Below are positions 1 through 64,000 of a stretch of DNA of 64,000 nt, piece by piece (positions within the stretch are counted from its first letter, which is position 1; each line of letters begins with the position of its first letter). Source of the stretch: Arboricoccus pini (GTDB taxonomy: Bacteria; Pseudomonadota; Alphaproteobacteria; Geminicoccales; Geminicoccaceae); assembly GCF_900187945.1 (NCBI RefSeq), contig NZ_FYEH01000007.1, forward strand, positions 124,001 through 188,000, in the 5' to 3' direction. Position numbers and translations under genes: made by a program. The notes beneath the pieces are model-generated. The model saw only the letters and a list, made by a program, of their open reading frames with translations, searched no databases and was not told the origin of the DNA.

Positions 1-149
1 TATTGGCAATCTGGCGAAACAAGGCCGCTCCCTTGGCTGCTCGGGCCGCCGCAAGCTACCCCGGCCGCTCGGCGCTCTCCAACCCCCATGCCAAGTGAAA
101 AAAATGTCGTTGGCGAAAGGAATGGCACCTTATCCCCCGACAACATGAC

Positions 150-470
150 CTCGCAGAAATGGGATTCGTCGCGATGCAGGCCTTCGGCATCGGCACGCTG
201 ACCGATCCCGTCAAGCTCATGATTGACGCCGGCATCCCCGTCATCGACATGGATACGCACATCGCACCTTGGCAACTGGTCGACATCCGGGGGTCGGTGA
301 CCCAGACTCTTTGCGACGCCATCGGTGGCAAGAGGACGATGATCATGATCCAGGGAGCGCTCGGCCATACGGGGGCGCAGGGTCGCGCTCGGGGCTTCGA
401 GGCCGCGCTGGCGAAATATCCCGACATCAAGGTGCTGGATGATCAGCCGGCCGACTGGGATGTGACCTTT
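150..470 (+). pseudogene. Fragment of a sugar ABC transporter periplasmic binding protein
   Basis: The plus frame reads like the middle of a ribose-type (PBP1) periplasmic binding protein. There is a DPVKLMIDAGIPVIDMDTH segment, then GGKRTMIMIQGALGHTGAQ and GFEAALAKYPDIKVL, ending in the usual QPADWD. No signal peptide or N-terminal lobe lies upstream and the family resemblance stops after QPADWD at about base 465, so under half of a normal protein of about 320 residues remains. No ABC ATPase or permease gene is adjacent. I read it as a decayed remnant; a rearrangement joining unrelated DNA at about 465 is the likely cause. Confidence 0.6.
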
Positions 471-744
471 GGCGGCCTCGGTGTCCGAGGTGCCCTCAAT
501 GACGGCCTCGACCATGTCGATATCGATACCTTCCTTCAGGTTCTGATCCGCAGGCTCATCCTTTTTTTGGCCCTCATCATCAACGTCTATGGCGAGCGAC
601 TGAGGTTTCGCTGGGCCGACATGGCGGTAGGATGAGTCCGTGAGATGGCAGCGGTTTTAATGGCGTTCGGAACTGAGCCCGGCTAAGTTTAAAGCCGCCA
701 TGGCGCGAGGGCTGGTCGCTCGCGCGGAAAGCCCGTTCGCCTTC

Positions 745-1902
745 ATGTCGATGCGCAAACCCGTCTTTTTCGTGCTTTCCTTCCTTTTCGTGGCGGGTGG
801 GGCCTATGCCCTCAAAGGTCCGCTCGCCAGCTTCGTGGCGCCCTCGCCGGCGGCCGAGCCCCAGGTCGTCGCGGTCGTGCCCGTCAGTGTCGCCGTCGTC
901 CAGCAAAAAGCCATGCCGGATCTCGTCCAGGCGGTCGGCACGGTGCGCAGCATTGCCTCGATTGAAATCCTCTCGCGCCTGAACAGCCAAGTGACCATGG
1001 TTGCCGTCCAGGATGGCGCCATGGTCAAGGAGGGCGACCTTCTCTTCCAGCTGGACAAAGCTGATCTCGATGCGCAGGTCCAAAGAAGCCAGGCTGATAT
1101 CGACAAGGACCAGTCGACACTTGCCTATAACCAGGCCCAGCTCAGACGCTACACGGAGCTTGCCTCCAAGCATTGGCAGAGCCAGGATCAGCTGGATCAG
1201 GTCAGGGCGGCGGTGGCCAGCGGCCAGGCGACCCTGGAAGCGGACGCAGCCACCTTGCGCCAGCTCCAGGTGCAGCGGAGCTGGGCGCGGATCACGGCGC
1301 CGGTTGCCGGCCGGGTCGGCATCGTCGAGGCCCATCTGGGAACGACCGTCAAGGCCAATGACCCGACGAAGCCGCTTGTCACCATCAACCAGATCAGCCC
1401 GATCTATGTCTCCTTCGCGGTGCCCGAGCGGTACCTGCCGCGCATCCTCGCGGCCCATGCGCCGCAGGCTGTGGAAGTAAAGGCGGATGGAGCCCAGGGA
1501 GCGGTCGACGGCAAGGTTGCCGTCGTCGACAACACGGTCGACCAGTCGACCGGCACCATCACGCTCCAGGCGATCTTCGATAACAAGGACGAGGCCCTCT
1601 GGCCTGGCCAGAGCGTGCGCGTACGCCTGACATTGTCGACCGATCCGCAGGCGCTGGTCGTCCCTGCCGAAGCCGTGCAGGTCGGTCAGGATGGCGCCTA
1701 TGTCTTCGTCGTCCCCGGCAGTGACAAGCCGCAGCGGGCCGAGGCCCGCAAGGTCGATCTCGCCCGGACGGTGGATGGCATGGCCGTCCTCTCGAGCGGT
1801 GTGCGGCAAGGCGAGTTCGTCATCATCGAGGGCCAGCTCCGCCTCGATGACGGTACGCCCGTCAGGGTAATGAAGGGCGGCAACGCCCAGGCGGCGCTCT
1901 AG
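745..1902 (+). CDS. RND efflux periplasmic adaptor (membrane fusion protein)
   Basis: Periplasmic adaptor of a tripartite RND pump, linking the inner-membrane permease encoded 5 bases downstream to an outer-membrane channel. An N-terminal signal anchor (about residues 5-25) is followed by a lipoyl half-motif (MVKEGDLLFQLD), a helical hairpin rich in Gln and Asp, the second lipoyl half (RITAPVAGRVGIVEAHLGTT), then beta-barrel and membrane-proximal domains ending in EGQLRLDDGTPVRV. About 385 residues is normal for AcrA/MdtA relatives. Another in-frame ATG lies at 700, but the hydrophobic signal begins just after the ATGs at 745 and 751, so I prefer 745. No outer-membrane channel gene lies in the window, so the pump probably uses a shared TolC-like protein. 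The substrate cannot be inferred. Confidence 0.9.
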   Translation: MSMRKPVFFVLSFLFVAGGAYALKGPLASFVAPSPAAEPQVVAVVPVSVAVVQQKAMPDLVQAVGTVRSIASIEILSRLNSQVTMVAVQDGAMVKEGDLLFQLDKADLDAQVQRSQADIDKDQSTLAYNQAQLRRYTELASKHWQSQDQLDQVRAAVASGQATLEADAATLRQLQVQRSWARITAPVAGRVGIVEAHLGTTVKANDPTKPLVTINQISPIYVSFAVPERYLPRILAAHAPQAVEVKADGAQGAVDGKVAVVDNTVDQSTGTITLQAIFDNKDEALWPGQSVRVRLTLSTDPQALVVPAEAVQVGQDGAYVFVVPGSDKPQRAEARKVDLARTVDGMAVLSSGVRQGEFVIIEGQLRLDDGTPVRVMKGGNAQAAL

Positions 1903-1907
1903 CCGGC

Positions 1908-4900
1908 ATGGGTCTGTCAGAAGCCTGTATCCGCCGGCCGGTGGCAACGACGCTTCTGATGCTGGCAATCGTCCTGGCCGGTCTTGCTGCCCTGCGCTTC
2001 CTGCCGGTGGCAGCCCTGCCCAATGTCGACATGCCGACGATCCAGATCAGCGCCAGGCTGGCGGGCGCTGATCCGGACACCATGGCCTCCTCCGTGGCCT
2101 CGCCGATCGAGCAGCAACTGGCGAGGATCGCTGGTATCGATTCGATGACCTCAACCAGCACCACCGGCAACACGCGGATCACGGTGCAATTTACGCTTGG
2201 GCGCGATATCGATGCAGCCGCCCTCGACGTGCAGTCCGCCTTGTCAGTGGCAGAGCGGCATCTGCCCGATCAGATGACGGATGCGCCCTCTTTCTGGAAG
2301 ATGAATCCGGCCAACGCGCCGATCCTCTTCTTGACCCTCACCTCCAGGCTGCAGCCGCTCTCGGCCCTGGACGATCTGGCCGAGGTCAATATCGGCGAGC
2401 AGCTGTCGGTTCTGCCTGGCGTTGCCCAGGTCTCCGTCTGGGGTGCACAGAAATATGCGGTGCGCATCAAGCTGAACGCGGCGCGCATGGCGTCCCTGGG
2501 CATCGCCTCGTCCGAGGTGACCAAGGCCGTCGACGAGGCCAACTCCGACGCGCCGGTCGGCACGGTCAACACGGCCTCGCAGGCGATCTCGATCGACGTA
2601 CCCAGCCTGGGGCGCACGGCAGCAGCCTTTCGGCCTGTCGTCGTCACCTGGCGGCATGGGGCGCCCGTGCGGCTCGAGGATATCGCGACGGTGACCGACA
2701 GCGTCGAGGTCGACAAGACGGCCTCCTGGCTGGACGATGAGCGTGCCATCACGCTGGCGATCCAGCGCCAGCCAGACGCCAACACGGTCGATGTCGTCGA
2801 CGAGATCAAGGCACTGGTGCCGCAAGTCGCAGCAGGCTTGCCGCCTTCTGTCCATCTGCACGTGACAAATGATCGCTCGCTCTCGATCCGTGCGGCCGTG
2901 GACGACGTCAAATTCACGCTGGGCTTGGCTCTGGCCCTCGTCACTCTTGTGATCTTCATTTTTCTGAAGTCGCTGCGGGCGACCATCGTGCCGACGCTCG
3001 TCCTGCCGGTCTCGATCATCGGCACGCTGGCCTTCATGTATCTCCTGGACTACAGCCTGGACAATCTCTCCTTGATGGCGCTGACCCTCTCGGTCGGCTT
3101 CGTCGTCGACGACGCCATCGTCATGCTCGAGAACATCGTCCGGCATGTGGAGATGGGGAGGAAACCCTTCGAGGCGGCGATCGCTGGCGCCCGAGAGATC
3201 GGCTTTACCATTCTCTCGATGACCGTGGCCCTGGTAGCCGTCTTCATACCGGTCCTCTTCATGGGTGGCATCGTCGGCAGGCTGTTCCATGAGTTCGCCA
3301 TGACCATCTCGCTGGCCATTCTCATTTCGGGTTTTGTCTCGATCACGCTTTCGCCCATGCTCTGTGCGCGGCTTCTTCGCGTCGGCGACCGTTCGCACGA
3401 CGAGGCGCATGACGCGCCCAGGCCGGGCTGGGTCGGCCGCGCGACCGACGCGGTCTTTGCTGCCCTGCTGGGAGGCTATCGCCGCTCCCTGACCTGGTCT
3501 CTCCGCCACCGCCCCTTGATGCTTCTCGTCACGTTCGCGACGTTCGGCGCGACCGTCTACCTTTATACCATCGTCCCCAAGGGGTTCTTTCCGACCGAGG
3601 ATACCGGCTTCATATCGGTCGTGACGGAGGGCGAGCAGGATGCCTCGTTTCCGGCCTTCACCGCCCGCCAGCAGGCTCTCTCGGCCCTTATCCGCCAGGA
3701 TCCGGATGTCGACTACGTGAACTCGACGGTGGGCGGCGGCGCGGTCGACAACAGCGTCAGCCAGGGCCGGCTCTTCATCGCGCTTAAGGATCGCGCGATA
3801 CGCGCACCGGTGCAGGAGGTGGCGCAGAGGCTGCGTAAGCTCGTTGCACAGGTGCCCGGGATCAACGCCTATTTCCAGCCGGCCCAGAGTCTGCAGATCG
3901 GCGGCCGTACCGGCAAGGCGCTCTATCAGTACACGCTGCAAAGCTCCGACACCCGGGCACTCTGGAAGGTGGAACCCCTCCTGCAGAAGCGGCTGACGCA
4001 GTTGCCGGGCCTCGTCGACGTGACAACCGATCTGCAGCTCGGCAATCAGCGGGTGCGTATCGATGTCGACCGCGACAAGGCCGCCAGGCTCGGCATCTCG
4101 GACGCGCGGGTGAGAACGGCACTTTATGACCTCTTCGGCGAGAACGACATCTCGCAGATCTTCACGCCGGTAAATTACTATGAGGTGATCTTGCAGGCGC
4201 GCGATGCCGATCAGGTCGATACGGCCGATCTGGCGCGGGTCTACGTCAAGGGCAGCAATGGCAGCCTCGTCCCGCTGCAGTCGATCGCCACGATGAGCCG
4301 CACGGTCGGGCCGACCAGCGTCAATCACCAGGGCCAGCAGCCGGCGGTCACGATCTTCTTCAACCTGGCGCCGGGCAAGCCGCTGGGCGAGGCTGTCGAC
4401 CAGATCCACGCCGTAGAGCGCGAGGTGGGGCTGCCGGCCACCGTTCAGGCCAGCTTCTCAGGCACAGCTCAGGTCTTCCAACAGAGCCTGGCGAACCAGG
4501 GCTTCCTCATTCTGGCGGCCATCCTGACCATCTATATCGTCCTTGGCATGCTCTATGAGAGCTTCATTCACCCGTTGACGATACTTTCAGGCCTGCCCTC
4601 GGCCGGCATCGGCGCGCTGGTCGCCCTCATGGTCTGCCATATGGATCTCTCGGTGATCGCCCTGATCGGCATCATCATGCTGATCGGCATCGTTAAGAAA
4701 AACGCCATCATGATGATCGATGTGGCGATCGCGCGACAGCGTGCGGGCATGGCGGCGGAGAGCGCCATCCGCGAGGCCTGTCTGATCCGCTTCAGGCCGA
4801 TCATGATGACGACGATGGCAGCCATCTTTGGTACCCTGCCGATAGCGCTCGGCATCGGCGCGGGCGCGGAACTGCGCCAGCCGTTGGGCGTGGCCGTCGT

Positions 4901-5045
4901 CGGCGGCCTGCTCATCTCGCAGCTACTCACGCTCTACATCACGCCCACGGTCTATCTCTATCTCGAGGGGTTCCAGTCGGCGCTGCAGCGCCGATCGCGA
5001 GGGGCCACGGTCCCGGGATCGGCGGTAATGGCCGGCGAGGACTGA
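1908..5045 (+). CDS. RND multidrug efflux permease (HAE1, AcrB/MdtB type)
   Basis: Proton-driven inner-membrane exporter of 1045 residues, the normal size of AcrB/MdtB-type trimer subunits. It begins with the typical short cytoplasmic start and TM1 (IRRPVATTLLMLAIVLAGLAA). The proton-relay aspartates are in VGFVVDDAIVMLEN of TM4, and the partner lysine is in GIVKKNAIMMIDVA of TM10. Two large periplasmic loops follow TM1 and TM7. The gene starts 5 bases after the adaptor stop, so the two form an operon. No regulator gene is adjacent. Substrates are unknown. Confidence 0.93.
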   Translation: MGLSEACIRRPVATTLLMLAIVLAGLAALRFLPVAALPNVDMPTIQISARLAGADPDTMASSVASPIEQQLARIAGIDSMTSTSTTGNTRITVQFTLGRDIDAAALDVQSALSVAERHLPDQMTDAPSFWKMNPANAPILFLTLTSRLQPLSALDDLAEVNIGEQLSVLPGVAQVSVWGAQKYAVRIKLNAARMASLGIASSEVTKAVDEANSDAPVGTVNTASQAISIDVPSLGRTAAAFRPVVVTWRHGAPVRLEDIATVTDSVEVDKTASWLDDERAITLAIQRQPDANTVDVVDEIKALVPQVAAGLPPSVHLHVTNDRSLSIRAAVDDVKFTLGLALALVTLVIFIFLKSLRATIVPTLVLPVSIIGTLAFMYLLDYSLDNLSLMALTLSVGFVVDDAIVMLENIVRHVEMGRKPFEAAIAGAREIGFTILSMTVALVAVFIPVLFMGGIVGRLFHEFAMTISLAILISGFVSITLSPMLCARLLRVGDRSHDEAHDAPRPGWVGRATDAVFAALLGGYRRSLTWSLRHRPLMLLVTFATFGATVYLYTIVPKGFFPTEDTGFISVVTEGEQDASFPAFTARQQALSALIRQDPDVDYVNSTVGGGAVDNSVSQGRLFIALKDRAIRAPVQEVAQRLRKLVAQVPGINAYFQPAQSLQIGGRTGKALYQYTLQSSDTRALWKVEPLLQKRLTQLPGLVDVTTDLQLGNQRVRIDVDRDKAARLGISDARVRTALYDLFGENDISQIFTPVNYYEVILQARDADQVDTADLARVYVKGSNGSLVPLQSIATMSRTVGPTSVNHQGQQPAVTIFFNLAPGKPLGEAVDQIHAVEREVGLPATVQASFSGTAQVFQQSLANQGFLILAAILTIYIVLGMLYESFIHPLTILSGLPSAGIGALVALMVCHMDLSVIALIGIIMLIGIVKKNAIMMIDVAIARQRAGMAAESAIREACLIRFRPIMMTTMAAIFGTLPIALGIGAGAELRQPLGVAVVGGLLISQLLTLYITPTVYLYLEGFQSALQRRSRGATVPGSAVMAGED

Positions 5046-5110
5046 TTCCCCGGATTGTGGCGGTCGTCGGGGCGGTGCCATAAGGTCCTCCTGGCTCTGT
5101 CCGAGGAGGA

Positions 5111-7180
5111 ATGATGCATCTGCCGCAGCCGCCGATGGCGCGACGCGAGCCCAAGACCCTGGAGCGCTTTGGCCTCACCTGGAGCGATGATTGGGCCTGG
5201 CTGCGCGATCCTGGCTATCCCAAGGTCGAGGATGCGGAGATCCTGGCCTATCTTGGGGCCGAGAACGCCTATGTGGACGCCGTCATGGCGCCGCAGGCTC
5301 GGTTGATCGAGCAGCTGCAGGCTGAGCTGAAAGCCAGGCTGAAAGAGGACGATAGCTCCGTTCCTGTCCTGGACCGCGACTTTCTCTATCACTGGAGCTA
5401 CCGGCCGGGCAGTCAATACCGGGTCTGGCATCGCCAAGCGGTGGACGGCGCCGCCGTCATCATTCTGGACGAGAACGAACTGGCGGCGGGCAAGCCGTTC
5501 TTCGCCCTGCGCGGCATGGCGGTCAGCCCGGACGGGCGGCTGCTCGCGATCGCCACCGACGAGGATGGCTCCGAGCGCTTCAAGCTCTCGATCCGCGACA
5601 TCGCCACGGGCCAGGTGCTGGAGGAAGGAGTCGCGCATCTCTCCGGTACGCTCGCCTGGAGCGAGGATGGGGAATATATCCTCTATGTCGAGCTGAACGA
5701 GAGCCTGCGACCCTATCGTGTCCGCGCGCACCGCTTGGGCGAGGAGCCGGCCGACGACCGGACCATCTTCGAGGAGGAAGATCCGGCCTTTTTCGTTTCT
5801 CTCGGCAAGACGCGGGACCGGGCTTATTTCGTCATACGTACCGGGACCCATGTGACGACGGAAAGCCACGTGCTGCCGGCGACCGGGCGGCCTGGCTCGG
5901 CCCGATGCGTTGCCCTGCGCCGTGAGGGCCACCAGTATGAGATCGAGCACGCGCATGGTTTCTTCTGGATACGCACGAACGATCGGCATGAGAATTTCCG
6001 CCTCGTGCGTGCGCCTGCGGACCAGCCGGACGAGGCCCGCTGGGAAGAGGTGATCGCCGGCAGCGATCGCTATTATTTCCTTGATCTCGCCTGTTTTGCC
6101 GATTTCATGGTTCTTCTTGGACGTGCAGACGGGCTCTCGGCGCTGAGCGTGCGTGACTATCAGGGCGATCAACATCAGATCGCCCTTCCCGAAGCGGTGG
6201 GAACGCCGGCATTGGGGGACAACCGCGTCTTCGCTACCGGCACGATCCGCCTTGGCTACACCTCGATGGTCACTCCTTCGACCGTCTACGACTATGACGT
6301 CCGGGCAAGGCGGCTCGTGACGCGCAAGGTTCAGGAAATCCCGTCGGGTTACGACAAGACAGCCTATCGGACGCTGCGGCTGATGGCGCCCAGCCATGAT
6401 GGCGTGCTCGTTCCGATCACGTTGGTCCACCCGGTGGACTATCCGACCGATGGAACAGGGCGGCTGCATCTTTACGGTTATGGCGCCTATGGCCACGGCA
6501 TGGACCCCGCCTTCAGCCCTCACCGGCTAACCCTCCTGCAGCGTGGCTTTGCCTTTGCCATCGCGCATGTGCGCGGCGGCGACGAGATGGGCTGGCGCTG
6601 GTACGAGACTGGCAAGCTCGCGGCCAAGGAAAACAGCTTTAAGGACTTCATCGCCGTAGCCGAGCATCTGATTAACGAGGGCTGGGCCGCCAAGGGAGAG
6701 ATCGCCATCCGTGGCGGAAGTGCGGGCGGCATGCTCATGGGCGCTGTTGCCAACATGCGGCCCGATCTTTGGAAGTGCGTGATCGCCGAGGTACCCTTTG
6801 TCGATGTCGTCAACACCATGTCGGACCCGAGTCTGCCGCTGACGCCGATTGAGTGGCCGGAATGGGGCAACCCGATCGAGGACGTGGATGCCCTGCGGCG
6901 CATGCTTGCCTACAGCCCCTATGACAATATTGCCGCCAGGGACTATCCGGCCATGCTGGTCACGGCCGGGATCAGCGACCCGCGCGTCACCTATTGGGAG
7001 CCGGCCAAGTTCGTGGCGCGGCTGCGGGCGACCCAGACCGGCAAGCAGCCGTTGCTCTTCAAGACCATCATGGCAGGCGGGCATTTCGGCCGCTCGGGGC
7101 GCTACGACGCGCTGGCGGAACTGGCCCTCCATTATGCTTTCATGCTGAGATGTTATGGTTTGTCGGGAGAGCACGCATGA
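5111..7180 (+). CDS. Prolyl oligopeptidase family serine peptidase (oligopeptidase B-like, S9A)
   Basis: Cytosolic serine peptidase that cleaves short peptides. An N-terminal seven-bladed propeller (about residues 60-400) precedes an alpha/beta-hydrolase domain. The catalytic Ser537 sits in RGGSAGGMLMGA, Asp623 in GISDPRVTYWEPAKF and His658 in AGGHFGRSGR. At 689 residues it matches PtrB-like enzymes, and its Asp/Glu-rich motifs fit oligopeptidase B (cleavage after basic residues) better than a true prolyl peptidase. A strong GAGGAGG ribosome site sits so close to the ATG at 5111 that the second ATG at 5114 may be the true start. The stop overlaps the start of the RidA gene by ATGA, implying coupled translation. 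Confidence 0.9.
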   Translation: MMHLPQPPMARREPKTLERFGLTWSDDWAWLRDPGYPKVEDAEILAYLGAENAYVDAVMAPQARLIEQLQAELKARLKEDDSSVPVLDRDFLYHWSYRPGSQYRVWHRQAVDGAAVIILDENELAAGKPFFALRGMAVSPDGRLLAIATDEDGSERFKLSIRDIATGQVLEEGVAHLSGTLAWSEDGEYILYVELNESLRPYRVRAHRLGEEPADDRTIFEEEDPAFFVSLGKTRDRAYFVIRTGTHVTTESHVLPATGRPGSARCVALRREGHQYEIEHAHGFFWIRTNDRHENFRLVRAPADQPDEARWEEVIAGSDRYYFLDLACFADFMVLLGRADGLSALSVRDYQGDQHQIALPEAVGTPALGDNRVFATGTIRLGYTSMVTPSTVYDYDVRARRLVTRKVQEIPSGYDKTAYRTLRLMAPSHDGVLVPITLVHPVDYPTDGTGRLHLYGYGAYGHGMDPAFSPHRLTLLQRGFAFAIAHVRGGDEMGWRWYETGKLAAKENSFKDFIAVAEHLINEGWAAKGEIAIRGGSAGGMLMGAVANMRPDLWKCVIAEVPFVDVVNTMSDPSLPLTPIEWPEWGNPIEDVDALRRMLAYSPYDNIAARDYPAMLVTAGISDPRVTYWEPAKFVARLRATQTGKQPLLFKTIMAGGHFGRSGRYDALAELALHYAFMLRCYGLSGEHA

Positions 7181-7560
7181 CCAGGCGGCGCATCAGTTCA
7201 GCCTCGCCCTTCGAGGACAAGATCGGCTATGGCCGTGCCGTCGTCGATGGCCCCTGGATCTTTGTCAGCGGCACGACCGGCGCCGATGCGGCCGGCATCC
7301 TGGCTCCGGACGTCGTCACCCAGTGTGAGCTGACGCTGGCCAAGATCGGGACCGCCCTGGCCGAGGCCGGTGCCAGCTTCAAGGACGTTGTCCGCGTCAC
7401 CTACTATTTGCCCGATCGTGCGGATTTCGAGCCTTGCTGGCCACTCTTGCGCAAGGCGTTCGGCGAGGCCCGCCCGGCGGCGACGATGCTGGTGGCCGGC
7501 CTTCTCGATCCGGCCATGAAGATCGAGATCGAGGTGACCGCCAGGCGATCGGACATCTAG
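7177..7560 (+). CDS. RidA/YjgF family protein
   Basis: Small protein of 127 residues of the RidA family, whose best-known members hydrolyse reactive enamine/imine intermediates from PLP-dependent dehydratases. The family pattern is clear: a start of SSASPFEDKIGYGRAV, then FVSGTTG, a central helix with LTLAKIGTALAEAGASF, and a C-terminal ARPAATMLVAGLLDPAMKIEIEV. The Arg of the RPA motif that binds substrate carboxylate is present. It overlaps the peptidase stop by four bases. Several RidA subgroups have unknown substrates, and the sequence does not decide which applies here. Confidence 0.9.
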   Translation: MTRRRISSASPFEDKIGYGRAVVDGPWIFVSGTTGADAAGILAPDVVTQCELTLAKIGTALAEAGASFKDVVRVTYYLPDRADFEPCWPLLRKAFGEARPAATMLVAGLLDPAMKIEIEVTARRSDI

Positions 7561-7684
7561 CGCCCAGATGGGATTGGTGGTGGAGGAAGGCGGCCGGCTC
7601 CCGGAGGGCCTGAGCTAGGCCATTCTCCAACCAGCCGTTCGCTGGCACAGGGCCCAGGCTGCGGCTAAGGTAAGGGTCGCTGGC

Positions 7685-8182
7685 TTGTTGTCGATCGTAG
7701 AAGCGGCTTGGAGAACGCCATTGTCGAAGGCGCAGGTTCAATTGCAGGAGCCCGAGTTGCAGGCCGCCACCTTCGGCCGCACGCGCAGCGATCATAAGAG
7801 CGAGGTCGCTGAGGACTATGTCGAGCTGATCGCCGACCTGATCGAGGCCAAGGGCGAGGCTCGGGTGGTCGATCTGGCCGAACGGCTGGGGGTAACCAAC
7901 CCGACCGTCGCCAATACCGTGAGTCGGCTGCAGAAGGACAAGCTCGTCCAATCGGCTCCCTATCGCGCCATTTTCCTGACCGAGGAGGGCTGGGCGCTGG
8001 CCCGGCATTGCCGCGAGCGACACCGCATCGTCCTGGCTTTTCTGCGTGCCATCGGCGTCAGCGAGGATGTCGCGGCGACCGATGCTGAGGGTATCGAGCA
8101 TCATGTCAGTGCCGAGACCCTGGCCGCCCTGGCGCGCGTGGCCGAGGCTTGGCCTTTAAAAGATGGGCCTGCGCAGGGTTGA
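7685..8182 (+). CDS. mntR: Manganese-responsive transcriptional regulator MntR (DtxR family)
   Basis: Manganese-sensing repressor of the DtxR/MntR family. The order of elements matches MntR: a metal-binding N-terminal helix EDYVELIADLIEAKGEARVVDLAE, a winged helix with recognition segment GVTNPTVANTVSRLQ, the wing LFLTEEG-type turn (here AIFLTEEGWALA), and a dimerisation/metal domain RHRIVLAFLRAIGV...DAEGIEHHVS. The EGIEHH and RHR residues are the usual Mn ligands region. There is no ATG start; TTG codons at 7685 and 7721 both have plausible ribosome sites, giving 165 or 153 residues. No Mn importer is adjacent, but the exporter mntP lies at about 50 kb. Confidence 0.88.
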   Translation: MLSIVEAAWRTPLSKAQVQLQEPELQAATFGRTRSDHKSEVAEDYVELIADLIEAKGEARVVDLAERLGVTNPTVANTVSRLQKDKLVQSAPYRAIFLTEEGWALARHCRERHRIVLAFLRAIGVSEDVAATDAEGIEHHVSAETLAALARVAEAWPLKDGPAQG

Positions 8183-8223
8183 GCCGCGGTTTGTTTCTTG
8201 TCTCTCGATAATAGGATCGTCCG

Positions 8224-9042
8224 ATGGCTTCGCTCGACCGCCTCTCGCTCAATCTCGCTACCTTCGAGGACGTGCTCGATCTGAACGGGGCCCTCGATCT
8301 TTTGGCCAGGAACGGCATCCGTTATGCCGCGCCGACGCGTCGGCAGTGGGAGGAGGAAGGGCCTCGCCAGGTGAGCCGTGGCCTGCGCGGTGCCGGCATC
8401 GCGCCGAGCTCGCTAGCCGATGACGCGGGTTTCATCGCCGAAGGCGGCAGCGATCGCCGACGCCTTCTGGACGCGCATCGGCGTGCCATCGAAGCGGCGG
8501 CGGAGATGGGCGCGCCTTGCCTGACCGTCGCCGGCGGCGGCCTTTTGCCGGGCTTTAAGGATCTGACCGGCGCGCGCCACATGGTCGAGGACGGGCTGGC
8601 CAGCATTCTGGACGACGCGCTGGCGGCCGGTGTGGTGCTGGCGATCGAACCTGCGCATCCGATGCTGGCGGCTGCAAATGTCGTCACGACGCTGCGCCAG
8701 GCGCTCGACATCTGCGACGGGCTGGGCACCAGTGGCGTGGCCGTGGCGCTCGACCTCTTTTCCACCTGGTGGGATCCGGCGCTGCCCGACCTGATCGAGC
8801 CCGCCGGCCGCCGCATCGCCCTTTGCCAACTTGCCGACTGGCCGGTCGCCTCCTCCAGCATGCCCACGGAGCGGATGCTAATGGGCGATGGCGTGATCGA
8901 GTTCCGACCCTGGCTTCGGCTCCTGGCAGACCATGGCTATGACCGGCCGATCGAGGTCGAGATCGTCAGCCGCTTCTGGCGCGAGCGCGAGCCTTTGGCT
9001 TTCCTCCACGCGGTCATGGAGCGGTTCGAGAGCGCGTGCTGA
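8224..9042 (+). CDS. Sugar phosphate isomerase/epimerase-type TIM barrel protein
   Basis: A 272-residue protein with the AP-endonuclease-2/xylose-isomerase-like TIM barrel pattern: an early strand with SLNLATFEDVLDL, a central GAPCLTVAGGG, then VLAIEPAH, VAVALDLFSTWWD, IALCQLADW, MGDGVIEFRPWLRLL and IEVEIVSRFW. The Glu, His, Asp and Glu positions expected for metal binding are present (EPAH, DLF, the GDG turn, EVE). Relatives isomerise sugars, inositol intermediates or hydroxypyruvate, and the substrate cannot be chosen from sequence. It follows mntR by 41 bases on the same strand, but a functional link is not evident. Confidence 0.75.
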   Translation: MASLDRLSLNLATFEDVLDLNGALDLLARNGIRYAAPTRRQWEEEGPRQVSRGLRGAGIAPSSLADDAGFIAEGGSDRRRLLDAHRRAIEAAAEMGAPCLTVAGGGLLPGFKDLTGARHMVEDGLASILDDALAAGVVLAIEPAHPMLAAANVVTTLRQALDICDGLGTSGVAVALDLFSTWWDPALPDLIEPAGRRIALCQLADWPVASSSMPTERMLMGDGVIEFRPWLRLLADHGYDRPIEVEIVSRFWREREPLAFLHAVMERFESAC

Positions 9043-9276
9043 GGCGCTGCGTGGCCGTTGGGGGCCTGCTGGCTCAGCCGCTGTCTGCCAGCACCGCAAG
9101 TATGGAGGACGCCACGTTCGACCGTAGGCCGCTTGGCGCCGTCAACCGACTGCAGCAAGTGCAATCGTGGCGCCGTCCTGGTGGCTCCGTTGACCGCCCT
9201 CTCGGTGGGCCATTGTATCGCGAACATGCGGCAATGGACGGCCAATCCCGGCCGCCTCGTCCTCCTCTTGAGATGC

Positions 9277-9904
9277 CGCCTATGAGATCACCGAGATCCG
9301 CCTGTCGCATGTCTTCCTCTTCGACGAACAAGGCAAGATCAGGGCTCTCAACCATGATTGGTCGGTCCTGACCTTGAAGCCAGTCGAGGGCAGACCGCCG
9401 CTGCCCATGAAGCTGACACCAGCCAGTGCTGTCCGTGCGGCCATGCTCACGAATGCGCCGATCTTGAAGGTGGGGCCGATTCGGTCAGGCGCTGTTCCGG
9501 TCGCGACAGAGGGCCGCGGCATGCTCGAGCGCGACGGCCAGGGCGTCTTCCTGTTTCGCTACGGCGACGGCCTGGGCGCTGGCGCATCAGGCTCCGCGCT
9601 CTTCGTCGAGACGGTGGAAGGTTGGACCCGGGCGGGGCTGCAATCGGCTCGGGGCAAGATGTCGGAGGGCATTTGCGGGCTGGCGATAATGCCAGGCGGC
9701 GAGGCTGGACGGCTCACTTGGTCAGGTCGCGTTGCCTTTCCGCGATCGAGGTTTGTCCCCCCTCTTGAACCGGGCGGGCCGGGATTGGCGACTAGACAAG
9801 CGGCCCATCACTCCCTACGCGATTTGCAAGGGTCCGATCGTCGACGATATCGAGGCCGAGCGCGGGAACGGCCCCTGCGCCCTTCTTCGCGTGGAGTGAC
9901 CGGC
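9277..9904 (+). pseudogene. Decayed coding stretch upstream of the putrescine amidase gene
   Basis: The frame that runs into the amidase gene stays open upstream of its start, but it does not resemble one coherent protein. The first part (about 9277-9372) ends like an NTF2/SnoaL-fold protein (HVFLFDEQGKIRALN followed by HDWSVL). The next part (about 9374-9770) contains LFRYGDGLGAGASGSALF and GWTRAGLQSARG, slightly reminiscent of a trypsin-like active-site loop. The last part is Arg-rich and looks non-coding. No start codon with a ribosome site serves the first part, and a stop precedes it. I interpret this as fragments of former genes. The 234 bases between 9043 and 9276 show nothing recognisable. 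Confidence 0.3.
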
Positions 9905-10783
9905 ATGCGCAAGCTGAAAGTGGCCGCAGTTCAGATGGCCTGTGGCAACGATCGCGACCAGAATGTCGCGCGGGCAGAGGCGCTCGTGCGTCAGGCTGTC
10001 GCTGAGGGTGCGGGCCTCGTCCTGCTGCCGGCCCTGTTCGAGATGCGTTATTTTGGCCAGGAGCAGTCGGCGGCGCATTTCAATCTGGCGCGACCCTTCG
10101 AGGGCCATCCGCTGATCGCGCGGATGAGCAGGCTCGCGGCCGAACTCGACGTGGTGCTGCCAATCAGCTTCTTCGAGCGGGCCAACAACGCCTTCTTCAG
10201 TACGGTCGCCATCATTGACGCTGACGGCACGGTCATGGGCATCTATCGCAAGAGCCATATTCCGGATGGCCCATGCTGCGAGGAAAAGTTCTATTTTACC
10301 CCGGGCGATACGGGCTTTCGCATCTGGCGAACCCGGCATGGCGTCATCGGCGTCGGCATCTGCACGGATCAGTGGTATCCGGAATGCGCCCGGTCGATGG
10401 CTGTCATGGGAGCTGAGATTCTCCTCTTCCCGACCGTGCAGGGTGGTCGGCCACAGGAAGTCAGGCCCGAGAGTGTCTTGCACTGGCACCGGGTCATCCA
10501 GGGACATGCCAGCGCCAACCTGATGCCGATCATATCGGTCAACCGCCACGGTCTGGAGATGGGCGACCGAGACGCCTTGGCCTTTCAAGGCGGCTCCCTC
10601 ATCGTTGATGAAAAAGGCAATATCCTAGCCTCCGCCGGGCGCGAGGGCGACCAACTCCTCACTTATAGCTTCGATCTCGACGCCCTGGCGGCGGCCCGCG
10701 CTTCATCCGGCCTCTTTCGCGATCGCCGCCCCGATCTCTATCTCTCGCTTTTGACGCTGGATGGCCGCGACCAGATGTTCTGA
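9905..10783 (+). CDS. aguB: N-carbamoylputrescine amidase homologue lacking the first catalytic Glu
   Basis: Nitrilase-superfamily protein of 292 residues that aligns along its length with AguB, which converts N-carbamoylputrescine to putrescine, CO2 and ammonia. The catalytic Lys116 (YRKSHIPDGP) and nucleophile Cys153 (GICTDQWYPE) are present. The first triad residue, the Glu of the LLQELF motif in known AguB, is Ala43 here (LLPALFEMRYF; codon GCC at 10031-10033). ATG 9905 begins the family start MRKLKVAAVQMA. Later elements (GAEILLFPT, a typical C-terminal GGS region) are intact and length is normal. It may therefore be inactive or altered in function. Genes for downstream putrescine use, puuA and puuD, lie 20 kb away. 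It ends 4 bases from a convergent stress gene. Confidence 0.85.
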   Translation: MRKLKVAAVQMACGNDRDQNVARAEALVRQAVAEGAGLVLLPALFEMRYFGQEQSAAHFNLARPFEGHPLIARMSRLAAELDVVLPISFFERANNAFFSTVAIIDADGTVMGIYRKSHIPDGPCCEEKFYFTPGDTGFRIWRTRHGVIGVGICTDQWYPECARSMAVMGAEILLFPTVQGGRPQEVRPESVLHWHRVIQGHASANLMPIISVNRHGLEMGDRDALAFQGGSLIVDEKGNILASAGREGDQLLTYSFDLDALAAARASSGLFRDRRPDLYLSLLTLDGRDQMF

Positions 10784-10787
10784 GACG

Positions 10788-11297
10788 TCAGTGTGTGAGC
10801 TCGTCGATCTCGTCTGTGGAAAGTTCACCCGGAATGAGAACCAGTGGGATCTTGAGCTTGCGACCGAGCTGGTTGGTCACGTGGGTGACAAGGGGACCGG
10901 GATCCGCGCCGCCAGCCGCGGTGGCAAGGACGAGAGTGGAGATCGTATCGTCCTCCTGCACGAGCCGGACGACCTCGTCGGATCGCTTGCCCTCGCGGAT
11001 ATGAATGATCGGCATCGAGCCCGTCAGCTTGAAAACCTCGGCTCCAAGCTTTTGCATGCGTTGCTCGGCCGTGGCGCGCGCATCGGCCTCCATGATTCGC
11101 CCGACACCCAGCCAATGGCCGAACTCGACGGGCTCGATCACATAGAGGAGGGCCAGCCTGCCACCTGTGCGCTGCGCGCGGCGGCACGCATAGTGGAGGG
11201 CATTTCCCATCTCCTTGGTATCGTCGACCACCACCAGGAAGACCCGCTGCCTGACCTTCTTGGGCGTGACTTCGGAGAATGCGTCCTCGCTCATCAT
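10788..11297 (-). CDS. Universal stress protein (UspA family)
   Basis: Cytoplasmic UspA-domain protein of 169 residues. The Rossmann-like fold begins with RVFLVVVDDTKEMGNAL and continues through RAQRTGGRLALLYVIEP. It ends near IPLVLIPGELS. The usual ATP-binding G-x2-G-x9-G-S/T signature is not clean: the equivalent segment reads ATAAGGADPGPLVTHVTNQLGRK. It could be a non-ATP-binding member. An extra acidic tail (STDEIDELTH) follows. The gene is convergent with aguB and is followed upstream by the copper/redox genes on the same strand, separated by 58 bases. Confidence 0.88.
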   Translation of the reverse strand: MMSEDAFSEVTPKKVRQRVFLVVVDDTKEMGNALHYACRRAQRTGGRLALLYVIEPVEFGHWLGVGRIMEADARATAEQRMQKLGAEVFKLTGSMPIIHIREGKRSDEVVRLVQEDDTISTLVLATAAGGADPGPLVTHVTNQLGRKLKIPLVLIPGELSTDEIDELTH

Positions 11298-11355
11298 TCG
11301 TTGGTCATCCGGCCTTGCGAAGGGAGGCAGCAGGTAGGGGGCGACGAGCGGTGCG

Positions 11356-12126
11356 TCAAGCTTTGCGGAACAGGGCGCTGGCGGCCCATCCGGCTGCCAC
11401 GGCCAGCGCCACCGAGGTCAGACCGTAGAGCCAGCTCTGCAGATGCGCCAGATTGAAGAGTTCCGCCTCCAGCCCGACCTTCGAGACGCTGAGCGAATTC
11501 GTCTGGGCGGAAACGATCAGGCCGTTCTCGAATTCGAAGGTTCGGACCTGATAAGCACCTGGCGGCACGTTGGCCGGAAAGCTGAGTGTGGTCCTAAACA
11601 GCCGGTCGCCGATGAAGGTCACCGGCCGGACCTCGGCCTGGAACAGGCCGGCCTGCTCCTTGCGGCGGATGAGGGCGTCACGAAACTGGCCGACGCGTCG
11701 GTCACCCGTGCCCTCGACCACGATGGGCTGGAGCTTCAGCATGTCGACGCCGATCTGATTGCGCGCGAGCTCGTCTGGTGCCTGCAATTGTGCCAACGGC
11801 CGCGTCGAGGCCACGGCGTAGAAAAGCGGCACGTCGCTAAAGGTCACGCGCGCCGTGCTGAGCCAGAGGCCGCCCACCCGCGACTTTTGTTGCACCATCG
11901 CCTCGCCGGCCGGGCCTTGCACGGTGACGACGACGTCGCGGTCGGGACCGCCCGTCGTGCCGAAGACCAGGACGTCACTGCCGGCAAAGGCCGTGGTGAT
12001 GGCCACCAGGTGATGAGAGAGATCGGCGATCAGGCCGGCCGCTCGCAGTGTGGGAGCGAAGATGCAGAAAACCGCCAGCGCAAGCAGCGAGAACAGCAGC
12101 AGGCGTGGCCGGGCGGATGGGCGCAT
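11356..12126 (-). CDS. TIGR02186 family membrane-anchored periplasmic protein
   Basis: A 256-residue protein matching the alphaproteobacterial TIGR02186 family of unknown function. It has an N-terminal signal peptide (residues about 7-30), an extracytoplasmic domain starting GLIADLSHHLVAITTAFAGSDVLVFG, Ig-like beta segments (PPGAYQVRTFEFENGLIV) and one C-terminal membrane helix (LTSVALAVAAGWAASALF) with a short cytoplasmic tail. Family members usually sit next to a TauE/SafE-type exporter gene. Here it follows dsbD by 8 bases on the same strand, so it is almost certainly co-transcribed with a thiol-redox protein instead. Function is unproven; a periplasmic role in metal or sulfur stress is inference. 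Confidence 0.85.
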   Translation of the reverse strand: MRPSARPRLLLFSLLALAVFCIFAPTLRAAGLIADLSHHLVAITTAFAGSDVLVFGTTGGPDRDVVVTVQGPAGEAMVQQKSRVGGLWLSTARVTFSDVPLFYAVASTRPLAQLQAPDELARNQIGVDMLKLQPIVVEGTGDRRVGQFRDALIRRKEQAGLFQAEVRPVTFIGDRLFRTTLSFPANVPPGAYQVRTFEFENGLIVSAQTNSLSVSKVGLEAELFNLAHLQSWLYGLTSVALAVAAGWAASALFRKA

Positions 12127-12134
12127 CCCCGATC

Positions 12135-14300
12135 TTACCGTAACCGCGTGTTATGGCCGCTGGGCGGGGAGGCTGCCGAGGCGAGGCCGATTGAGGGTGC
12201 CGGAACCGAGGCGGCCTCGATCGCGTCCAGGACCGTCTGGACGGTCAAAAGCTCGGGCAGGACGATGCCGGTCGGTGCGCGGGGACCATAGACGACGTTG
12301 AACGGGATGCCATAGCGTCCGTGGCTCTTGAGGAAGTCGGCAATGCGTGGGTCGGGCCGGGTCCAATCGCCACGCATGGGCACCACCTCGTCATCGAACC
12401 GTCGCACGATCGCTGCCTGCTCCAGGACGAGCCTCTCATTGACCTTGCAGGTGATGCACCAGTCGGCGGTGACATCGACTAGGACGGTGCGACCCGCGCG
12501 GACCAGATCGTCGATGTTGCGCGTGTCGAAGCTGCGCCAGGCCGTCGCCGTCGCCGCGGAGGGCGGGGGTGTTAGCACCCATCCAAGAACCGGCTGGGCC
12601 GCCAGGAGAATGATGCCGATACCGAATGCGGTCACACCCAGGGCCCGCCTTGTGCTTCCCGTCATGCGGTCGCGGACGAAGAGCAGCGCCAGGATCACAA
12701 GGAGTGAGGCTAGGGCGACGAGGCCCACGATCTCGCCGACGATACTGGTGATCAAGGAGACGAGCCAAGCTGCCGTGACCAGAAGAAGCACGCCTAGAAT
12801 GCGCCTTAGATGCAGCATCCAGCGTCCGGGGCGCGGCAGGAAGCGCGCCAAGCCTGGCAACGTGGCTGCCAGCAGATAGGGCGTCGCCATGCCCAGGCCC
12901 ATCGCCAGGAAGATGCCGCCAATCTGCAGCGGCCCACGTGAGAAGGCAAAGCCGACGGCCGTGCCGACGAAGGGCGCGGAGCAGGGCGTGGCCAGAAGGG
13001 TGGCGATGAGCCCGGTGCCGAAATCGCCGACGAGGTGGTGCCGCGCCCCACCGCCGGAAGGTGCAGCCCAGCCGGGCAGGTGGATCTCGAAGAGCCCCAG
13101 CATATTGGCGGCGAAGAGGGTGAGAAGCAGCGCCATCAGCGTGAGGAAGAGGGGCTGCTGGAACTGGATGCCCCAGCCGACGCTGGCGCCGCTGGCCTTG
13201 AGGCCGGCCATCGCCAAGGCCAGGAGGAGGAAGGAGGCGACGATGCCGAGCGCGGTCGCGGCAAAGCCCAGCCGCAGGGCCCGCTGCTCCAGCGTCCGGG
13301 CCCGCGCCACGCTCATGAGCTTCAAGGAGAGGACGGGAAGCACGCAAGGCATCAGGTTTAAGATGAGGCCGCCCAGGAAGGCCACGAGGAGAATGGGCAA
13401 TCCCTGGCCCGAAGACACTGGGGCGGCGATCCCCAGGGTCTCGGTCTGCTCGATTGCCCGCGAGCCGTCGATGAGGGTCAGCCGAACGGATTTGCCCGCG
13501 TCACCGGTACCTGCCTGCTTCGTCCAGGGAATGACGAAGCGGGCGCTCTTGCCGCCATCGTCGAGGATGACCTCGGGCTTGCCCATGATTGCCTGATCGC
13601 CGGCCTCTACCAGCAGATCGGGATGATCGAAGCCCCGTTCCGCCTCGGCCTGGACGATAAGCTGCGATCTGTCCGCGATACCTGCCGAGAGGAGCTTTAG
13701 ACTGTGTGACGGGCCGGCTGCGGGCACCGTGGCCAAGGCGTTGTCGATCAGTGCCTGGCCCACGAGGTTGCCGTTGCCGGGCGGAATGGTCGCCTGGAGC
13801 TGTTTTTCCTCACGGACGCAAAGCGTGCTGCACACGTAAAGCGCGGCATTCAGGGTGAGGTTGGCGCTTTGTTCGGGCGTCGCTAGCTCGACCGCGATCG
13901 GCAAAAGCACCCGGTGCTTGTAGCCAAGGCTGTCAATGCCGAGAAAAGACAGGCGCTCCGGCAGGGGCCAGAAGACCTGCTGCCCCGCAAGGTTGGTCGA
14001 CCCTTGCCAGTCCAGTTCGGGCGGCAGGCCACCGTCACCGGCCGAGCGCCAATACGTCTTCCAGCCATCGCCCAGCGTCACATCGAGCCCCACCCAGACC
14101 CGCTTGGGATCATGAGGATCACGCCCGCCGACGATGAGCTTGGCGCTCACATCCGGGGGGCTCGGCATGGCTTCCTCCGCCGCCGCGGGCAGGGCCAGCA
14201 GGCAGACAGCAAGGAGAAATGCCAGCGAGCGAAGAAGGGTCAAGGCTACCGGGTCCAAGCAACGGGTTGAGAAGCGGGCCCCTCGTCCATCGAGTCCCAC
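12135..14300 (-). CDS. DsbD/ScsB-like protein-disulfide reductase
   Basis: Inner-membrane thiol transporter that passes electrons from cytoplasmic thioredoxin to periplasmic proteins. A signal peptide is followed by an N-terminal periplasmic domain with a redox-like cysteine pair (YVCSTLCVREE). Next comes an eight-helix DsbD core with the two membrane cysteines in NLMPCVLPVLSLKLM and ATPCSAPFVGT, and a C-terminal thioredoxin domain with ADWCITCKVNE. The N-terminal domain resembles ScsB/DUF-type alphaproteobacterial proteins more than E. coli DsbD-alpha. ATG at 14300 is used, but the signal peptide fits a start at TTG 14243 (MTLLRSLAFLLAVC) better. ScsB relatives protect against copper, which agrees with the divergent cueR-DUF305 pair. 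Confidence 0.9.
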   Translation of the reverse strand: MGLDGRGARFSTRCLDPVALTLLRSLAFLLAVCLLALPAAAEEAMPSPPDVSAKLIVGGRDPHDPKRVWVGLDVTLGDGWKTYWRSAGDGGLPPELDWQGSTNLAGQQVFWPLPERLSFLGIDSLGYKHRVLLPIAVELATPEQSANLTLNAALYVCSTLCVREEKQLQATIPPGNGNLVGQALIDNALATVPAAGPSHSLKLLSAGIADRSQLIVQAEAERGFDHPDLLVEAGDQAIMGKPEVILDDGGKSARFVIPWTKQAGTGDAGKSVRLTLIDGSRAIEQTETLGIAAPVSSGQGLPILLVAFLGGLILNLMPCVLPVLSLKLMSVARARTLEQRALRLGFAATALGIVASFLLLALAMAGLKASGASVGWGIQFQQPLFLTLMALLLTLFAANMLGLFEIHLPGWAAPSGGGARHHLVGDFGTGLIATLLATPCSAPFVGTAVGFAFSRGPLQIGGIFLAMGLGMATPYLLAATLPGLARFLPRPGRWMLHLRRILGVLLLVTAAWLVSLITSIVGEIVGLVALASLLVILALLFVRDRMTGSTRRALGVTAFGIGIILLAAQPVLGWVLTPPPSAATATAWRSFDTRNIDDLVRAGRTVLVDVTADWCITCKVNERLVLEQAAIVRRFDDEVVPMRGDWTRPDPRIADFLKSHGRYGIPFNVVYGPRAPTGIVLPELLTVQTVLDAIEAASVPAPSIGLASAASPPSGHNTRLR

Positions 14301-14410
14301 GGAGCAAAATTACGCCCGCCCGGGTGGCGTGACAATAACGCTCTCAAGTCGGCAAGCCGGGCGCTGTGGTGGTGTGCTCGGCTACGGCCTCTCCCATGCT
14401 GCCGTCCCTC

Positions 14411-14441
14411 TTGACCTTTCCATTATGGGAACCTTCATCTG
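14411..14441 (+). promoter_or_regulatory. Candidate MerR/CueR-type promoter-operator of the cueR operon
   Basis: TTGACC at 14411-14416 is followed by an unusually long 18-19 base spacer containing CCTTTCC, ATTAT and GGGAACCT, then a weak -10 region near TCATCT at 14435-14440. An overlong spacer with a centred imperfect dyad is the hallmark of MerR-family promoters, and CueR sites typically read ACCTTCC-N-GGAAGGT. The right half (GGGAACCT) departs from that consensus. It sits 39 bases before the cueR start and points to copper-dependent autoregulation. Confidence 0.55.
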
Positions 14442-14479
14442 AGGCATGACAGGGCCGGCCGGTTGCCGGAAGAGGAAGC

Positions 14480-14938
14480 ATGAATATCGGCGAAGCGGCG
14501 GCGGCCTCCGGCGTCTCGGCCAAGATGATCCGCTACTATGAAACCATCGGCTTGATCGCCGCCCCGGGGCGAACGGCGGCCGGCTATCGCGTCTATGGCG
14601 AGAACGACCTGCATACGCTCCGTTTTATCCGCCGCGCACGGGACCTCGGCTTCTCAGTCGAGCAGATGGGCGAGTTGCTGGCACTCTGGCGCGATCGCTC
14701 GCGTGCCAGTGCCGACGTGAAGCGGCTGGCCGAACGCCACATCGCCGCTCTGGACCGCAAGGCCGAGCAGCTCTTGGAGATGAGCCGCACCTTGCGGCGT
14801 CTGGTCCATGAGTGCCATGGCGATCGGCGCTCCGCCTGTCCAATCCTGGATGATCTGGCCGAGTCAGCGGACGAAGGCGACGATCGGAGACGCCTGGTCT
14901 CGACGATTACTTCTCAATTTGGAGATCGAGGACGATGA
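14480..14938 (+). CDS. cueR: Copper-responsive MerR-family regulator CueR
   Basis: MerR-family activator of 152 residues. It has the N-terminal winged helix (MNIGEAAAASGVSAKMIRYYE), the second helix-turn-helix with DLHTLRFIRRARDLGFSVE, a dimerisation coiled coil, and the CueR/HmrR metal loop with two cysteines spaced CHGDRRSACPIL, which bind Cu(I), Ag(I) or Au(I). A basic tail follows. A purine-rich AGAGGAAGC ribosome site precedes ATG 14480. The stop overlaps the DUF305 start in ATGA, so the sensor and a copper-binding periplasmic protein are translated together. No copper ATPase gene is in the window. Confidence 0.92.
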   Translation: MNIGEAAAASGVSAKMIRYYETIGLIAAPGRTAAGYRVYGENDLHTLRFIRRARDLGFSVEQMGELLALWRDRSRASADVKRLAERHIAALDRKAEQLLEMSRTLRRLVHECHGDRRSACPILDDLAESADEGDDRRRLVSTITSQFGDRGR

Positions 14939-15321
14939 GGAGATGGAGCTTGGCCCTGGCAGCGTTGCTGACGGGCCTCCTCGTGACCGGCCGGGCTGAC
15001 GCTCAGGACAAAGCGGCTTCGATGGGGAGTATGACGATGCCGGGCATGACGCAGGCCACGCCCGACACGTCGGCTTCCAGGGCCTATGCCAAGGCCAATG
15101 CCGACATGATGCAAGGCATGTCGGTCAAGATGTCGGGCGATCCCGACCGGGACTTCGTCACGATGATGATTGCCCATCACGAGGGGGCGATCGACATGGC
15201 CAAGGTCGAGCTCGACCACGGCCATGATCCGATCTTGCGCAAGTTGGCGGAAAACGTGATCAGCGCCCAGACAAGCGAGATCAAGGAAATGAAGGCCTGG
15301 CAGCAAAGGCACCCCAGGTAG
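14935..15321 (+). CDS. DUF305 (CopM-like) periplasmic protein
   Basis: A 128-residue secreted protein: a signal peptide (LALAALLTGLLVTGRADAQ), a Met-rich linker (SMGSMTMPGM), then the DUF305 four-helix domain with DFVTMMIAHHEGAIDMAK and AQTSEIKEMKAW. Met and paired His residues in this family bind Cu(I)/Cu(II), as described for cyanobacterial CopM. Length and order are normal for a single-domain member. Translational coupling to cueR supports a copper-buffering role in the periplasm. It is convergent with the thiolase gene 35 bases downstream. Confidence 0.9.
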   Translation: MRRWSLALAALLTGLLVTGRADAQDKAASMGSMTMPGMTQATPDTSASRAYAKANADMMQGMSVKMSGDPDRDFVTMMIAHHEGAIDMAKVELDHGHDPILRKLAENVISAQTSEIKEMKAWQQRHPR

Positions 15322-15355
15322 AGCGCGACGCGCCTTCGTCCGGGTCAGATGATGG

Positions 15356-16528
15356 TCAGCGCTCCACGCACATAGCAATGCCCATGCCGCCGCCTATGCA
15401 AAGCGTGGCCAGGCCTTTCTTCGCATCGCGCCTTTGCATCTCGTAGAGGAGAGTGGTCAAGATGCGCCCGCCCGATGCGCCGATCGGATGGCCAAGGGCG
15501 ATGGCGCCGCCGTTGACGTTGACCTTGCTGCCATCCCAGCCAAGCTCCTTGGAAACGGCGCAAGCCTGGGCGGCAAAGGCCTCGTTGGCCTCGATGAGAT
15601 CGAGTTCGCCCATGTCCCAGCCGGCTTTCGCCACGGCCTTGCGGGAGGCGGGGATGGGGCCGGTGCCCATGATCTTGGGGTCGACGCCGGCTTGGGCCCA
15701 AGAGGCGATGCGGGCTAAGGGGGTGAGCCCCCGGCGGGCGGCCTCGTTGGCGGTCATGAGAATCAGCGCGGCGGCGCCGTCATTGATTCCAGAGGCATTG
15801 CCGGCCGTCACCGTGCCTTCCTTGGAGAAGGCCGGGCGCAACTTGCTCATATGCTCGATCTTGGCCCCGAAGCGGGGATATTCGTCCGTATCGACGACCG
15901 TGTCGCCTTTCCGGCCCTTGATCGTCACCGGTACGATCTCGTCCTTGAAGCGGCCCGAGGTGACGGCTTGCTCGGCCTTGTTTTGGGAGGCGACGGCGAA
16001 GGTGTCCTGGGCTTCGCGCGTGATCTGGTACTGCTCGGCGATATTCTCGGCCGTGGTGCCCATGTGGTAGCCGTTGAAGGCATCCCAGAGCCCGTCCTTG
16101 ATCATCGTGTCCACAAATTCCACGCCGCCCATCTTCGCCCCGGCGCGCAAATAGGCCGCGTGCGGCGCCTGGCTCATGCTCTCCTGGCCGCCAGCGACGA
16201 CGATTGCGCTGTCGCCGTTCATGATCGCCTGGTAGCCGAGGGCCACCGACTTCAGACCGGAGCCGCATAGAATGTTGACGCCGTAGGCCGGCACTTCCTG
16301 GGGCACGCCGGCGTTGATCGAGGCCTGCCGTGCCGGATTCTGGCCCTGCGCGGCTGTCAGGATCTGGCCTAGGATAACCTCCGAGACCTCGCTCGCATCG
16401 ACCCGCGCGCGCTCCAGGGCGGCCTTGATGGCGATCTGGCCCAGATAATGTGCGGGAACGGTGGAAAGGCCGCCATTGAAGGCGCCGATCGGCGTGCGCG
16501 CTGCTGAGACGATGACGACCTCGGTCAT
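15356..16528 (-). CDS. phaA: Acetyl-CoA acetyltransferase (thiolase II, PhaA/AtoB type)
   Basis: Biosynthetic-type thiolase condensing two acetyl-CoA to acetoacetyl-CoA, the first step of polyhydroxybutyrate or ketone-body metabolism. The 390-residue protein starts [19 protein letters not shown]. The acyl-carrying Cys88 lies in [14 protein letters not shown], the catalytic His in [15 protein letters not shown], and the second Cys in [15 protein letters not shown] at the C-terminus. The frame is open further upstream, but the family start fixes ATG at 16528. No phaB or phaC gene is adjacent, so assignment to PHB synthesis is inference; a PHB-depolymerase-like esterase lies 3 kb away. Confidence 0.93.
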
Positions 16529-16684
16529 GACCTTACCCTCGTGTTCCAGTCTGTGCTGCGGTCGGGCCCGCTCTGGTGCCCCTGGCTGGCGATGAAGGCC
16601 AGCTCTTCGGCCGCGGCAGTCCCGCCTCCCTGCCGGACATCGATCTGATGCATCGCGGCAGCTTGGCAAGCGGCGGCCGGAGAT

Positions 16685-17536
16685 TCAATGGCGCAGGGCA
16701 TCACCGCTGGCCGTCGGTGCAAAGGAGGGTAGCTGGTAGGTCGGCAGCTGGCTGGCCTCGATCAGTCGGGGGGCCGTGACATTCGCCTTGTGCACGCCTG
16801 AGAGGACGAGGCAGCTTGGCAGGCCCGCATTGTTGGCGCCGGCGATGTCGTGGGTCGGCGAATCGCCGATGCCGATGACGCGGCGGCCCGGGGGCAGGAG
16901 AGCCAGGGCGGTTGTGTAGATCCGGGGCCAGGGCTTGCCGATCCAGCGGATGTCGGCGCCGGCTTGCATCGCCTCCACAGCCAGCTGTCCAGGGCCGGGG
17001 AAGCGCTTGGCGCCATCCAGGCTGACGAGATCGGGATTGGTGCAAAGGATCGGCAGGCCCTGGCGGCGCGCCGCGTCCAGGATCGTCCGGGCGCGGGCCG
17101 GCGATTCGTCATTGGCATCCAGGCCGCCCAGAAGAACGAAGTCGGCGGCACTTGGCTCGCCGACGAGTTCGAGCTTGAGACCGGCCACGGCCGAGACATC
17201 CTGGCCCCGGCCGATATAGAGGCAGCGGTCGCCAAGGCCGGCCACGAGCGGGTCGTGGCGCCGGCGCAGGGCTTCAAAGGCGACGTCCCCCGAGGTCACC
17301 ATGTCGGCGTAGAGGTCCGGGCCAATGCCGAAGCGGGCCAGGCGTTCGCGATTGGGCGCGCTGCGCTTGCCGGAGTTGGAGAGCAGAATGACGGTGCGCC
17401 CGGCGGCCGCCAGCAGGGACAAGGCGTCGATGGCGCCCGGCAGCGCCTGCTCGCCGTCATGCAGGACGCCGAATTGGTCGAGGAGGAAGGCATCGTAGAG
17501 GTCGATCAAGGGCTCGATGCCCGCCATGCTCTGCAA
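16685..17536 (-). CDS. TIGR01459 family HAD-IIA hydrolase
   Basis: HAD-superfamily phosphatase-like protein of 283 residues with a IIA cap. Motif I reads LLDQFGVLHDG: the nucleophile Asp is present, but the second Asp of the usual DxD is Phe. TIGR01459 members characteristically have DxWGV there, so the loss of the second Asp is a family trait. Motif II is VILLSNSGKR and the C-terminal acidic motif is IGIGDSPTHDIAGANNAGL. The substrate is unknown. The gene is on the same strand as the thiolase, 156 bases upstream of it; nothing recognisable lies in that gap. Confidence 0.87.
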   Translation of the reverse strand: MQSMAGIEPLIDLYDAFLLDQFGVLHDGEQALPGAIDALSLLAAAGRTVILLSNSGKRSAPNRERLARFGIGPDLYADMVTSGDVAFEALRRRHDPLVAGLGDRCLYIGRGQDVSAVAGLKLELVGEPSAADFVLLGGLDANDESPARARTILDAARRQGLPILCTNPDLVSLDGAKRFPGPGQLAVEAMQAGADIRWIGKPWPRIYTTALALLPPGRRVIGIGDSPTHDIAGANNAGLPSCLVLSGVHKANVTAPRLIEASQLPTYQLPSFAPTASGDALRH

Positions 17537-17797
17537 GCTTCTGGGTCCATCTCATTGCACGCGCACTCTAGCGCGCATAGGCCAGGCGTGCCGTCGCGGC
17601 AACCACTGCTCTCGACGTCACGCTAGCGTAAAGGGCGATTTCGCTTGCCTGGGCCGGTGCGGGGGCTATCCTTGATCCCCATATAGAGAAGACCCGGCGA
17701 CAAGACGGCGCGGGGCCGGCAACAGAGTGTGACCTCTCCTTGCCGACATGACCAGCGGCGCAGCGTCCGGGCATGAAAGGCTGGGAGGCCTGCGACT

Positions 17798-17953
17798 ATG
17801 CTTAATTTCATCCTGGGCTTTGTCGTCACGCTGGGCGTGCTGGCGGCCTTTCTCGTCGGCCTTGGCGTCTGTGCCAACCTGGCGAAGGGCGGCAATGAGC
17901 GTGAGGGCCTACGCGCCGATCTGGGGGGCGACCGGGCACATCGGCCGCACTAG
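17798..17953 (+). CDS. Putative small single-pass membrane protein (51 residues)
   Basis: A 51-codon frame starts at ATG 17798 with a good ribosome site (GGGAGG, nine bases upstream). The product is one hydrophobic helix (LNFILGFVVTLGVLAAFLVG) followed by a short charged tail rich in Gly, Arg and Asp. No family is recognised. It sits alone between the HAD gene and an MFS gene, both transcribed away or later, in about 500 bases otherwise without a gene. The combination of ribosome site, helix and stop just after a charged tail supports translation, but conservation is unknown. Confidence 0.45.
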   Translation: MLNFILGFVVTLGVLAAFLVGLGVCANLAKGGNEREGLRADLGGDRAHRPH

Positions 17954-18041
17954 CGCCCCACCAAGCGGGGTCGCATCGGGCATGGCAAGGGCCTTGAGTG
18001 CCTTGTAGAAGAGGCGCTCACGCCGCCCGAAAGACGTCTCG

Positions 18042-19334
18042 ATGCGCCCTTTGCCCAAATCGCTGCACTATGCCTGGATCATTGCGGGTATAACGTTCTT
18101 TGTCCTTCTTGTGAGTGCTGGTGTGCGGGCCACGCCAGGCGTGCTGCTCGTCCCGATCGAACAGGAGTTCGGCTGGACGCGGGCCACGACCTCCATGGCC
18201 GTCTCGATCAATATCGCTCTCTATGGCCTGATGGGGCCGTTCGCGGCGGCGATCGTCGAACGCTTCGGGCTCCGCCGCTCGGTGGCATCGGCTCTCTTCG
18301 TCCTGGCGTTGGCGATGGTGGCCGTGACCTTCATCGACAGGCCCTGGCAACTTGTCCTCATCTGGGGCCTCATTATCGGCCTTGGCACCGGGATGGTGGC
18401 CCTGGTCCTGGCCGCCATCGTCACGGCAAGATGGTTTTCCAGCCAACGTGGTTTGGTCATGGGCATGCTCAGCGCCAGCACGGCCTCGGGCCAGCTTCTC
18501 TTCCTGCCACTGATCGCCTGGACCGCCAGTACGCAAGGCTGGCGCGGTGCCGTCTACCTGGTGGCGGCCGGGGCGCTGGCGGCTGCGCTGCTGGTCGTCT
18601 GCTTCATGCGCAATCGGCCAGCCGATAAGGGACTCTTGCCCTATGGCGAGACCGATGCAGCCAATCTCAAGGAAGAGCGGCGTGGCTCGCCCGTAAAGCT
18701 CGCCTTCGTGGCATTGCGCGACGGGCTGCGATCGCGCGATTTCCTCATCCTGGCCGCGACCTTCTTTATCTGCGGCGCCTCGACGAACGGTCTGATCGGC
18801 ACGCATTTTATCGCCGCGTGCCTGGACCACGGCATTCCCGAGCTTGGCAGTGCCGGCCTGCTGGCGGCCATGGGCCTGTTCGATTTTTTCGGCACCACGC
18901 TCTCGGGCTGGCTCAGCGATCGCTGGAGCAACCGGCATCTTCTGGCCTGGTATTACGGTCTGCGCGGCCTGTCGCTGATCTACCTGCCCTTCGCCTTCGT
19001 CATCGCCCCCGACATGTCGGTCTATACGCTGGGTCTTTTCTCGGTCTTCTACGGCCTGGACTGGATCGCCACCGTGCCGCCCACGGTACGCCTTGCCACC
19101 AATGTCTTCGGCAAGGAGCGGGTGGGGCTGATGTTCGGCTGGATCTCGGCCGCGCATCAATTGGGAGCGGCCAGCGTCGCCTTCCTGGCCGGCTATCTGC
19201 GCCTGACCTTCGGCTCCTATCTCCAGGCCTTCATCCTGGCCGGTGCCCTTTGCCTCGTGGCCGCCATTCTCTCGCTCATGATCGGCCAGGGCGGCAGGCG
19301 GCGGGACGTTGAGGTCGCCATCCCGGCCGAATGA
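18042..19334 (+). CDS. MFS transporter (MCT/OFA-like)
   Basis: Twelve-helix major facilitator protein of 430 residues. It begins SLHYAWIIAGITFFVLLVSAGVR, has the early MFS loop with GPFAAAIVERFGLRRSV and the mid-protein equivalent FGTTLSGWLSDRWSNRHLL. The general organisation (YAWIIAG start, RATPGVLLVPIEQEFGW) is typical of the monocarboxylate/oxalate-formate group. Substrate unknown. No regulator or catabolic gene is adjacent except the rhamnose mutarotase gene, which is convergent. A G+C-rich hairpin at 19347-19362 may separate the two transcripts. Confidence 0.85.
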   Translation: MRPLPKSLHYAWIIAGITFFVLLVSAGVRATPGVLLVPIEQEFGWTRATTSMAVSINIALYGLMGPFAAAIVERFGLRRSVASALFVLALAMVAVTFIDRPWQLVLIWGLIIGLGTGMVALVLAAIVTARWFSSQRGLVMGMLSASTASGQLLFLPLIAWTASTQGWRGAVYLVAAGALAAALLVVCFMRNRPADKGLLPYGETDAANLKEERRGSPVKLAFVALRDGLRSRDFLILAATFFICGASTNGLIGTHFIAACLDHGIPELGSAGLLAAMGLFDFFGTTLSGWLSDRWSNRHLLAWYYGLRGLSLIYLPFAFVIAPDMSVYTLGLFSVFYGLDWIATVPPTVRLATNVFGKERVGLMFGWISAAHQLGAASVAFLAGYLRLTFGSYLQAFILAGALCLVAAILSLMIGQGGRRRDVEVAIPAE

Positions 19335-19346
19335 GCCTGTGCGCGA

Positions 19347-19362
19347 GCCGGGCACGCCCGGC
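19347..19362. terminator. Hairpin between convergent MFS and rhaM genes
   Basis: GCCGGG at 19347-19352, loop CACG, and CCCGGC at 19357-19362 form a perfect six-pair stem in the 43 bases between two convergent genes. There is no U-tract on either side, so termination activity is uncertain. Confidence 0.35.
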
Positions 19363-19377
19363 GCGGCCGTTCCCGCT

Positions 19378-19701
19378 TCAGGGCAGGTGGAACATGGGAT
19401 CGAGCGGCGTCACCTTGGGCGCGCCCGATGAATCCGTCTCCATGATGTCGGCCATATGAGCCCACCAGCGCCGCATGACGGGTTCGTCCGCGAGGTCCGC
19501 CATCCGGTGGTCGGGGGCGCGTGTCAGGATCGCGAAGAGGTGGTGTGTCGCGGGGTCCAGGAAGATCCGGTAGTCGCTGATGCCGGCCGCCTTGAGGAGG
19601 TCGCGCAGTTCCGGCCAGAGGGCCGCGTGGCGGCGGCGATATTCCGTCGCCTGGCCCGGGTGGAGCACCATGCGAAAGCCAATTGTCTCGCCGTTGCTCA
19701 T
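19378..19701 (-). CDS. rhaM: L-rhamnose mutarotase
   Basis: A 107-residue protein of the RhaM family, which interconverts alpha and beta anomers of L-rhamnose. Family features: [25 protein letters not shown], then the active-site His in [23 protein letters not shown] with the Tyr and His, and a C-terminal [12 protein letters not shown] plus PLDPMFHL. Length matches the family (about 104). No rhaA/B/D genes are adjacent, so it may serve imported rhamnose or another deoxyhexose; the gmd/rmd locus makes D-rhamnose, not L-rhamnose, and is not an obvious partner. Confidence 0.9.
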
Positions 19702-19782
19702 ACCGGGTCATCCATGGCTTGCCCCGGATCCTTCCACAAAGCTAAGTTTTGCGGCGAAATTTGCCCTTTGGATGATCCGGCC

Positions 19783-20613
19783 ATGCGCCTCCTCTCCCTC
19801 TTGTTTCTGATGGCTCAGATGGGCCGAGCCGTGGCCGGGGTGGTTTGCGGCGCCGAGGAGCCCTGTACGGTCGAGGGCGGGATCTATCTCGCCAGCCCGC
19901 CCAGCGGCTGGAATGGCCGCGACCCGCTGCCAACGGTCGTCTTCTATCACGGCTATGGCAATACCGCAGCGCAGATGCTGAAAAACCGTTCGCTGCGTCA
20001 GGCCTTCGACAGGCTGGGCATCCTTCTCGTGCTGCCGCAGGCCGACGGCAAGGCCTGGGGCCACCAGGGGCGGCAGTTCCGGCGAGACGATTTCGCCTAC
20101 ACGCAGGCGGTTCTAGCCGACGTGCGCGCGCGGTTTCCCGTCGACGAGGCGCATCTTTTCGCCGCCGGTTTCAGCGATGGCGGCTCGATGGTCTGGGATC
20201 TCGCCTGCCGTGCCAGGCTCTTTAAGGCCTACGTGGCCCTCTCAGGACCGTTTTGGGATCCGCTGCCGCCTTATTGCCCGGCAGCACCCTTCGATCTTCT
20301 GCATTTTCACGGGCTGAGCGACAATGTCGTGCCGCTCGAAGGGCAGCGCTACAACAAGGACGAGATGATCGAGGGCCTCTTCAGGAGCTTTGCCATCATC
20401 ACCGATGCCAATGGTTGCAAGCCCGCGCCCGACACGTTCGCCACGGTCGGCGACTGGGTCGTGCGGAGCTGGACGCGGTGCCAGAGCGGCACGCGACTGG
20501 ACATGGTGCTGCATAAAGGCGGCCACGAGATGCCGCCGGACTGGGCCGATTTTGCCTGGCGATGGGTCCAGGACCGTGCCCGGGTGGCGAGCGCCCGCCC
20601 CGCGGCCAAGTAG
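19783..20613 (+). CDS. Secreted polyhydroxybutyrate-depolymerase-like esterase (LpqC family)
   Basis: An alpha/beta-hydrolase of 276 residues with a signal peptide (MRLLSLLFLMAQMGRAVAG). The oxyanion segment is VVFYHGYGNTAAQM. The nucleophile Ser131 is in AAGFSDGGSM, the acid in HFHGLSDNVVPLEG, and the His in VLHKGGHEMPPDW near the C-terminus. Two cysteine pairs (CGAEEPC and later single Cys) may form disulfides. The LpqC family includes PHB depolymerases and feruloyl esterases, so the substrate is open. The gene is convergent with the deacetylase gene, 16 bases away. Confidence 0.85.
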   Translation: MRLLSLLFLMAQMGRAVAGVVCGAEEPCTVEGGIYLASPPSGWNGRDPLPTVVFYHGYGNTAAQMLKNRSLRQAFDRLGILLVLPQADGKAWGHQGRQFRRDDFAYTQAVLADVRARFPVDEAHLFAAGFSDGGSMVWDLACRARLFKAYVALSGPFWDPLPPYCPAAPFDLLHFHGLSDNVVPLEGQRYNKDEMIEGLFRSFAIITDANGCKPAPDTFATVGDWVVRSWTRCQSGTRLDMVLHKGGHEMPPDWADFAWRWVQDRARVASARPAAK

Positions 20614-20629
20614 CGCCGCGCGGGCGGGT

Positions 20630-21517
20630 TCAGGGGGGCGATTCGGCGAGCATGTGGTCGGCAATGGCACCGGAGGTGCAGAGCCAGACATTCGGATCAC
20701 GCTTTGCCACATGGCTGAGCGCGCGGCGAAGATGCAAGAGACGATGCGGCTGGCCCATGATGTAGGCATGGAGCGCGATGCCCATGACGAGGGGCTGGTC
20801 CTCGGCCTGCCGGCGCATCTCGTCGAACTGGTCGACGATCATGTCGGCGAAGGCCCTGGCCTCCAGGCGACGGGCGATGATCGCGGGGATATCGTTGATT
20901 TCCTGCGGATAGGGGACGGCCAGGAGGCCTTGGCCGTTGCGGGTGCGCAGGCGCGTCGGCTGGTCGTCGTGGCACCAGTTGAGGGTATAGCGATAGCCGG
21001 CTTCCGCCAGGAGGTCGGGCGTGACGTGGCTCTCGGCAATCCAGGGGCTGAGCCAGCCGGCCGGCGCCCGGGCTTCGTGTGCCCGGATCGTGTCCGTAAC
21101 GTCGTCGATCATCGCGGCCTCGGCCGTCTCGCTCATGATGCTTTGACGCTCGGCGTTCGTCCGGCCATGCGCGACGATCTCGTCGCCCCGCTGCCGGAAG
21201 GGGACGATGACCTCGGGACAATGGCGATAAATGTCGCTGTTCAGCAGGAGCGACACCGGCAGGTCCAGGCTGGCCAACAGCTCGCCCATGCGCCAGACGC
21301 CGACGCGGTTGCCGTAATCCCGCCAGGCATAGTTCAAGACGTCCGGCTGGGGCCCGCCAGGCGCCAGTTCGGCCCCCAGGCCGTCACCGAAACTGAAGGT
21401 CTCGAGATTGAGGCCGATATAGACCGCCAGCCGTTTACCATCCGGCCAGTTGAAGGCCGGCCGGTCGACGATGGCGCTGTAGTCGTAGCGATCGTGACCG
21501 GCCATGAGCGGCCTCAT
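20630..21517 (-). CDS. Polysaccharide deacetylase family protein (PuuE-like)
   Basis: A NodB-homology protein of 295 residues related to PuuE-type allantoinases and N-deacetylases. It starts with [25 protein letters not shown], has [16 protein letters not shown] and then [13 protein letters not shown] carrying the His of the metal site, followed by [23 protein letters not shown] and a late [12 protein letters not shown] with another His. The first motif deviates from the classic DD (NLE here), as in other PuuE relatives. Its start overlaps the argG stop by ATGA, so it is translationally coupled to arginine synthesis, suggesting a ureide or amide substrate. Confidence 0.82.
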
Positions 21518-22728
21518 GCCTGGCGGTCGCGCAGGCCCAGGATCTTGAGGCGCAGTGCGTTGAGCTTGATGAAGCCGGCGGCGTCATGCTGGTCGTAGAC
21601 CGTGTCGGCCTCGAAGGTGGCGAATTCCTGACGGTAGAGGCTATAGGGGCTTTTGCGTCCCACGACCTGGACGCTGCCCTTGAAGAGCTTGAGCCGTACG
21701 GTACCGGTAACCTTCTCCTGGCTCTTGTCGATCAAGGCCTGGAGCATCAGCCGCTCGGGCGCATACCAGTAGCCGTTATAGATGAGCTCGGCATAGCGCG
21801 GCATGATCTCGTCCTTGAGATGAGCCGCACCTCTGTCCAGGGTGATGCTCTCGATGCCCCGATGGGCGGCGAGAAGCACGGTGCCGCCGGGCGTCTCGTA
21901 GACGCCGCGCGACTTCATGCCCACATAGCGGTTCTCAACGAGGTCGAGCCGACCGATGCCGTTGGCGCCGGCCAGGTCGTTCAGGCGGCGCAGAAGGCTG
22001 GCCGGCGAGAGGGCCTCGCCGTCGACCGAGACCGCGTCGCCGGCCTCGAAGCCGACTTCCACATAAGTGGGCTTGTCGGGTGCCAATTCAGGCGCCACCG
22101 AGCGGGTGAACATCTCCTCGCTCGGCTCCTCCCAAGGGTCCTCAAGCGCACGGCCCTCGTAGGAGATGTGGAGAAGATTGGCGTCCGTCGAATAGGGCGC
22201 CTCGCCGCGCTTGCCGCGCGCGATCGGGATCTGCCGGTTCTCGGCGTACTCGATCAACTTCTCCCGGCTGTTCAGGTCCCATTCGCGCCAGGGGGCGATC
22301 ACCTTGATGGCCGGGTTCAGGGCATAGGCGGTGAGCTCGAAGCGCACCTGGTCATTGCCCTTGCCGGTGGCGCCGTGCGCCACGGCGTCGGCGCCGGTGG
22401 CCTCGGCGATCTCGATCAGACGCTTGGCGATCAGCGGCCTCGCGATCGAGGTGCCGAGCAGATAGCAGCCCTCGTAGAGCGCGTTGGCGCGGAACATCGG
22501 GAAGACGAAGTCCTTGACGAATGACTCCTGGAGATCTTCGATGAAGATCTCTTTCACACCCAGCATCTCTGCCTTGGCGCGCGCCGGCTCGAGCTCCTCG
22601 CCCTGGCCGAGATCGGCGGTGAAGGTCACCACCTCGCAGCCATAATTATCCTGCAGCCAGCGTAGGATGACCGAGGTGTCGAGCCCGCCCGAATAGGCGA
22701 GGACAACTTTCTTCACCCCATCCCGCAT
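21514..22728 (-). CDS. argG: Argininosuccinate synthase
   Basis: Joins citrulline and aspartate with ATP to form argininosuccinate, the penultimate step of arginine synthesis. The 404-residue protein begins [24 protein letters not shown], the N-type ATP pyrophosphatase P-loop. It continues with the conserved [14 protein letters not shown] and [20 protein letters not shown] segments and a C-terminal [20 protein letters not shown] 22728 is chosen because the family start lies there, although the frame is open to 22791. It lies upstream of the deacetylase gene in one operon. argH is not in the window. Confidence 0.95.
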
Positions 22729-22807
22729 CGCAGCTAATCCACTTCTTCGAAATGACGGAGACCCGCCCGCAAAGGCCCCGCTCCTCAGCACCGGCCCGTC
22801 CTGGCGA

Positions 22808-23410
22808 TCAGGCCTGCTGGTCGACGTTGGACTCGGGCTGTGTCGGCCGGGGAGCTGACTTTGTCACCCCAACCAGGGCCGGCCGCAACAGGCGGCCGGC
22901 GATCACATAGCCCGGCTGCAGGACCTCGGCAATCGTGCCGGAGGGCCGATCGGCACTGGGCACCTCGAACATCGCCTGGTGCACGTTATGATCGAATTTC
23001 TCGCCCTTTTCCGGCACGACCTTGGCGATCTCGTTCTTCTCAAACAGGCCTTGCAGCGTCCGTTCGGTCATCTCCACGCCAAGGACAAGATTCTTGATGA
23101 ACTCGTTGCGCTCGCGTTCCTCAGGCGGAACGCTGGCAAGGGCCCGTGCCAGATTGTCGGCTACGTCCAACAGACCGCGGGCGAAATTGGTCGTGGCATA
23201 TTTGCGACCTTCCTCGACCTCGCGCTGGGTCCGCCTCCTGAGATTCTCCATCTCCGCCGCCAAGCGCAATAGGCGGTCCTTGGTCTCGGCGAGCTCCGCC
23301 TCGACCCGTTCGGCCGCGCTCGCCGTCTGATCCTCGCCCATGGCCTCGGACAAAGTCGGGTTCTCGGCTGTGGTCTCGGCGTTCATCGTCTTCTCGTTCT
23401 CGTCACTCAT
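22808..23410 (-). CDS. grpE: Nucleotide exchange factor GrpE
   Basis: Exchange factor for DnaK that releases ADP, of 200 residues. It has an acidic N-terminus ([12 protein letters not shown]), a long coiled coil ([23 protein letters not shown]), the conserved [18 protein letters not shown], and the C-terminal beta domain [12 protein letters not shown] ending [21 protein letters not shown] 23410 follows the hrcA stop with a one-base gap, so the pair is one operon. dnaK and dnaJ are not adjacent. Confidence 0.95.
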
Positions 23411-23411
23411 C

Positions 23412-24497
23412 TCAAACCTCGTCGTCAAGGCTGCCATGCCGGCTGCCGAGCAGCCGGCTGACCACGCGCGCCGTATAATCCACGATCGGGATGATGCGCG
23501 CATAATTCATGCGGGTGGGGCCGATCACGCCAATGGCGCCGACGACGTCGGGACCATCGGCGCCGGCAGCACCCGAGCGATAGGGGGCAACGATCATCGA
23601 GCAGCCGGACATGCCGAAAAGCTCATTCTCGCTGCCGATGAAGATCTGGACGCCCTTGGCGTCCTGGGCCAGTTCGAGGAGCTTGAGGAGCGACTTCTTC
23701 GATTCGATCGTCTCGAAGAGGGCGCGCACACGCTCGAGCTGGACGATGTTGGTCACATCCTCGAGGAGGTGGGCCTGGCCCTTGACCAGGAGAAAGCCGC
23801 CATCGCGCTCGCGATCGCCGGCCCAGGTCGCAAGACCCGTCTCCACCAGCGCTTTGGCGATCTCGTCGAGCTGCGAGGTGTTCTCGGCGATCTCGCGCAG
23901 GATGGCCTGGTAGGCTTCCTCGAAATTGCGGTTGGCCAGGCGTCGCGTGAGGTAGTTGCCGGCCTCGGCCAGGACCGAGGGCGACATGCCGAGCGGCACG
24001 TCGACCACGCGGTTCTCGACCATGCCATTGTCCATGACCAGGACGACCAGCGCCCGGCCGGGCGAGAGCGGCACGAACTCGACATGTCGGAAGGGGCGCT
24101 CGCTGACCGGCGCCATGACCAGTCCCGCATAGCGGGAAAGGCCTGAGAGCGCGTTGGTCGCATCGGTCAGCGTCGTCTCGACGCTGCGACCGGTGCCGGC
24201 GACCCGGCTCTCGATCGAGCGCCGCTCGTCGGCGGTGACCGATCCGACCTCAAGGAGACCATCAACATAAAGGCGAAGACCGGCATCCGTCGGCAATCGG
24301 CCAGCCGAGGTGTGCGGGGAGAACAGAAGACCCTGCTCCTCGAGGTCGGCCATGATGTTGCGGATCGTCGCCGGCGAGAGTTGCTCGGTCAGCCGACGCG
24401 ACAATGTGCGTGAGCCGACAGGCTCGCCCGTGGCCACGTAGGAATCGACGATGCTGCGAAAGACATCGCGCGAGCGTGCATTAAGCTCGACGATCAT
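23412..24497 (-). CDS. hrcA: Heat-inducible transcription repressor HrcA
   Basis: Represses groESL-type genes through the CIRCE operator. The 361-residue protein has an N-terminal winged helix (RSIVDSYVATGEPVGSRTL and SPATIRNIMADLEEQGLLF), followed by HTSAGRLPTDAGLRLYVDGLL, a GAF-like dimer domain, and the C-terminal GVIGPTRMNYARIIPIVDY. All family landmarks are present. I see no CIRCE inverted repeat (TTAGCACTC-N9-GAGTGCTAA) in the 260 bases upstream, so hrcA-grpE does not appear to autoregulate by CIRCE. Confidence 0.95.
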   Translation of the reverse strand: MIVELNARSRDVFRSIVDSYVATGEPVGSRTLSRRLTEQLSPATIRNIMADLEEQGLLFSPHTSAGRLPTDAGLRLYVDGLLEVGSVTADERRSIESRVAGTGRSVETTLTDATNALSGLSRYAGLVMAPVSERPFRHVEFVPLSPGRALVVLVMDNGMVENRVVDVPLGMSPSVLAEAGNYLTRRLANRNFEEAYQAILREIAENTSQLDEIAKALVETGLATWAGDRERDGGFLLVKGQAHLLEDVTNIVQLERVRALFETIESKKSLLKLLELAQDAKGVQIFIGSENELFGMSGCSMIVAPYRSGAAGADGPDVVGAIGVIGPTRMNYARIIPIVDYTARVVSRLLGSRHGSLDDEV

Positions 24498-24710
24498 GTG
24501 GAAACGCAGATCATGGGCGCGGCCGACGGCAACCTAAAGGCAAACGGGTAGAGGATCAGGGAGTCAAGGCCGTATGTGGCGATCCCGCGGCAATCGTCAA
24601 CCGTTGGCGTGGTCAGAGTGGCCAGAGATGCACGCGCGGACGGGCCGATATCCGTCGTCCGCCGATCAGCTCGCAAAGATAGGCAGGCGCCAGATTCTGT
24701 GCCTGCCGCC

Positions 24711-24746
24711 GCGAAAAGAAAGAGGGCGGACAATGATGCCCGCCCC
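24711..24746 (-). terminator. Rho-independent terminator of the RRM protein gene
   Basis: On the minus strand a stem GGGCGG / CCGCCC (24740-24745 with 24724-24729, ten-base loop) is followed by a T-rich run (TCTTTCTTTT, 24713-24723). It lies 14 bases after the stop of the RNA-binding protein gene and is the clearest intrinsic terminator in the window. A second hairpin (GGCAGGC/GCCTGCC, 24682-24707) follows directly. Confidence 0.8.
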
Positions 24747-24759
24747 TCGTCTCGGATGA

Positions 24760-25224
24760 TCAGTAGTCGCCGCGGCCGCCGCCGAAGCCGCCACCGCCGC
24801 GCGGGCCGCCGAAGCCGCCACCGCCGCCACGCGGGCCGCCGAAGCCGCCGCGATCGCCACCGCCGCCGCCGCGCGGGCCGCCGAAGCCGCCGCGATCGCC
24901 GCCGCCGCCAGGACCACGGTCAGGACGGGGGCCACGTGGGCCACCACGCGGCGCGCCGCCAGGACCGCCAGGGCCACCACGATCTTCAGCGATGCGCACC
25001 GCCAGGGGCCGGCCCGCCATCTGGTAGCCGTCGAGCTCGCGGATAGCCGTCTGGGCTTCCTCGGGCGACGCCATCTCGATGAAACCGAAGCCCCGCGAAC
25101 GGCCGGTTTCACGATCCGTGGCGATCTTGGCATACACGACCTCGCCGTGGGCACCGAAGATGTCCTGGAGCTGCTCGACCGTCGTGGTGAACGGGAAGTT
25201 GGCGACAAAAAGCTTACGCGACAT
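24760..25224 (-). CDS. RRM RNA-binding protein with Gly/Arg-rich tail
   Basis: A 154-residue protein with one RNA recognition motif: RNP2 is KLFVANFPF (about residues 4-12) and RNP1 is RSRGFGFIEM (about 50-59). Residues from about 90 onward are an RGG-type low-complexity tail built from repeats of RGGFGGPRGGGGG. This architecture matches bacterial glycine-rich RNA-binding proteins, which resemble cold-inducible RNA-binding proteins and act as RNA chaperones. ATG 25224 gives the canonical MSRKLFVANF start. The gene is monocistronic with a strong terminator. Confidence 0.92.
   Translation of the reverse strand: MSRKLFVANFPFTTTVEQLQDIFGAHGEVVYAKIATDRETGRSRGFGFIEMASPEEAQTAIRELDGYQMAGRPLAVRIAEDRGGPGGPGGAPRGGPRGPRPDRGPGGGGDRGGFGGPRGGGGGDRGGFGGPRGGGGGFGGPRGGGGFGGGRGDY
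24780..24910 (-). repeat. In-gene repeats encoding RGGFGGPRG units
   Basis: A 19-base unit starting GCGGGCCGCC and ending GAAGCCGCC (plus strand) occurs at 24801, 24831 and 24873, separated by variable Gly-codon blocks. The repeats encode the RGG tail of the RRM protein and are prone to length variation. They are not a CRISPR array: the units are coding and unequally spaced. Confidence 0.75.
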
Positions 25225-25678
25225 AAGATCTATCCGGGTACGAAGACAGAGCAAGGAAGATGCGCATCAAGGAGGCGTGGCTTGCTCACTATCGCAGGGC
25301 GCTGCTCAATCAAACGGGAATGCCGGATGACACTCCAACCCGGGCTAGCGCAGAGCATGACGCACCGAACCTGAGTCTTCGGGGACGTGCAATACCGCTT
25401 TCCGGCGCCTTGATGCCGACCCCCGTTGGAGGCATCGGCGACGAGCGAGCTTACGATAACGATGGCGCCGCGAATCCTTCGACGGTTGAACCTTCAAAAA
25501 GCGACTATATCGAGTTCGTCTAGGTCGCGCGAGGGCAAAAAACGCGCGCTGGAACATAGTCTTCAAGAGACTAGGACCAGCTTTTGTTTTCCGCCGGCGC
25601 CGCTGTCGTGTTCAAGCGGCAGGCGAACGGCGTGGTGCTGAAGGAAATTCGGCGCGACGCCGGGCCGCTCGACATGGT
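25225..25678. other. 454-base stretch without a recognisable gene
   Basis: This is the long leader side of the RRM gene and the downstream flank of the MFS gene. Several short frames cross it, none with a known family. One hairpin (TAGTCT, five-base loop, AGACTA) is at 25557-25573. A plus-strand reading that ends at 25681 with EIRRDAGPLDMV could be the tail of a lost gene. No CIRCE, tRNA or clear promoter was seen. Confidence 0.4.
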
Positions 25679-26959
25679 TTAAGCGCGCCGTTCGTCCTGT
25701 TCTGCCAGCACGACGTGATCGTCGACGCTTTGCTCGACGGCATGGTCCTGGCCGATTGTCGTTACCATGGGGGTGGGTGTGGCCAGGGGTATCGTCGGGC
25801 CTTGTGCGGCCATAGAGGGTGCCGAACGCCGCGTCATGCGCCAGAGGGCGAAGATGCCGATGAAGGCGTGCACACAGCCGATGAAGAGCGGAAATCCGTA
25901 GGCACCGATCCTGCCGATGAAGAAGGCTGAGAGGCCCGGCCCCAGCACCGAGCCGACGCCGTTGACGAGGAGCAGCGCGCCGCTGGCGCCCACCATCTGC
26001 TCCTTGGTCATGTAGTCGTTGGCGTGTGCCACGCAGAGCGAATAGAGCGGCAGGGCGAAGCCACCCGTCAGGAAGAAGAGAATGAAGACCAGCCGGGTGT
26101 TGCTTTGCGCCGGGATGGCGAGCAAGGCGCAGACCGCTGTCAGGAAGGCCACCAGCGTCAGGATCTTGCGTCGGTCGAAGCGGTCCGAGAGCCAGCCGAC
26201 CGGCCATTGGAACAGCATGCCCCCCAGGATCGTGAGCGACATGAAGAGCGAGACGCCGGGGATGGAGAGGCCGATCGCCCGGCCGTAGATCGTCCCGACA
26301 CCGCCATAGATGCCGCTTTGCGCCACGCCCACACAGAAGATCGCGACCGTGCCCAGCGGCGAGAGCGCGAAGAGTGCTTTCAGGCCTAGTCGCATCGACG
26401 GAGCGAGAGCCGGGGCCGGCGAGGCACTCAGCAGCATCGGTATGATGGCCAGCGAGACCAGCATGGCGACCAGGATGAAGAGCGATGCGCTGCTGGGCGA
26501 GGCCAGGTTCAAGAGGAAGGGGCCGACCGAGAGGCCGGCCAGCAGGATGACCATGTAGGTTGCGAGCAACTGGCCGCGAATGGCGTTGGTGGCATTGCTG
26601 TTGAGCCAGCTCTCGGTCGTCATGAAGATGCCGCAGAGGCTGGCGCCGGTCAGCATGCGGGCGAGGAACCAGACGGGCGCCGATACGATGACGGCATGCA
26701 TCAGGACCGAGATCGAGACGAGCGAGCCCATGGCCGCGAAGACGCGCACATGGCCGACCTTGGCGATCAGGCCCGGGACCAGGGCCCAGCCCAGGAGGTA
26801 GCCGGCATAGTAGGCCGAAAGGACGAGGCCCGTCGTCGAGGTTGGAAAGCCGGCCAGCGAAGCGCGGATCGGCAAGAGCGAGCTTTGCAGCCCCGAGCCC
26901 AGCATCAAGAGCAGGATGCCCAGGAGAAGGGCCCAGTTGCTGCGCAACATCGTCGGCAT
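25679..26959 (-). CDS. MFS transporter (YcaD-like)
   Basis: A 426-residue major facilitator protein. The N-terminal half starts NWALLLGILLLMLGSGLQSSLLPIR and contains AYYAGYLLGWALVPGLIAKVGHVRVF and MTTESWLNSNATNAIRGQLLATYM. The TESWLN...RG pattern is characteristic of the YcaD/putative-carrier subgroup. The second half has WPVGWLSDRFDRRKILTL. About twelve helices are expected, and the C-terminus is a hydrophilic tail of about 45 residues. No substrate has been assigned to this subgroup. The gene stands alone, divergent from the PlsC gene across a 190-base gap. Confidence 0.87.
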   Translation of the reverse strand: MPTMLRSNWALLLGILLLMLGSGLQSSLLPIRASLAGFPTSTTGLVLSAYYAGYLLGWALVPGLIAKVGHVRVFAAMGSLVSISVLMHAVIVSAPVWFLARMLTGASLCGIFMTTESWLNSNATNAIRGQLLATYMVILLAGLSVGPFLLNLASPSSASLFILVAMLVSLAIIPMLLSASPAPALAPSMRLGLKALFALSPLGTVAIFCVGVAQSGIYGGVGTIYGRAIGLSIPGVSLFMSLTILGGMLFQWPVGWLSDRFDRRKILTLVAFLTAVCALLAIPAQSNTRLVFILFFLTGGFALPLYSLCVAHANDYMTKEQMVGASGALLLVNGVGSVLGPGLSAFFIGRIGAYGFPLFIGCVHAFIGIFALWRMTRRSAPSMAAQGPTIPLATPTPMVTTIGQDHAVEQSVDDHVVLAEQDERRA

Positions 26960-27149
26960 GGTTGATCCGTTTCGCCGGTCCAGGGGGGCGACGCCTGGGG
27001 AACGCCCTCAGCGTACGGACATGGACGGTCGAGAGGCAGCTTGGCAAGGGGGGCGCTTCATCGGCCGCATGAACAGTCGTCATTGTATCGTGTGCTAATG
27101 GCGCGACTGCCGATTGATTGATGCGGGGAGCTGCGTCTAGAGCTTGCGT

Positions 27150-27923
27150 ATGGAGATCGGGGCGAGAGAGGATCGTGGAACTGCGGGTTGGGCCAGACGG
27201 CCCCGCCGGCTCGTCGACACTATTCTGCTTTATCTGGTCTTTGCCTGGTTTGCCGCCGTGACGCTGGTCTGGACCGTCCTGGCCCTGGCGGCACGACTCG
27301 TCCTGCCTGCCGCCTGGCGCGATCGGATCGGCACACCGCTCGTGATGTTGTCCGCCCGTACCTTTCTCCTCGGCATGTGGGCGACCGGACGGGTGCACTT
27401 CGATCTCAAGGCACTGGACGAGTTGCGTGAGGCGGGGCCGCTCATCATCGCACCCAATCATCCCTCGCTCATCGACGCGGTGCTCATCGTCTCGCGCCTG
27501 CCCGACGTCGTGTGCATCACCAAGGCCGGTGTCTTCGACAATGTCTTTTTTGGTTGCGGCATGCGGCTTGCGGGCTATGTGCGTAACGATCCGCCCTTGC
27601 GCACGGTCAAGGAAGCCAGAGCGCGCCTTCGGGACGGCAAGCAGCTTCTCGTCTTCCCCGAGGGCACGCGCACGATGCGGCAGCCCGTGGGACCCCTGAA
27701 ACCGGGTCTGGCGCTCATGGCAAGGCAGGCAGCCGTACCGGTGCAGACGATTTTCATCGAGACGAGCTGTGATTTTCTCGCCAAGGGTCGGCCCCTTTTT
27801 GTCCTGCCTCCCTTGCCGCTCGTCTATCGGATCAGGCTCGGTCGCCGCTTTCCTCCCGAGCACGATATCAAGGCGCTTACAGCCGAGCTCGAAGCCTATT
27901 TCCTGGCCGAGCTCCAGCCTTGA
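27150..27923 (+). CDS. 1-acyl-sn-glycerol-3-phosphate acyltransferase-like (PlsC family)
   Basis: Membrane-associated lysophospholipid acyltransferase of 257 residues. There is an N-terminal membrane helix (LLYLVFAWFAAVTLVWTVL), the HX4D catalytic motif as NHPSLIDAVLI, the GCGMRLAGYVRND acceptor-binding block, FPEGTRTM and a VPVQTIFIE strand. It starts at ATG 27150, or two codons earlier at TTG 27144. Its stop overlaps the next gene start (TTGA). Because it is coupled to a GT2 glycosyltransferase, it may modify a glycolipid or polyene rather than serve bulk phospholipid synthesis. Confidence 0.85.
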   Translation: MEIGAREDRGTAGWARRPRRLVDTILLYLVFAWFAAVTLVWTVLALAARLVLPAAWRDRIGTPLVMLSARTFLLGMWATGRVHFDLKALDELREAGPLIIAPNHPSLIDAVLIVSRLPDVVCITKAGVFDNVFFGCGMRLAGYVRNDPPLRTVKEARARLRDGKQLLVFPEGTRTMRQPVGPLKPGLALMARQAAVPVQTIFIETSCDFLAKGRPLFVLPPLPLVYRIRLGRRFPPEHDIKALTAELEAYFLAELQP

Positions 27924-28684
27924 GCCGTGCTCGCCATCTGGTCCTGATCCCGAGCTTCAACAGCGGCCATCAGCTTTTAGACACCGTTCGGGCGGCTCGA
28001 AGGTATTGGCGGCCGATCTGGGTCGTCATCGACGGCAGCACGGATGGCAGCGAGCGTGCCGTCCTGGAGTTGGCGGCCATGGATCCGGAGATCCGGGTCT
28101 TCGTCCTGCCCGAGAACCAGGGAAAGGGTGCTGCCCTTCATCACGGCATGCAGGCGGCGGCGGAGGCGGGCTTCACCCATGTGCTCACCATGGATGCCGA
28201 TGGTCAGCATCCAGCCGATCTGATCGGCAGCTTCATCGCCCGGTCGGTGGCCGCGCCGCACGCCATGGTGCTCGGGCGACCGGTCTTCGATGCGAGCGCC
28301 CCGGCAATTCGGGTCGGCGGCCGTAAGATCTCGAACTGGTGGGTGCGGCTGGAGACGGGCGATGCCGGTATCGACGATGTACTCTTCGGCTTTCGCGTCT
28401 ATCCATTGCGCCCGCTCCTGGCGATCATGGCGGAGACCCGCTGGATGCGGCGGTTCGACTTCGATACGGAGGCTGTCGTCAGGCTGGCCTGGGCCGGCGT
28501 GCCGGCCGTCAACCTGCCGGCGCCGGTGCGCTATCTCACTCGCGAGGAAGGAGGGATCTCGCACTTCAGATACGGTCGCGACAATCTCCTCTTGATTTGC
28601 ATGCATCTCAGGCTTCTGGTCGGCATGATCTTGCGCCTGGGCCGTCGCCGACGCGCGGTTGATCGGGGCTCGGCGCTTCGTTAA
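27920..28684 (+). CDS. Family 2 glycosyltransferase (DPM1-like)
   Basis: GT-A fold transferase of 254 residues beginning at TTG 27920, which overlaps the acyltransferase stop. Motifs: LIPSFNSGHQLLDTV, IDGSTDG, ENQGKGAALHHGM, the DXD metal motif in LTMDADGQHPADL, then GFRVYPLRP and RFDFDTEAVVRLAWAG. This resembles dolichol-phosphate mannose synthase-type enzymes that transfer sugar to a lipid carrier. The C-terminus has a Leu-rich segment and ends in Arg. Together with PlsC it forms a two-gene operon. A C+G hairpin follows at 28704. Confidence 0.85.
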   Translation: MSRARHLVLIPSFNSGHQLLDTVRAARRYWRPIWVVIDGSTDGSERAVLELAAMDPEIRVFVLPENQGKGAALHHGMQAAAEAGFTHVLTMDADGQHPADLIGSFIARSVAAPHAMVLGRPVFDASAPAIRVGGRKISNWWVRLETGDAGIDDVLFGFRVYPLRPLLAIMAETRWMRRFDFDTEAVVRLAWAGVPAVNLPAPVRYLTREEGGISHFRYGRDNLLLICMHLRLLVGMILRLGRRRRAVDRGSALR

Positions 28685-28703
28685 GAACGCTTCGCGAGAA
28701 CCA

Positions 28704-28724
28704 CGCGGCGCCTGGAGCGCCGCG
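28704..28724 (+). terminator. GC hairpin after the PlsC-GT2 operon
   Basis: CGCGGCGC (28704-28711), loop CTGGA, GCGCCGCG (28717-28724): a perfect eight-pair stem 20 bases after the stop. No T-tract follows, so it may stabilise the mRNA end or act with Rho. Confidence 0.45.
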
Positions 28725-28820
28725 CCACTTGCCTGCGCCGATCATCAGGAGTCCGCTTGCCTCGAGGGCGGTGGGTGATGCCGGTGGGCGGGGCGTCAAG
28801 CAGATGGATGCTGCGCAGCC

Positions 28821-30299
28821 ATGTCCTCTCCGCTGGCGCGTATGCGCGCAGAGTGGTTCGGTAACGTTAAGAACGACGTGCTGGCCGGTCTCGTGGTATC
28901 CTTTGCCCTCATTCCCGAGGTCATAGGCTTTTCGATCGCGGCCGGCGTCGATCCAAAAGTAGGGCTCTACGCCTCCTTTTGCATCGCCGTGACGATCGCG
29001 ATTACCGGTGGTCGACCCGGCATGATCTCGGCTGCGGCCGGCTCCGTGGCTCTTCTGACACCCGGACTTGTGCACGCGCATGGCGCGCAGTACGTCATCG
29101 CCGCCTCGCTCCTGGCCGGCATCATCCAGATAGCAGCCGGATGCCTGCGCATGGGCGTGCTCGTGCGCTTCGTCTCCCGCTCCGTCATGACGGGCTTCGT
29201 CAACGCCCTGGCGATCCTCATCTTCTCAGCCCAGGTGCCGCAGCTCCTGGGCGGGGGCATTGAGGGCTACCTGATGACGGCACTGGGCCTGGCCATCATC
29301 TATCTCCTGCCACGCCTGACCAAGGCCGTGCCCTCGTCCCTCATCTGCATCGTCGTGCTGACGGCCATCGCGCTTTCGACCGGCATGGACCTGAAGACGA
29401 TCGGCGATATGGGGCAGATGCCGAGCGAATTGCCTTACTTCGTCCTCCCGGATGTGCCCTTCACTTTCGAGACGCTGAAGATCATCGCCCCTTATGCGGT
29501 GCCGATGGCGATGGTCGGGCTCCTGGAATCGATGCTGACGCAAAACGTCGTCGACGAGATGACGGAGACGCGGGGGCAAAAGAATCGCGAATGCTGGGGG
29601 TTGGGCATCGCCAACATCGTCGCTGGCTGTTTTGGCGGCATGGCCGGCTGCGCCATGATCGGCCAGACTGTGGTCAACGTGAAGTCGGGCGGTCGTGGCC
29701 GGCTGTCCTGTCTTATGGCCGGTGTCTTTCTCCTCCTCCTCGTCGTTGTCTTCCAGGACTATGCGCGCCGCATCCCCATGGTGGCGCTTGTGGCCGTCAT
29801 GATCATGGTCTCGATCAGCACCTTCGACTGGGGGTCCTTCAAGGCCCTGCGCACGCATCCGCGCGTATCGAGTGTCGTCATGCTGGCAACCGTGCTGGTC
29901 ACGGTGCTGACCGATGATCTCTCGCAGGGCGTTATCGTCGGCGTCCTGCTCTCGGGCGTCTTCTTTGCCTTCAAGGTAGCAAGGCTCTTCAAGATCACCT
30001 CCGCGTTCGATCCGGCGACGAGCAGGCGAACCTATCGCGTGAGCGGCCAGATCTTTTTTGCTTCGGCCGACGCCTTCGCCGAGGCGATCGATACCGACGA
30101 GGTGCTGAAGTCGGTCGTGATCGATGTCAGCCGGGCGCATTTCTGGGACATATCGGCGATTGGCGCCTTGGACCGGATCGCCGAGAAGCTAAAGCGGCGC
30201 GGTGTCGAGTTCAGACTCGAGGGCCTGAACGAGGCAAGCGCCATGATGATCGATCGCGTCGGAACGCATGCCAAGGCGGCCGGTCCGCCGATCGTCTAG
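28821..30299 (+). CDS. SulP family anion transporter with STAS domain
   Basis: A 492-residue SulP (SLC26-like) permease. The signature [21 protein letters not shown] is at the N-terminus, followed by [16 protein letters not shown] and helices through about residue 390. A C-terminal STAS domain starts near [19 protein letters not shown] and includes [22 protein letters not shown]. Members carry sulfate, bicarbonate, molybdate or dicarboxylates; the substrate is not evident. No cysteine-pathway or carbonic-anhydrase gene is near. It is convergent with puuA. Confidence 0.9.
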
Positions 30300-30314
30300 G
30301 GTCCTTGGAGCTTC

Positions 30315-30331
30315 CGGCCGTCGTGCGGCCG
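30315..30331. terminator. Hairpin between convergent SulP and puuA genes
   Basis: CGGCCG at 30315-30320, loop TCGTG, CGGCCG at 30326-30331, in the 54 bases between two convergent genes. There is no U-tract; its role as a bidirectional terminator is inferred from position. Confidence 0.35.
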
Positions 30332-30353
30332 TGCGTCCCAGCCGGGCTTAAGG

Positions 30354-31694
30354 CTAGACATTCAAGAGCAGGTGCTCGCGCTCCCATGAGCTGATGACGC
30401 GCTGATAAGCGTCGTGTTCGCTCTGCTTGACCGCCAGGAGCACGTCGACGAAGGCCTCGCCCAGTGTCTCCTTTAAGGGTCCGCTGCCCTGGAGCTTGCG
30501 CAGCGCCTCGGGCATCTGCTGGGGCAGGGTCTGGGCCAGACGGTAGGCGCTGCCCTTGATCGGATCGGTGGGCTCGATCTGCTCCACCATGCCGATATAG
30601 CCGCAGGCCAGCGAGGCAGCCATGACCAGATAAGGGTTGGCGTCGGCACCGGCGATGCGGTTCTCGACCCGCCGGCCTTCAGGGCCGGAGGCCGGCACGC
30701 GCAGGCCTACCGTCCGGTTCTCGACGCCCCAATGGACGTTGATCGGCGCGGTGGAGTGGCGTCGCAGACGGCGATAGGAATTGATGTTGGGGGCAAAAAG
30801 GGGCATCGCCGCCGCCATGAATTTCTGCAGCCCGCCAATATGCCAGAGGAAGAGTTCGGTATTGCGGCCCTCGGCATCGCCAAACAGGTTCTTGCCGGTC
30901 TCCGCGTCCACCACGGATTGATGGATATGCATGGATGAGCCAGGCTCGCCCGCCATCGGTTTAGCCATGAAGGTCGCGTAGATGCCGTGCTTCAAGGCGG
31001 CGTTGCGCAAGGTGCGCTTGAAGAGGAAAGTCTGGTCGGCTAGGGCCAGCGCGTCGCCGTGATTGAAGTTGATCTCCATCTGCGCGGCACCGGCCTCGTG
31101 CGTCAGCGTGTCGACGTCGAGATTTTGCTTGTCGCACCAGTCATAGACGTCCTCGAAGATCGGGTCGAACTCGTTGACGGCCTCGATGCCGAAGGACTGG
31201 CGGCCGGTTTCCTGGCGCTTGGAGCGGCCAATCGGCGGGACCAGCGGATAGTCCGGGTCCTCGTTGATCTTCGTTAAGAAGAACTCGACCTCGGGAGCCA
31301 CGACGGGCTTCCAGCCTTTGTCCGCATAGAGCTTCAAGACCCGCTGCAGGACGTAGCGGGCCGAAATGTCCACCGGCGAGCCGTCATGATAAACGCAGTC
31401 GGCCAGGACCTGGGCGGTCGGCTCCTCGTACCAGGGCACCAGCCGGATCGACTTGAAATCGGGCCGCAGCCGGATATCGCGGTCGATCGGGTCGATCACG
31501 TCCTCGTCGGGATAATCGCCGGTCACCGTCTGGATGAAGATGCTCTCAGGCAGACGGAGCGAGTCCTCGTCGATGGAGCGGAGGAACTTGTCACCCGGAA
31601 GAATCTTGCCACGCGCGATGCCGTTGATGTCGGCGACGATGCACTCGACCTCGGTGACGCTATGGGCTCTAAGCCACTCTTTGAAATCCGACAT
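30354..31694 (-). CDS. puuA: Gamma-glutamylputrescine synthetase-like glutamine synthetase
   Basis: A 446-residue glutamine-synthetase-fold ligase. Its N-terminal beta-grasp has VECIVADINGIARGKILPGDKF, a variant typical of PuuA (gamma-glutamylation of putrescine) and not of GlnA. Metal and ATP site elements include VVAPEVEFFLTKINEDPDYP, HEAGAAQMEINFNHGD, AKPMAGEPGSSMHIHQSV, and the arginines in HSTAPINVHWGVENRTVGLRVP. The start at 31694 overlaps the end of puuD by 26 bases. With puuD directly upstream, the operon fits putrescine breakdown to GABA through gamma-glutamylated intermediates. The oxidase and dehydrogenase steps are not in the window. Confidence 0.88.
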   Translation of the reverse strand: MSDFKEWLRAHSVTEVECIVADINGIARGKILPGDKFLRSIDEDSLRLPESIFIQTVTGDYPDEDVIDPIDRDIRLRPDFKSIRLVPWYEEPTAQVLADCVYHDGSPVDISARYVLQRVLKLYADKGWKPVVAPEVEFFLTKINEDPDYPLVPPIGRSKRQETGRQSFGIEAVNEFDPIFEDVYDWCDKQNLDVDTLTHEAGAAQMEINFNHGDALALADQTFLFKRTLRNAALKHGIYATFMAKPMAGEPGSSMHIHQSVVDAETGKNLFGDAEGRNTELFLWHIGGLQKFMAAAMPLFAPNINSYRRLRRHSTAPINVHWGVENRTVGLRVPASGPEGRRVENRIAGADANPYLVMAASLACGYIGMVEQIEPTDPIKGSAYRLAQTLPQQMPEALRKLQGSGPLKETLGEAFVDVLLAVKQSEHDAYQRVISSWEREHLLLNV

Positions 31695-32472
31695 GTCCGG
31701 CTCTGTTGTTGGCGAATGCTCGAACCGCATCGCCGAACGCCTTGAAAAGACGCTTGGAATGAGGGTCTTCCTCCGGAGCGTATTCCGGATGCCATTGCAC
31801 GCCGATGACGAAGCCCTTGGCTTCGGGCATGCTCACGGCTTCGATCGTGCCGTCCTCGGCTTCCGCTTCGACGACGAGAGAGGGTGCGACCCGATCAAGT
31901 CCTTGGCCGTGCAGGGAGTTGACCATCATGAGGCCACCTTCGCCGGGCACCAGGATCGGGGCCAGCACGCCGTCCGGTCGCACCCGGATCGCGTGGCAGG
32001 GCAGGAACCGCTCAATGATCGGCTTGCTCTTGTCGGAGCGATGGTCGAAGCGGCCAGGCAGTTCCTGCACATGCTGGTGCAAGGACCCGCCCAGGGCGAC
32101 GTTCAATTCCTGAATGCCGCGGCAGATCGCCAGGACCGGCAGCCCGATCTGGATGGCCGCGCGGATGAGCGGCAAGGTCGTGGCGTCCCTTGCAGGATCT
32201 GCCTCGTTGTCCGGACGGGCGGCCGGGCCGTTATAATGGGCGGGATCGACGTTGGATGGGCTGCCCGTGAGGACGAGCCCGTCCATGCGCGACAGCAGGC
32301 TCGGGATGTCCTGTGCATCGCCGATGGCGGGCAAAAGGACCGGGACCGCATCCACGGCACTCACAACGGCGTCCACATAGCGTCGCGAGACACTATGGAA
32401 GAAAAAGCCGCCATCGCGTGGCTTCAGACAGGCGGTAATGCCGACGAACGGTCGTGGAACTGCTTCAGGCAT
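31669..32472 (-). CDS. puuD: Gamma-glutamyl-GABA hydrolase (peptidase C26)
   Basis: Class I glutamine-amidotransferase-fold hydrolase of 267 residues that releases GABA from gamma-glutamyl-GABA. The nucleophile Cys117 is in PVLAICRGIQELNVALGG; the His and Glu of the triad are in GVQWHPEYAPEED. The N-terminus (RPFVGITACLKPRDG...RYVDAVVSAVDAVPVLLPA) and GLVLTGSPSNVDPAHY are typical of PuuD. It is the first gene of a two-gene operon with puuA. About 150 bases separate it from the divergent Tae4-like gene. Confidence 0.9.
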   Translation of the reverse strand: MPEAVPRPFVGITACLKPRDGGFFFHSVSRRYVDAVVSAVDAVPVLLPAIGDAQDIPSLLSRMDGLVLTGSPSNVDPAHYNGPAARPDNEADPARDATTLPLIRAAIQIGLPVLAICRGIQELNVALGGSLHQHVQELPGRFDHRSDKSKPIIERFLPCHAIRVRPDGVLAPILVPGEGGLMMVNSLHGQGLDRVAPSLVVEAEAEDGTIEAVSMPEAKGFVIGVQWHPEYAPEEDPHSKRLFKAFGDAVRAFANNRAGHVGFQRVA

Positions 32473-32627
32473 GAGCCAGACTTATAAGTGAGGCTGATCG
32501 AGGCATTCAAGCCTTGAGTTTCAGACGGCACCAGGAGGCGTCATGTCGCGTTGGTGCCAAAGCTCCCTTCGCCCTACCTTCCCAACCCTGCCGGACCGGC
32601 AGGAAGCAGAAGAAAAAGGGGAGGGCC

Positions 32628-33107
32628 ATGCGGCCGGGACTGGAAGCGAGCTGGCGTGCGTTTGAGGCGGTGCACGGCGATGGTACGCCCGAGCACGCGG
32701 CTGCAATATTGGGGGGCGAAGCCGCTCTGGCGATCCGCGCCGGGCGGATTTCGAATCTCTCTGCGCTGAAGGCCAGCTATGTCTTCAATCACGCCGGCAT
32801 GTCCGTCCCCTTCATGCCGAGAAAAACGATCAGGGGGGGCGACGGCGGCGCGTTGATCGCGCTCATCCGCGATCTTTTCGACTATCTGCGTGAATATTGG
32901 GGTGAAGCCGATCTGGCGATCAAAGGCGGAGCTCCGGAGGCTTTCGCCGGCATGGCGGGGCTCATGCTCTTCGAGCTGCCCTTCACCTTGGGATCGGGGT
33001 ACGCGACGCTCTGGAACGGCCGCTACCCAGCGAGCAAGGAGGGACCACTCTTCGAGACGGCCCGTTGGGTCAGCCTCTGGGAAATGGATACCCCAGACGG
33101 CGGCTAG
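32628..33107 (+). CDS. Tae4-fold (T6SS amidase-like) protein with all catalytic residues replaced
   Basis: A 159-residue protein, close to the length of Tae4 peptidoglycan amidase effectors (about 160), and alignable with them end to end: SWRAFEAVH, ILGGEAALAI, then SNLSALKASYVFNHAGM, GGDGGALIALIRDLFDYL, and GYATLWNG. In Tae4 the nucleophile Cys lies in a NAC-P-I-R-M-SYVLN block and the His in GHVTLWNG. Here the Cys position is Ser45 (codon TCT, 32760-32762), the His position is Tyr125 (TAC, 33000-33002), and no Asp follows WNG. Each substitution is one base from the catalytic codon. ATG 32628 has a strong AAAAGGGGAGGG ribosome site. There is no signal peptide, no T6SS gene and no Tai4 immunity gene nearby. 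The frame is intact, arguing for a maintained non-enzymatic role. Confidence 0.7.
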   Translation: MRPGLEASWRAFEAVHGDGTPEHAAAILGGEAALAIRAGRISNLSALKASYVFNHAGMSVPFMPRKTIRGGDGGALIALIRDLFDYLREYWGEADLAIKGGAPEAFAGMAGLMLFELPFTLGSGYATLWNGRYPASKEGPLFETARWVSLWEMDTPDGG

Positions 33108-33444
33108 GCGCTGACCGGCAGGCCGGCGCTTCGTCGAAAGGGTGCTAGTTCAACGCGCAATTCACAGAGCCTCGTTTGCGGGACGAACTATGACAGTTCC
33201 GCAACCATCAGTACCATGCAACTTCACCTCGCTAATCGATCCGTCGCCTCGCTCCTCAAGCTGATTCAGAGCTGCCCAGGCACGCTCAACCAAAGCTAAC
33301 CGCTCGGCACCGGCTCGAGCCTAGGGTGCGCGAAACGCGCTTGCCTGTTGGCGACCCATCAGCACATCGCCCGTCACGGCCCCGAATCCAATTTTGGAGC
33401 CGTTTACCCGTCTGATAGTGGGGTAGGGTGCCCGAATGGGCTGG
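33108..33444. other. 337-base stretch without an intact gene
   Basis: Plus-strand frames show nothing recognisable. On the minus strand a frame ending at TGA 33162-33164 reads plausibly (LVERAWAALNQLEERGDG, then VKLHGTDGCGTVIVRPAN) for about 48 codons back to 33308, but a TAG stop lies shortly upstream and no ATG or ribosome site starts it. It may be the tail of a lost small protein. Base composition is slightly lower in G+C than its neighbours. Confidence 0.35.
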
Positions 33445-33909
33445 TCACGCCGCCTGCGCTGCCCCTGAGATCGTCTTTGCCTTGGTACTGCCGCCGAGCT
33501 CGATCTTGCGAGGCTTCATCGCATCCGGGATGACCCGCTCGAGGCGGATGTTCAAGAGGCCTTTGTCCAGGCCTGCGTCGACGATGCGCACATGGTCGGC
33601 CAACTGGAAACGGTGCTCGAAGGCGCGTTGCGCGATACCGCGATGGAGATATTCGAGATCCTTCTCGACCTCGCGAATCTGGCCGCGCACGGTCAACACA
33701 TTATTCTCGACCTGGAGATCCAGGTCCTCCTCGCCGAACCCCGCCAGCGCCATGGTGATGCGGTAGGTCTGCTCACCGGTCTTGACGATGTTGTAGGGCG
33801 GATAGGAACTGTCCCGTCCGGCATCCCGCATCGCCGTCTCGAAGAGCTTGTCCAGGCGGTCGAAGCCGACGGAGGATCGAAAAAGGGGGCTAAGATCGAA
33901 TTCGCGCAT
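33445..33909 (-). CDS. Small heat shock protein Hsp20 (IbpA-like)
   Basis: ATP-independent holdase of 154 residues. It has the N-terminal MREFDLSPLFRSSVGFDRL typical of class A alphaproteobacterial Hsp20, and the alpha-crystallin domain YPPYNIVKTGEQTYRITMALAGF through VLTVRGQ. The domain end is IAQRAFEHRFQLADHVRIVDAGLDKGLLNIRL, and the oligomerising I-x-I/V element appears as RKIEL near the C-terminus. ATG 33909 is set by the family start. Its leader carries an RNA-thermometer hairpin and an RpoH-type promoter, described separately. Confidence 0.95.
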   Translation of the reverse strand: MREFDLSPLFRSSVGFDRLDKLFETAMRDAGRDSSYPPYNIVKTGEQTYRITMALAGFGEEDLDLQVENNVLTVRGQIREVEKDLEYLHRGIAQRAFEHRFQLADHVRIVDAGLDKGLLNIRLERVIPDAMKPRKIELGGSTKAKTISGAAQAA

Positions 33910-34012
33910 GATTTTGCTGTCCTTCCCTTGAAGCGACGAGCCCGACGCCGACGGATCGCCCGATGCCAGGCCTTGCATGCAGTCTTCAACGATGTCGGGC
34001 CCGAAGCGCCCG
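33910..34012 (-). promoter_or_regulatory. ROSE-type RNA thermometer in the hsp20 leader
   Basis: The mRNA leader just before the hsp20 start has UCGCU (33936-33932) that can pair with AGGA of the Shine-Dalgarno sequence (33923-33920). The stem GUC(G)CUUC / GAAGGAC (33937 to 33919) has a loop AAGG and one bulged G. U(U/C)GCU facing AGGA with an unpaired G is the ROSE consensus. The SD-to-ATG spacing is ten bases. Upstream in the same leader is a stable hairpin (GUCGGGC / GCCCGAC, about 33987-34007). Melting on heating would free the ribosome site. Confidence 0.75.
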
Positions 34013-34020
34013 ACCTCCTG

Positions 34021-34050
34021 CAGATGGGAGCCCGGCCCCGGGCCGTCAAG
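34021..34050 (-). promoter_or_regulatory. RpoH (sigma-32)-type promoter of hsp20
   Basis: On the minus strand CTTGAC (34050-34045), a 16-base spacer, and CCCATCTG (34028-34021) match the heat-shock sigma consensus CTTGAA-N-CCCATNT. Transcription would start near 34013, giving a leader of about 100 bases, the usual size for a ROSE element. Confidence 0.7.
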
Positions 34051-34268
34051 ATTTTCTCGCGAAAGCCGCCCATTCCATCAGGCGGAAAGAGTTGTAGACC
34101 ACTGCCTCGGTTTTTCCGTCTGGTGGAAAGGGCAAGAAAAGAGCCCTCGATCTGGCGGCGGGAGAGCTTAGATAGCGGCGAAACGTCGCTCTGGAAGGAG
34201 CAGGCATCGCCATTCCGCGGATGTTTCTCCGAGGGCGGTGCCGTTGTCTGTCGAGGAAGGAGAGTCCC

Positions 34269-36434
34269 ATGGTTGAGCGCGTCAAGACCGGCCGTCTGGC
34301 GATTGCGCCCGTGCTGAAGGATTTCATCGAGCAAGAGGCGCTGCCGGGGACGGGTGTCGAGGCGACGGCGCTTTGGGCCGGACTCGAATCGATCCTGGTC
34401 GAGCTTGCTCCGCGCAACAAGGCATTGCTCGCGCGGCGTGACGAATTGCAGGCCAAGATCGATGCCTGGCACGTCGATCATCCAGGCGAGGCCGGCAGCC
34501 CAGCCTACAGCGCCTTTTTGAGCGAGATCGGCTACCTCCTCCCGGAGGCCGCGCCGGTCGCCGTCGAGACGACCAATGTCGATCCCGAGATCGCCAGCGT
34601 CGCCGGCCCGCAGCTCGTCGTGCCGGTCACCAACGCCCGCTACGCGTTGAATGCCGCCAATGCCCGCTGGGGCAGTCTCTATGACGCGCTCTACGGGACC
34701 GACGCCATCCCGCTGGAAGGCGAAGCCAAGCGCGGCTTCGATCCGGCGAGGGCCGCCAAGGTCATCGCCTGGGCGCGGGACTTTCTCGACATGGCCGTGC
34801 CTTTGAAAAGCGGCTCGCATAGCGCGGCCCGCAGCTACGGGCTGGCGGAGGGTCGGCTCGTCGTCGGCCTTGAAGATGGCAGTGCGACGGGCCTGGCGGA
34901 CGAGGCACAATTGTGCGGCTATCTGGGCGAGCCCACCGCACCCTCAGCCCTCCTTTTCGTCCATAACGGCCTGCATATCGAGGTGAAGGTCGACCGTACG
35001 CATTTCATCGGCAAGGACGACAAGGCCGGCATCAGCGACGTCGTCATTGAGGCGGCGCTGACCACCATTCAAGATTGCGAGGATTCCGTGGCCGCCGTTG
35101 ATGCGGCTGACAAGGTCCTTGTCTATCGCAACTGGCTGGGCCTCATGCGGGGCGATCTAGAGGCGCAGTTCCAAAAGGGCGGCAAGACGCTGACCCGCAA
35201 GCTCGAGCCGGACCATGTCTATAAGAAGCCCGGCGGCGGCGAACTCACATTGACCGGCCGCAGCTTGATGCTGATCCGCAATGTGGGCCACCTCATGACG
35301 AGCGATGCCGTGCTCCTCGATGGCGAGGAAGTGCCCGAGGGTATCCTGGACGGGCTCTTTACCAGCCTGATCGCCATCCATGACCTGAAGGCCCAGAACC
35401 GACCGAAGAACAGCCGGGCGGGTTCGGTCTATATCGTCAAGCCCAAGATGCACGGCCCGGAGGAAGTGGCCTTCGCCGATCTGCTCTTTGCCCGCGTCGA
35501 GAAGGTTCTGGGCCTTCCTGCCAACACGCTCAAGATGGGCATCATGGACGAGGAGCGGCGCACCAGCCTCAACCTTACCGCCTGCATCGCCGCGGCGCGT
35601 CACCGCCTGGTCTTCATCAACACTGGCTTTCTCGACCGTACGGGCGACGAGATCCATACCTCAATGGAAGCCGGGCCAGTCGTGCGTAAGAACGACATGA
35701 AGGGCGAGGCCTGGATCAAGGCCTATGAGGACAATAACGTCGATGTGGGGCTGGCCTCGGGCCTGCAGGGCAAGGCGCAGATCGGCAAGGGCATGTGGGC
35801 GATGCCCGATCGGATGGCCGACATGCTCAAGGCCAAGATCGGGCACCCCGAGGCCGGCGCCAACACGGCCTGGGTCCCCTCGCCGACGGCGGCAACGCTG
35901 CACGCCACGCATTATCACCAAGTGAACGTGGCCTCGGTGCAAGAGAAGCTGAAGAGCCGCAAGGGCGACTATCGCGCGGCCCTTTTGACCATCCCGCTGG
36001 CCAAGAACACGAACTGGCCGCCCCAGGAGGTCCAGGCCGAGCTCGACAACAACGTGCAGGGCATCCTGGGCTATGTCGTCCGCTGGGTGGATCAGGGGGT
36101 CGGCTGCTCCAAGGTGCCCGACATCAACAATGTCGGGTTGATGGAAGACCGGGCCACCTTGCGCATCTCTAGCCAGCATATCGCCAACTGGCTGCGCCAC
36201 GGTATCGTTACCGAAACGCAGGTCAAGGAGACCCTGGCGCGCATGGCGGCGGTGGTCGACAAGCAGAACGAAGGCGATCCGGACTATCACCCGATGGCCA
36301 AGGATTTGGACGGCAGCGTGGCCTTCCAGGCCGCTGCCGACTTGATCTTCAAGGGCAGGTCGCAGCCCAACGGCTATACCGAGCCGGTCCTGCACGCCCG
36401 CCGGCGTGAGCTGAAGGCCAAGCGGGCCGGTTAG
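34269..36434 (+). CDS. glcB: Malate synthase G
   Basis: Condenses glyoxylate and acetyl-CoA to malate in the glyoxylate/glycolate pathway. The 721-residue length is that of isoform G. Landmarks: [40 protein letters not shown], the catalytic block [18 protein letters not shown], then [37 protein letters not shown], and a C-terminal [34 protein letters not shown]-type segment. ATG 34269 follows a GAGGAAGGAGAG ribosome site. It stands alone; glc or isocitrate lyase genes are not adjacent. Confidence 0.96.
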
Positions 36435-36546
36435 GAGGGGGCAGGCGCGCCGCCGCCGCGATTTCCCCGGACGTATGGTTGAGGCTGGCCGCTTATGCCG
36501 CTACGCAGTGACCTTGCGGTCTCCTGCGATGTCGGACGGGTCTTCG

Positions 36547-37542
36547 ATGACGATGTGGAAAAACTGGCGGCAACGCCGCAAGACGTCGCCCCTCGAGGTC
36601 CCTCTTCGTCCGGGTCTGGACCCACGCGCCCTAGAGAGCCAGACGCCGATCGGCATCTCGACCGAGGCCAGGATCGCCATGGCGGTGCGTTGTCGCGACG
36701 CGGACGACGTGCCGAAGGTGAAGAACGCCGGCAAGGTGGTGGAACTGGCGGATGGCGGGCCGGTGCAGATCATGCACAACGGCCTGCGCGTCAAGGCTGG
36801 TGGCTATCACGGCCTTTGGATGCAGCACCTGATCGAGCTTTGCCGCGGCCATCACGAGCCGCAGGAGGAGAGAGCCTTCCACGCCGTCATGGGGATCCTG
36901 CCCGAGAAGGGATGGATGATCGAGCTCGGCGGCTTTTGGAGCTATTATTCCCTCTGGTTCTTGCAGGGCCACCGCAAGCGCCGGGCGATCGTACTGGAGC
37001 CGGACCCGGCACATATCGAGGTCGGCCGGGCGAACGCACGGCTCAACGACCTGGCGCCTGACTTCGTGCAGGGCTTCGTCGGTGCGACCTCGTTGGCGCC
37101 GCAAGCTTTCGAGACCGAGGATTCCGGCATCTGTCAGGTGCCGCGCTATAGCGTTCCAGACCTCTTGGCCAGCCGACGGATCGAACGTCTGACGCTTTTG
37201 CATTGTGATACGCAGGGTGCGGAGTTCGATACGCTCCTAGGCTGCGAGGCGCTCTTTGCTGCCCGTCGGATCGACTGGGTGTTTGTCTCGACCCATGTCC
37301 ATCACATCAGCGGCGATCCATTGACCCACCAGCGCTGTCTGGCACTCCTGCTCAATGCCGGGGCCACCATCGTTGCCGAACATGATGTTCATGAGAGCTT
37401 CAGCGGCGACGGCCTGATCGTAGCGACCTTTGCGCCCTTGCCGCGAACCTGGCGACCCTTGCAGCTCAGCCATAATCGCTATTCGACCAGCCTCTTTCGC
37501 AACCCGCTCTACGATCTGGCGGCCCGGGGGGCGTCCGGCTGA
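36547..37542 (+). CDS. FkbM-like SAM-dependent methyltransferase
   Basis: About 331 residues with a Rossmann methyltransferase core: GWMIELGGFWSYYSLWFLQ (motif I region), AIVLEPDPAHIEVGRANARLN, and a late LTLLHCDTQGAEFDTLLG, which corresponds to the FkbM DVEGAE block (here DTQGAE). The C-terminal part ends with NRYSTSLFRNPLYDL. The N-terminus is basic. ATG 36547 is preferred because GGACGGG lies six bases before it, but 36529 and 36475 are open alternatives. It sits at the edge of the polysaccharide locus and is convergent with rmd, so O-methylation of a surface glycan is a reasonable inference. Confidence 0.7.
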   Translation: MTMWKNWRQRRKTSPLEVPLRPGLDPRALESQTPIGISTEARIAMAVRCRDADDVPKVKNAGKVVELADGGPVQIMHNGLRVKAGGYHGLWMQHLIELCRGHHEPQEERAFHAVMGILPEKGWMIELGGFWSYYSLWFLQGHRKRRAIVLEPDPAHIEVGRANARLNDLAPDFVQGFVGATSLAPQAFETEDSGICQVPRYSVPDLLASRRIERLTLLHCDTQGAEFDTLLGCEALFAARRIDWVFVSTHVHHISGDPLTHQRCLALLLNAGATIVAEHDVHESFSGDGLIVATFAPLPRTWRPLQLSHNRYSTSLFRNPLYDLAARGASG

Positions 37543-37558
37543 TCGCGACATTCGCCGG

Positions 37559-38512
37559 CTAGCTTCTCATTCGCGCTTCCTGGCCCGCCCAATAGTCGAG
37601 GAGCGAGGTCAGGAGGCCCTTCCAGGGGACAGCGGGTCGCCAGTCGAACGTGTCGGCAAAGCGGCTGGGGTCGCCCGAGGAGTAGATGCTGTCGAAGGGG
37701 CGTGGCGTCGTCGCGTGTTCGACGAACTCCACCTCGACGCCGCTGAGCGCTGCCAGTTCGCGCGCGACCTTGCGCAGATGGCGCGGCGTACCGGACGCGA
37801 TGTTGAAGGCCTGCCCGTTTGGCGGGTCCTCGTGACGTAGGATGGCGATATAGGCCTGGACGACGTCGCTCACGTCAAGGAAATCGCGCCAGCGATCGAG
37901 CGAGCCCGTCTCGAGGCGCGGCGGCTTGTGGCCGGCCTTGATCGCCGCCATCTGCTCGGCCATGCGCGGCAGGACGAAGCGGGAGGACTGGCCGGGACCG
38001 GTGTGATTGAAGAGGCGCAGCGTTAGGGCGCGCAGGCCCGAGAGCGCCATCTGGCCGAGCGCGAGATCGGCTGCGGCCTTGGCGGCCGCATAGGGATTGG
38101 CCGGCGCCAGGAGACTGGTCTCGGAAAGCGGCGTGCGGGTGACGAAGGACGTGCCATAGACCTCGCCCGTTGAGGCATAGATCAAGAGCGCCTCGGGACA
38201 AAGATCGCGCAATGCGTGCGCCAGGTGAAGCGTGCCGAAGAGATTGGTCTCGTAGGTAGCGATCGGGTCGGCGAACGCCTCGTCGACCGAGGAGAGCGCC
38301 GCCAGATGGATGCAGGCGCGGGGTCGGACGGCCGCGATGAGGTCGCGCACCTTCTCAGGCGCGCGGATCTCGAGCGTATGGAGACCTTCTCTGTCCGTAT
38401 GGCTGGTCCCGATGACCGGGGTCGCCGGAAATTCGGCGCGCAGGGCCGCCGTCAGGCGCTGGCCGACAAACCCGTCAGCGCCGGTCACGAGGATCGGGCG
38501 CAGGGCCGACAT
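37559..38512 (-). CDS. rmd: GDP-4-dehydro-6-deoxy-D-mannose reductase (GDP-D-rhamnose forming)
   Basis: Extended SDR of 317 residues: NAD(P)-binding VTGADGFVGQRL, HLAALSSVDEAFADP, active-site Ser/Thr in IYASTGEVYG, and the YxxxK motif in NPYAAAKAAAD. Directly after gmd on the same strand (8-base gap), it most likely reduces the Gmd product to GDP-D-rhamnose. The alternative, fucose-forming Fcl/WcaG, is less likely because the LSET...NPYAAAK and FNHTGPGQSSRFVLPR segments resemble Rmd. ATG 38512 gives the canonical short N-terminus. Confidence 0.85.
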   Translation of the reverse strand: MSALRPILVTGADGFVGQRLTAALRAEFPATPVIGTSHTDREGLHTLEIRAPEKVRDLIAAVRPRACIHLAALSSVDEAFADPIATYETNLFGTLHLAHALRDLCPEALLIYASTGEVYGTSFVTRTPLSETSLLAPANPYAAAKAAADLALGQMALSGLRALTLRLFNHTGPGQSSRFVLPRMAEQMAAIKAGHKPPRLETGSLDRWRDFLDVSDVVQAYIAILRHEDPPNGQAFNIASGTPRHLRKVARELAALSGVEVEFVEHATTPRPFDSIYSSGDPSRFADTFDWRPAVPWKGLLTSLLDYWAGQEARMRS

Positions 38513-38520
38513 GGCTGCGC

Positions 38521-44051
<5,531 letters not shown>

Positions 44052-44105
44052 TCATCCGTCGCCGCCGCGTATCCGGCATGTGCGAATAAAGAGAGGAAGC
44101 GTTCC

Positions 44106-45350
44106 ATGCGGGCTATGGACACGAAGACCAGGTCGCCGGCCAAAAGGCTGAGGGCGTTTATGCTCGAGCCCCTACGCAAGGATATCCACAAGCTCAACGA
44201 ACGGCTGGACGGCTTGCCGGCCAATCCTGTCGCCGGCGGCGAGAGGACGGGGACCCCTCCGGTTGCGGTCGATATCAACATGCAGCTGCACCAGGCCCGC
44301 AGTGCATATCTCCGGCAACTGCCCAAGAATTGCGAGGTCTTCGTCAGCGCCGGCTGCGCCGGCCTTTGGTATTTCGAATGGGTCCAGGAATGCTATGGCG
44401 ATATCGGTCGCCATCTGGGTGTTGAATATTACTCGCCCAAGCCCGAGGGGCTGCCGGACAATGTCGTCTGGATCGAGAATACCTGCTCCGACATGTCGGC
44501 CGTGCGCGACAAGGAAGCCGATCTCGTCTTCTCCGGCGAGAATATGGAGCATCTCTGGCCCGAGGAGGTCTGTGGCTTCTACAAGGAAGCCGCGCGCATT
44601 CTCAAGCCTGGCGGCCTGCTCGTCATCGACAGCCCGAACCGTGCCATCACGACGGACCTGAATTGGAGCCATCCCGAACATACGGTCGAGCTAACGGTGG
44701 ACGAGGCGATCGAGCTCACCCAGCTCTCAGGGTTCGACATCACCGCCGTCAAGGGCATCTGGCTCTGCCGCGATCCGGCAACCGGCCAGACCCTGCCCTT
44801 CGTGCCGGGCCAGGGCGATTCCATATCGATCGTCGAGCGCAACGTCATGGCCGTGAACGATCCAGAGAATTCGTTCATCTGGTGGATCGAGGCGCGACGC
44901 AATGAGAAGGCTGTGGAGGCCGAGGCACTTGAACGACGCATGAGCGGCATCTTCGCCGCCGCCTGGCCCGAGCGGCTGACGCGCTCCATCATGGGCGTCG
45001 GCGAGCTGCGCCTGGAGAATGGCGAGCCCTGGGCGGTGGCCAAGGACGGCGACAAGGGTGCCCTCATCTATGGGCCCTATATGCCGCTCAAGGCCGGCCG
45101 GTATCGGGTAACCTTTGAGCTGAACAAGGAGAGCGATGAAATGCCCGCGGCGGTCACGCTCGATGTCGTGATGCGGGAACCGGCCGTCACGCTGGCAAGC
45201 ACCAAAATTCAGGTCCAGCCGGGGCGATCGACCTTCCAGCTCGAGTTCGAGCTTAGCCAGCTTGAGTTCGGCATCCAGTTTCGCTGCTTCGTGCATGGAG
45301 GTGCCGGCTTTGCGTGCCGGCGGTCGTGCGTGCTGGAGACCCTCGCCTGA
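44106..45350 (+). CDS. SAM-dependent methyltransferase with C-terminal beta-rich domain
   Basis: A 414-residue protein. A basic N-terminal helix (LRAFMLEPLRKDIHKLNERL) precedes a class I methyltransferase domain with CEVFVSAGCAGLWYFEW at the SAM-loop position. Next come LVFSGENMEHLWPEEVCGFYKEAARILKPGGLLVIDSPNR, which is typical of type 11 enzymes, and a late WSHPEHTVELT. The last 130 residues (from about KAGRYRVTFELNKES) look like a beta-sandwich of the carbohydrate-binding type. ATG 44106 has an AGAGAGGAAG ribosome site. Placed 54 bases after the GT gene, it probably methylates a sugar or caps the chain. No experimental relative is recognised. Confidence 0.75.
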   Translation: MRAMDTKTRSPAKRLRAFMLEPLRKDIHKLNERLDGLPANPVAGGERTGTPPVAVDINMQLHQARSAYLRQLPKNCEVFVSAGCAGLWYFEWVQECYGDIGRHLGVEYYSPKPEGLPDNVVWIENTCSDMSAVRDKEADLVFSGENMEHLWPEEVCGFYKEAARILKPGGLLVIDSPNRAITTDLNWSHPEHTVELTVDEAIELTQLSGFDITAVKGIWLCRDPATGQTLPFVPGQGDSISIVERNVMAVNDPENSFIWWIEARRNEKAVEAEALERRMSGIFAAAWPERLTRSIMGVGELRLENGEPWAVAKDGDKGALIYGPYMPLKAGRYRVTFELNKESDEMPAAVTLDVVMREPAVTLASTKIQVQPGRSTFQLEFELSQLEFGIQFRCFVHGGAGFACRRSCVLETLA

Positions 45351-45459
45351 CCAAGCGGCATTCGAGCCGTGCCGCCGGAGACGCGTCATTTGCCGGCGGC
45401 GCACCATGGCCTTCTTCTCGCTATAAGACACGGCATAAATCAGCACAGGCCTGGAACGG

Positions 45460-46329
45460 TTGATTTCTAATTTGACGAACACTCAGCCCCTTGCATTCAT
45501 GCACGTGCCCAAGACCTCCGGCACGTCCATCATGGCGGCCTTGGCCGCAGGCCACGAACCGACGGCGATGGTGGGCGGCTTCGATCATTCGCTGTTTGGT
45601 ACGTTTGAGGATTTCGACGAGCTCTCCGAGCAGGTGGCACCGTTCATTTATGCCTCGTCGGGCGTCGTCCCGCGAGGTGCTGCCGTCATTGCCGGGCATA
45701 TGGCCCTCTCGACGCTGCGCCAGACATATCCCGAGGCACGATTCATGACGATCCTGCGGGAGCCGATCTGCCGGCTGCTCTCGCATTGGATGTTCTGGCG
45801 GCAGCTCACGGATGGTGACCTTGCCGTCTGGTGGCCCTGGTCCGAGCGTGTCAGCCTGGCGCGTCAGCCGCTGGAGAGCTTCATTTCGAACCCGATCCTG
45901 GCTTGTCAGACAGATAATCTGACCCTGCGCATGTTGCTCTGGCCCCATCCGCTCATTCCTCGCGGCGATTTCATCCGCCCTGCCGATGATCGCGTCCTGC
46001 TGGCCGAGGCTACGCGAAGGCTGATGATCTTCGACTTCCTCGATTGCGTCGAGAATCCCGACCTCTGGGGACGCATCGAAACCTGGCTGCAACGTCCCCT
46101 GACGCGTGCCAATCTCAATGAGACCAGCGCGATCCCCCCAGCCTATCGCAGCCCGCTCCACAGCGAATTGACGCCGGCTGCAAGGCAGCTGCTGCGCGAG
46201 CGATCCCGACTGGACCTCCGGCTCTGGCAGAGCGTTGCGCGAGACAAGATCGCGGCTTTTCCGCGGGTACGAAAGACCGCGATTCGGCGCTGCGTGCGCC
46301 GCTATGCCGAGCTCATGCGACCCGATTGA
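45460..46329 (+). CDS. Sulfotransferase family protein
   Basis: A 289-residue protein with the PAPS-binding 5'-phosphosulfate loop LAFMHVPKTSGTSIMAAL near the N-terminus and the 3'-phosphate segment FMTILREPICRLLSHWMFW, the pattern of Sulfotransfer_2 enzymes that act on carbohydrates. The last 40 residues are Arg-rich. No ATG suits the start; TTG 45460 is used, and an internal ATG (45499) falls inside the P-loop and is too late. It is the last gene of the plus-strand polysaccharide cluster, 109 bases after the methyltransferase, so sulfation of the surface glycan is inferred. Confidence 0.75.
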   Translation: MISNLTNTQPLAFMHVPKTSGTSIMAALAAGHEPTAMVGGFDHSLFGTFEDFDELSEQVAPFIYASSGVVPRGAAVIAGHMALSTLRQTYPEARFMTILREPICRLLSHWMFWRQLTDGDLAVWWPWSERVSLARQPLESFISNPILACQTDNLTLRMLLWPHPLIPRGDFIRPADDRVLLAEATRRLMIFDFLDCVENPDLWGRIETWLQRPLTRANLNETSAIPPAYRSPLHSELTPAARQLLRERSRLDLRLWQSVARDKIAAFPRVRKTAIRRCVRRYAELMRPD

Positions 46330-46429
46330 TCGCCCCTTCTTCGGCATTCGGGGCACCGAGCGGCGCATCATGGGCCGTCCGGTTCGACGTCGATGCGATC
46401 GCGAGGAAGAGCCGGCGCGACGTGATGCT

Positions 46430-47893
46430 TCAGGCCACGAGGCGCACGTCGCTCACTTCATTGCCGACGATGGCCAGATCCTCGACGAAGCGCCGATATT
46501 CAGCCTTTTGCGCCGCCTTGTCGGGCAGGCGCAGCAAAAAAGAAGGATGCACCGTGATCAGTCCGTGGAAATGGGCCATGCTGGTGATCCGTCCACGCTC
46601 GCGACCGATGGTCACTGCTCTGCCGGTCAAGGCACGGGCGGCCGTGGCCCCCATCGCCACGGCCAGGCGCGGGCGGATGAGGCGAAGCTCCTCGGCCAGC
46701 CACCAATGGCAGGCTTCGATCTCACCAGCGTCTGGCTTTTGATGAATGCGGCGCTTGCCGCGCAGGACGAACTTGAAATGTTTGACTGCATTGGTGACGT
46801 AGATCAGCCGGCGGTCGAGACCAGCCTCGGCCAGCGCGCGATCGAAGAGTTGGCCGGCAGGACCGACGAAGGGGCGCCCTGCCAGATCTTCCTGGTCGCC
46901 AGGCTGCTCGCCTATGAAGATGACGGGCGCGTCCGGCGGTCCTTCGCCAAAGACGGTCTGGGTGGCAGGCGCATGCAGGGAGCAGCGCGCGCAACTCGTC
47001 GAGGCATGGCGGAGGGCGGCCAGCGTGTCGCCCTCCGGAGCCGGCGTATGCCTCGGGGCGGGAATTGATTTTCGTGCCGTCACGGGGGCGGCCTCCAGCA
47101 TGGCTTCCGTTCTGGCCGGTGCCTGTTGCAGCAATTCCGGGATAAGCGCGGCCTCGGGCAGATTATGCCAGTATTTGCGCGGCATCTCGGCGCGCATAGC
47201 CTCGGGATTGATCCGTGCTGGATTGAACATGGCGCGGTAATAAGCCTGCCACCAGGCCTCGAGCCCATCTGCCGGCGGGGCCTCGCTGCGCGTCACGCCG
47301 GGTGTGAAGCGGATCGTCGCCTTGTCCCAATGCATGCAGCCGCGCGGGGTGAGGATCGACCAGCGCATGCTGGCAAAGCGGTCGCAAAAGAAATCCTGCA
47401 TGCGCCTTAAGATCAGATGCTCGGGCTCGAACCAGGCGACATAATGCTCGTGCCCGCCGCCCGGTCCATCACCGCGCCCGTCGTCGGGCCCACCATCGAC
47501 AATCACGCGGCGGAAGCGAACGAAAGCCGTCATCTTGTGCATGTCGCGTCGCACCGCCCTGGCCATCATCTCCAGGCGATGCACCAAGGGGTCGGCGCTG
47601 ACCTGAAGAAGGTGGCGCTCGCCGTGCAGGAGTCGCCAGAGCAAGCGATAGAGGAGGGCAAAACGCAGGGGATCGGCATGCGCGACAACGAGGCTGGCCA
47701 ACGACACGAAGGCGCGCGGTACGCCAAGGGGCGCATCGGCCGGTGGCGGTGACTGGCCGAACAAGACGCCCTCTTCCGGCCCGCCGAAAGTGACGTCGTC
47801 GGGCGAGGCGTCGATCGCCGTCAGCCGCCGCGCGGCGTCCTGGAACGAAGCGAGGTCGCCGTCATCCGCCAGGGCCAGGTGCCAGCGCGCCAT
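46430..47893 (-). CDS. DUF4130-UdgX fusion, uracil-DNA glycosylase superfamily
   Basis: A 487-residue two-domain protein. Residues about 1-245 are the DUF4130/TIGR03915 domain (LYRLLWRLLHGERHLLQV, VRRDMHKMTAFVRFR, FEPEHLILRRMQDFFCDRFA). Residues about 285-487 are a family-4-like uracil-DNA glycosylase with four Cys Fe-S ligands beginning SCARCSLHAPATQTVFGEG. The motif is GEQPGDQEDLAGRPFVGPAG, and the UdgX signature loop GKRRIHQKP follows. HPSFLLRL is the second active-site motif. In UdgX the His of the RIHQKP loop forms a covalent bond with DNA at uracil. It follows the radical SAM gene by three bases, as in many genomes. Confidence 0.92.
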   Translation of the reverse strand: MARWHLALADDGDLASFQDAARRLTAIDASPDDVTFGGPEEGVLFGQSPPPADAPLGVPRAFVSLASLVVAHADPLRFALLYRLLWRLLHGERHLLQVSADPLVHRLEMMARAVRRDMHKMTAFVRFRRVIVDGGPDDGRGDGPGGGHEHYVAWFEPEHLILRRMQDFFCDRFASMRWSILTPRGCMHWDKATIRFTPGVTRSEAPPADGLEAWWQAYYRAMFNPARINPEAMRAEMPRKYWHNLPEAALIPELLQQAPARTEAMLEAAPVTARKSIPAPRHTPAPEGDTLAALRHASTSCARCSLHAPATQTVFGEGPPDAPVIFIGEQPGDQEDLAGRPFVGPAGQLFDRALAEAGLDRRLIYVTNAVKHFKFVLRGKRRIHQKPDAGEIEACHWWLAEELRLIRPRLAVAMGATAARALTGRAVTIGRERGRITSMAHFHGLITVHPSFLLRLPDKAAQKAEYRRFVEDLAIVGNEVSDVRLVA

Positions 47894-47896
47894 GGC

Positions 47897-49147
47897 TCAG
47901 CCAAAGAGCGGCAATTGGCGGGGAGGGGGGACGAAATGCTGGCGCAGGTCCTGGCGGTCCAGAAGGAGCGGTCGGTGGTCCGGCAGGCTGACGAAAGGCA
48001 GGAGCTTCTTGACCGAGACGGTCAGCCTTGCGAGATCCTCCAGCCGCAAGCGGCGATGGCGGCGCGAGCGCAGGACGGCGGCGACTGCGCGGGTGCCCAG
48101 GCCCGGCACGCGCAAAAGCATCTCCTTGGCCGCGCGGTTGATGTCGACCGGAAACTGCTCGCGATGTGCCAGCGCCCAGGCAAGCTTGGGATCGATCTCC
48201 AGATCGAGCATGCCGCCGGGAGCAGCCTTGGTCACCTCCTCATGTGCGAAGCCATAAAAGCGGATCAGCCAGTCGGCCTGGTAGAGCCGATGCTCGCGCA
48301 TCAAGGGGGGCGGCTTGACCGGAAGGATGCTGCTGGCGGCAGGGATGGGGCTGAAGGCCGAATAATAGACGCGTCTTAGCCCGTAGCCGGCATAGAGCCC
48401 GGCCGAGGTCGCAAGGATGGCGGCGTCGTCGGCGGCATCGGCACCGACAATCATCTGCGTGCTCTGGCCGGCGGGGGCGAAGCGCGGCCGCGCGCGCCTT
48501 GCCGCATCGCTGCGCAAGGATACCCGGCGCTCGCCTTCGACCGCGTCGATCTTGAGCTTCAAGGACGCCATGGCGCCGCGGATGGAGGGCTGCGTCTTCT
48601 CGGGTGCCAATTGCTTCAGCCCGGCCTCGGTCGGCAGCTCGATATTGATCGAGAGCCGGTCGGCATGGCGGCCCGCCTCGTCTAGGAGCTCGCGCGAGGC
48701 CTCGGGGATGGTCTTGAGATGGATGTAGCCACGAAACTGGTGTTCCAGGCGCAGCTTTCGCGCCACCAGCACCAACTGCTCCATCGTATAGTCGGCATTA
48801 CGGATGATGCCCGAGCTCAAGAACAGACCTTCGATGTAATTGCGCTTGTAGAAATCGAGGGTGAGCTCGACGATCTCGTCCACGGTGAAACGCGCGCGGC
48901 GCACGTCGCTGGAGCGGCGGTTGATGCAATAGGCGCAGTCATAAAGGCAGAAATTGGTCAAAAGGATCTTGAGCAACGACACGCAGCGACCGTCCGGCGT
49001 GTAGGAATGGCAGATGCCGCTTCCCGTGGTCGAGCCCAGGCCCTTGCCATCGCGCGAGTTCCGCCTGGCACCTCCCGACGAGGCGCAGGAGGCGTCGTAT
49101 TTGGCGGCGTCCGCCAGGATCTCGAGTTTGGCAAGCGTGTCGGTCAT
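47897..49147 (-). CDS. Putative DNA modification/repair radical SAM protein (TIGR03916)
   Basis: Radical SAM enzyme of 416 residues with the Fe-S cluster cysteines 67, 71 and 74 in NFCLYDCAYCINRRSSD. The rest matches TIGR03916: ARFTVDEIVELTLDFYKRNYIEGLFLSSGI, GYIHLKTIPEAS, and ADRLSINIELPTEAGLKQLAPEK. A C-terminal helix-hairpin-helix (AAKEMLLRVPGLGTRAVAAVL) would bind DNA. The precise reaction is unknown. It is the first gene of the operon with DUF4130-UdgX, and a LexA box lies directly before its start. Confidence 0.93.
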   Translation of the reverse strand: MTDTLAKLEILADAAKYDASCASSGGARRNSRDGKGLGSTTGSGICHSYTPDGRCVSLLKILLTNFCLYDCAYCINRRSSDVRRARFTVDEIVELTLDFYKRNYIEGLFLSSGIIRNADYTMEQLVLVARKLRLEHQFRGYIHLKTIPEASRELLDEAGRHADRLSINIELPTEAGLKQLAPEKTQPSIRGAMASLKLKIDAVEGERRVSLRSDAARRARPRFAPAGQSTQMIVGADAADDAAILATSAGLYAGYGLRRVYYSAFSPIPAASSILPVKPPPLMREHRLYQADWLIRFYGFAHEEVTKAAPGGMLDLEIDPKLAWALAHREQFPVDINRAAKEMLLRVPGLGTRAVAAVLRSRRHRRLRLEDLARLTVSVKKLLPFVSLPDHRPLLLDRQDLRQHFVPPPRQLPLFG

Positions 49148-49156
49148 GCATCTCGA

Positions 49157-49171
49157 GTTCTATCTTTGTTC
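49157..49171 (-). promoter_or_regulatory. LexA (SOS) box of the radical SAM-UdgX operon
   Basis: GTTC at 49157-49160, seven bases, GTTC at 49168-49171: an exact match to the alphaproteobacterial LexA direct repeat GTTC-N7-GTTC. It ends ten bases before the start codon (49147) of the operon's first gene, where a bound repressor would block transcription. Confidence 0.75.
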
Positions 49172-49289
49172 TTATGCATTCGCAAATCACGGCCAAGTGA
49201 GGTCGATGGGTGGCAGCGATCCCCCGCGCCGATCGGGCCCTGCCTTTAACAAGAGAAATCAGTCGTGCCAGCCTGGCGCTTCGTCGTCG

Positions 49290-49890
49290 TCAGAACCGAA
49301 GTGCCAGATGACCGGTAAAGCCGTGGTCATGGGCGGACCCGCTAAGCTGGCCGGTATAGCTCAAGCCAAGGCTGACCGGACCGATCGGTGCTGCTTCGAT
49401 GCCTGTCTGGATGAGCATGCTGTCCTTGGCCAGCGGCACGCCCTCGACGGAAAAGTCCCGCCCGGCGGCGAAGGCGAGATCGGCCGCGGGTTTCTTATCG
49501 CCCGACGCATGGCGCCAGCCCACCATGCCTTGCAGGGCGAGCAGGCCACCACCCCATGCAGGGCGGTGTTCGCCGCGCAGGCCCAAGGTGGAGAAGGTGA
49601 CGTCGGTGTCGGCACTCTGCCCGCGCAAGGCGGCGAGCCCGCCATGCTCGTCGATGTCGTCTGTGTGCAGTTGCACGTGGGCAAGGCTCGCCAACGGCTC
49701 GATGCGACCAAGCGAACCAAGCTCGATGCGGTAGCCGAGTTCGCCGAAGCCCTGCAGGGGACGTGCGTCATAATTGTCGCTCGGGTGGCTGCGCAGATCG
49801 GGAGTGTCGACCGTGCGGCGCGTATCCAGCTTATGCGTGCTCCAAAAGGCGCCGGTCCTGAGCGCCAGGCGATCAGCTTCCGCCCTGCGC
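49290..49890 (-). pseudogene. Remnant of an autotransporter beta-barrel domain
   Basis: The frame ending at 49290 reads like the last 200 residues of an autotransporter barrel: ADRLALRTGAFWSTHKLDTRR, then NYDARPLQGFGELGYRIELG, ALASLAHVQL-type strands, DTDVTFSTLGLRGEHR, LALQGMVGWRHASGD and a terminal GFTGHLALRF with the C-terminal Phe needed for outer-membrane insertion. Upstream of about 49890 the frame is Arg-rich and runs antisense-like into mntP with no passenger domain or signal peptide. The barrel is also short of the usual 260-280 residues. It is a truncated relic. Confidence 0.7.
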
Positions 49891-49966
49891 CTGAAGGATT
49901 GTCGTCGGAGCCCTCGAATGGCCAGAGGACAGGCCAGCCCTCCGTTGCAGATGCGATCGCGGCTAC

Positions 49967-50527
49967 TCAGGCCGTCAGATGCTCGACCAGCACTGAGACG
50001 CCAAGGAGGACTAGGGCGATGCCGGCCAAGGCCTCTGCTACCTTGCCGAAATGCCTGCCGATCAGTCGGCCGAGCAGCATGCCGCCCGAGGACATGCAAA
50101 AGGTGGCAACGCCAATGGCGATCGCGATGACGGCGATGTTGACGTCCAGGAAGGCCAGGGACACGCCGACCGCCATGGCATCGAGGCTAGTGCCGATGGC
50201 AGTTGCCAGGAGCACGGTCAGTGAACGACCCTTTTCCGGAGCCACCGTCTTCTTGTCGCCAAGCGCGTTCAAGAATGTATGCAGGCCAACCGCCGCCAGC
50301 AGGGCGAAGGCAATCCAGTGGTCGACGGCCTGTACGAAGCTGCTGGCCGCCACGCCGGCCGTCCAGCCGACCAGCGGTGTTATGGTCTCCACCACGCCGA
50401 AGACGATACCCGTGCGCAGTGTCTCGCCAAGACGCGGCCGGCCGATCGCCGCTCCGCGGCCGACCGAGACCGCGAACGCGTCGACGGACATGCTGATAGC
50501 CAGCACGGCGACGGCAAAGGGCGACAT
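49967..50527 (-). CDS. mntP: Manganese efflux pump MntP
   Basis: A 186-residue six-helix exporter of the MntP (DUF204) family: [22 protein letters not shown] with the key Asp, a second half with [22 protein letters not shown] carrying the repeat Asp, and a C-terminal [20 protein letters not shown]. It removes excess Mn(II). Members are usually controlled by MntR and/or a yybP-ykoY riboswitch; mntR lies at 7.7 kb in this window. I find no yybP-ykoY consensus in the leader, but there is an AT-rich, palindrome-rich block about 75 bases upstream. Confidence 0.92.
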
Positions 50528-50579
50528 GGCATGGATCCAGGATGGACGGTGATAAGGATGCTCCCGCTGCTCCAGAAGT

Positions 50580-50760
50580 AGATATGGGATGGCAAAGAGT
50601 CAATATTTACAAATATAGGATAGATAACATTCATTTATTGTGCCGAACCTTAAAATATTAGTCCGATCTTATTATTCGATATTCACCGTATAATGCCTAA
50701 GATATATCTAAGTCTTTTTTAAAGACAGTATAAAACAGACGTCACGTCTTTTCTTGCTGC
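50580..50760. other. AT-rich, palindrome-rich block upstream of mntP
   Basis: About 180 bases with roughly one third G+C, sharply below the surroundings. Three perfect inverted repeats occur: ATATTT-AC-AAATAT (50603-50616), GTCTTT-TTT-AAAGAC (50712-50726) and AGACGT-C-ACGTCT (50737-50749), the last followed by TTTT. None matches the E. coli MntR box. The block may hold promoters and operators for mntP or mark a junction of transferred DNA. Confidence 0.55.
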
Positions 50761-50839
50761 GTGAGTGATCTGCAGCGGAAGCCGAGCCTGTGGCAGGCAA
50801 ATGCCAACATGGCGTGAAAGCAGTTCGATCGGGGCGGCT

Positions 50840-52002
50840 CAGGCGCTAGCCGGATAAACCCGCCGGACGATCCCAGCACCTGTCGGCCGGCGACAGCAGA
50901 ACAAGAAACAGACCTCATCAGGAGGCATCGTGTCGCAAGGTTCCGAAAATATCGCCCAGCCGATCGTTTCCCTCTGGATGGCGTACCGGCCGACGACAGG
51001 CCGCCCAGCGAGGCTGCCTCGCACGGTGTCCTCGCTCCTGGCGTTTATCCAGGGCTCACCGGCGCCACGTCCGCTTTGTTGTCCGTCCATCAAGCACCGC
51101 CGCGAGCCATGCCGCCGGCGGCATGGCTGGGGAGCGATGGCGGCCTCTTCGTCGGTCGGCTTGATGCGCAAGGTCGACCGGTCGACAATGAGGGATGCCG
51201 GCCAGGACGCATCGGCGACTGTGACGTCTGGAGCGCTAGGTCCTACGGCTCGCCGGATGCCGCGCCCGATGCTCTTTTCGATTATTGGCAAAGCAGCGAT
51301 GGGCGCGAGCGGATGATCGGCCGCTAGGATGCCAGCACGGTGGTGGCGTTCCAGCGCGCGCGAGCAGCATTGGCCGTCGCGCTACATGACCTGGGCTGGT
51401 GGAACGGGCCCTCGATGCGGACGACGCCGCGGTCGGACGCGCCAGGGCGCAGGCAGTCGCCCCGGGCCGGGCGACGCCATCGAAAGGCAGAGGCAGTCCT
51501 CCGCGACCTAGTCGGGACCGTCGCCGAGTCCGTCTAGCTCCTGGGCGACGGACGCTACATCCCGACTGTCCGCAATTCCGGGAAACCAGCATCAGGTTCG
51601 GCGAGGACGGTTATGATCGCTATGACGGCCTCGTCGATGGGAGCTCGAGGTCGTCCTGAGACGACGACGTCGCGATGCTCGCGCGCTGCATCAAAGGATA
51701 GGCGATGCCTTCCCCCTGCCGGCTGCGAGCGGCGTCCCTATCGCTTCTATCATGAGGGAGAAGACGAGGAGGGCGCGCCGATGGTGGGCGAGGTCCTCGT
51801 CAACCAGCCGGAGGGATCCGCGCGTTTCGTCCGTCTCTCGGCCCCGGTTGCAGGCCCGGCTAAGGTCTCGCCACAGGTTACACATGGGTAAAGGACACCT
51901 TCTCCTTCGCGCCGGCCGAGAGCATGCAGGCGGCGATCAGGTTGCAGGGTGCCAGGAAGATCGGCCGCTACGGGACCGGGCTGCCCTCGTAATCCTGGCC
52001 GG
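50840..52002. other. Decayed region with fragments of unknown genes
   Basis: No intact gene is visible in about 1.2 kb. A plus frame ending at TAG 51325-51327 reads like protein over about 100 codons (AAWLGSDGGLFVGRLDAQGR, then SYGSPDAAPDALFDYWQ). Another ends at TAA 51990-51992 (WVKDTFSFAPAESMQAAIRL then GARKIGRYGTGLPS). Neither has a convincing start, and the intervening frames are Arg-rich. I recognise no family. The two fragments may be pieces of one frameshifted gene. Confidence 0.35.
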
Positions 52003-52044
52003 TTAAGACTCAATCCTCACCCGCGACCAACAACCCCACTCCTG

Positions 52045-52125
52045 GGGTCCAGGGGCCTTTCGGCCCATCGACAGCAAAGCTGTCGATCCGTGCTCGCGCA
52101 GCGAGACGGCGATCATCAGATCGCC
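52045..52125. repeat. Array of four perfect hairpins downstream of panB
   Basis: Within about 80 bases there are four consecutive perfect palindromes: GGGCC-TTTC-GGCCC, ATCGACAGC-AAA-GCTGTCGAT (nine pairs), CTCGC-GCA-GCGAG, and GGCGAT-CATCAG-ATCGCC. They lie 25 to 105 bases after the panB stop. A minus-strand frame of 49 codons (52152 to 52003) overlaps the panB stop as ATGA and runs through all of them. This could be a REP-like dispersed element, a structured 3' end, or a terminator cluster. Confidence 0.6.
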
Positions 52126-52148
52126 GAGGGCCGCCGGAGGCTGCTTCT

Positions 52149-52976
52149 TCATGCCTTCGTCCCCAGCCGATAGGTTTCCTCGTCCGCCGGGAAGGTGCCC
52201 TTGCGGATATCGTCGGCGTAGGTTGTGGTGGCTTGCTGGATGGTCTCTTTGAGGTTGGCGTAGCGTCGGACGAATTTGGGGGTCCAGTCGAAGAGGCCCA
52301 GCATGTCTTCGGTCACGAGGATCTGGCCGTCGCATTGGGCAGAGGCGCCGATACCGATGGTGGGGGCGTTGACGTTGCGGGTGATGGTATCTGCGAGGTC
52401 GGCGGCCACGCCTTCGACGACGAGCGCGAAGGCGCCGGCCAGGTCGGCCGCCGTCGCGTCATCGAGGACTTGTTGGCGCTCGGCCTCGGTGCGGCCCTTG
52501 GCCTTGAAGCCGCCGTCCGCGTTGCTGGCCTGCGGGCGCAGGCCGACATGGCCGATGACGGGGATGCCGCGATCGACGAGGAAAGCGATGGTTCGCGCGA
52601 CGCCCTTATGGGTTTCGAGCTTGACGGCCTGGCAGCCGGTCTCGGCGATGAGGCGGCTGGCGCTGGCGAAGGCCTGTTCCGGGCTGGCCTCGTAGGTGCC
52701 GAAGGGAAGGTCGACGGCGACCAGGGCATGGCTGCTGCCGCGCATGACGGCCTGGCCGTGGAGAATCATCATCTCGAGCGTCACGCCCTGGGTGCTGGGC
52801 AGGCCGTGGACGACCATGCCGAGGGAATCGCCGACGAGGAGGAGGTCGACCAGGGGATCGAGGAGGGCTGCCATGGGGGTCGTGTAGGCGGTGAGGGCGA
52901 CGATCTTTTGTCCGCCTTTGCGGCCGGCGATCTCGGGAACGGTGATGCGGCGGGTCTGCTCGGTCTGGCGCGACAA
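52149..52976 (-). CDS. panB: 3-methyl-2-oxobutanoate hydroxymethyltransferase
   Basis: First committed step of pantothenate synthesis, transferring a hydroxymethyl group from methylene-THF to ketoisovalerate. The TIM barrel of 275 residues includes IVALTAYTTPMAALLDPLVDLLLVGDSLGMV (Mg-binding Asp), VAVDLPFGTYEASPEQAF, AVKLETHKG, IPVIGHVGLRPQ, the catalytic Glu in LVVEGVAADLAD, TIGIGASAQCDGQILV and DMLGLFDW. There is no ATG; TTG 52976 has a GAGGAG ribosome site nine bases upstream and gives the normal length, while the frame extends further without meaning. panC is not adjacent. Confidence 0.93.
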   Translation of the reverse strand: MSRQTEQTRRITVPEIAGRKGGQKIVALTAYTTPMAALLDPLVDLLLVGDSLGMVVHGLPSTQGVTLEMMILHGQAVMRGSSHALVAVDLPFGTYEASPEQAFASASRLIAETGCQAVKLETHKGVARTIAFLVDRGIPVIGHVGLRPQASNADGGFKAKGRTEAERQQVLDDATAADLAGAFALVVEGVAADLADTITRNVNAPTIGIGASAQCDGQILVTEDMLGLFDWTPKFVRRYANLKETIQQATTTYADDIRKGTFPADEETYRLGTKA

Positions 52977-53205
52977 GCTGGTGTCTCCTCGGCCTCGGGT
53001 GCATGGCAGGACGGTGATGTCTTCGGAGGGCTTACATCGCCGCGGTGCTGGAAGCCATGGGTCGTCGTGGTGAGCGGTTATGGAGCGCCCCGCGGCGGCT
53101 GGACAGCGCCCAGAGGGGGCGGCAGATGGGTATGGCCTGGATGCATTGGCTTTGGAGGAAGTGGATGGCTGGCTGCGGATCTGGCACGAGCGCAAGGAGA
53201 CGAGC

Positions 53206-53769
53206 ATGGCGCCTGGCGGGAAGGTCTGGTTCACGAGCGATACGCATTTCAACGACCCGCGCGTGCTGGGGATCGACAGGCGGCCTTATGCGACGCTAGC
53301 GCTGCACGACGCGGCGCTCGAGGCCGGCTGGAACGAGGTCGTGGCTGCAAGCGACGAGGTCTGGCATCTGGGCGATGTCGCGAGGTTGAGCAAAGCGGAG
53401 ATCGGCTCGCTGCTTGGTCGGTTGAACGGCGTCAAGCATTTGATCGTCGGCAATAATGACGGTGCATCGACGCTGGAGGCCGAGGGCTGGGCCAGCGTGC
53501 GAACTTATCACGAGCTTTTCTTGGAGGGGCGGCATCTGATCCTTTGTCATTATCCATTCCGCACGTGGAATCAGATGGGCAGGAAGTCGATCGACCTCCA
53601 CGGTCACAGTCATGGAGCGCTCTCGCCGATGACGCGGCAATATGATGTGGGGGTGGATGTGTGGTCCTACAGGCCCGTTGACCTGGCGACCATACTGGCT
53701 ACGAGGCGGCGTGCCGCCAGGGGGGGAGGGGTCAAGCGCTTGGCCACTGGGGAGGGTGAAGAGCGATGA
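53206..53769 (+). CDS. Calcineurin-like metallophosphoesterase
   Basis: A 187-residue metallophosphoesterase with all family metal ligands in order: WFTSDTHFNDPR, WHLGDVAR, LIVGNNDG (an asparagine-rich GNND rather than GNHD), LCHYPFRTW and LHGHSHG. The size and motifs match small cytosolic phosphoesterases of the YfcE/phage-type group; the substrate is unknown. ATG 53206 is preceded by AAGGAGA. The stop overlaps the corA start by ATGA. Confidence 0.85.
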   Translation: MAPGGKVWFTSDTHFNDPRVLGIDRRPYATLALHDAALEAGWNEVVAASDEVWHLGDVARLSKAEIGSLLGRLNGVKHLIVGNNDGASTLEAEGWASVRTYHELFLEGRHLILCHYPFRTWNQMGRKSIDLHGHSHGALSPMTRQYDVGVDVWSYRPVDLATILATRRRAARGGGVKRLATGEGEER

Positions 53770-54734
53770 CGATCGTCGCGGCCTGGGTCTACCGGGAGGG
53801 CAAGCGCATCCGGCAGGCGAGCCTCGATCAGCCGGAGAGCTGGCAGGTCAAGGGGGACGAGTTCATCTGGATCGGGCTGCACGAGCCGGATGCCGGGGAA
53901 TTGCAGCAGCTTGCCCGCCATTTCGACCTGCATCCCCTGGCGGTGGAAGATGCGCTGGAGGCGCATCAACTGCCCAAGGTTGAGGTCTATGGCGAGCAAC
54001 TCTTCATGGTCCTCAAGACGGCCGCCCTGGAGGACTGGCAGATCGTCTATGGCGAGACCGACATCTTCCTCGGTCGCCGGCATATCATCACGGTCCGCCA
54101 CGGCTCGAGCCGCAGCCACCATAAGCTGCGGGAGCATCTGGAGGCGGCGCCCAGTTTGCTTCAGCATGGCGGCGACTATGTGGTGCACGGGGTGCTGGAC
54201 TTCATCGTCGACGGCTATCTGCCGATCATCGAGGCGATTGAGGAGCGTGTGCTCGTCATGGAGCGGGAGACGATCGACAATCCGCTGCAGCGGCGCGACG
54301 CCAGGGCGATCTTCGGGCTGCGGCGCGAACTGATCCGCTTCAAGCGGATCATGGGGCCGATGGGGGAGGTCTGCAACAAGCTCATCAATCTCGAGCTGCC
54401 TTGTATCGATGACAATGTGCGGCCCTATTTCCGCGATGTCTTCGACCATGTGCGCCGTGTCGATACGATGGTGGACGGGCTGCGCGAGATCCTCACCTTC
54501 GTCTTCGAGGCAAGCAGCTTGCTGGAGCAGCAGCGCCAGAGCGACATCACCCGCAAGCTCGCGGCCTGGGCCGCGATCCTGGCGGTACCGACGGCGATCG
54601 CTGGCATCTACGGCATGAATTTCGAGAACATGCCGGAGTTGAAGACCGAGTATGGCTATTTCGTCGTTCTGGGCGTGATCGTTTGCGCGTGCAGCTTTCT
54701 TTACTACCGTTTCAAGCGCTCACGCTGGCTTTAG
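53766..54734 (+). CDS. corA: CorA family divalent metal transporter
   Basis: A 322-residue CorA-type channel for Mg(II), Co(II) or related ions. It has an N-terminal cytoplasmic funnel domain (FIWIGLHEPDAGELQQLARHF, HPLAVEDALEAHQLPKVE), a long stalk helix, and two C-terminal membrane helices with the selectivity motif GIYGMNFENMPEL around residue 284. The tail ends in basic residues (RFKRSRWL). It is translationally coupled to the phosphoesterase. ZntB-type relatives differ in the loop; YGMNFENMPEL favours CorA. About 220 bases without a gene follow. Confidence 0.92.
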   Translation: MTIVAAWVYREGKRIRQASLDQPESWQVKGDEFIWIGLHEPDAGELQQLARHFDLHPLAVEDALEAHQLPKVEVYGEQLFMVLKTAALEDWQIVYGETDIFLGRRHIITVRHGSSRSHHKLREHLEAAPSLLQHGGDYVVHGVLDFIVDGYLPIIEAIEERVLVMERETIDNPLQRRDARAIFGLRRELIRFKRIMGPMGEVCNKLINLELPCIDDNVRPYFRDVFDHVRRVDTMVDGLREILTFVFEASSLLEQQRQSDITRKLAAWAAILAVPTAIAGIYGMNFENMPELKTEYGYFVVLGVIVCACSFLYYRFKRSRWL

Positions 54735-54955
54735 GCCGGTGGTCGATTGCGGCTTGCGAGCAACCTTTGAGTAGCGCCAAGTATCGAAACGGGCGGGCAG
54801 CGGGAGGGCCCTTAATCGTGACCTGGCCTCGCCTTTGGATCGTCGGGCGTTAAAGACTCCTTAAAGAGCCTTGCCTACTGTGTTCGAAGGCGTCTTACTC
54901 CTCGGCACCGCGACTGCTAAGCGTTATTGGGTACAATGAATAAGGAGGCGAACCC

Positions 54956-56647
54956 GTGGAGCCGCAAGCCTGGTCGCAGATCTATGATCCTTTAGGCAAT
55001 GCCGTCATCTCGACAATCATCGCGGCTCTGCCGATCGCCGTCCTTCTCGGTGCGATTGCGATTTTCGAGATCAAGGCGCATATCGCCGCCCTGCTTGGTC
55101 TGCTTGCGGCTCTTGTGGTGGCCATCGTCGGCTTTGGCATGCCGACCTCGATGGCGGTGGCCGCGGCCGCCTATGGCGGGGCCTATGGCCTGATGCCGAT
55201 CGGCTGGATCATCGTCAACGTCATCTTCCTCTATCGCCTCACCTACGAAAAGGGCGAGTTCGACGTCCTTCAGCGCAGCATCGGCAGTCTGTCGGACGAC
55301 AAGCGCCTGCAGTTGCTCTTCATCGCCTTTTCCTTCGGTGCCTTCTTCGAGGGGGCGGCTGGTTTCGGCACGCCGGTTGCCGTCACAGCGGCGATGCTTA
55401 TCGGCCTTGGCTTCTCGCCGCTGGCCGCTTCGGGCCTTTCCCTGATCGCCAATACGGCCCCTGTGGCTTTCGGTGCGCTGGGCACGCCCGTAATCGCGCT
55501 GGCGGCGGTATCGGGGCTCGATCTCCACGAGCTTACCGGCATGATCGGCCGCCAGTTGCCCTTCTTCTCGCTGATCGTGCCGTTCTGGCTGATCTGGGCC
55601 TTTGCGGGCTTCAGGAAGATGATCGAGATCTGGCCGGCCGTTCTGATCGCCGGCGTCAGTTTCGCGTTGCCGCAATATCTGGTCTCGAACTTTCATGGTC
55701 CCTGGCTCGTCGACATCGTGGCTTCCCTCGTGTCGATGGCGGCTCTGGCCCTCTTCATGCGCGTTTGGTCACCCAAGAAGCCCATGACCGAAATGCCCGG
55801 CCGTTTTGCCAAATCCAGCACGGACGAGCTGCCGCCCGAAATGGCAGTTCGCGAGGGCTCGGCGCTGCGTGCATGGATCCCCTGGATCATCCTTTCGGTC
55901 TTCGTGTTTCTCTGGGGCGTGCCGCAGGTCAAAGACCTCCTGGACGGCCTCTATATCGCCAAGCCCGCCGTGCCCTTCCTGAACGATCTGGTTTTGAAGG
56001 TGCCGCCGGTCGTCACCGCACCCGCCGTCGAGCATGCGGTCTATATCTTCAATATCGTCTCGATGACCGGTACCGGCATCCTGCTGGCGGCCATCATCGG
56101 TGGCTTCGTCCTGGGATACGGACCGATCGCCCTGGTCCGGGAGTATCTCAAGACTTTCTGGATCGTGCGCTATTCGCTGATCACGATCGCCTGCATGCTG
56201 GCTCTTGGCTACGTCACCCGCTATTCGGGTACCGATGCGACGATGGGGTTGGCCTTCGCTCAGACGGGCTGGCTCTATCCCTTCTTCGGCACGATGCTGG
56301 GCTGGTTGGGCGTGGCGCTGACGGGCTCCGATACCGCCTCGAACGTGCTTTTTGGCGGCCTGCAGCGGGTGACCGCCCATCAGCTCGGGCTCAATCCCGT
56401 CCTGATGGCGGCGGCCAACAGCTCGGGCGGCGTCATGGGCAAGATGATCGACGCGCAGAGCATCGTCGTCGCCTCGACGGCGACGCGCTGGTACGGGCAT
56501 GAGGGCAACATCCTGCGCTATGTCTTCTTCCATAGCATCGCGCTGGCGGCCCTGGTCGGCCTCATGATCATGGCACAGGCTTATATCGCCCCCTTCACCT
56601 ACCTGGTGCCGCCGATGCCGATGGCGCCGGTTTCCTCGCCGCCCTGA
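54956..56647 (+). CDS. lctP: L-lactate permease
   Basis: Inner-membrane lactate/glycolate transporter of the LctP/LldP family, 563 residues with about 13 helices. Diagnostic stretches: LPIAVLLGAIAIFEIKAHIAAL, AFSFGAFFEGAAGFGTPVAVTAAML, NTAPVAFGALGTPVIALAAVSGLD, and near the C-terminus LGWLGVALTGSDTASNVLFGGL and AANSSGGVMGKMIDAQSIVVA. The start is GTG 54956 with an AAGGAGG ribosome site seven bases upstream. Adjacent lactate dehydrogenase genes are absent. Confidence 0.94.
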   Translation: MEPQAWSQIYDPLGNAVISTIIAALPIAVLLGAIAIFEIKAHIAALLGLLAALVVAIVGFGMPTSMAVAAAAYGGAYGLMPIGWIIVNVIFLYRLTYEKGEFDVLQRSIGSLSDDKRLQLLFIAFSFGAFFEGAAGFGTPVAVTAAMLIGLGFSPLAASGLSLIANTAPVAFGALGTPVIALAAVSGLDLHELTGMIGRQLPFFSLIVPFWLIWAFAGFRKMIEIWPAVLIAGVSFALPQYLVSNFHGPWLVDIVASLVSMAALALFMRVWSPKKPMTEMPGRFAKSSTDELPPEMAVREGSALRAWIPWIILSVFVFLWGVPQVKDLLDGLYIAKPAVPFLNDLVLKVPPVVTAPAVEHAVYIFNIVSMTGTGILLAAIIGGFVLGYGPIALVREYLKTFWIVRYSLITIACMLALGYVTRYSGTDATMGLAFAQTGWLYPFFGTMLGWLGVALTGSDTASNVLFGGLQRVTAHQLGLNPVLMAAANSSGGVMGKMIDAQSIVVASTATRWYGHEGNILRYVFFHSIALAALVGLMIMAQAYIAPFTYLVPPMPMAPVSSPP

Positions 56648-56785
56648 TCAGGTTTCCGTGAAGTGAGCGGTGCGTTGCCGCTCATTCGCGAGATTCCCTT
56701 AAGTGTCTGACGATATGAAGAGGCCTGGGCAAATGTCCCGGGGGGACGCCGCATCGTCGTCCTGGCGCGATCATGCGGAGGCTTG

Positions 56786-58576
56786 ATGACGTTGAGGGAC
56801 AAGGCGGCGATCCTCCGCCGTCGCTCGGTCTTCCTGGCCCTGGTGCTCGGCACCATCGGCGGCCTTTTTTATCTGATGGCGCTGCTCCTGGCCGGCGATG
56901 GGCTGGACCTCATCGATGTTGGGCTCCTTGGCTGCTTCCTCGTCATGCTGCCTTGGAACGCGCTCAATTTCTGGAACGCCGCGGTTGGCGTTGGCCTCAT
57001 GCTGCGGCGGGGCCGGCCGCTAGATCGCGTGGTGCCCAGGCTTCGCTCGCGAGCGCCCCTGCGTGGCCGGACGGTCGTGGCCATGCCGATCTTCGAGGAG
57101 GACCCGACACGCGTGCGCCGCCATCTCGAGGCCATGCGCGCCAGCCTGGAAGCCTTGCCGCAGGCGGCATTTTTCGAGATCCACATCCTGAGCGACACCC
57201 AGGATCCGGTCCTGTCCGCCCAGGAGGCCTGCAGCCTCGAGGCGTGGCCGCCCGGCCCGGTCTCGATTCATTACTGCCGCCGCACCACCAATGCGGATGC
57301 CAAGCAGGGCAATCTTTGGGCTTTTCTCGATCGGCTCCGGCCGGGTTTCGCCTACATGCTGGTGCTGGATGCCGATTCGCTGATGACGGGGGCGGCCATC
57401 CACGATCTGGTGCGCCGCATGGATGCCGATCAGCACCTCGGCATTCTCCAGACGCTGGCCGTGGGCCTGCCGAGCGCGAGCGGCTTTGCCCGGCTCTTCC
57501 AGTACGGTATGCGGCAGGGCATGCAGATGTTCGCGCTGGGTGCTGCCTGGTGGCAGGGAGCGACCGGTTGCTACTGGGGGCACAACGCGCTCATCCGCCT
57601 GGCACCTTTCAAGGCCGCCTGCCGCCTGCCGACGCTGCCGGGCAGGCCACCCTTTGGCGGGCTCATCCTCAGCCACGATCAGGCGGAGGCGGCCCTCATG
57701 CGACGCGCCGGCTATGCCGTCCGCGTCCTGCCGGAAGAGGCCGGCTCGTTTGAGGAAAATCCACCCACGCTTCCTGAGTTCCTGAAGCGCGATCTGCGCT
57801 GGTGCCAGGGCAACATGCAATATGGTCGGCTGCTTTTCTGGCGCGGCCTCACCTGGATGAGCCGGCTGCAGTTGCTCCTGGCCATGCTCATGTACCTGCA
57901 AGCCGCCGCCTGGCTGGGCTTTTTGCTCCTGTCGCTGCTGCGCCCGCTCCTGATCAAGGCGGGTTTGTTGGCGGCACCGACGGTGCCAGGGAAGGCGGCG
58001 CTGGGCTTTGGCCTCTATCTGGTTGTCATGTTCATGGTGCTGACGCCCAAGGCCATGGGCCTCCTCATGACCCTCCTCCGACCGGGAGCCAGACATGCGT
58101 TCGGCGGCACGCGGACGATCCTCGTCTCGGGCGCCGCCGAGTTCCTCTTCTCGCTCCTTCTCATGCCGCTCCTGGCCGCAAGGCAGGCTTTTTTTATCCT
58201 CGGCCTGTTCGCCGGCCGGGCACGGATCTGGTCGAGCCAGCGCCGCGATCAGCACCGCGTCCCGCTGGGTGAGGCCTGGCGAAATCTAGGCCCCATGGCC
58301 GGGCTTGGTTGCCTTTTGACCGTCAGTGCTTTCTGGAGCGCGCCCACATCTCTGCCTATGCTGCTGCCGGTCGTCCTCCCGCTCATGCTGGCACCCTTTC
58401 TGGCCTGGGCCTCCGCCTTGCCAGCCGTCGGGCGCTGGCTCGTCCGGCTCCGCGTGGGGGCAACGCCCGAGGAATTCGATCCGCCCGATGAGGTGAGGGC
58501 GGCCGGCCACGATCTGGCCAGCCGGAGCCTGCCGGCGGGGCGGGCGATGACCGGTCTGACCGACGGGCTGGCTTGA
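56786..58576 (+). CDS. opgH: Glucan biosynthesis glucosyltransferase OpgH/MdoH
   Basis: Inner-membrane GT2 enzyme that builds the beta-1,2-glucan backbone of osmoregulated periplasmic glucans. The 596-residue protein has two N-terminal helices, AMPIFEEDPTRVRRHLEAM, ADAKQGNLWAFLDRLRPGF, the DXD in MLVLDADSLMTG, the ILQTLAVGLPSASGFAR block and RDLRWCQGNMQYGRLL (the QxxRW-like motif), followed by about six helices. It is shorter than the 847-residue E. coli form, as many alphaproteobacterial homologues are. A TTG (56783) precedes ATG 56786. The usual partner opgG is not present; a secreted propeller protein gene follows instead. Confidence 0.9.
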   Translation: MTLRDKAAILRRRSVFLALVLGTIGGLFYLMALLLAGDGLDLIDVGLLGCFLVMLPWNALNFWNAAVGVGLMLRRGRPLDRVVPRLRSRAPLRGRTVVAMPIFEEDPTRVRRHLEAMRASLEALPQAAFFEIHILSDTQDPVLSAQEACSLEAWPPGPVSIHYCRRTTNADAKQGNLWAFLDRLRPGFAYMLVLDADSLMTGAAIHDLVRRMDADQHLGILQTLAVGLPSASGFARLFQYGMRQGMQMFALGAAWWQGATGCYWGHNALIRLAPFKAACRLPTLPGRPPFGGLILSHDQAEAALMRRAGYAVRVLPEEAGSFEENPPTLPEFLKRDLRWCQGNMQYGRLLFWRGLTWMSRLQLLLAMLMYLQAAAWLGFLLLSLLRPLLIKAGLLAAPTVPGKAALGFGLYLVVMFMVLTPKAMGLLMTLLRPGARHAFGGTRTILVSGAAEFLFSLLLMPLLAARQAFFILGLFAGRARIWSSQRRDQHRVPLGEAWRNLGPMAGLGCLLTVSAFWSAPTSLPMLLPVVLPLMLAPFLAWASALPAVGRWLVRLRVGATPEEFDPPDEVRAAGHDLASRSLPAGRAMTGLTDGLA

Positions 58577-58629
58577 CCGCCGCCGCCGCATTTGAAAAGC
58601 ATGACCGAGACGAGAGGACGAAATCCGGC

Positions 58630-59775
58630 ATGCACAAGAAAATCCGTCTGACGCTGGGAGCGCTGGCGCTCGGCTGGCTGGCCATGGGCTCCGTCGCGGA
58701 GGCGGCCGATACGCTTCCCGCCGGCGCGGTCCTGGTGCCGCGCGGCCTCGATCCGTCCGGCCGGTATCTCCTGGCCTTGCATAAGGACGGTGCCGGCTGT
58801 TCAACGCTCGAGCGCTACACTCGTGGCGGCGGTGGTTGGGCGGCCGATGGCTCGATCGGGGGCGAGGCAAGCCCTTGCCGGCCGCTCGCGGTGGCCGCTG
58901 GCGGTGCCACGGCGGTGCTTTATGACTATGGCGGTGATCGCGCGACGGTCGTCGGCGGCCTCGATGGCAGCCTGACCCGCGCCGGCAGCCTGGTGCTCAG
59001 CGGCAGCAAGGCTTTCGCCAACCCGCCGCCGCCGGGCGTCGCCGTGTCGGCGGCCGGCGATGCGATCCTTCTCGGCGCGCCCAACTATGAGTGCAAATAC
59101 GGCGTGCCGCTCAAGCGCTGTGGCGTGGCCGAGCTGTTTCTCGCCGCCGGTGGCACCTGGCGCCAGGCCGACACGATCGCCTTTCCCGAAGGTGGGCCCT
59201 TCAATGTCGAATTCGGCCACGCGCTGGCGGTCGGCAACGCCGGCGCGCTCATCGCGGTCGGCGGGCCTGGCAAGAGCGGTGATCAGGGCGAAGTCTATCT
59301 CTACGAGCGCCAGACGGACGGCCATCTGCAAGAGGCCGGTGTTCTCGTGCCGGATACGCGCGGCGAGGCCAGCTTCGGTAGCGACATCGCCATGTCGGCG
59401 GATGGCCTGGTCATCGCCGTCGGCGGTGACCAAGCCGTCTATCTCTTCGGCCGCGATGCGAAGGGCTGGGCCGGGCTCGCGCGCGTCGCCGCACCAGAAG
59501 CCCGGGCCGGCTATTTTGGCGCGTCCGTGGCGCTTTCGAGCGACGGCTCTCGCCTCCTGGTGGGCGCTCCTCGCGCCACATGCAAATCGGGACCATCGCG
59601 CTGTGGTGCCGCCTATCTCTTCCAGCGCCAGGGCGCTGGCTGGGCGCTGAAGGACAGCCTCGATGCGCCCGTGCCGACGCCCGAGACCGATTTCGGCTAC
59701 GCCGTGGCGTTGGACAAAGCTGGCCGCATGGCTGCCGTGCAGGGCAAGGAAGCCTATCTCTTTGAGCTGAACTAG
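58630..59775 (+). CDS. Secreted FG-GAP/propeller-like protein of unknown function
   Basis: A 381-residue protein with a signal peptide (LTLGALALGWLAMGSVAEAA). The rest is a series of beta-propeller-like blades of the pattern FGxxVALSxDGxxLLVGAP, as in FG-GAP/integrin-alpha-like repeats: GVAVSAAGDAILLGAPN, FGHALAVGNAGALIAVGGPG, FGSDIAMSADGLVIAVGGD, FGASVALSSDGSRLLVGAPR, FGYAVALDKAGRMAAVQG. Two blades carry matching Cys loops (CKYGVPLKRCG and CKSGPSRCG), probably disulfides. It is 54 bases after opgH on the same strand and may act in the periplasm with it, but this is only positional inference. Confidence 0.75.
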   Translation: MHKKIRLTLGALALGWLAMGSVAEAADTLPAGAVLVPRGLDPSGRYLLALHKDGAGCSTLERYTRGGGGWAADGSIGGEASPCRPLAVAAGGATAVLYDYGGDRATVVGGLDGSLTRAGSLVLSGSKAFANPPPPGVAVSAAGDAILLGAPNYECKYGVPLKRCGVAELFLAAGGTWRQADTIAFPEGGPFNVEFGHALAVGNAGALIAVGGPGKSGDQGEVYLYERQTDGHLQEAGVLVPDTRGEASFGSDIAMSADGLVIAVGGDQAVYLFGRDAKGWAGLARVAAPEARAGYFGASVALSSDGSRLLVGAPRATCKSGPSRCGAAYLFQRQGAGWALKDSLDAPVPTPETDFGYAVALDKAGRMAAVQGKEAYLFELN

Positions 59776-59869
59776 CAGGACCGGGTTTTCTCGCCGGCGC
59801 CAAGCGCTAGACTTGGCGGGTCACGAGCAGAAAAGGCCACGCGCATACATGGCCATGAGGAGCAAGCGT

Positions 59870-60664
59870 ATGCACATCGATCTTTCCGGCAAGCACGCCC
59901 TGGTGACCGGCTCGACGGCCGGCATCGGCTACGGCATCGCCCGTGGCCTTGCCAAGAGCGGCGCCATCGTCACCCTGAACGGTCGGAGCGAGGCCAGGGT
60001 CAAGGAGGCCACGGCAAGACTCCAGGCCGATCTTCCCGATGCCGACATTTCGGGCATTGCCGCTGACGTCGGCACGAAGGAAGGTTGCCAGGCCCTGGCG
60101 CAGGCCGTGGGCGAGGTCGACATTCTCATCAACAATGCCGGCATCTTCGAACCCACGCCCTTCTTCGAGATCCCCGACGGCGACTGGGAGGAGGTCTTCA
60201 GGGTCAACGTCATGAGCGGCGTTCGCATGGCCACGGCCCTGGCGCCGGCGATGCAGGCCAAAGGCTGGGGTCGGATCATCTTCATCTCCAGCGAATCGGC
60301 CATCAATATTCCAACCGAGATGGTCCATTACGGCATGAGCAAGACGGCCCAGTTGGCCGTCTCGCGCGGCTTGGCTCAGACGCTCGCGGGCAGCGGCATT
60401 ACCGTCAATTCGGTGCTCCCCGGGCCTACCATGTCGGAAGGCGTCGAGGCGATGTTCCACCAGATCGCCAAGACGCAGGGCAAGAGCTTCGAGGCGGTCG
60501 CGGCGGGGTTCGTCAAGGAGCATCGCCCGAGTTCGCTGATCGGCCGCGTCGCCGAGGTCGAGGAGGTCGCTGCCATGGTCGTCTACCTGTCCTCGCCCCA
60601 GGCCTCGGCCACGACCGGTGCTGCGCTCCGCGTCGAGGGCGGCATCGTGCAAAGCATCGCTTGA
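59870..60664 (+). CDS. SDR family oxidoreductase
   Basis: Classical short-chain dehydrogenase of 264 residues: the cofactor motif ALVTGSTAGIGYGIARGL, LNGRSEARVKEA, ADVGTKEG, LINNAGIFEP, the catalytic Ser in FISSESAINIP, and the YxxxK in HYGMSKTAQLAVSRGLAQ. It ends with ASATTGAALRVEGGIVQSIA, typical of 3-oxoacyl-ACP reductase-like SDRs. The Arg in NGRSE suggests NADP(H). Start ATG 59870 has a GAGGAG site. Substrate unknown. The stop overlaps the ogt start (TTGA). Confidence 0.9.
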   Translation: MHIDLSGKHALVTGSTAGIGYGIARGLAKSGAIVTLNGRSEARVKEATARLQADLPDADISGIAADVGTKEGCQALAQAVGEVDILINNAGIFEPTPFFEIPDGDWEEVFRVNVMSGVRMATALAPAMQAKGWGRIIFISSESAINIPTEMVHYGMSKTAQLAVSRGLAQTLAGSGITVNSVLPGPTMSEGVEAMFHQIAKTQGKSFEAVAAGFVKEHRPSSLIGRVAEVEEVAAMVVYLSSPQASATTGAALRVEGGIVQSIA

Positions 60665-61206
60665 ACGGCAGCGCGGCCCTGCTCAGCTTGACGATCGATC
60701 GGCTCGCCACGCCGATCGGCGTGGCACTCCTGGTCGTGGATGCGAACGGTGCCCTTTGCGCCTTGGACTGGGAGGATTACGAGGATCGCATGCGGCGCCT
60801 GCTGGGGCGTTTCCATGGTGCGGTGCGTCTCATCGAGGGCGAGGCGACCGCGGCCCGGGCCCTGCTGGCCCGCTATTTCGCGGGCGAGCTTGTGGCCCTG
60901 GACGCCATTGCCATTCGCACCCTGGGTGGTACGCCTTTTCAGCGTGGTGTCTGGACGGCGCTGCGCGCTATTCCGGCGGGCACCGTCACCTCCTATGGCG
61001 CTCTGGCGCTCTCGCTGGAAGCGCCGGGTGCCATGCGCGCCGTCGGCATGGCCAATGGCTCTAATCCGATCGGCGTCGTTGTTCCCTGTCATCGGGTGAT
61101 CGGCGCTAACGGTACGCTCACCGGCTATGGCGGCGGTCTCGAGCGCAAGCGATGGCTCCTCCAGCACGAGGGCGCCTTGCGGCACTCGACGCCTCGGCTC
61201 CTCTAG
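60661..61206 (+). CDS. ogt: Methylated-DNA-protein cysteine methyltransferase (Ogt/AGT)
   Basis: Suicide repair protein of 181 residues that moves alkyl groups from O6-alkylguanine to its own Cys143 in GVVVPCHRVIGANG. Other landmarks: an N-terminal domain with LATPIGVALLVVDANGALCALDW, the helix-turn-helix TPFQRGVWTALRAIPAGTVTSYGALA with the Tyr and Arg finger region, AVGMANGSNPI, and GYGGGLERKRWLLQHEGA. It starts at TTG 60661 inside the SDR stop. Its stop overlaps the convergent YdcF stop by four bases. Confidence 0.93.
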   Translation: MNGSAALLSLTIDRLATPIGVALLVVDANGALCALDWEDYEDRMRRLLGRFHGAVRLIEGEATAARALLARYFAGELVALDAIAIRTLGGTPFQRGVWTALRAIPAGTVTSYGALALSLEAPGAMRAVGMANGSNPIGVVVPCHRVIGANGTLTGYGGGLERKRWLLQHEGALRHSTPRLL

Positions 61207-61775
61207 CTTCGTTTGCTCCTTGATCCCCGGCGAGGCTGAGATCGCCGATCCCTCCTCGGCCGGGCGATATGCCGGCGCGCCAGCTCGAGCAGCATGAGAA
61301 AGCCATCCCAGGGCAGGGCCGGCACCTCGCGCAGAGTCCAGTAGAGGTAGCGCGGCTGCCATTCCCGTGTCGCGGCGCGCGGCACGTGGACCTGGCCCGT
61401 GCGAAAGCCCTGCATGCGGATGAGAAGGCGGCAGCGTGGCGTGTGGAAGGCGCTCGTGCAGACCCAGACCCGTCGCACGTCCGCCCTGTCCTTGAGGAGA
61501 CGCCAGGTGGCGAGCGCCGAGGCGAAGGTGTCGCGGCTCGTCTCGTCCAGGATCATGGCCTCCGCCGGCACGCCCTTGGCAAGGAGCGTGTCGCGCATGA
61601 CGCTGGCCTCCGAGGGCCGGTGGTCGGCGGCGGCACCCGAGAGGATGAAGCGGGCATTATCGAGCCGGCGCCAGGCGGAATAGCCGCCCTCGATCCGTCG
61701 CTTGAGGACGCCGCTCGGCTGGCCGTCCTCGAGCACGGCGGCGCCGAAGACGACGATCCAGTGATAGCGTGTCAC
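61203..61775 (-). CDS. YdcF/SanA-type DUF218 protein
   Basis: A 190-residue DUF218 protein: WIVVFGAAVLEDGQPSGVLKRRIEGG, FILSGAAADHRPSEASVMRDTLLAKGVPAEAMILDE, SRDTFASALATWRLL, VRRVWVCTSAFHTPRCRLLIRM. The (V/I)FGAA, SEA and AFHTPR positions are conserved among members linked to envelope sugar or vancomycin sensitivity, but their chemistry is not established. There is no obvious N-terminal membrane anchor. The start is GTG 61775, which overlaps the cupin stop (GTGA), so the two genes are coupled. Confidence 0.85.
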   Translation of the reverse strand: MTRYHWIVVFGAAVLEDGQPSGVLKRRIEGGYSAWRRLDNARFILSGAAADHRPSEASVMRDTLLAKGVPAEAMILDETSRDTFASALATWRLLKDRADVRRVWVCTSAFHTPRCRLLIRMQGFRTGQVHVPRAATREWQPRYLYWTLREVPALPWDGFLMLLELARRHIARPRRDRRSQPRRGSRSKRS

Positions 61776-62206
61776 GCGTCGTTCCGCTGGCCCGGTTGCC
61801 AGCCATCGGCCGCCAGGACGAAGCCCGAAAAGTCGAAGCCCGGCGCCACGATGCAGGAGACAAGCGTCCAGTCGCCCTCGCTTTCGGCGGACTGCCAGGC
61901 GTCGGGCGGGATCACGCGCTGCGGCATCTGGCCGGCGTCGAGCTCGGGTCCAAGGCGCAGGATCGTCTCGGTCTCGCCGTCGGTGCTGAGCCTGAGCGTC
62001 AACGGCGCGCCGCCATGCCACAGCCAGATCTCGGTGGCGTCCACCCGATGCCAGTGCGATCGCTCGCCGGCGCCAAGCAGGAAATAGATGGCGGTCACGG
62101 GCGAACGACCATGGCCCGCTGCCCGGTAGGTCTCGACATAGTGGCCGCCCTCGGGATGCGGCGCGAGGCCGAGCTTGTCGATCAGGGCTTCTGGGGTCAT
62201 AGACAT
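61772..62206 (-). CDS. DUF985 family cupin
   Basis: A 144-residue single-domain cupin: LIDKLGLAPHPEGGHYVETYRA, TAIYFLLGAGERSHWHRVDATEIWLWHGGAPLTL with the metal His and Glu cluster, QRVIPPDAWQSAESEGDWTLVSCIVAPGFDFSGFVLA. This matches the DUF985 family, with relatives that bind sugars and may be epimerases. ATG 62206 or 62200 both begin short; the family core starts there. It lies first in an operon with the YdcF gene, divergent from trmFO across 113 bases. Confidence 0.88.
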   Translation of the reverse strand: MSMTPEALIDKLGLAPHPEGGHYVETYRAAGHGRSPVTAIYFLLGAGERSHWHRVDATEIWLWHGGAPLTLRLSTDGETETILRLGPELDAGQMPQRVIPPDAWQSAESEGDWTLVSCIVAPGFDFSGFVLAADGWQPGQRNDA

Positions 62207-62319
62207 CGACCTTTGGTTCCGCGTCGTGCTTTGGGGCGATATAGGGCGCAAGGCAATGATGCACCTAGGTTCGATGAGCCCGCGGGCGCAAGACCGGGGC
62301 AGGAGATGATGGCGGAGCG

Positions 62320-63717
62320 ATGACGCAAGCGGTTCGAGTGGTGGGTGGCGGACTGGCGGGATCGGAGGCGGCCTGGCAGTTGGCAAGGGCGGGCGTGCCG
62401 GTGCTGCTCGACGAGATGCGGCCCCTCCGACGGACGGAGGCGCACCAGACGGACGGCCTGGCCGAGTTGGTCTGCTCCAATTCCTTTCGCTCCGACGACG
62501 CGCTCAACAACGCGGTGGGCCTCCTCCATGAGGAGATGCGCCAACTGGGCTCGCTCGTCATGAAGATCGCCGACCTGACCAAGCTTCCGGCCGGCGGTGC
62601 CCTGGCTGTCGATCGTCAGGCGTTCTCCGCGGGCGTCGAGGCGGCCATCAGGCAAGAGCCGCTCATCACGCTCCGGCGCCAGGAGGTCATGGCCCTGCCG
62701 CCGGCCTCGGGCGGCCAGGTCATCATCGCCACCGGGCCGCTGACCGGCGCCGAACTTGCGGCCGACATCGCTCGCGTCGGCGGCCAGGCGCATCTGGCCT
62801 TCTTCGATGCCATCGCCCCCATCGTCCTGCGCGAGACGATCGACATGGATGTGGCCTGGATGCAGTCCCGCTACGACAAGGAGGGGCCGGGCGGCGGCAA
62901 TGCCGACTATATCAACTGCCCCCTCGACGAGGCCACCTACCAGGCCTTTATCGCAGCCCTCCTTGCGGGCGAGAAAACCGATTTCAAGGAATGGGAGAAG
63001 GACACGCCCTATTTTGAGGGCTGCCTGCCGATCGAGGTGATGGCGGGGCGTGGCCCGGACACGCTCCGCTTTGGCCCCATGAAGCCCGTGGGGCTGACGG
63101 ACCCGCGCACGGGCAGACGGCCGCACGCCGTGGTCCAGCTACGCCAGGACAATGCCCTGGGTTCGCTCTTCAACATGGTGGGCTTTCAGACCAAATTGCG
63201 TCATGGTGAGCAGGTACGCATCTTCCGCATGATCCCGGGCCTGGAGCAGGCGAGTTTCGCGCGGCTGGGCGGTCTGCACCGCAATACCTTCATCAACAGC
63301 CCGCTCTTGCTGGACGCCGCGCTGCGGCTGAAGGCGATGCCGCATGTCCGCCTGGCGGGCCAGGTCACCGGCGTCGAGGGCTATGTCGAGAGTGCTGCCG
63401 TCGGCCTGCTGGCGGGGCGCTTTGCCGCCGCCGAGGCCTTGGGCCAGGCGATCGAGGCACCACCGCCCGAGACGGCGCACGGTGCCCTGTTGGCCCACCT
63501 GACCGGCGGTGCCGATGCAACGACCTTCCAGCCCATGAACGTCAATTTTGGTCTCCTGCCGCCTCCTCCGCCGGGCACGCGCAAGAATGAGCGCAAGCAA
63601 AGCCAGGCGAGGCTGGCCCTTGAGCGCCTCCACGCATGGCGTCAAGGCTGTGGCCTGCAAGCCCTTGCCACGCCGGGCAATTCGGCTAGTAGTGCCCGAT
63701 CGCAATTGGAAGTCTGA
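62320..63717 (+). CDS. trmFO: Folate-dependent tRNA(uracil54-C5)-methyltransferase TrmFO
   Basis: Flavoprotein forming ribothymidine 54 in the T-loop of tRNA using methylene-THF and NADH. The 465-residue protein starts [21 protein letters not shown] (FAD site) and [21 protein letters not shown] with Cys52 in the conserved [19 protein letters not shown] second catalytic Cys235 lies in [56 protein letters not shown] and the C-terminal GLL AGRFAA block are typical. The normal length for the family is 440-470. Confidence 0.96.
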
Positions 63718-63774
63718 GATTAAACCCCTGAGTGGCTCTTGACCCTGGGGGCGATGGTAAGAAGGCCCTGAGGA

Positions 63775-64000
63775 TTGACGGCAAGCGTGCAGGCAGCGGC
63801 GAAAAGCGAGGGAGCAGGCGGCAGCCGGCATCCCTTTCAGGTGCGTGGTGCGCTGCAGACCATGCTGGCGCTGCGGCTGATCGCGCCCGATGATCCCGAT
63901 TTCTTCAAGCTGCTCCTGGACAAGATCGCGCACGCGCCGGACTTCTTTCGTGATGCGCCGCTCGTTATCGACGTTGCACCCATAGTCGAGGGGGCGCCGA
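63775..64000 (+). CDS. minC: Septum site-determining protein MinC, N-terminal part (cut by window end)
   Basis: The frame begins at TTG 63775 (GAAGG nine bases upstream) or GTG 63787 and is open to the window end. It shows the MinC N-terminal domain: HPFQVRGALQTMLALRLIAPDD, DPDFFKLLLDKIAHAPDFFRDAPLVIDV. MinC inhibits FtsZ assembly away from mid-cell; minD and minE would be expected just beyond the window. About 75 residues are visible. Confidence 0.85.
   Translation, partial: MTASVQAAAKSEGAGGSRHPFQVRGALQTMLALRLIAPDDPDFFKLLLDKIAHAPDFFRDAPLVIDVAPIVEGAP

Follow-up and report, generated by a model that had tools for sequence, protein, structure and literature searches.

The aguB orthologue of Arboricoccus pini lacks the catalytic Glu and departs from its family in the substrate pocket

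The aguB orthologue of Arboricoccus pini lies at positions 9905–10783 (+ strand) of the window, the 64,000-nucleotide stretch of contig NZ_FYEH01000007.1 analyzed here, and encodes a 292-residue nitrilase-fold protein in which Ala stands in place of the catalytic Glu and much of the N-carbamoylputrescine pocket has changed. Judged from its sequence, the product (hereafter the window protein) is most likely a retained nitrilase-fold protein that is no longer specific for N-carbamoylputrescine, and we would name it an AguB-derived nitrilase-fold protein in preference to AguB. Our main reading, to which we assign a probability of about 0.43, is that the species' own aguB has had its pocket rebuilt and now encodes a maintained nitrilase-fold enzyme for a different ligand. 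The broader proposition that the protein is not a working AguB and is nevertheless maintained, counting also the possibility of a pseudoenzyme, has in our estimate somewhat better than an even chance; the narrower one that it is catalytic on a new substrate is put forward more tentatively. A sequence-only reading of this DNA had singled out the Ala and offered an inactive enzyme, a substitute carboxylate or a new role as explanations. It saw one change among many and missed the wider change of the substrate pocket. Of its options, an inactive enzyme and a new role are both still plausible, and the altered pocket tips the balance toward a protein that has lost its specificity for N-carbamoylputrescine. 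The gene is easily called aguB by similarity, and putrescine synthesis in Arboricoccus pini could be drawn wrongly as a result.

The reading frame at 9905–10783 translates without an internal stop. Its ATG at 9905 is consistent with the starts of homologues, and a likely ribosome-binding site, GGAG (9893–9896, + strand), lies 8 bases 5' of it. Codon-position GC (0.67/0.45/0.75) resembles that of the neighboring genes; with the frame open and this coding pattern present, we find none of the marks of a pseudogene (stops, frameshifts, a lost coding pattern). The TIGR03381 AguB profile matches the protein at 9e-115, with a score (382.8 bits) below the curated equivalog cut-off of 410.25 that all nine relatives tested clear at 458–479 bits, including L052 and L056, the two homologues taken up below. 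Pfam CN_hydrolase (PF00795) matches at 3e-44, its 151.7 bits far above the cut-off of 23.2, which places the protein in the nitrilase superfamily. Among solved structures, Medicago MtCPA (5h8i) is the closest in sequence. An AF2 model built from two sequences (mean pLDDT 71.8) matches MtCPA 5h8l with TM 0.83 and 50% identity in the structure match, and is of low confidence (pLDDT <50) at residues 47–64 and 120–136; it backs the predicted nitrilase fold rather than the details of the pocket, and pocket residues were placed by sequence mapping onto MtCPA.

This is a vertically inherited aguB in its place, as both synteny and the tree attest. In the tree the window protein is grouped with the AguB of G011 (support 100), to which it is 66% identical. 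Two convergent neighbors that follow aguB are shared with relatives: of the 21 other family loci, 13 have the universal stress protein gene (Pfam Usp; 10788–11297, − strand) close to aguB and 12 the Alph_Pro_TM gene (PF09608; 11356–12126, − strand), counted within family-locus flanks of 1.5 kb or less. A possible objection is that we are looking at an extra paralogue beside a normal aguB; we reject this because the gene occupies the family aguB locus and the Arboricoccus pini genome (G000) yielded no second AguB-grade gene, the next best match being 35% identical. Upstream, a gap of 862 bases (9043–9904) holds no recognizable gene and shows codon-position GC without a coding pattern. The one frame scanned there against Pfam (9272–9904) had no match, and six-frame pieces of the gap, compared with the collected loci, matched nothing but the window's own sequence. 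The earlier description of a decayed region therefore holds insofar as the gap looks non-coding, and does not hold for the decay of any particular gene; a decayed region is one possible account of it.

Nitrilases are conventionally defined by a Glu-Lys-Cys triad, its Glu included. Codon 43 of the window gene (10031–10033, + strand) is GCC, placing Ala at the position of the catalytic Glu48 of MtCPA in an alignment that is gap-free around the site. The other active-site residues are in place: the triad Lys116 (10250–10252, + strand; MtCPA Lys121), the second active-site Glu127 (10283–10285, + strand; MtCPA Glu132) and the nucleophile Cys153, whose codon is followed by Thr for Trp (codons 153–154, 10361–10366, + strand; MtCPA Trp159). 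Lys, the second Glu and Cys are each found in 116 of 116 aligned rows and Thr154 in one, while the residue-43 column has Glu in 113 and Ala in three (the window protein, L052 and L056). The triad is thus incomplete only in its Glu, and the claim of a nitrilase with Ala at the catalytic Glu is confirmed by the TIGR03381 match, the ungapped alignment and the retained Lys116 and Cys153. The sequence-only reading had pointed to Glu46, three residues on, and to another carboxylate as a possible replacement. For Glu46 this was not borne out: Glu46 occurs in 41 of the 54 close homologues, 39 of which have Glu43 as well. A shift of the alignment that would return a Glu to the site, raised there as grounds for doubt, was not found either, and we reject it, the site being ungapped and Glu46 common alongside Glu43. 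A sequencing slip is very unlikely as the source of Ala43, because the corresponding codon in each of 21 family members differs from GCC by two bases or more, and because 14 other near-invariant positions differ too.

The departures are concentrated in the pocket. We took as near-invariant the columns at least 95% conserved in a 58-row alignment that includes 54 close rows (L029, L030 and L031 lie outside the 54). At 15 of 104 such columns the window protein departs, against 5 for the next worst row and a median of 1. Among pocket positions named for MtCPA, 7 of 14 have changed, against 8 of the 90 other near-invariant columns (Fisher p = 6e-4); the 14 are the near-invariant ones among the triad, the second Glu and the pocket residues named in the relevant part of the MtCPA paper (PMC4812014). 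In MtCPA numbering the changes are Glu48 to Ala, Tyr130 to Cys, Trp159 to Thr, Ala183 to Val, Ile184 to Gln, Glu187 to Arg and Trp277* to Ser, and the positions kept are Tyr54, Lys121, Pro125, Glu132, Cys158, Gln161 and Trp162. According to the same part of that paper, Glu187 binds the tail amine of the substrate and sets its charge and length, and Tyr130, Trp159, Ala183, Ile184 and Trp277* form the pocket walls (PMC4812014).

In the window protein the amine-binding Glu is Arg182 (codon 182, 10448–10450, + strand), a charge inversion; the Ala-Ile pocket wall is Val-Gln (codons 178–179, 10436–10441, + strand); the Trp that reaches into the partner subunit's pocket is Ser (codon 268, 10706–10708, + strand); and Cys-Cys replaces Gly-Tyr (codons 124–125, 10274–10279, + strand), the second of the pair being the wall residue Tyr130. 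The AguB combination of an amine-binding Glu with an aromatic, hydrophobic pocket is absent, its places taken by Arg182, Thr154, Ser268, Gln179 and Cys125, with Tyr49 and Trp157 kept. W154T, A178V, I179Q, E182R and W268S are each found in one of the 116 rows, the window protein alone, and none of the aligned rows is an orthologue with the same pocket. For five of the seven pocket changes, none of the 21 family codons is fewer than two base changes away; the same is true of one of the eight other departures (p = 0.035). We infer that N-carbamoylputrescine would no longer be hydrolyzed well. Compared with AguB/CPA (TIGR03381; MtCPA, PDB 5h8i–5h8l), then, the window protein is alike in fold, full length and genome place and has the Lys, the Cys and the second Glu in common; it differs in having Ala for the catalytic Glu, Arg for the amine-binding Glu and five more changes in the pocket wall, and in scoring under the family cut-off.

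The amount of change is unexceptional for this genome; only its location in the pocket is special, because departures at invariant columns are common across this genome's proteins: 15 of 118 in AguB, 19 of 128 in AguA (L032 and L034 excluded), 8 of 69 in the universal stress protein and 4 of 62 in Alph_Pro_TM. Terminal branches of the window genome and G011 measure 0.565 and 0.133 for AguB (4.3-fold), 0.616 and 0.129 for the universal stress protein (4.8-fold), 0.486 and 0.132 for AguA (3.7-fold) and 0.569 and 0.446 for Alph_Pro_TM (1.3-fold), ratios that are rough since the trees differ in rows (universal stress protein 14, Alph_Pro_TM 13, AguA 9). Compared with G011, the nearest of the relatives analyzed, the window lineage thus has far longer branches in three proteins (AguB, AguA and the universal stress protein) and an only slightly longer one in Alph_Pro_TM. 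We accordingly reject the proposal that aguB itself evolves unusually fast, as the universal stress protein and AguA are fast in the same lineage. Strong relaxation of aguB beyond that of its genome is not evident, because its stretch falls between those two; a degree of relaxation is conceivable, as the AguB branch is stretched somewhat more than that of AguA and far more than that of Alph_Pro_TM. A second AguB tree, made without 19 departed columns and so with a branch shortened by construction, gave 0.405 against 0.145 for G011, and we place no weight on it. In AguA of the window genome the motifs D-x-W-x-x-D, E-xxx-H-x-D and G-xxxx-C, those mappable by spacing, are intact; this mapping, which relied on active-site residues given in part of PMC6447857, covered part of the active site, and the AguA departures T82S and G103A adjoin active-site motifs.

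Putrescine can probably be made without AguB in this genome, because genes resembling ornithine decarboxylase and agmatinase are present. The first encodes a pyridoxal decarboxylase that, among solved structures, is closest to lysine/ornithine decarboxylases; it clears no NCBIfam cut-off, and its best model, lysA, is also below cut-off. It lies directly 3' of a gene for a protein with the saccharopine dehydrogenase domains PF03435 and PF16653, which we take to be a probable homospermidine synthase; no NCBIfam model names it. The two genes together occupy L143 1038–3723 of the window genome. The second is an arginase-family gene scoring above the TIGR01230 agmatinase cut-off, and the arginase Pfam family is found in 18 of the 19 family genomes searched. 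AguA (agmatine deiminase) is present too; its 343 bits fall short of the TIGR03380 cut-off of 381.8, as is to be expected because the lineage is fast. The aguA gene lies directly before what look like phosphoribulokinase, aldolase and RuBisCO genes (L040 9304–14169).

These genes bear on the alternative that survives best, although we consider it unlikely: that aguB became redundant once putrescine came from ornithine decarboxylase, agmatinase or the two together, and that its pocket is drifting as the gene is being lost. Besides the decarboxylase-like and agmatinase-like genes of G000, three family genomes (G002, G004 and G018) have AguA and no AguB-grade match, which fits such a course, as does the stretching of the AguB branch beyond those of AguA and Alph_Pro_TM. 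Canonical AguB is found in one of the four family genomes with a close decarboxylase copy (G000 among the four) against 12 of the 15 without (p = 0.07); this link among the 19 family genomes is suggestive only, being non-significant, and G003 has the decarboxylase and canonical AguB together. A gene on its way out also sits poorly with a frame free of stops and frameshifts, with 82 of the 90 non-pocket near-invariant columns kept, with a branch stretched less than that of the universal stress protein, and with pocket changes that in five of seven cases take two or three base changes. Taken together, the open frame, the coding GC and the multi-base pocket changes speak against simple decay and are compatible with some relaxation.

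For a maintained enzyme with a different ligand, we envisage the following. The lineage is fast-evolving and likely able to make putrescine from ornithine as well. The pocket would have become wider and charge-inverted, suiting a different, probably non-cationic ligand. Cys153 would attack, Lys116 and the backbone would hold the oxyanion, and Glu127 would assume, as far as it is able, the proton handling that Glu43 once provided. Glu127 could be the stand-in carboxylate; that it acts as base is something we infer ourselves, because the corresponding Glu-to-Ala mutant of Lnt, E267A, is reported as inactive (in part of PMC5500890) and the second Glu is described, in the portion of PMC6946656 that bears on it, as positioning the substrate and stabilizing the Lys, not as the base. 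The fullest form of this proposal, an enzyme without the triad Glu whose charge-inverted pocket takes a new anionic or neutral substrate, and which evolved without duplication from a single-copy aguB whose old job was redundant, is doubtful as a whole. Among the findings that count against our best explanation is the retention of AguA: N-carbamoylputrescine probably continues to be formed, and it needs some outlet. A precedent for an N-carbamoylputrescine amidohydrolase turned to another use is AguY with the type VI effector Tse8; unlike the window protein, AguY is described, in the part of PMC12283126 concerned, as nonhomologous to the canonical enzyme. Judged by ORF length, no AguY-type amidase directly adjoins aguA in G000, where an ORF of ~570 residues would be expected.

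The Lnt mutant also lends itself to a different view, that the window protein is a pseudoenzyme, folded and non-catalytic, kept to bind a ligand or partner. The general-base Glu is lost, as in that inactive mutant, while the fold and most other near-invariant columns are kept. We nonetheless think a pseudoenzyme quite unlikely, for Cys153, Lys116 and Glu127 have all been retained and a protein kept purely for binding has no obvious use for a nucleophile; moreover, the neighbors are those of a canonical aguB and so point to no special partner. A maintained protein with a new ligand is the reading we favor over a binding protein or a decaying gene, on a single genome of the genus.

We surveyed homologues for further losses of the Glu. 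The overlapping search sets comprised 60 relatives, 31 genomes from the order, which all belong to one family, 385 from the class and 398 from the phylum, with the 17-genome family of G067 as a further set; E limits varied between searches, and the stronger matches were aligned. For one search 71 of 72 matches were aligned, the match in G287 being left out; L103 duplicates L076 and was omitted from the 116-row alignment, and L122, L124 and L136 (G331, G156 and G145) have an internal stop, read as X. Further genome contigs gave one remote locus, viral contigs gave no match, and plasmid records gave 27 matches (E 1e-40 or better), each with less than 60% identity. Within the family of Arboricoccus pini Ala43 does not recur, with Glu in all 23 other members aligned (L002–L022, L027 and L028). 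It does recur in L052 and L056 (genomes G291 and G067), from two sister species of another family, so that the check proposed in the sequence-only reading, whether Ala43 recurs in orthologues of the same family, gives a negative answer within the family and a positive one elsewhere. In the literature no natural AguB without the catalytic Glu appeared in titles and the beginnings of abstracts, a scope that lay mostly outside subscription papers.

The pocket of L052 and L056 is otherwise canonical. Four other species of their genus that have this gene carry Glu at residue 43, and of the columns that show no other variation across the 116 rows, residue 43 is the only one at which the pair shares a change relative to these four. 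The pair encodes its Ala by GCC and GCT, each two bases away from the Glu codons (GAA or GAG) in the four relatives, and a single Glu-to-Ala change before the two species split would be the simplest reading. Between L052 and L056 dS is 0.78 and dN 0.047 (dN/dS 0.06). It is because Ala43 coexists with this ratio that loss of Glu43 alone does not amount to decay: an AguB without it can persist under strong purifying selection. Both genomes have AguA, and neither has a second AguB-grade match at E 1e-60. We considered Val123 as a partner of Ala43 in these proteins and rejected it, since L078 and L082, with Glu43, have Val123 too. The gene 3' of the Ala43 aguB in L056 (2475–3752) looks to us like one for a polyamine-binding transport protein.

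The window protein resembles the AguB of L052 and L056 in Ala43, in being the sole AguB-grade copy found and in the presence of AguA; it differs in that their pocket is otherwise canonical, purifying selection is strong and their scores lie above the AguB cut-off. That pair, the AguA retained in G000, and the crediting of both Glu48 and Glu132 with Cys activation in part of the MtCPA paper (PMC4812014) are what would favor a window protein that is still an N-carbamoylputrescine amidase, with Glu43 dispensable through Glu127 and the pocket changes tolerated, which we judge improbable given that Arg at the amine-binding position would repel a positively charged substrate, that Trp159, Trp277*, Ile184 and Tyr130 are lost as well, and that the score falls under the equivalog cut-off. 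With two natural losses of the Glu in AguB, one alone and with strong purifying selection, the other with a rebuilt pocket, material is at hand for testing whether catalysis can proceed on the second, invariant Glu.

A second AguB-like group in our alignment (L090, L091, L092, L123, L130, L138 and L139) has Cys at the position of Tyr130, and in its members the loop bearing the amine-binding Glu187 is deleted; by their sequences, these proteins perhaps act on another substrate.
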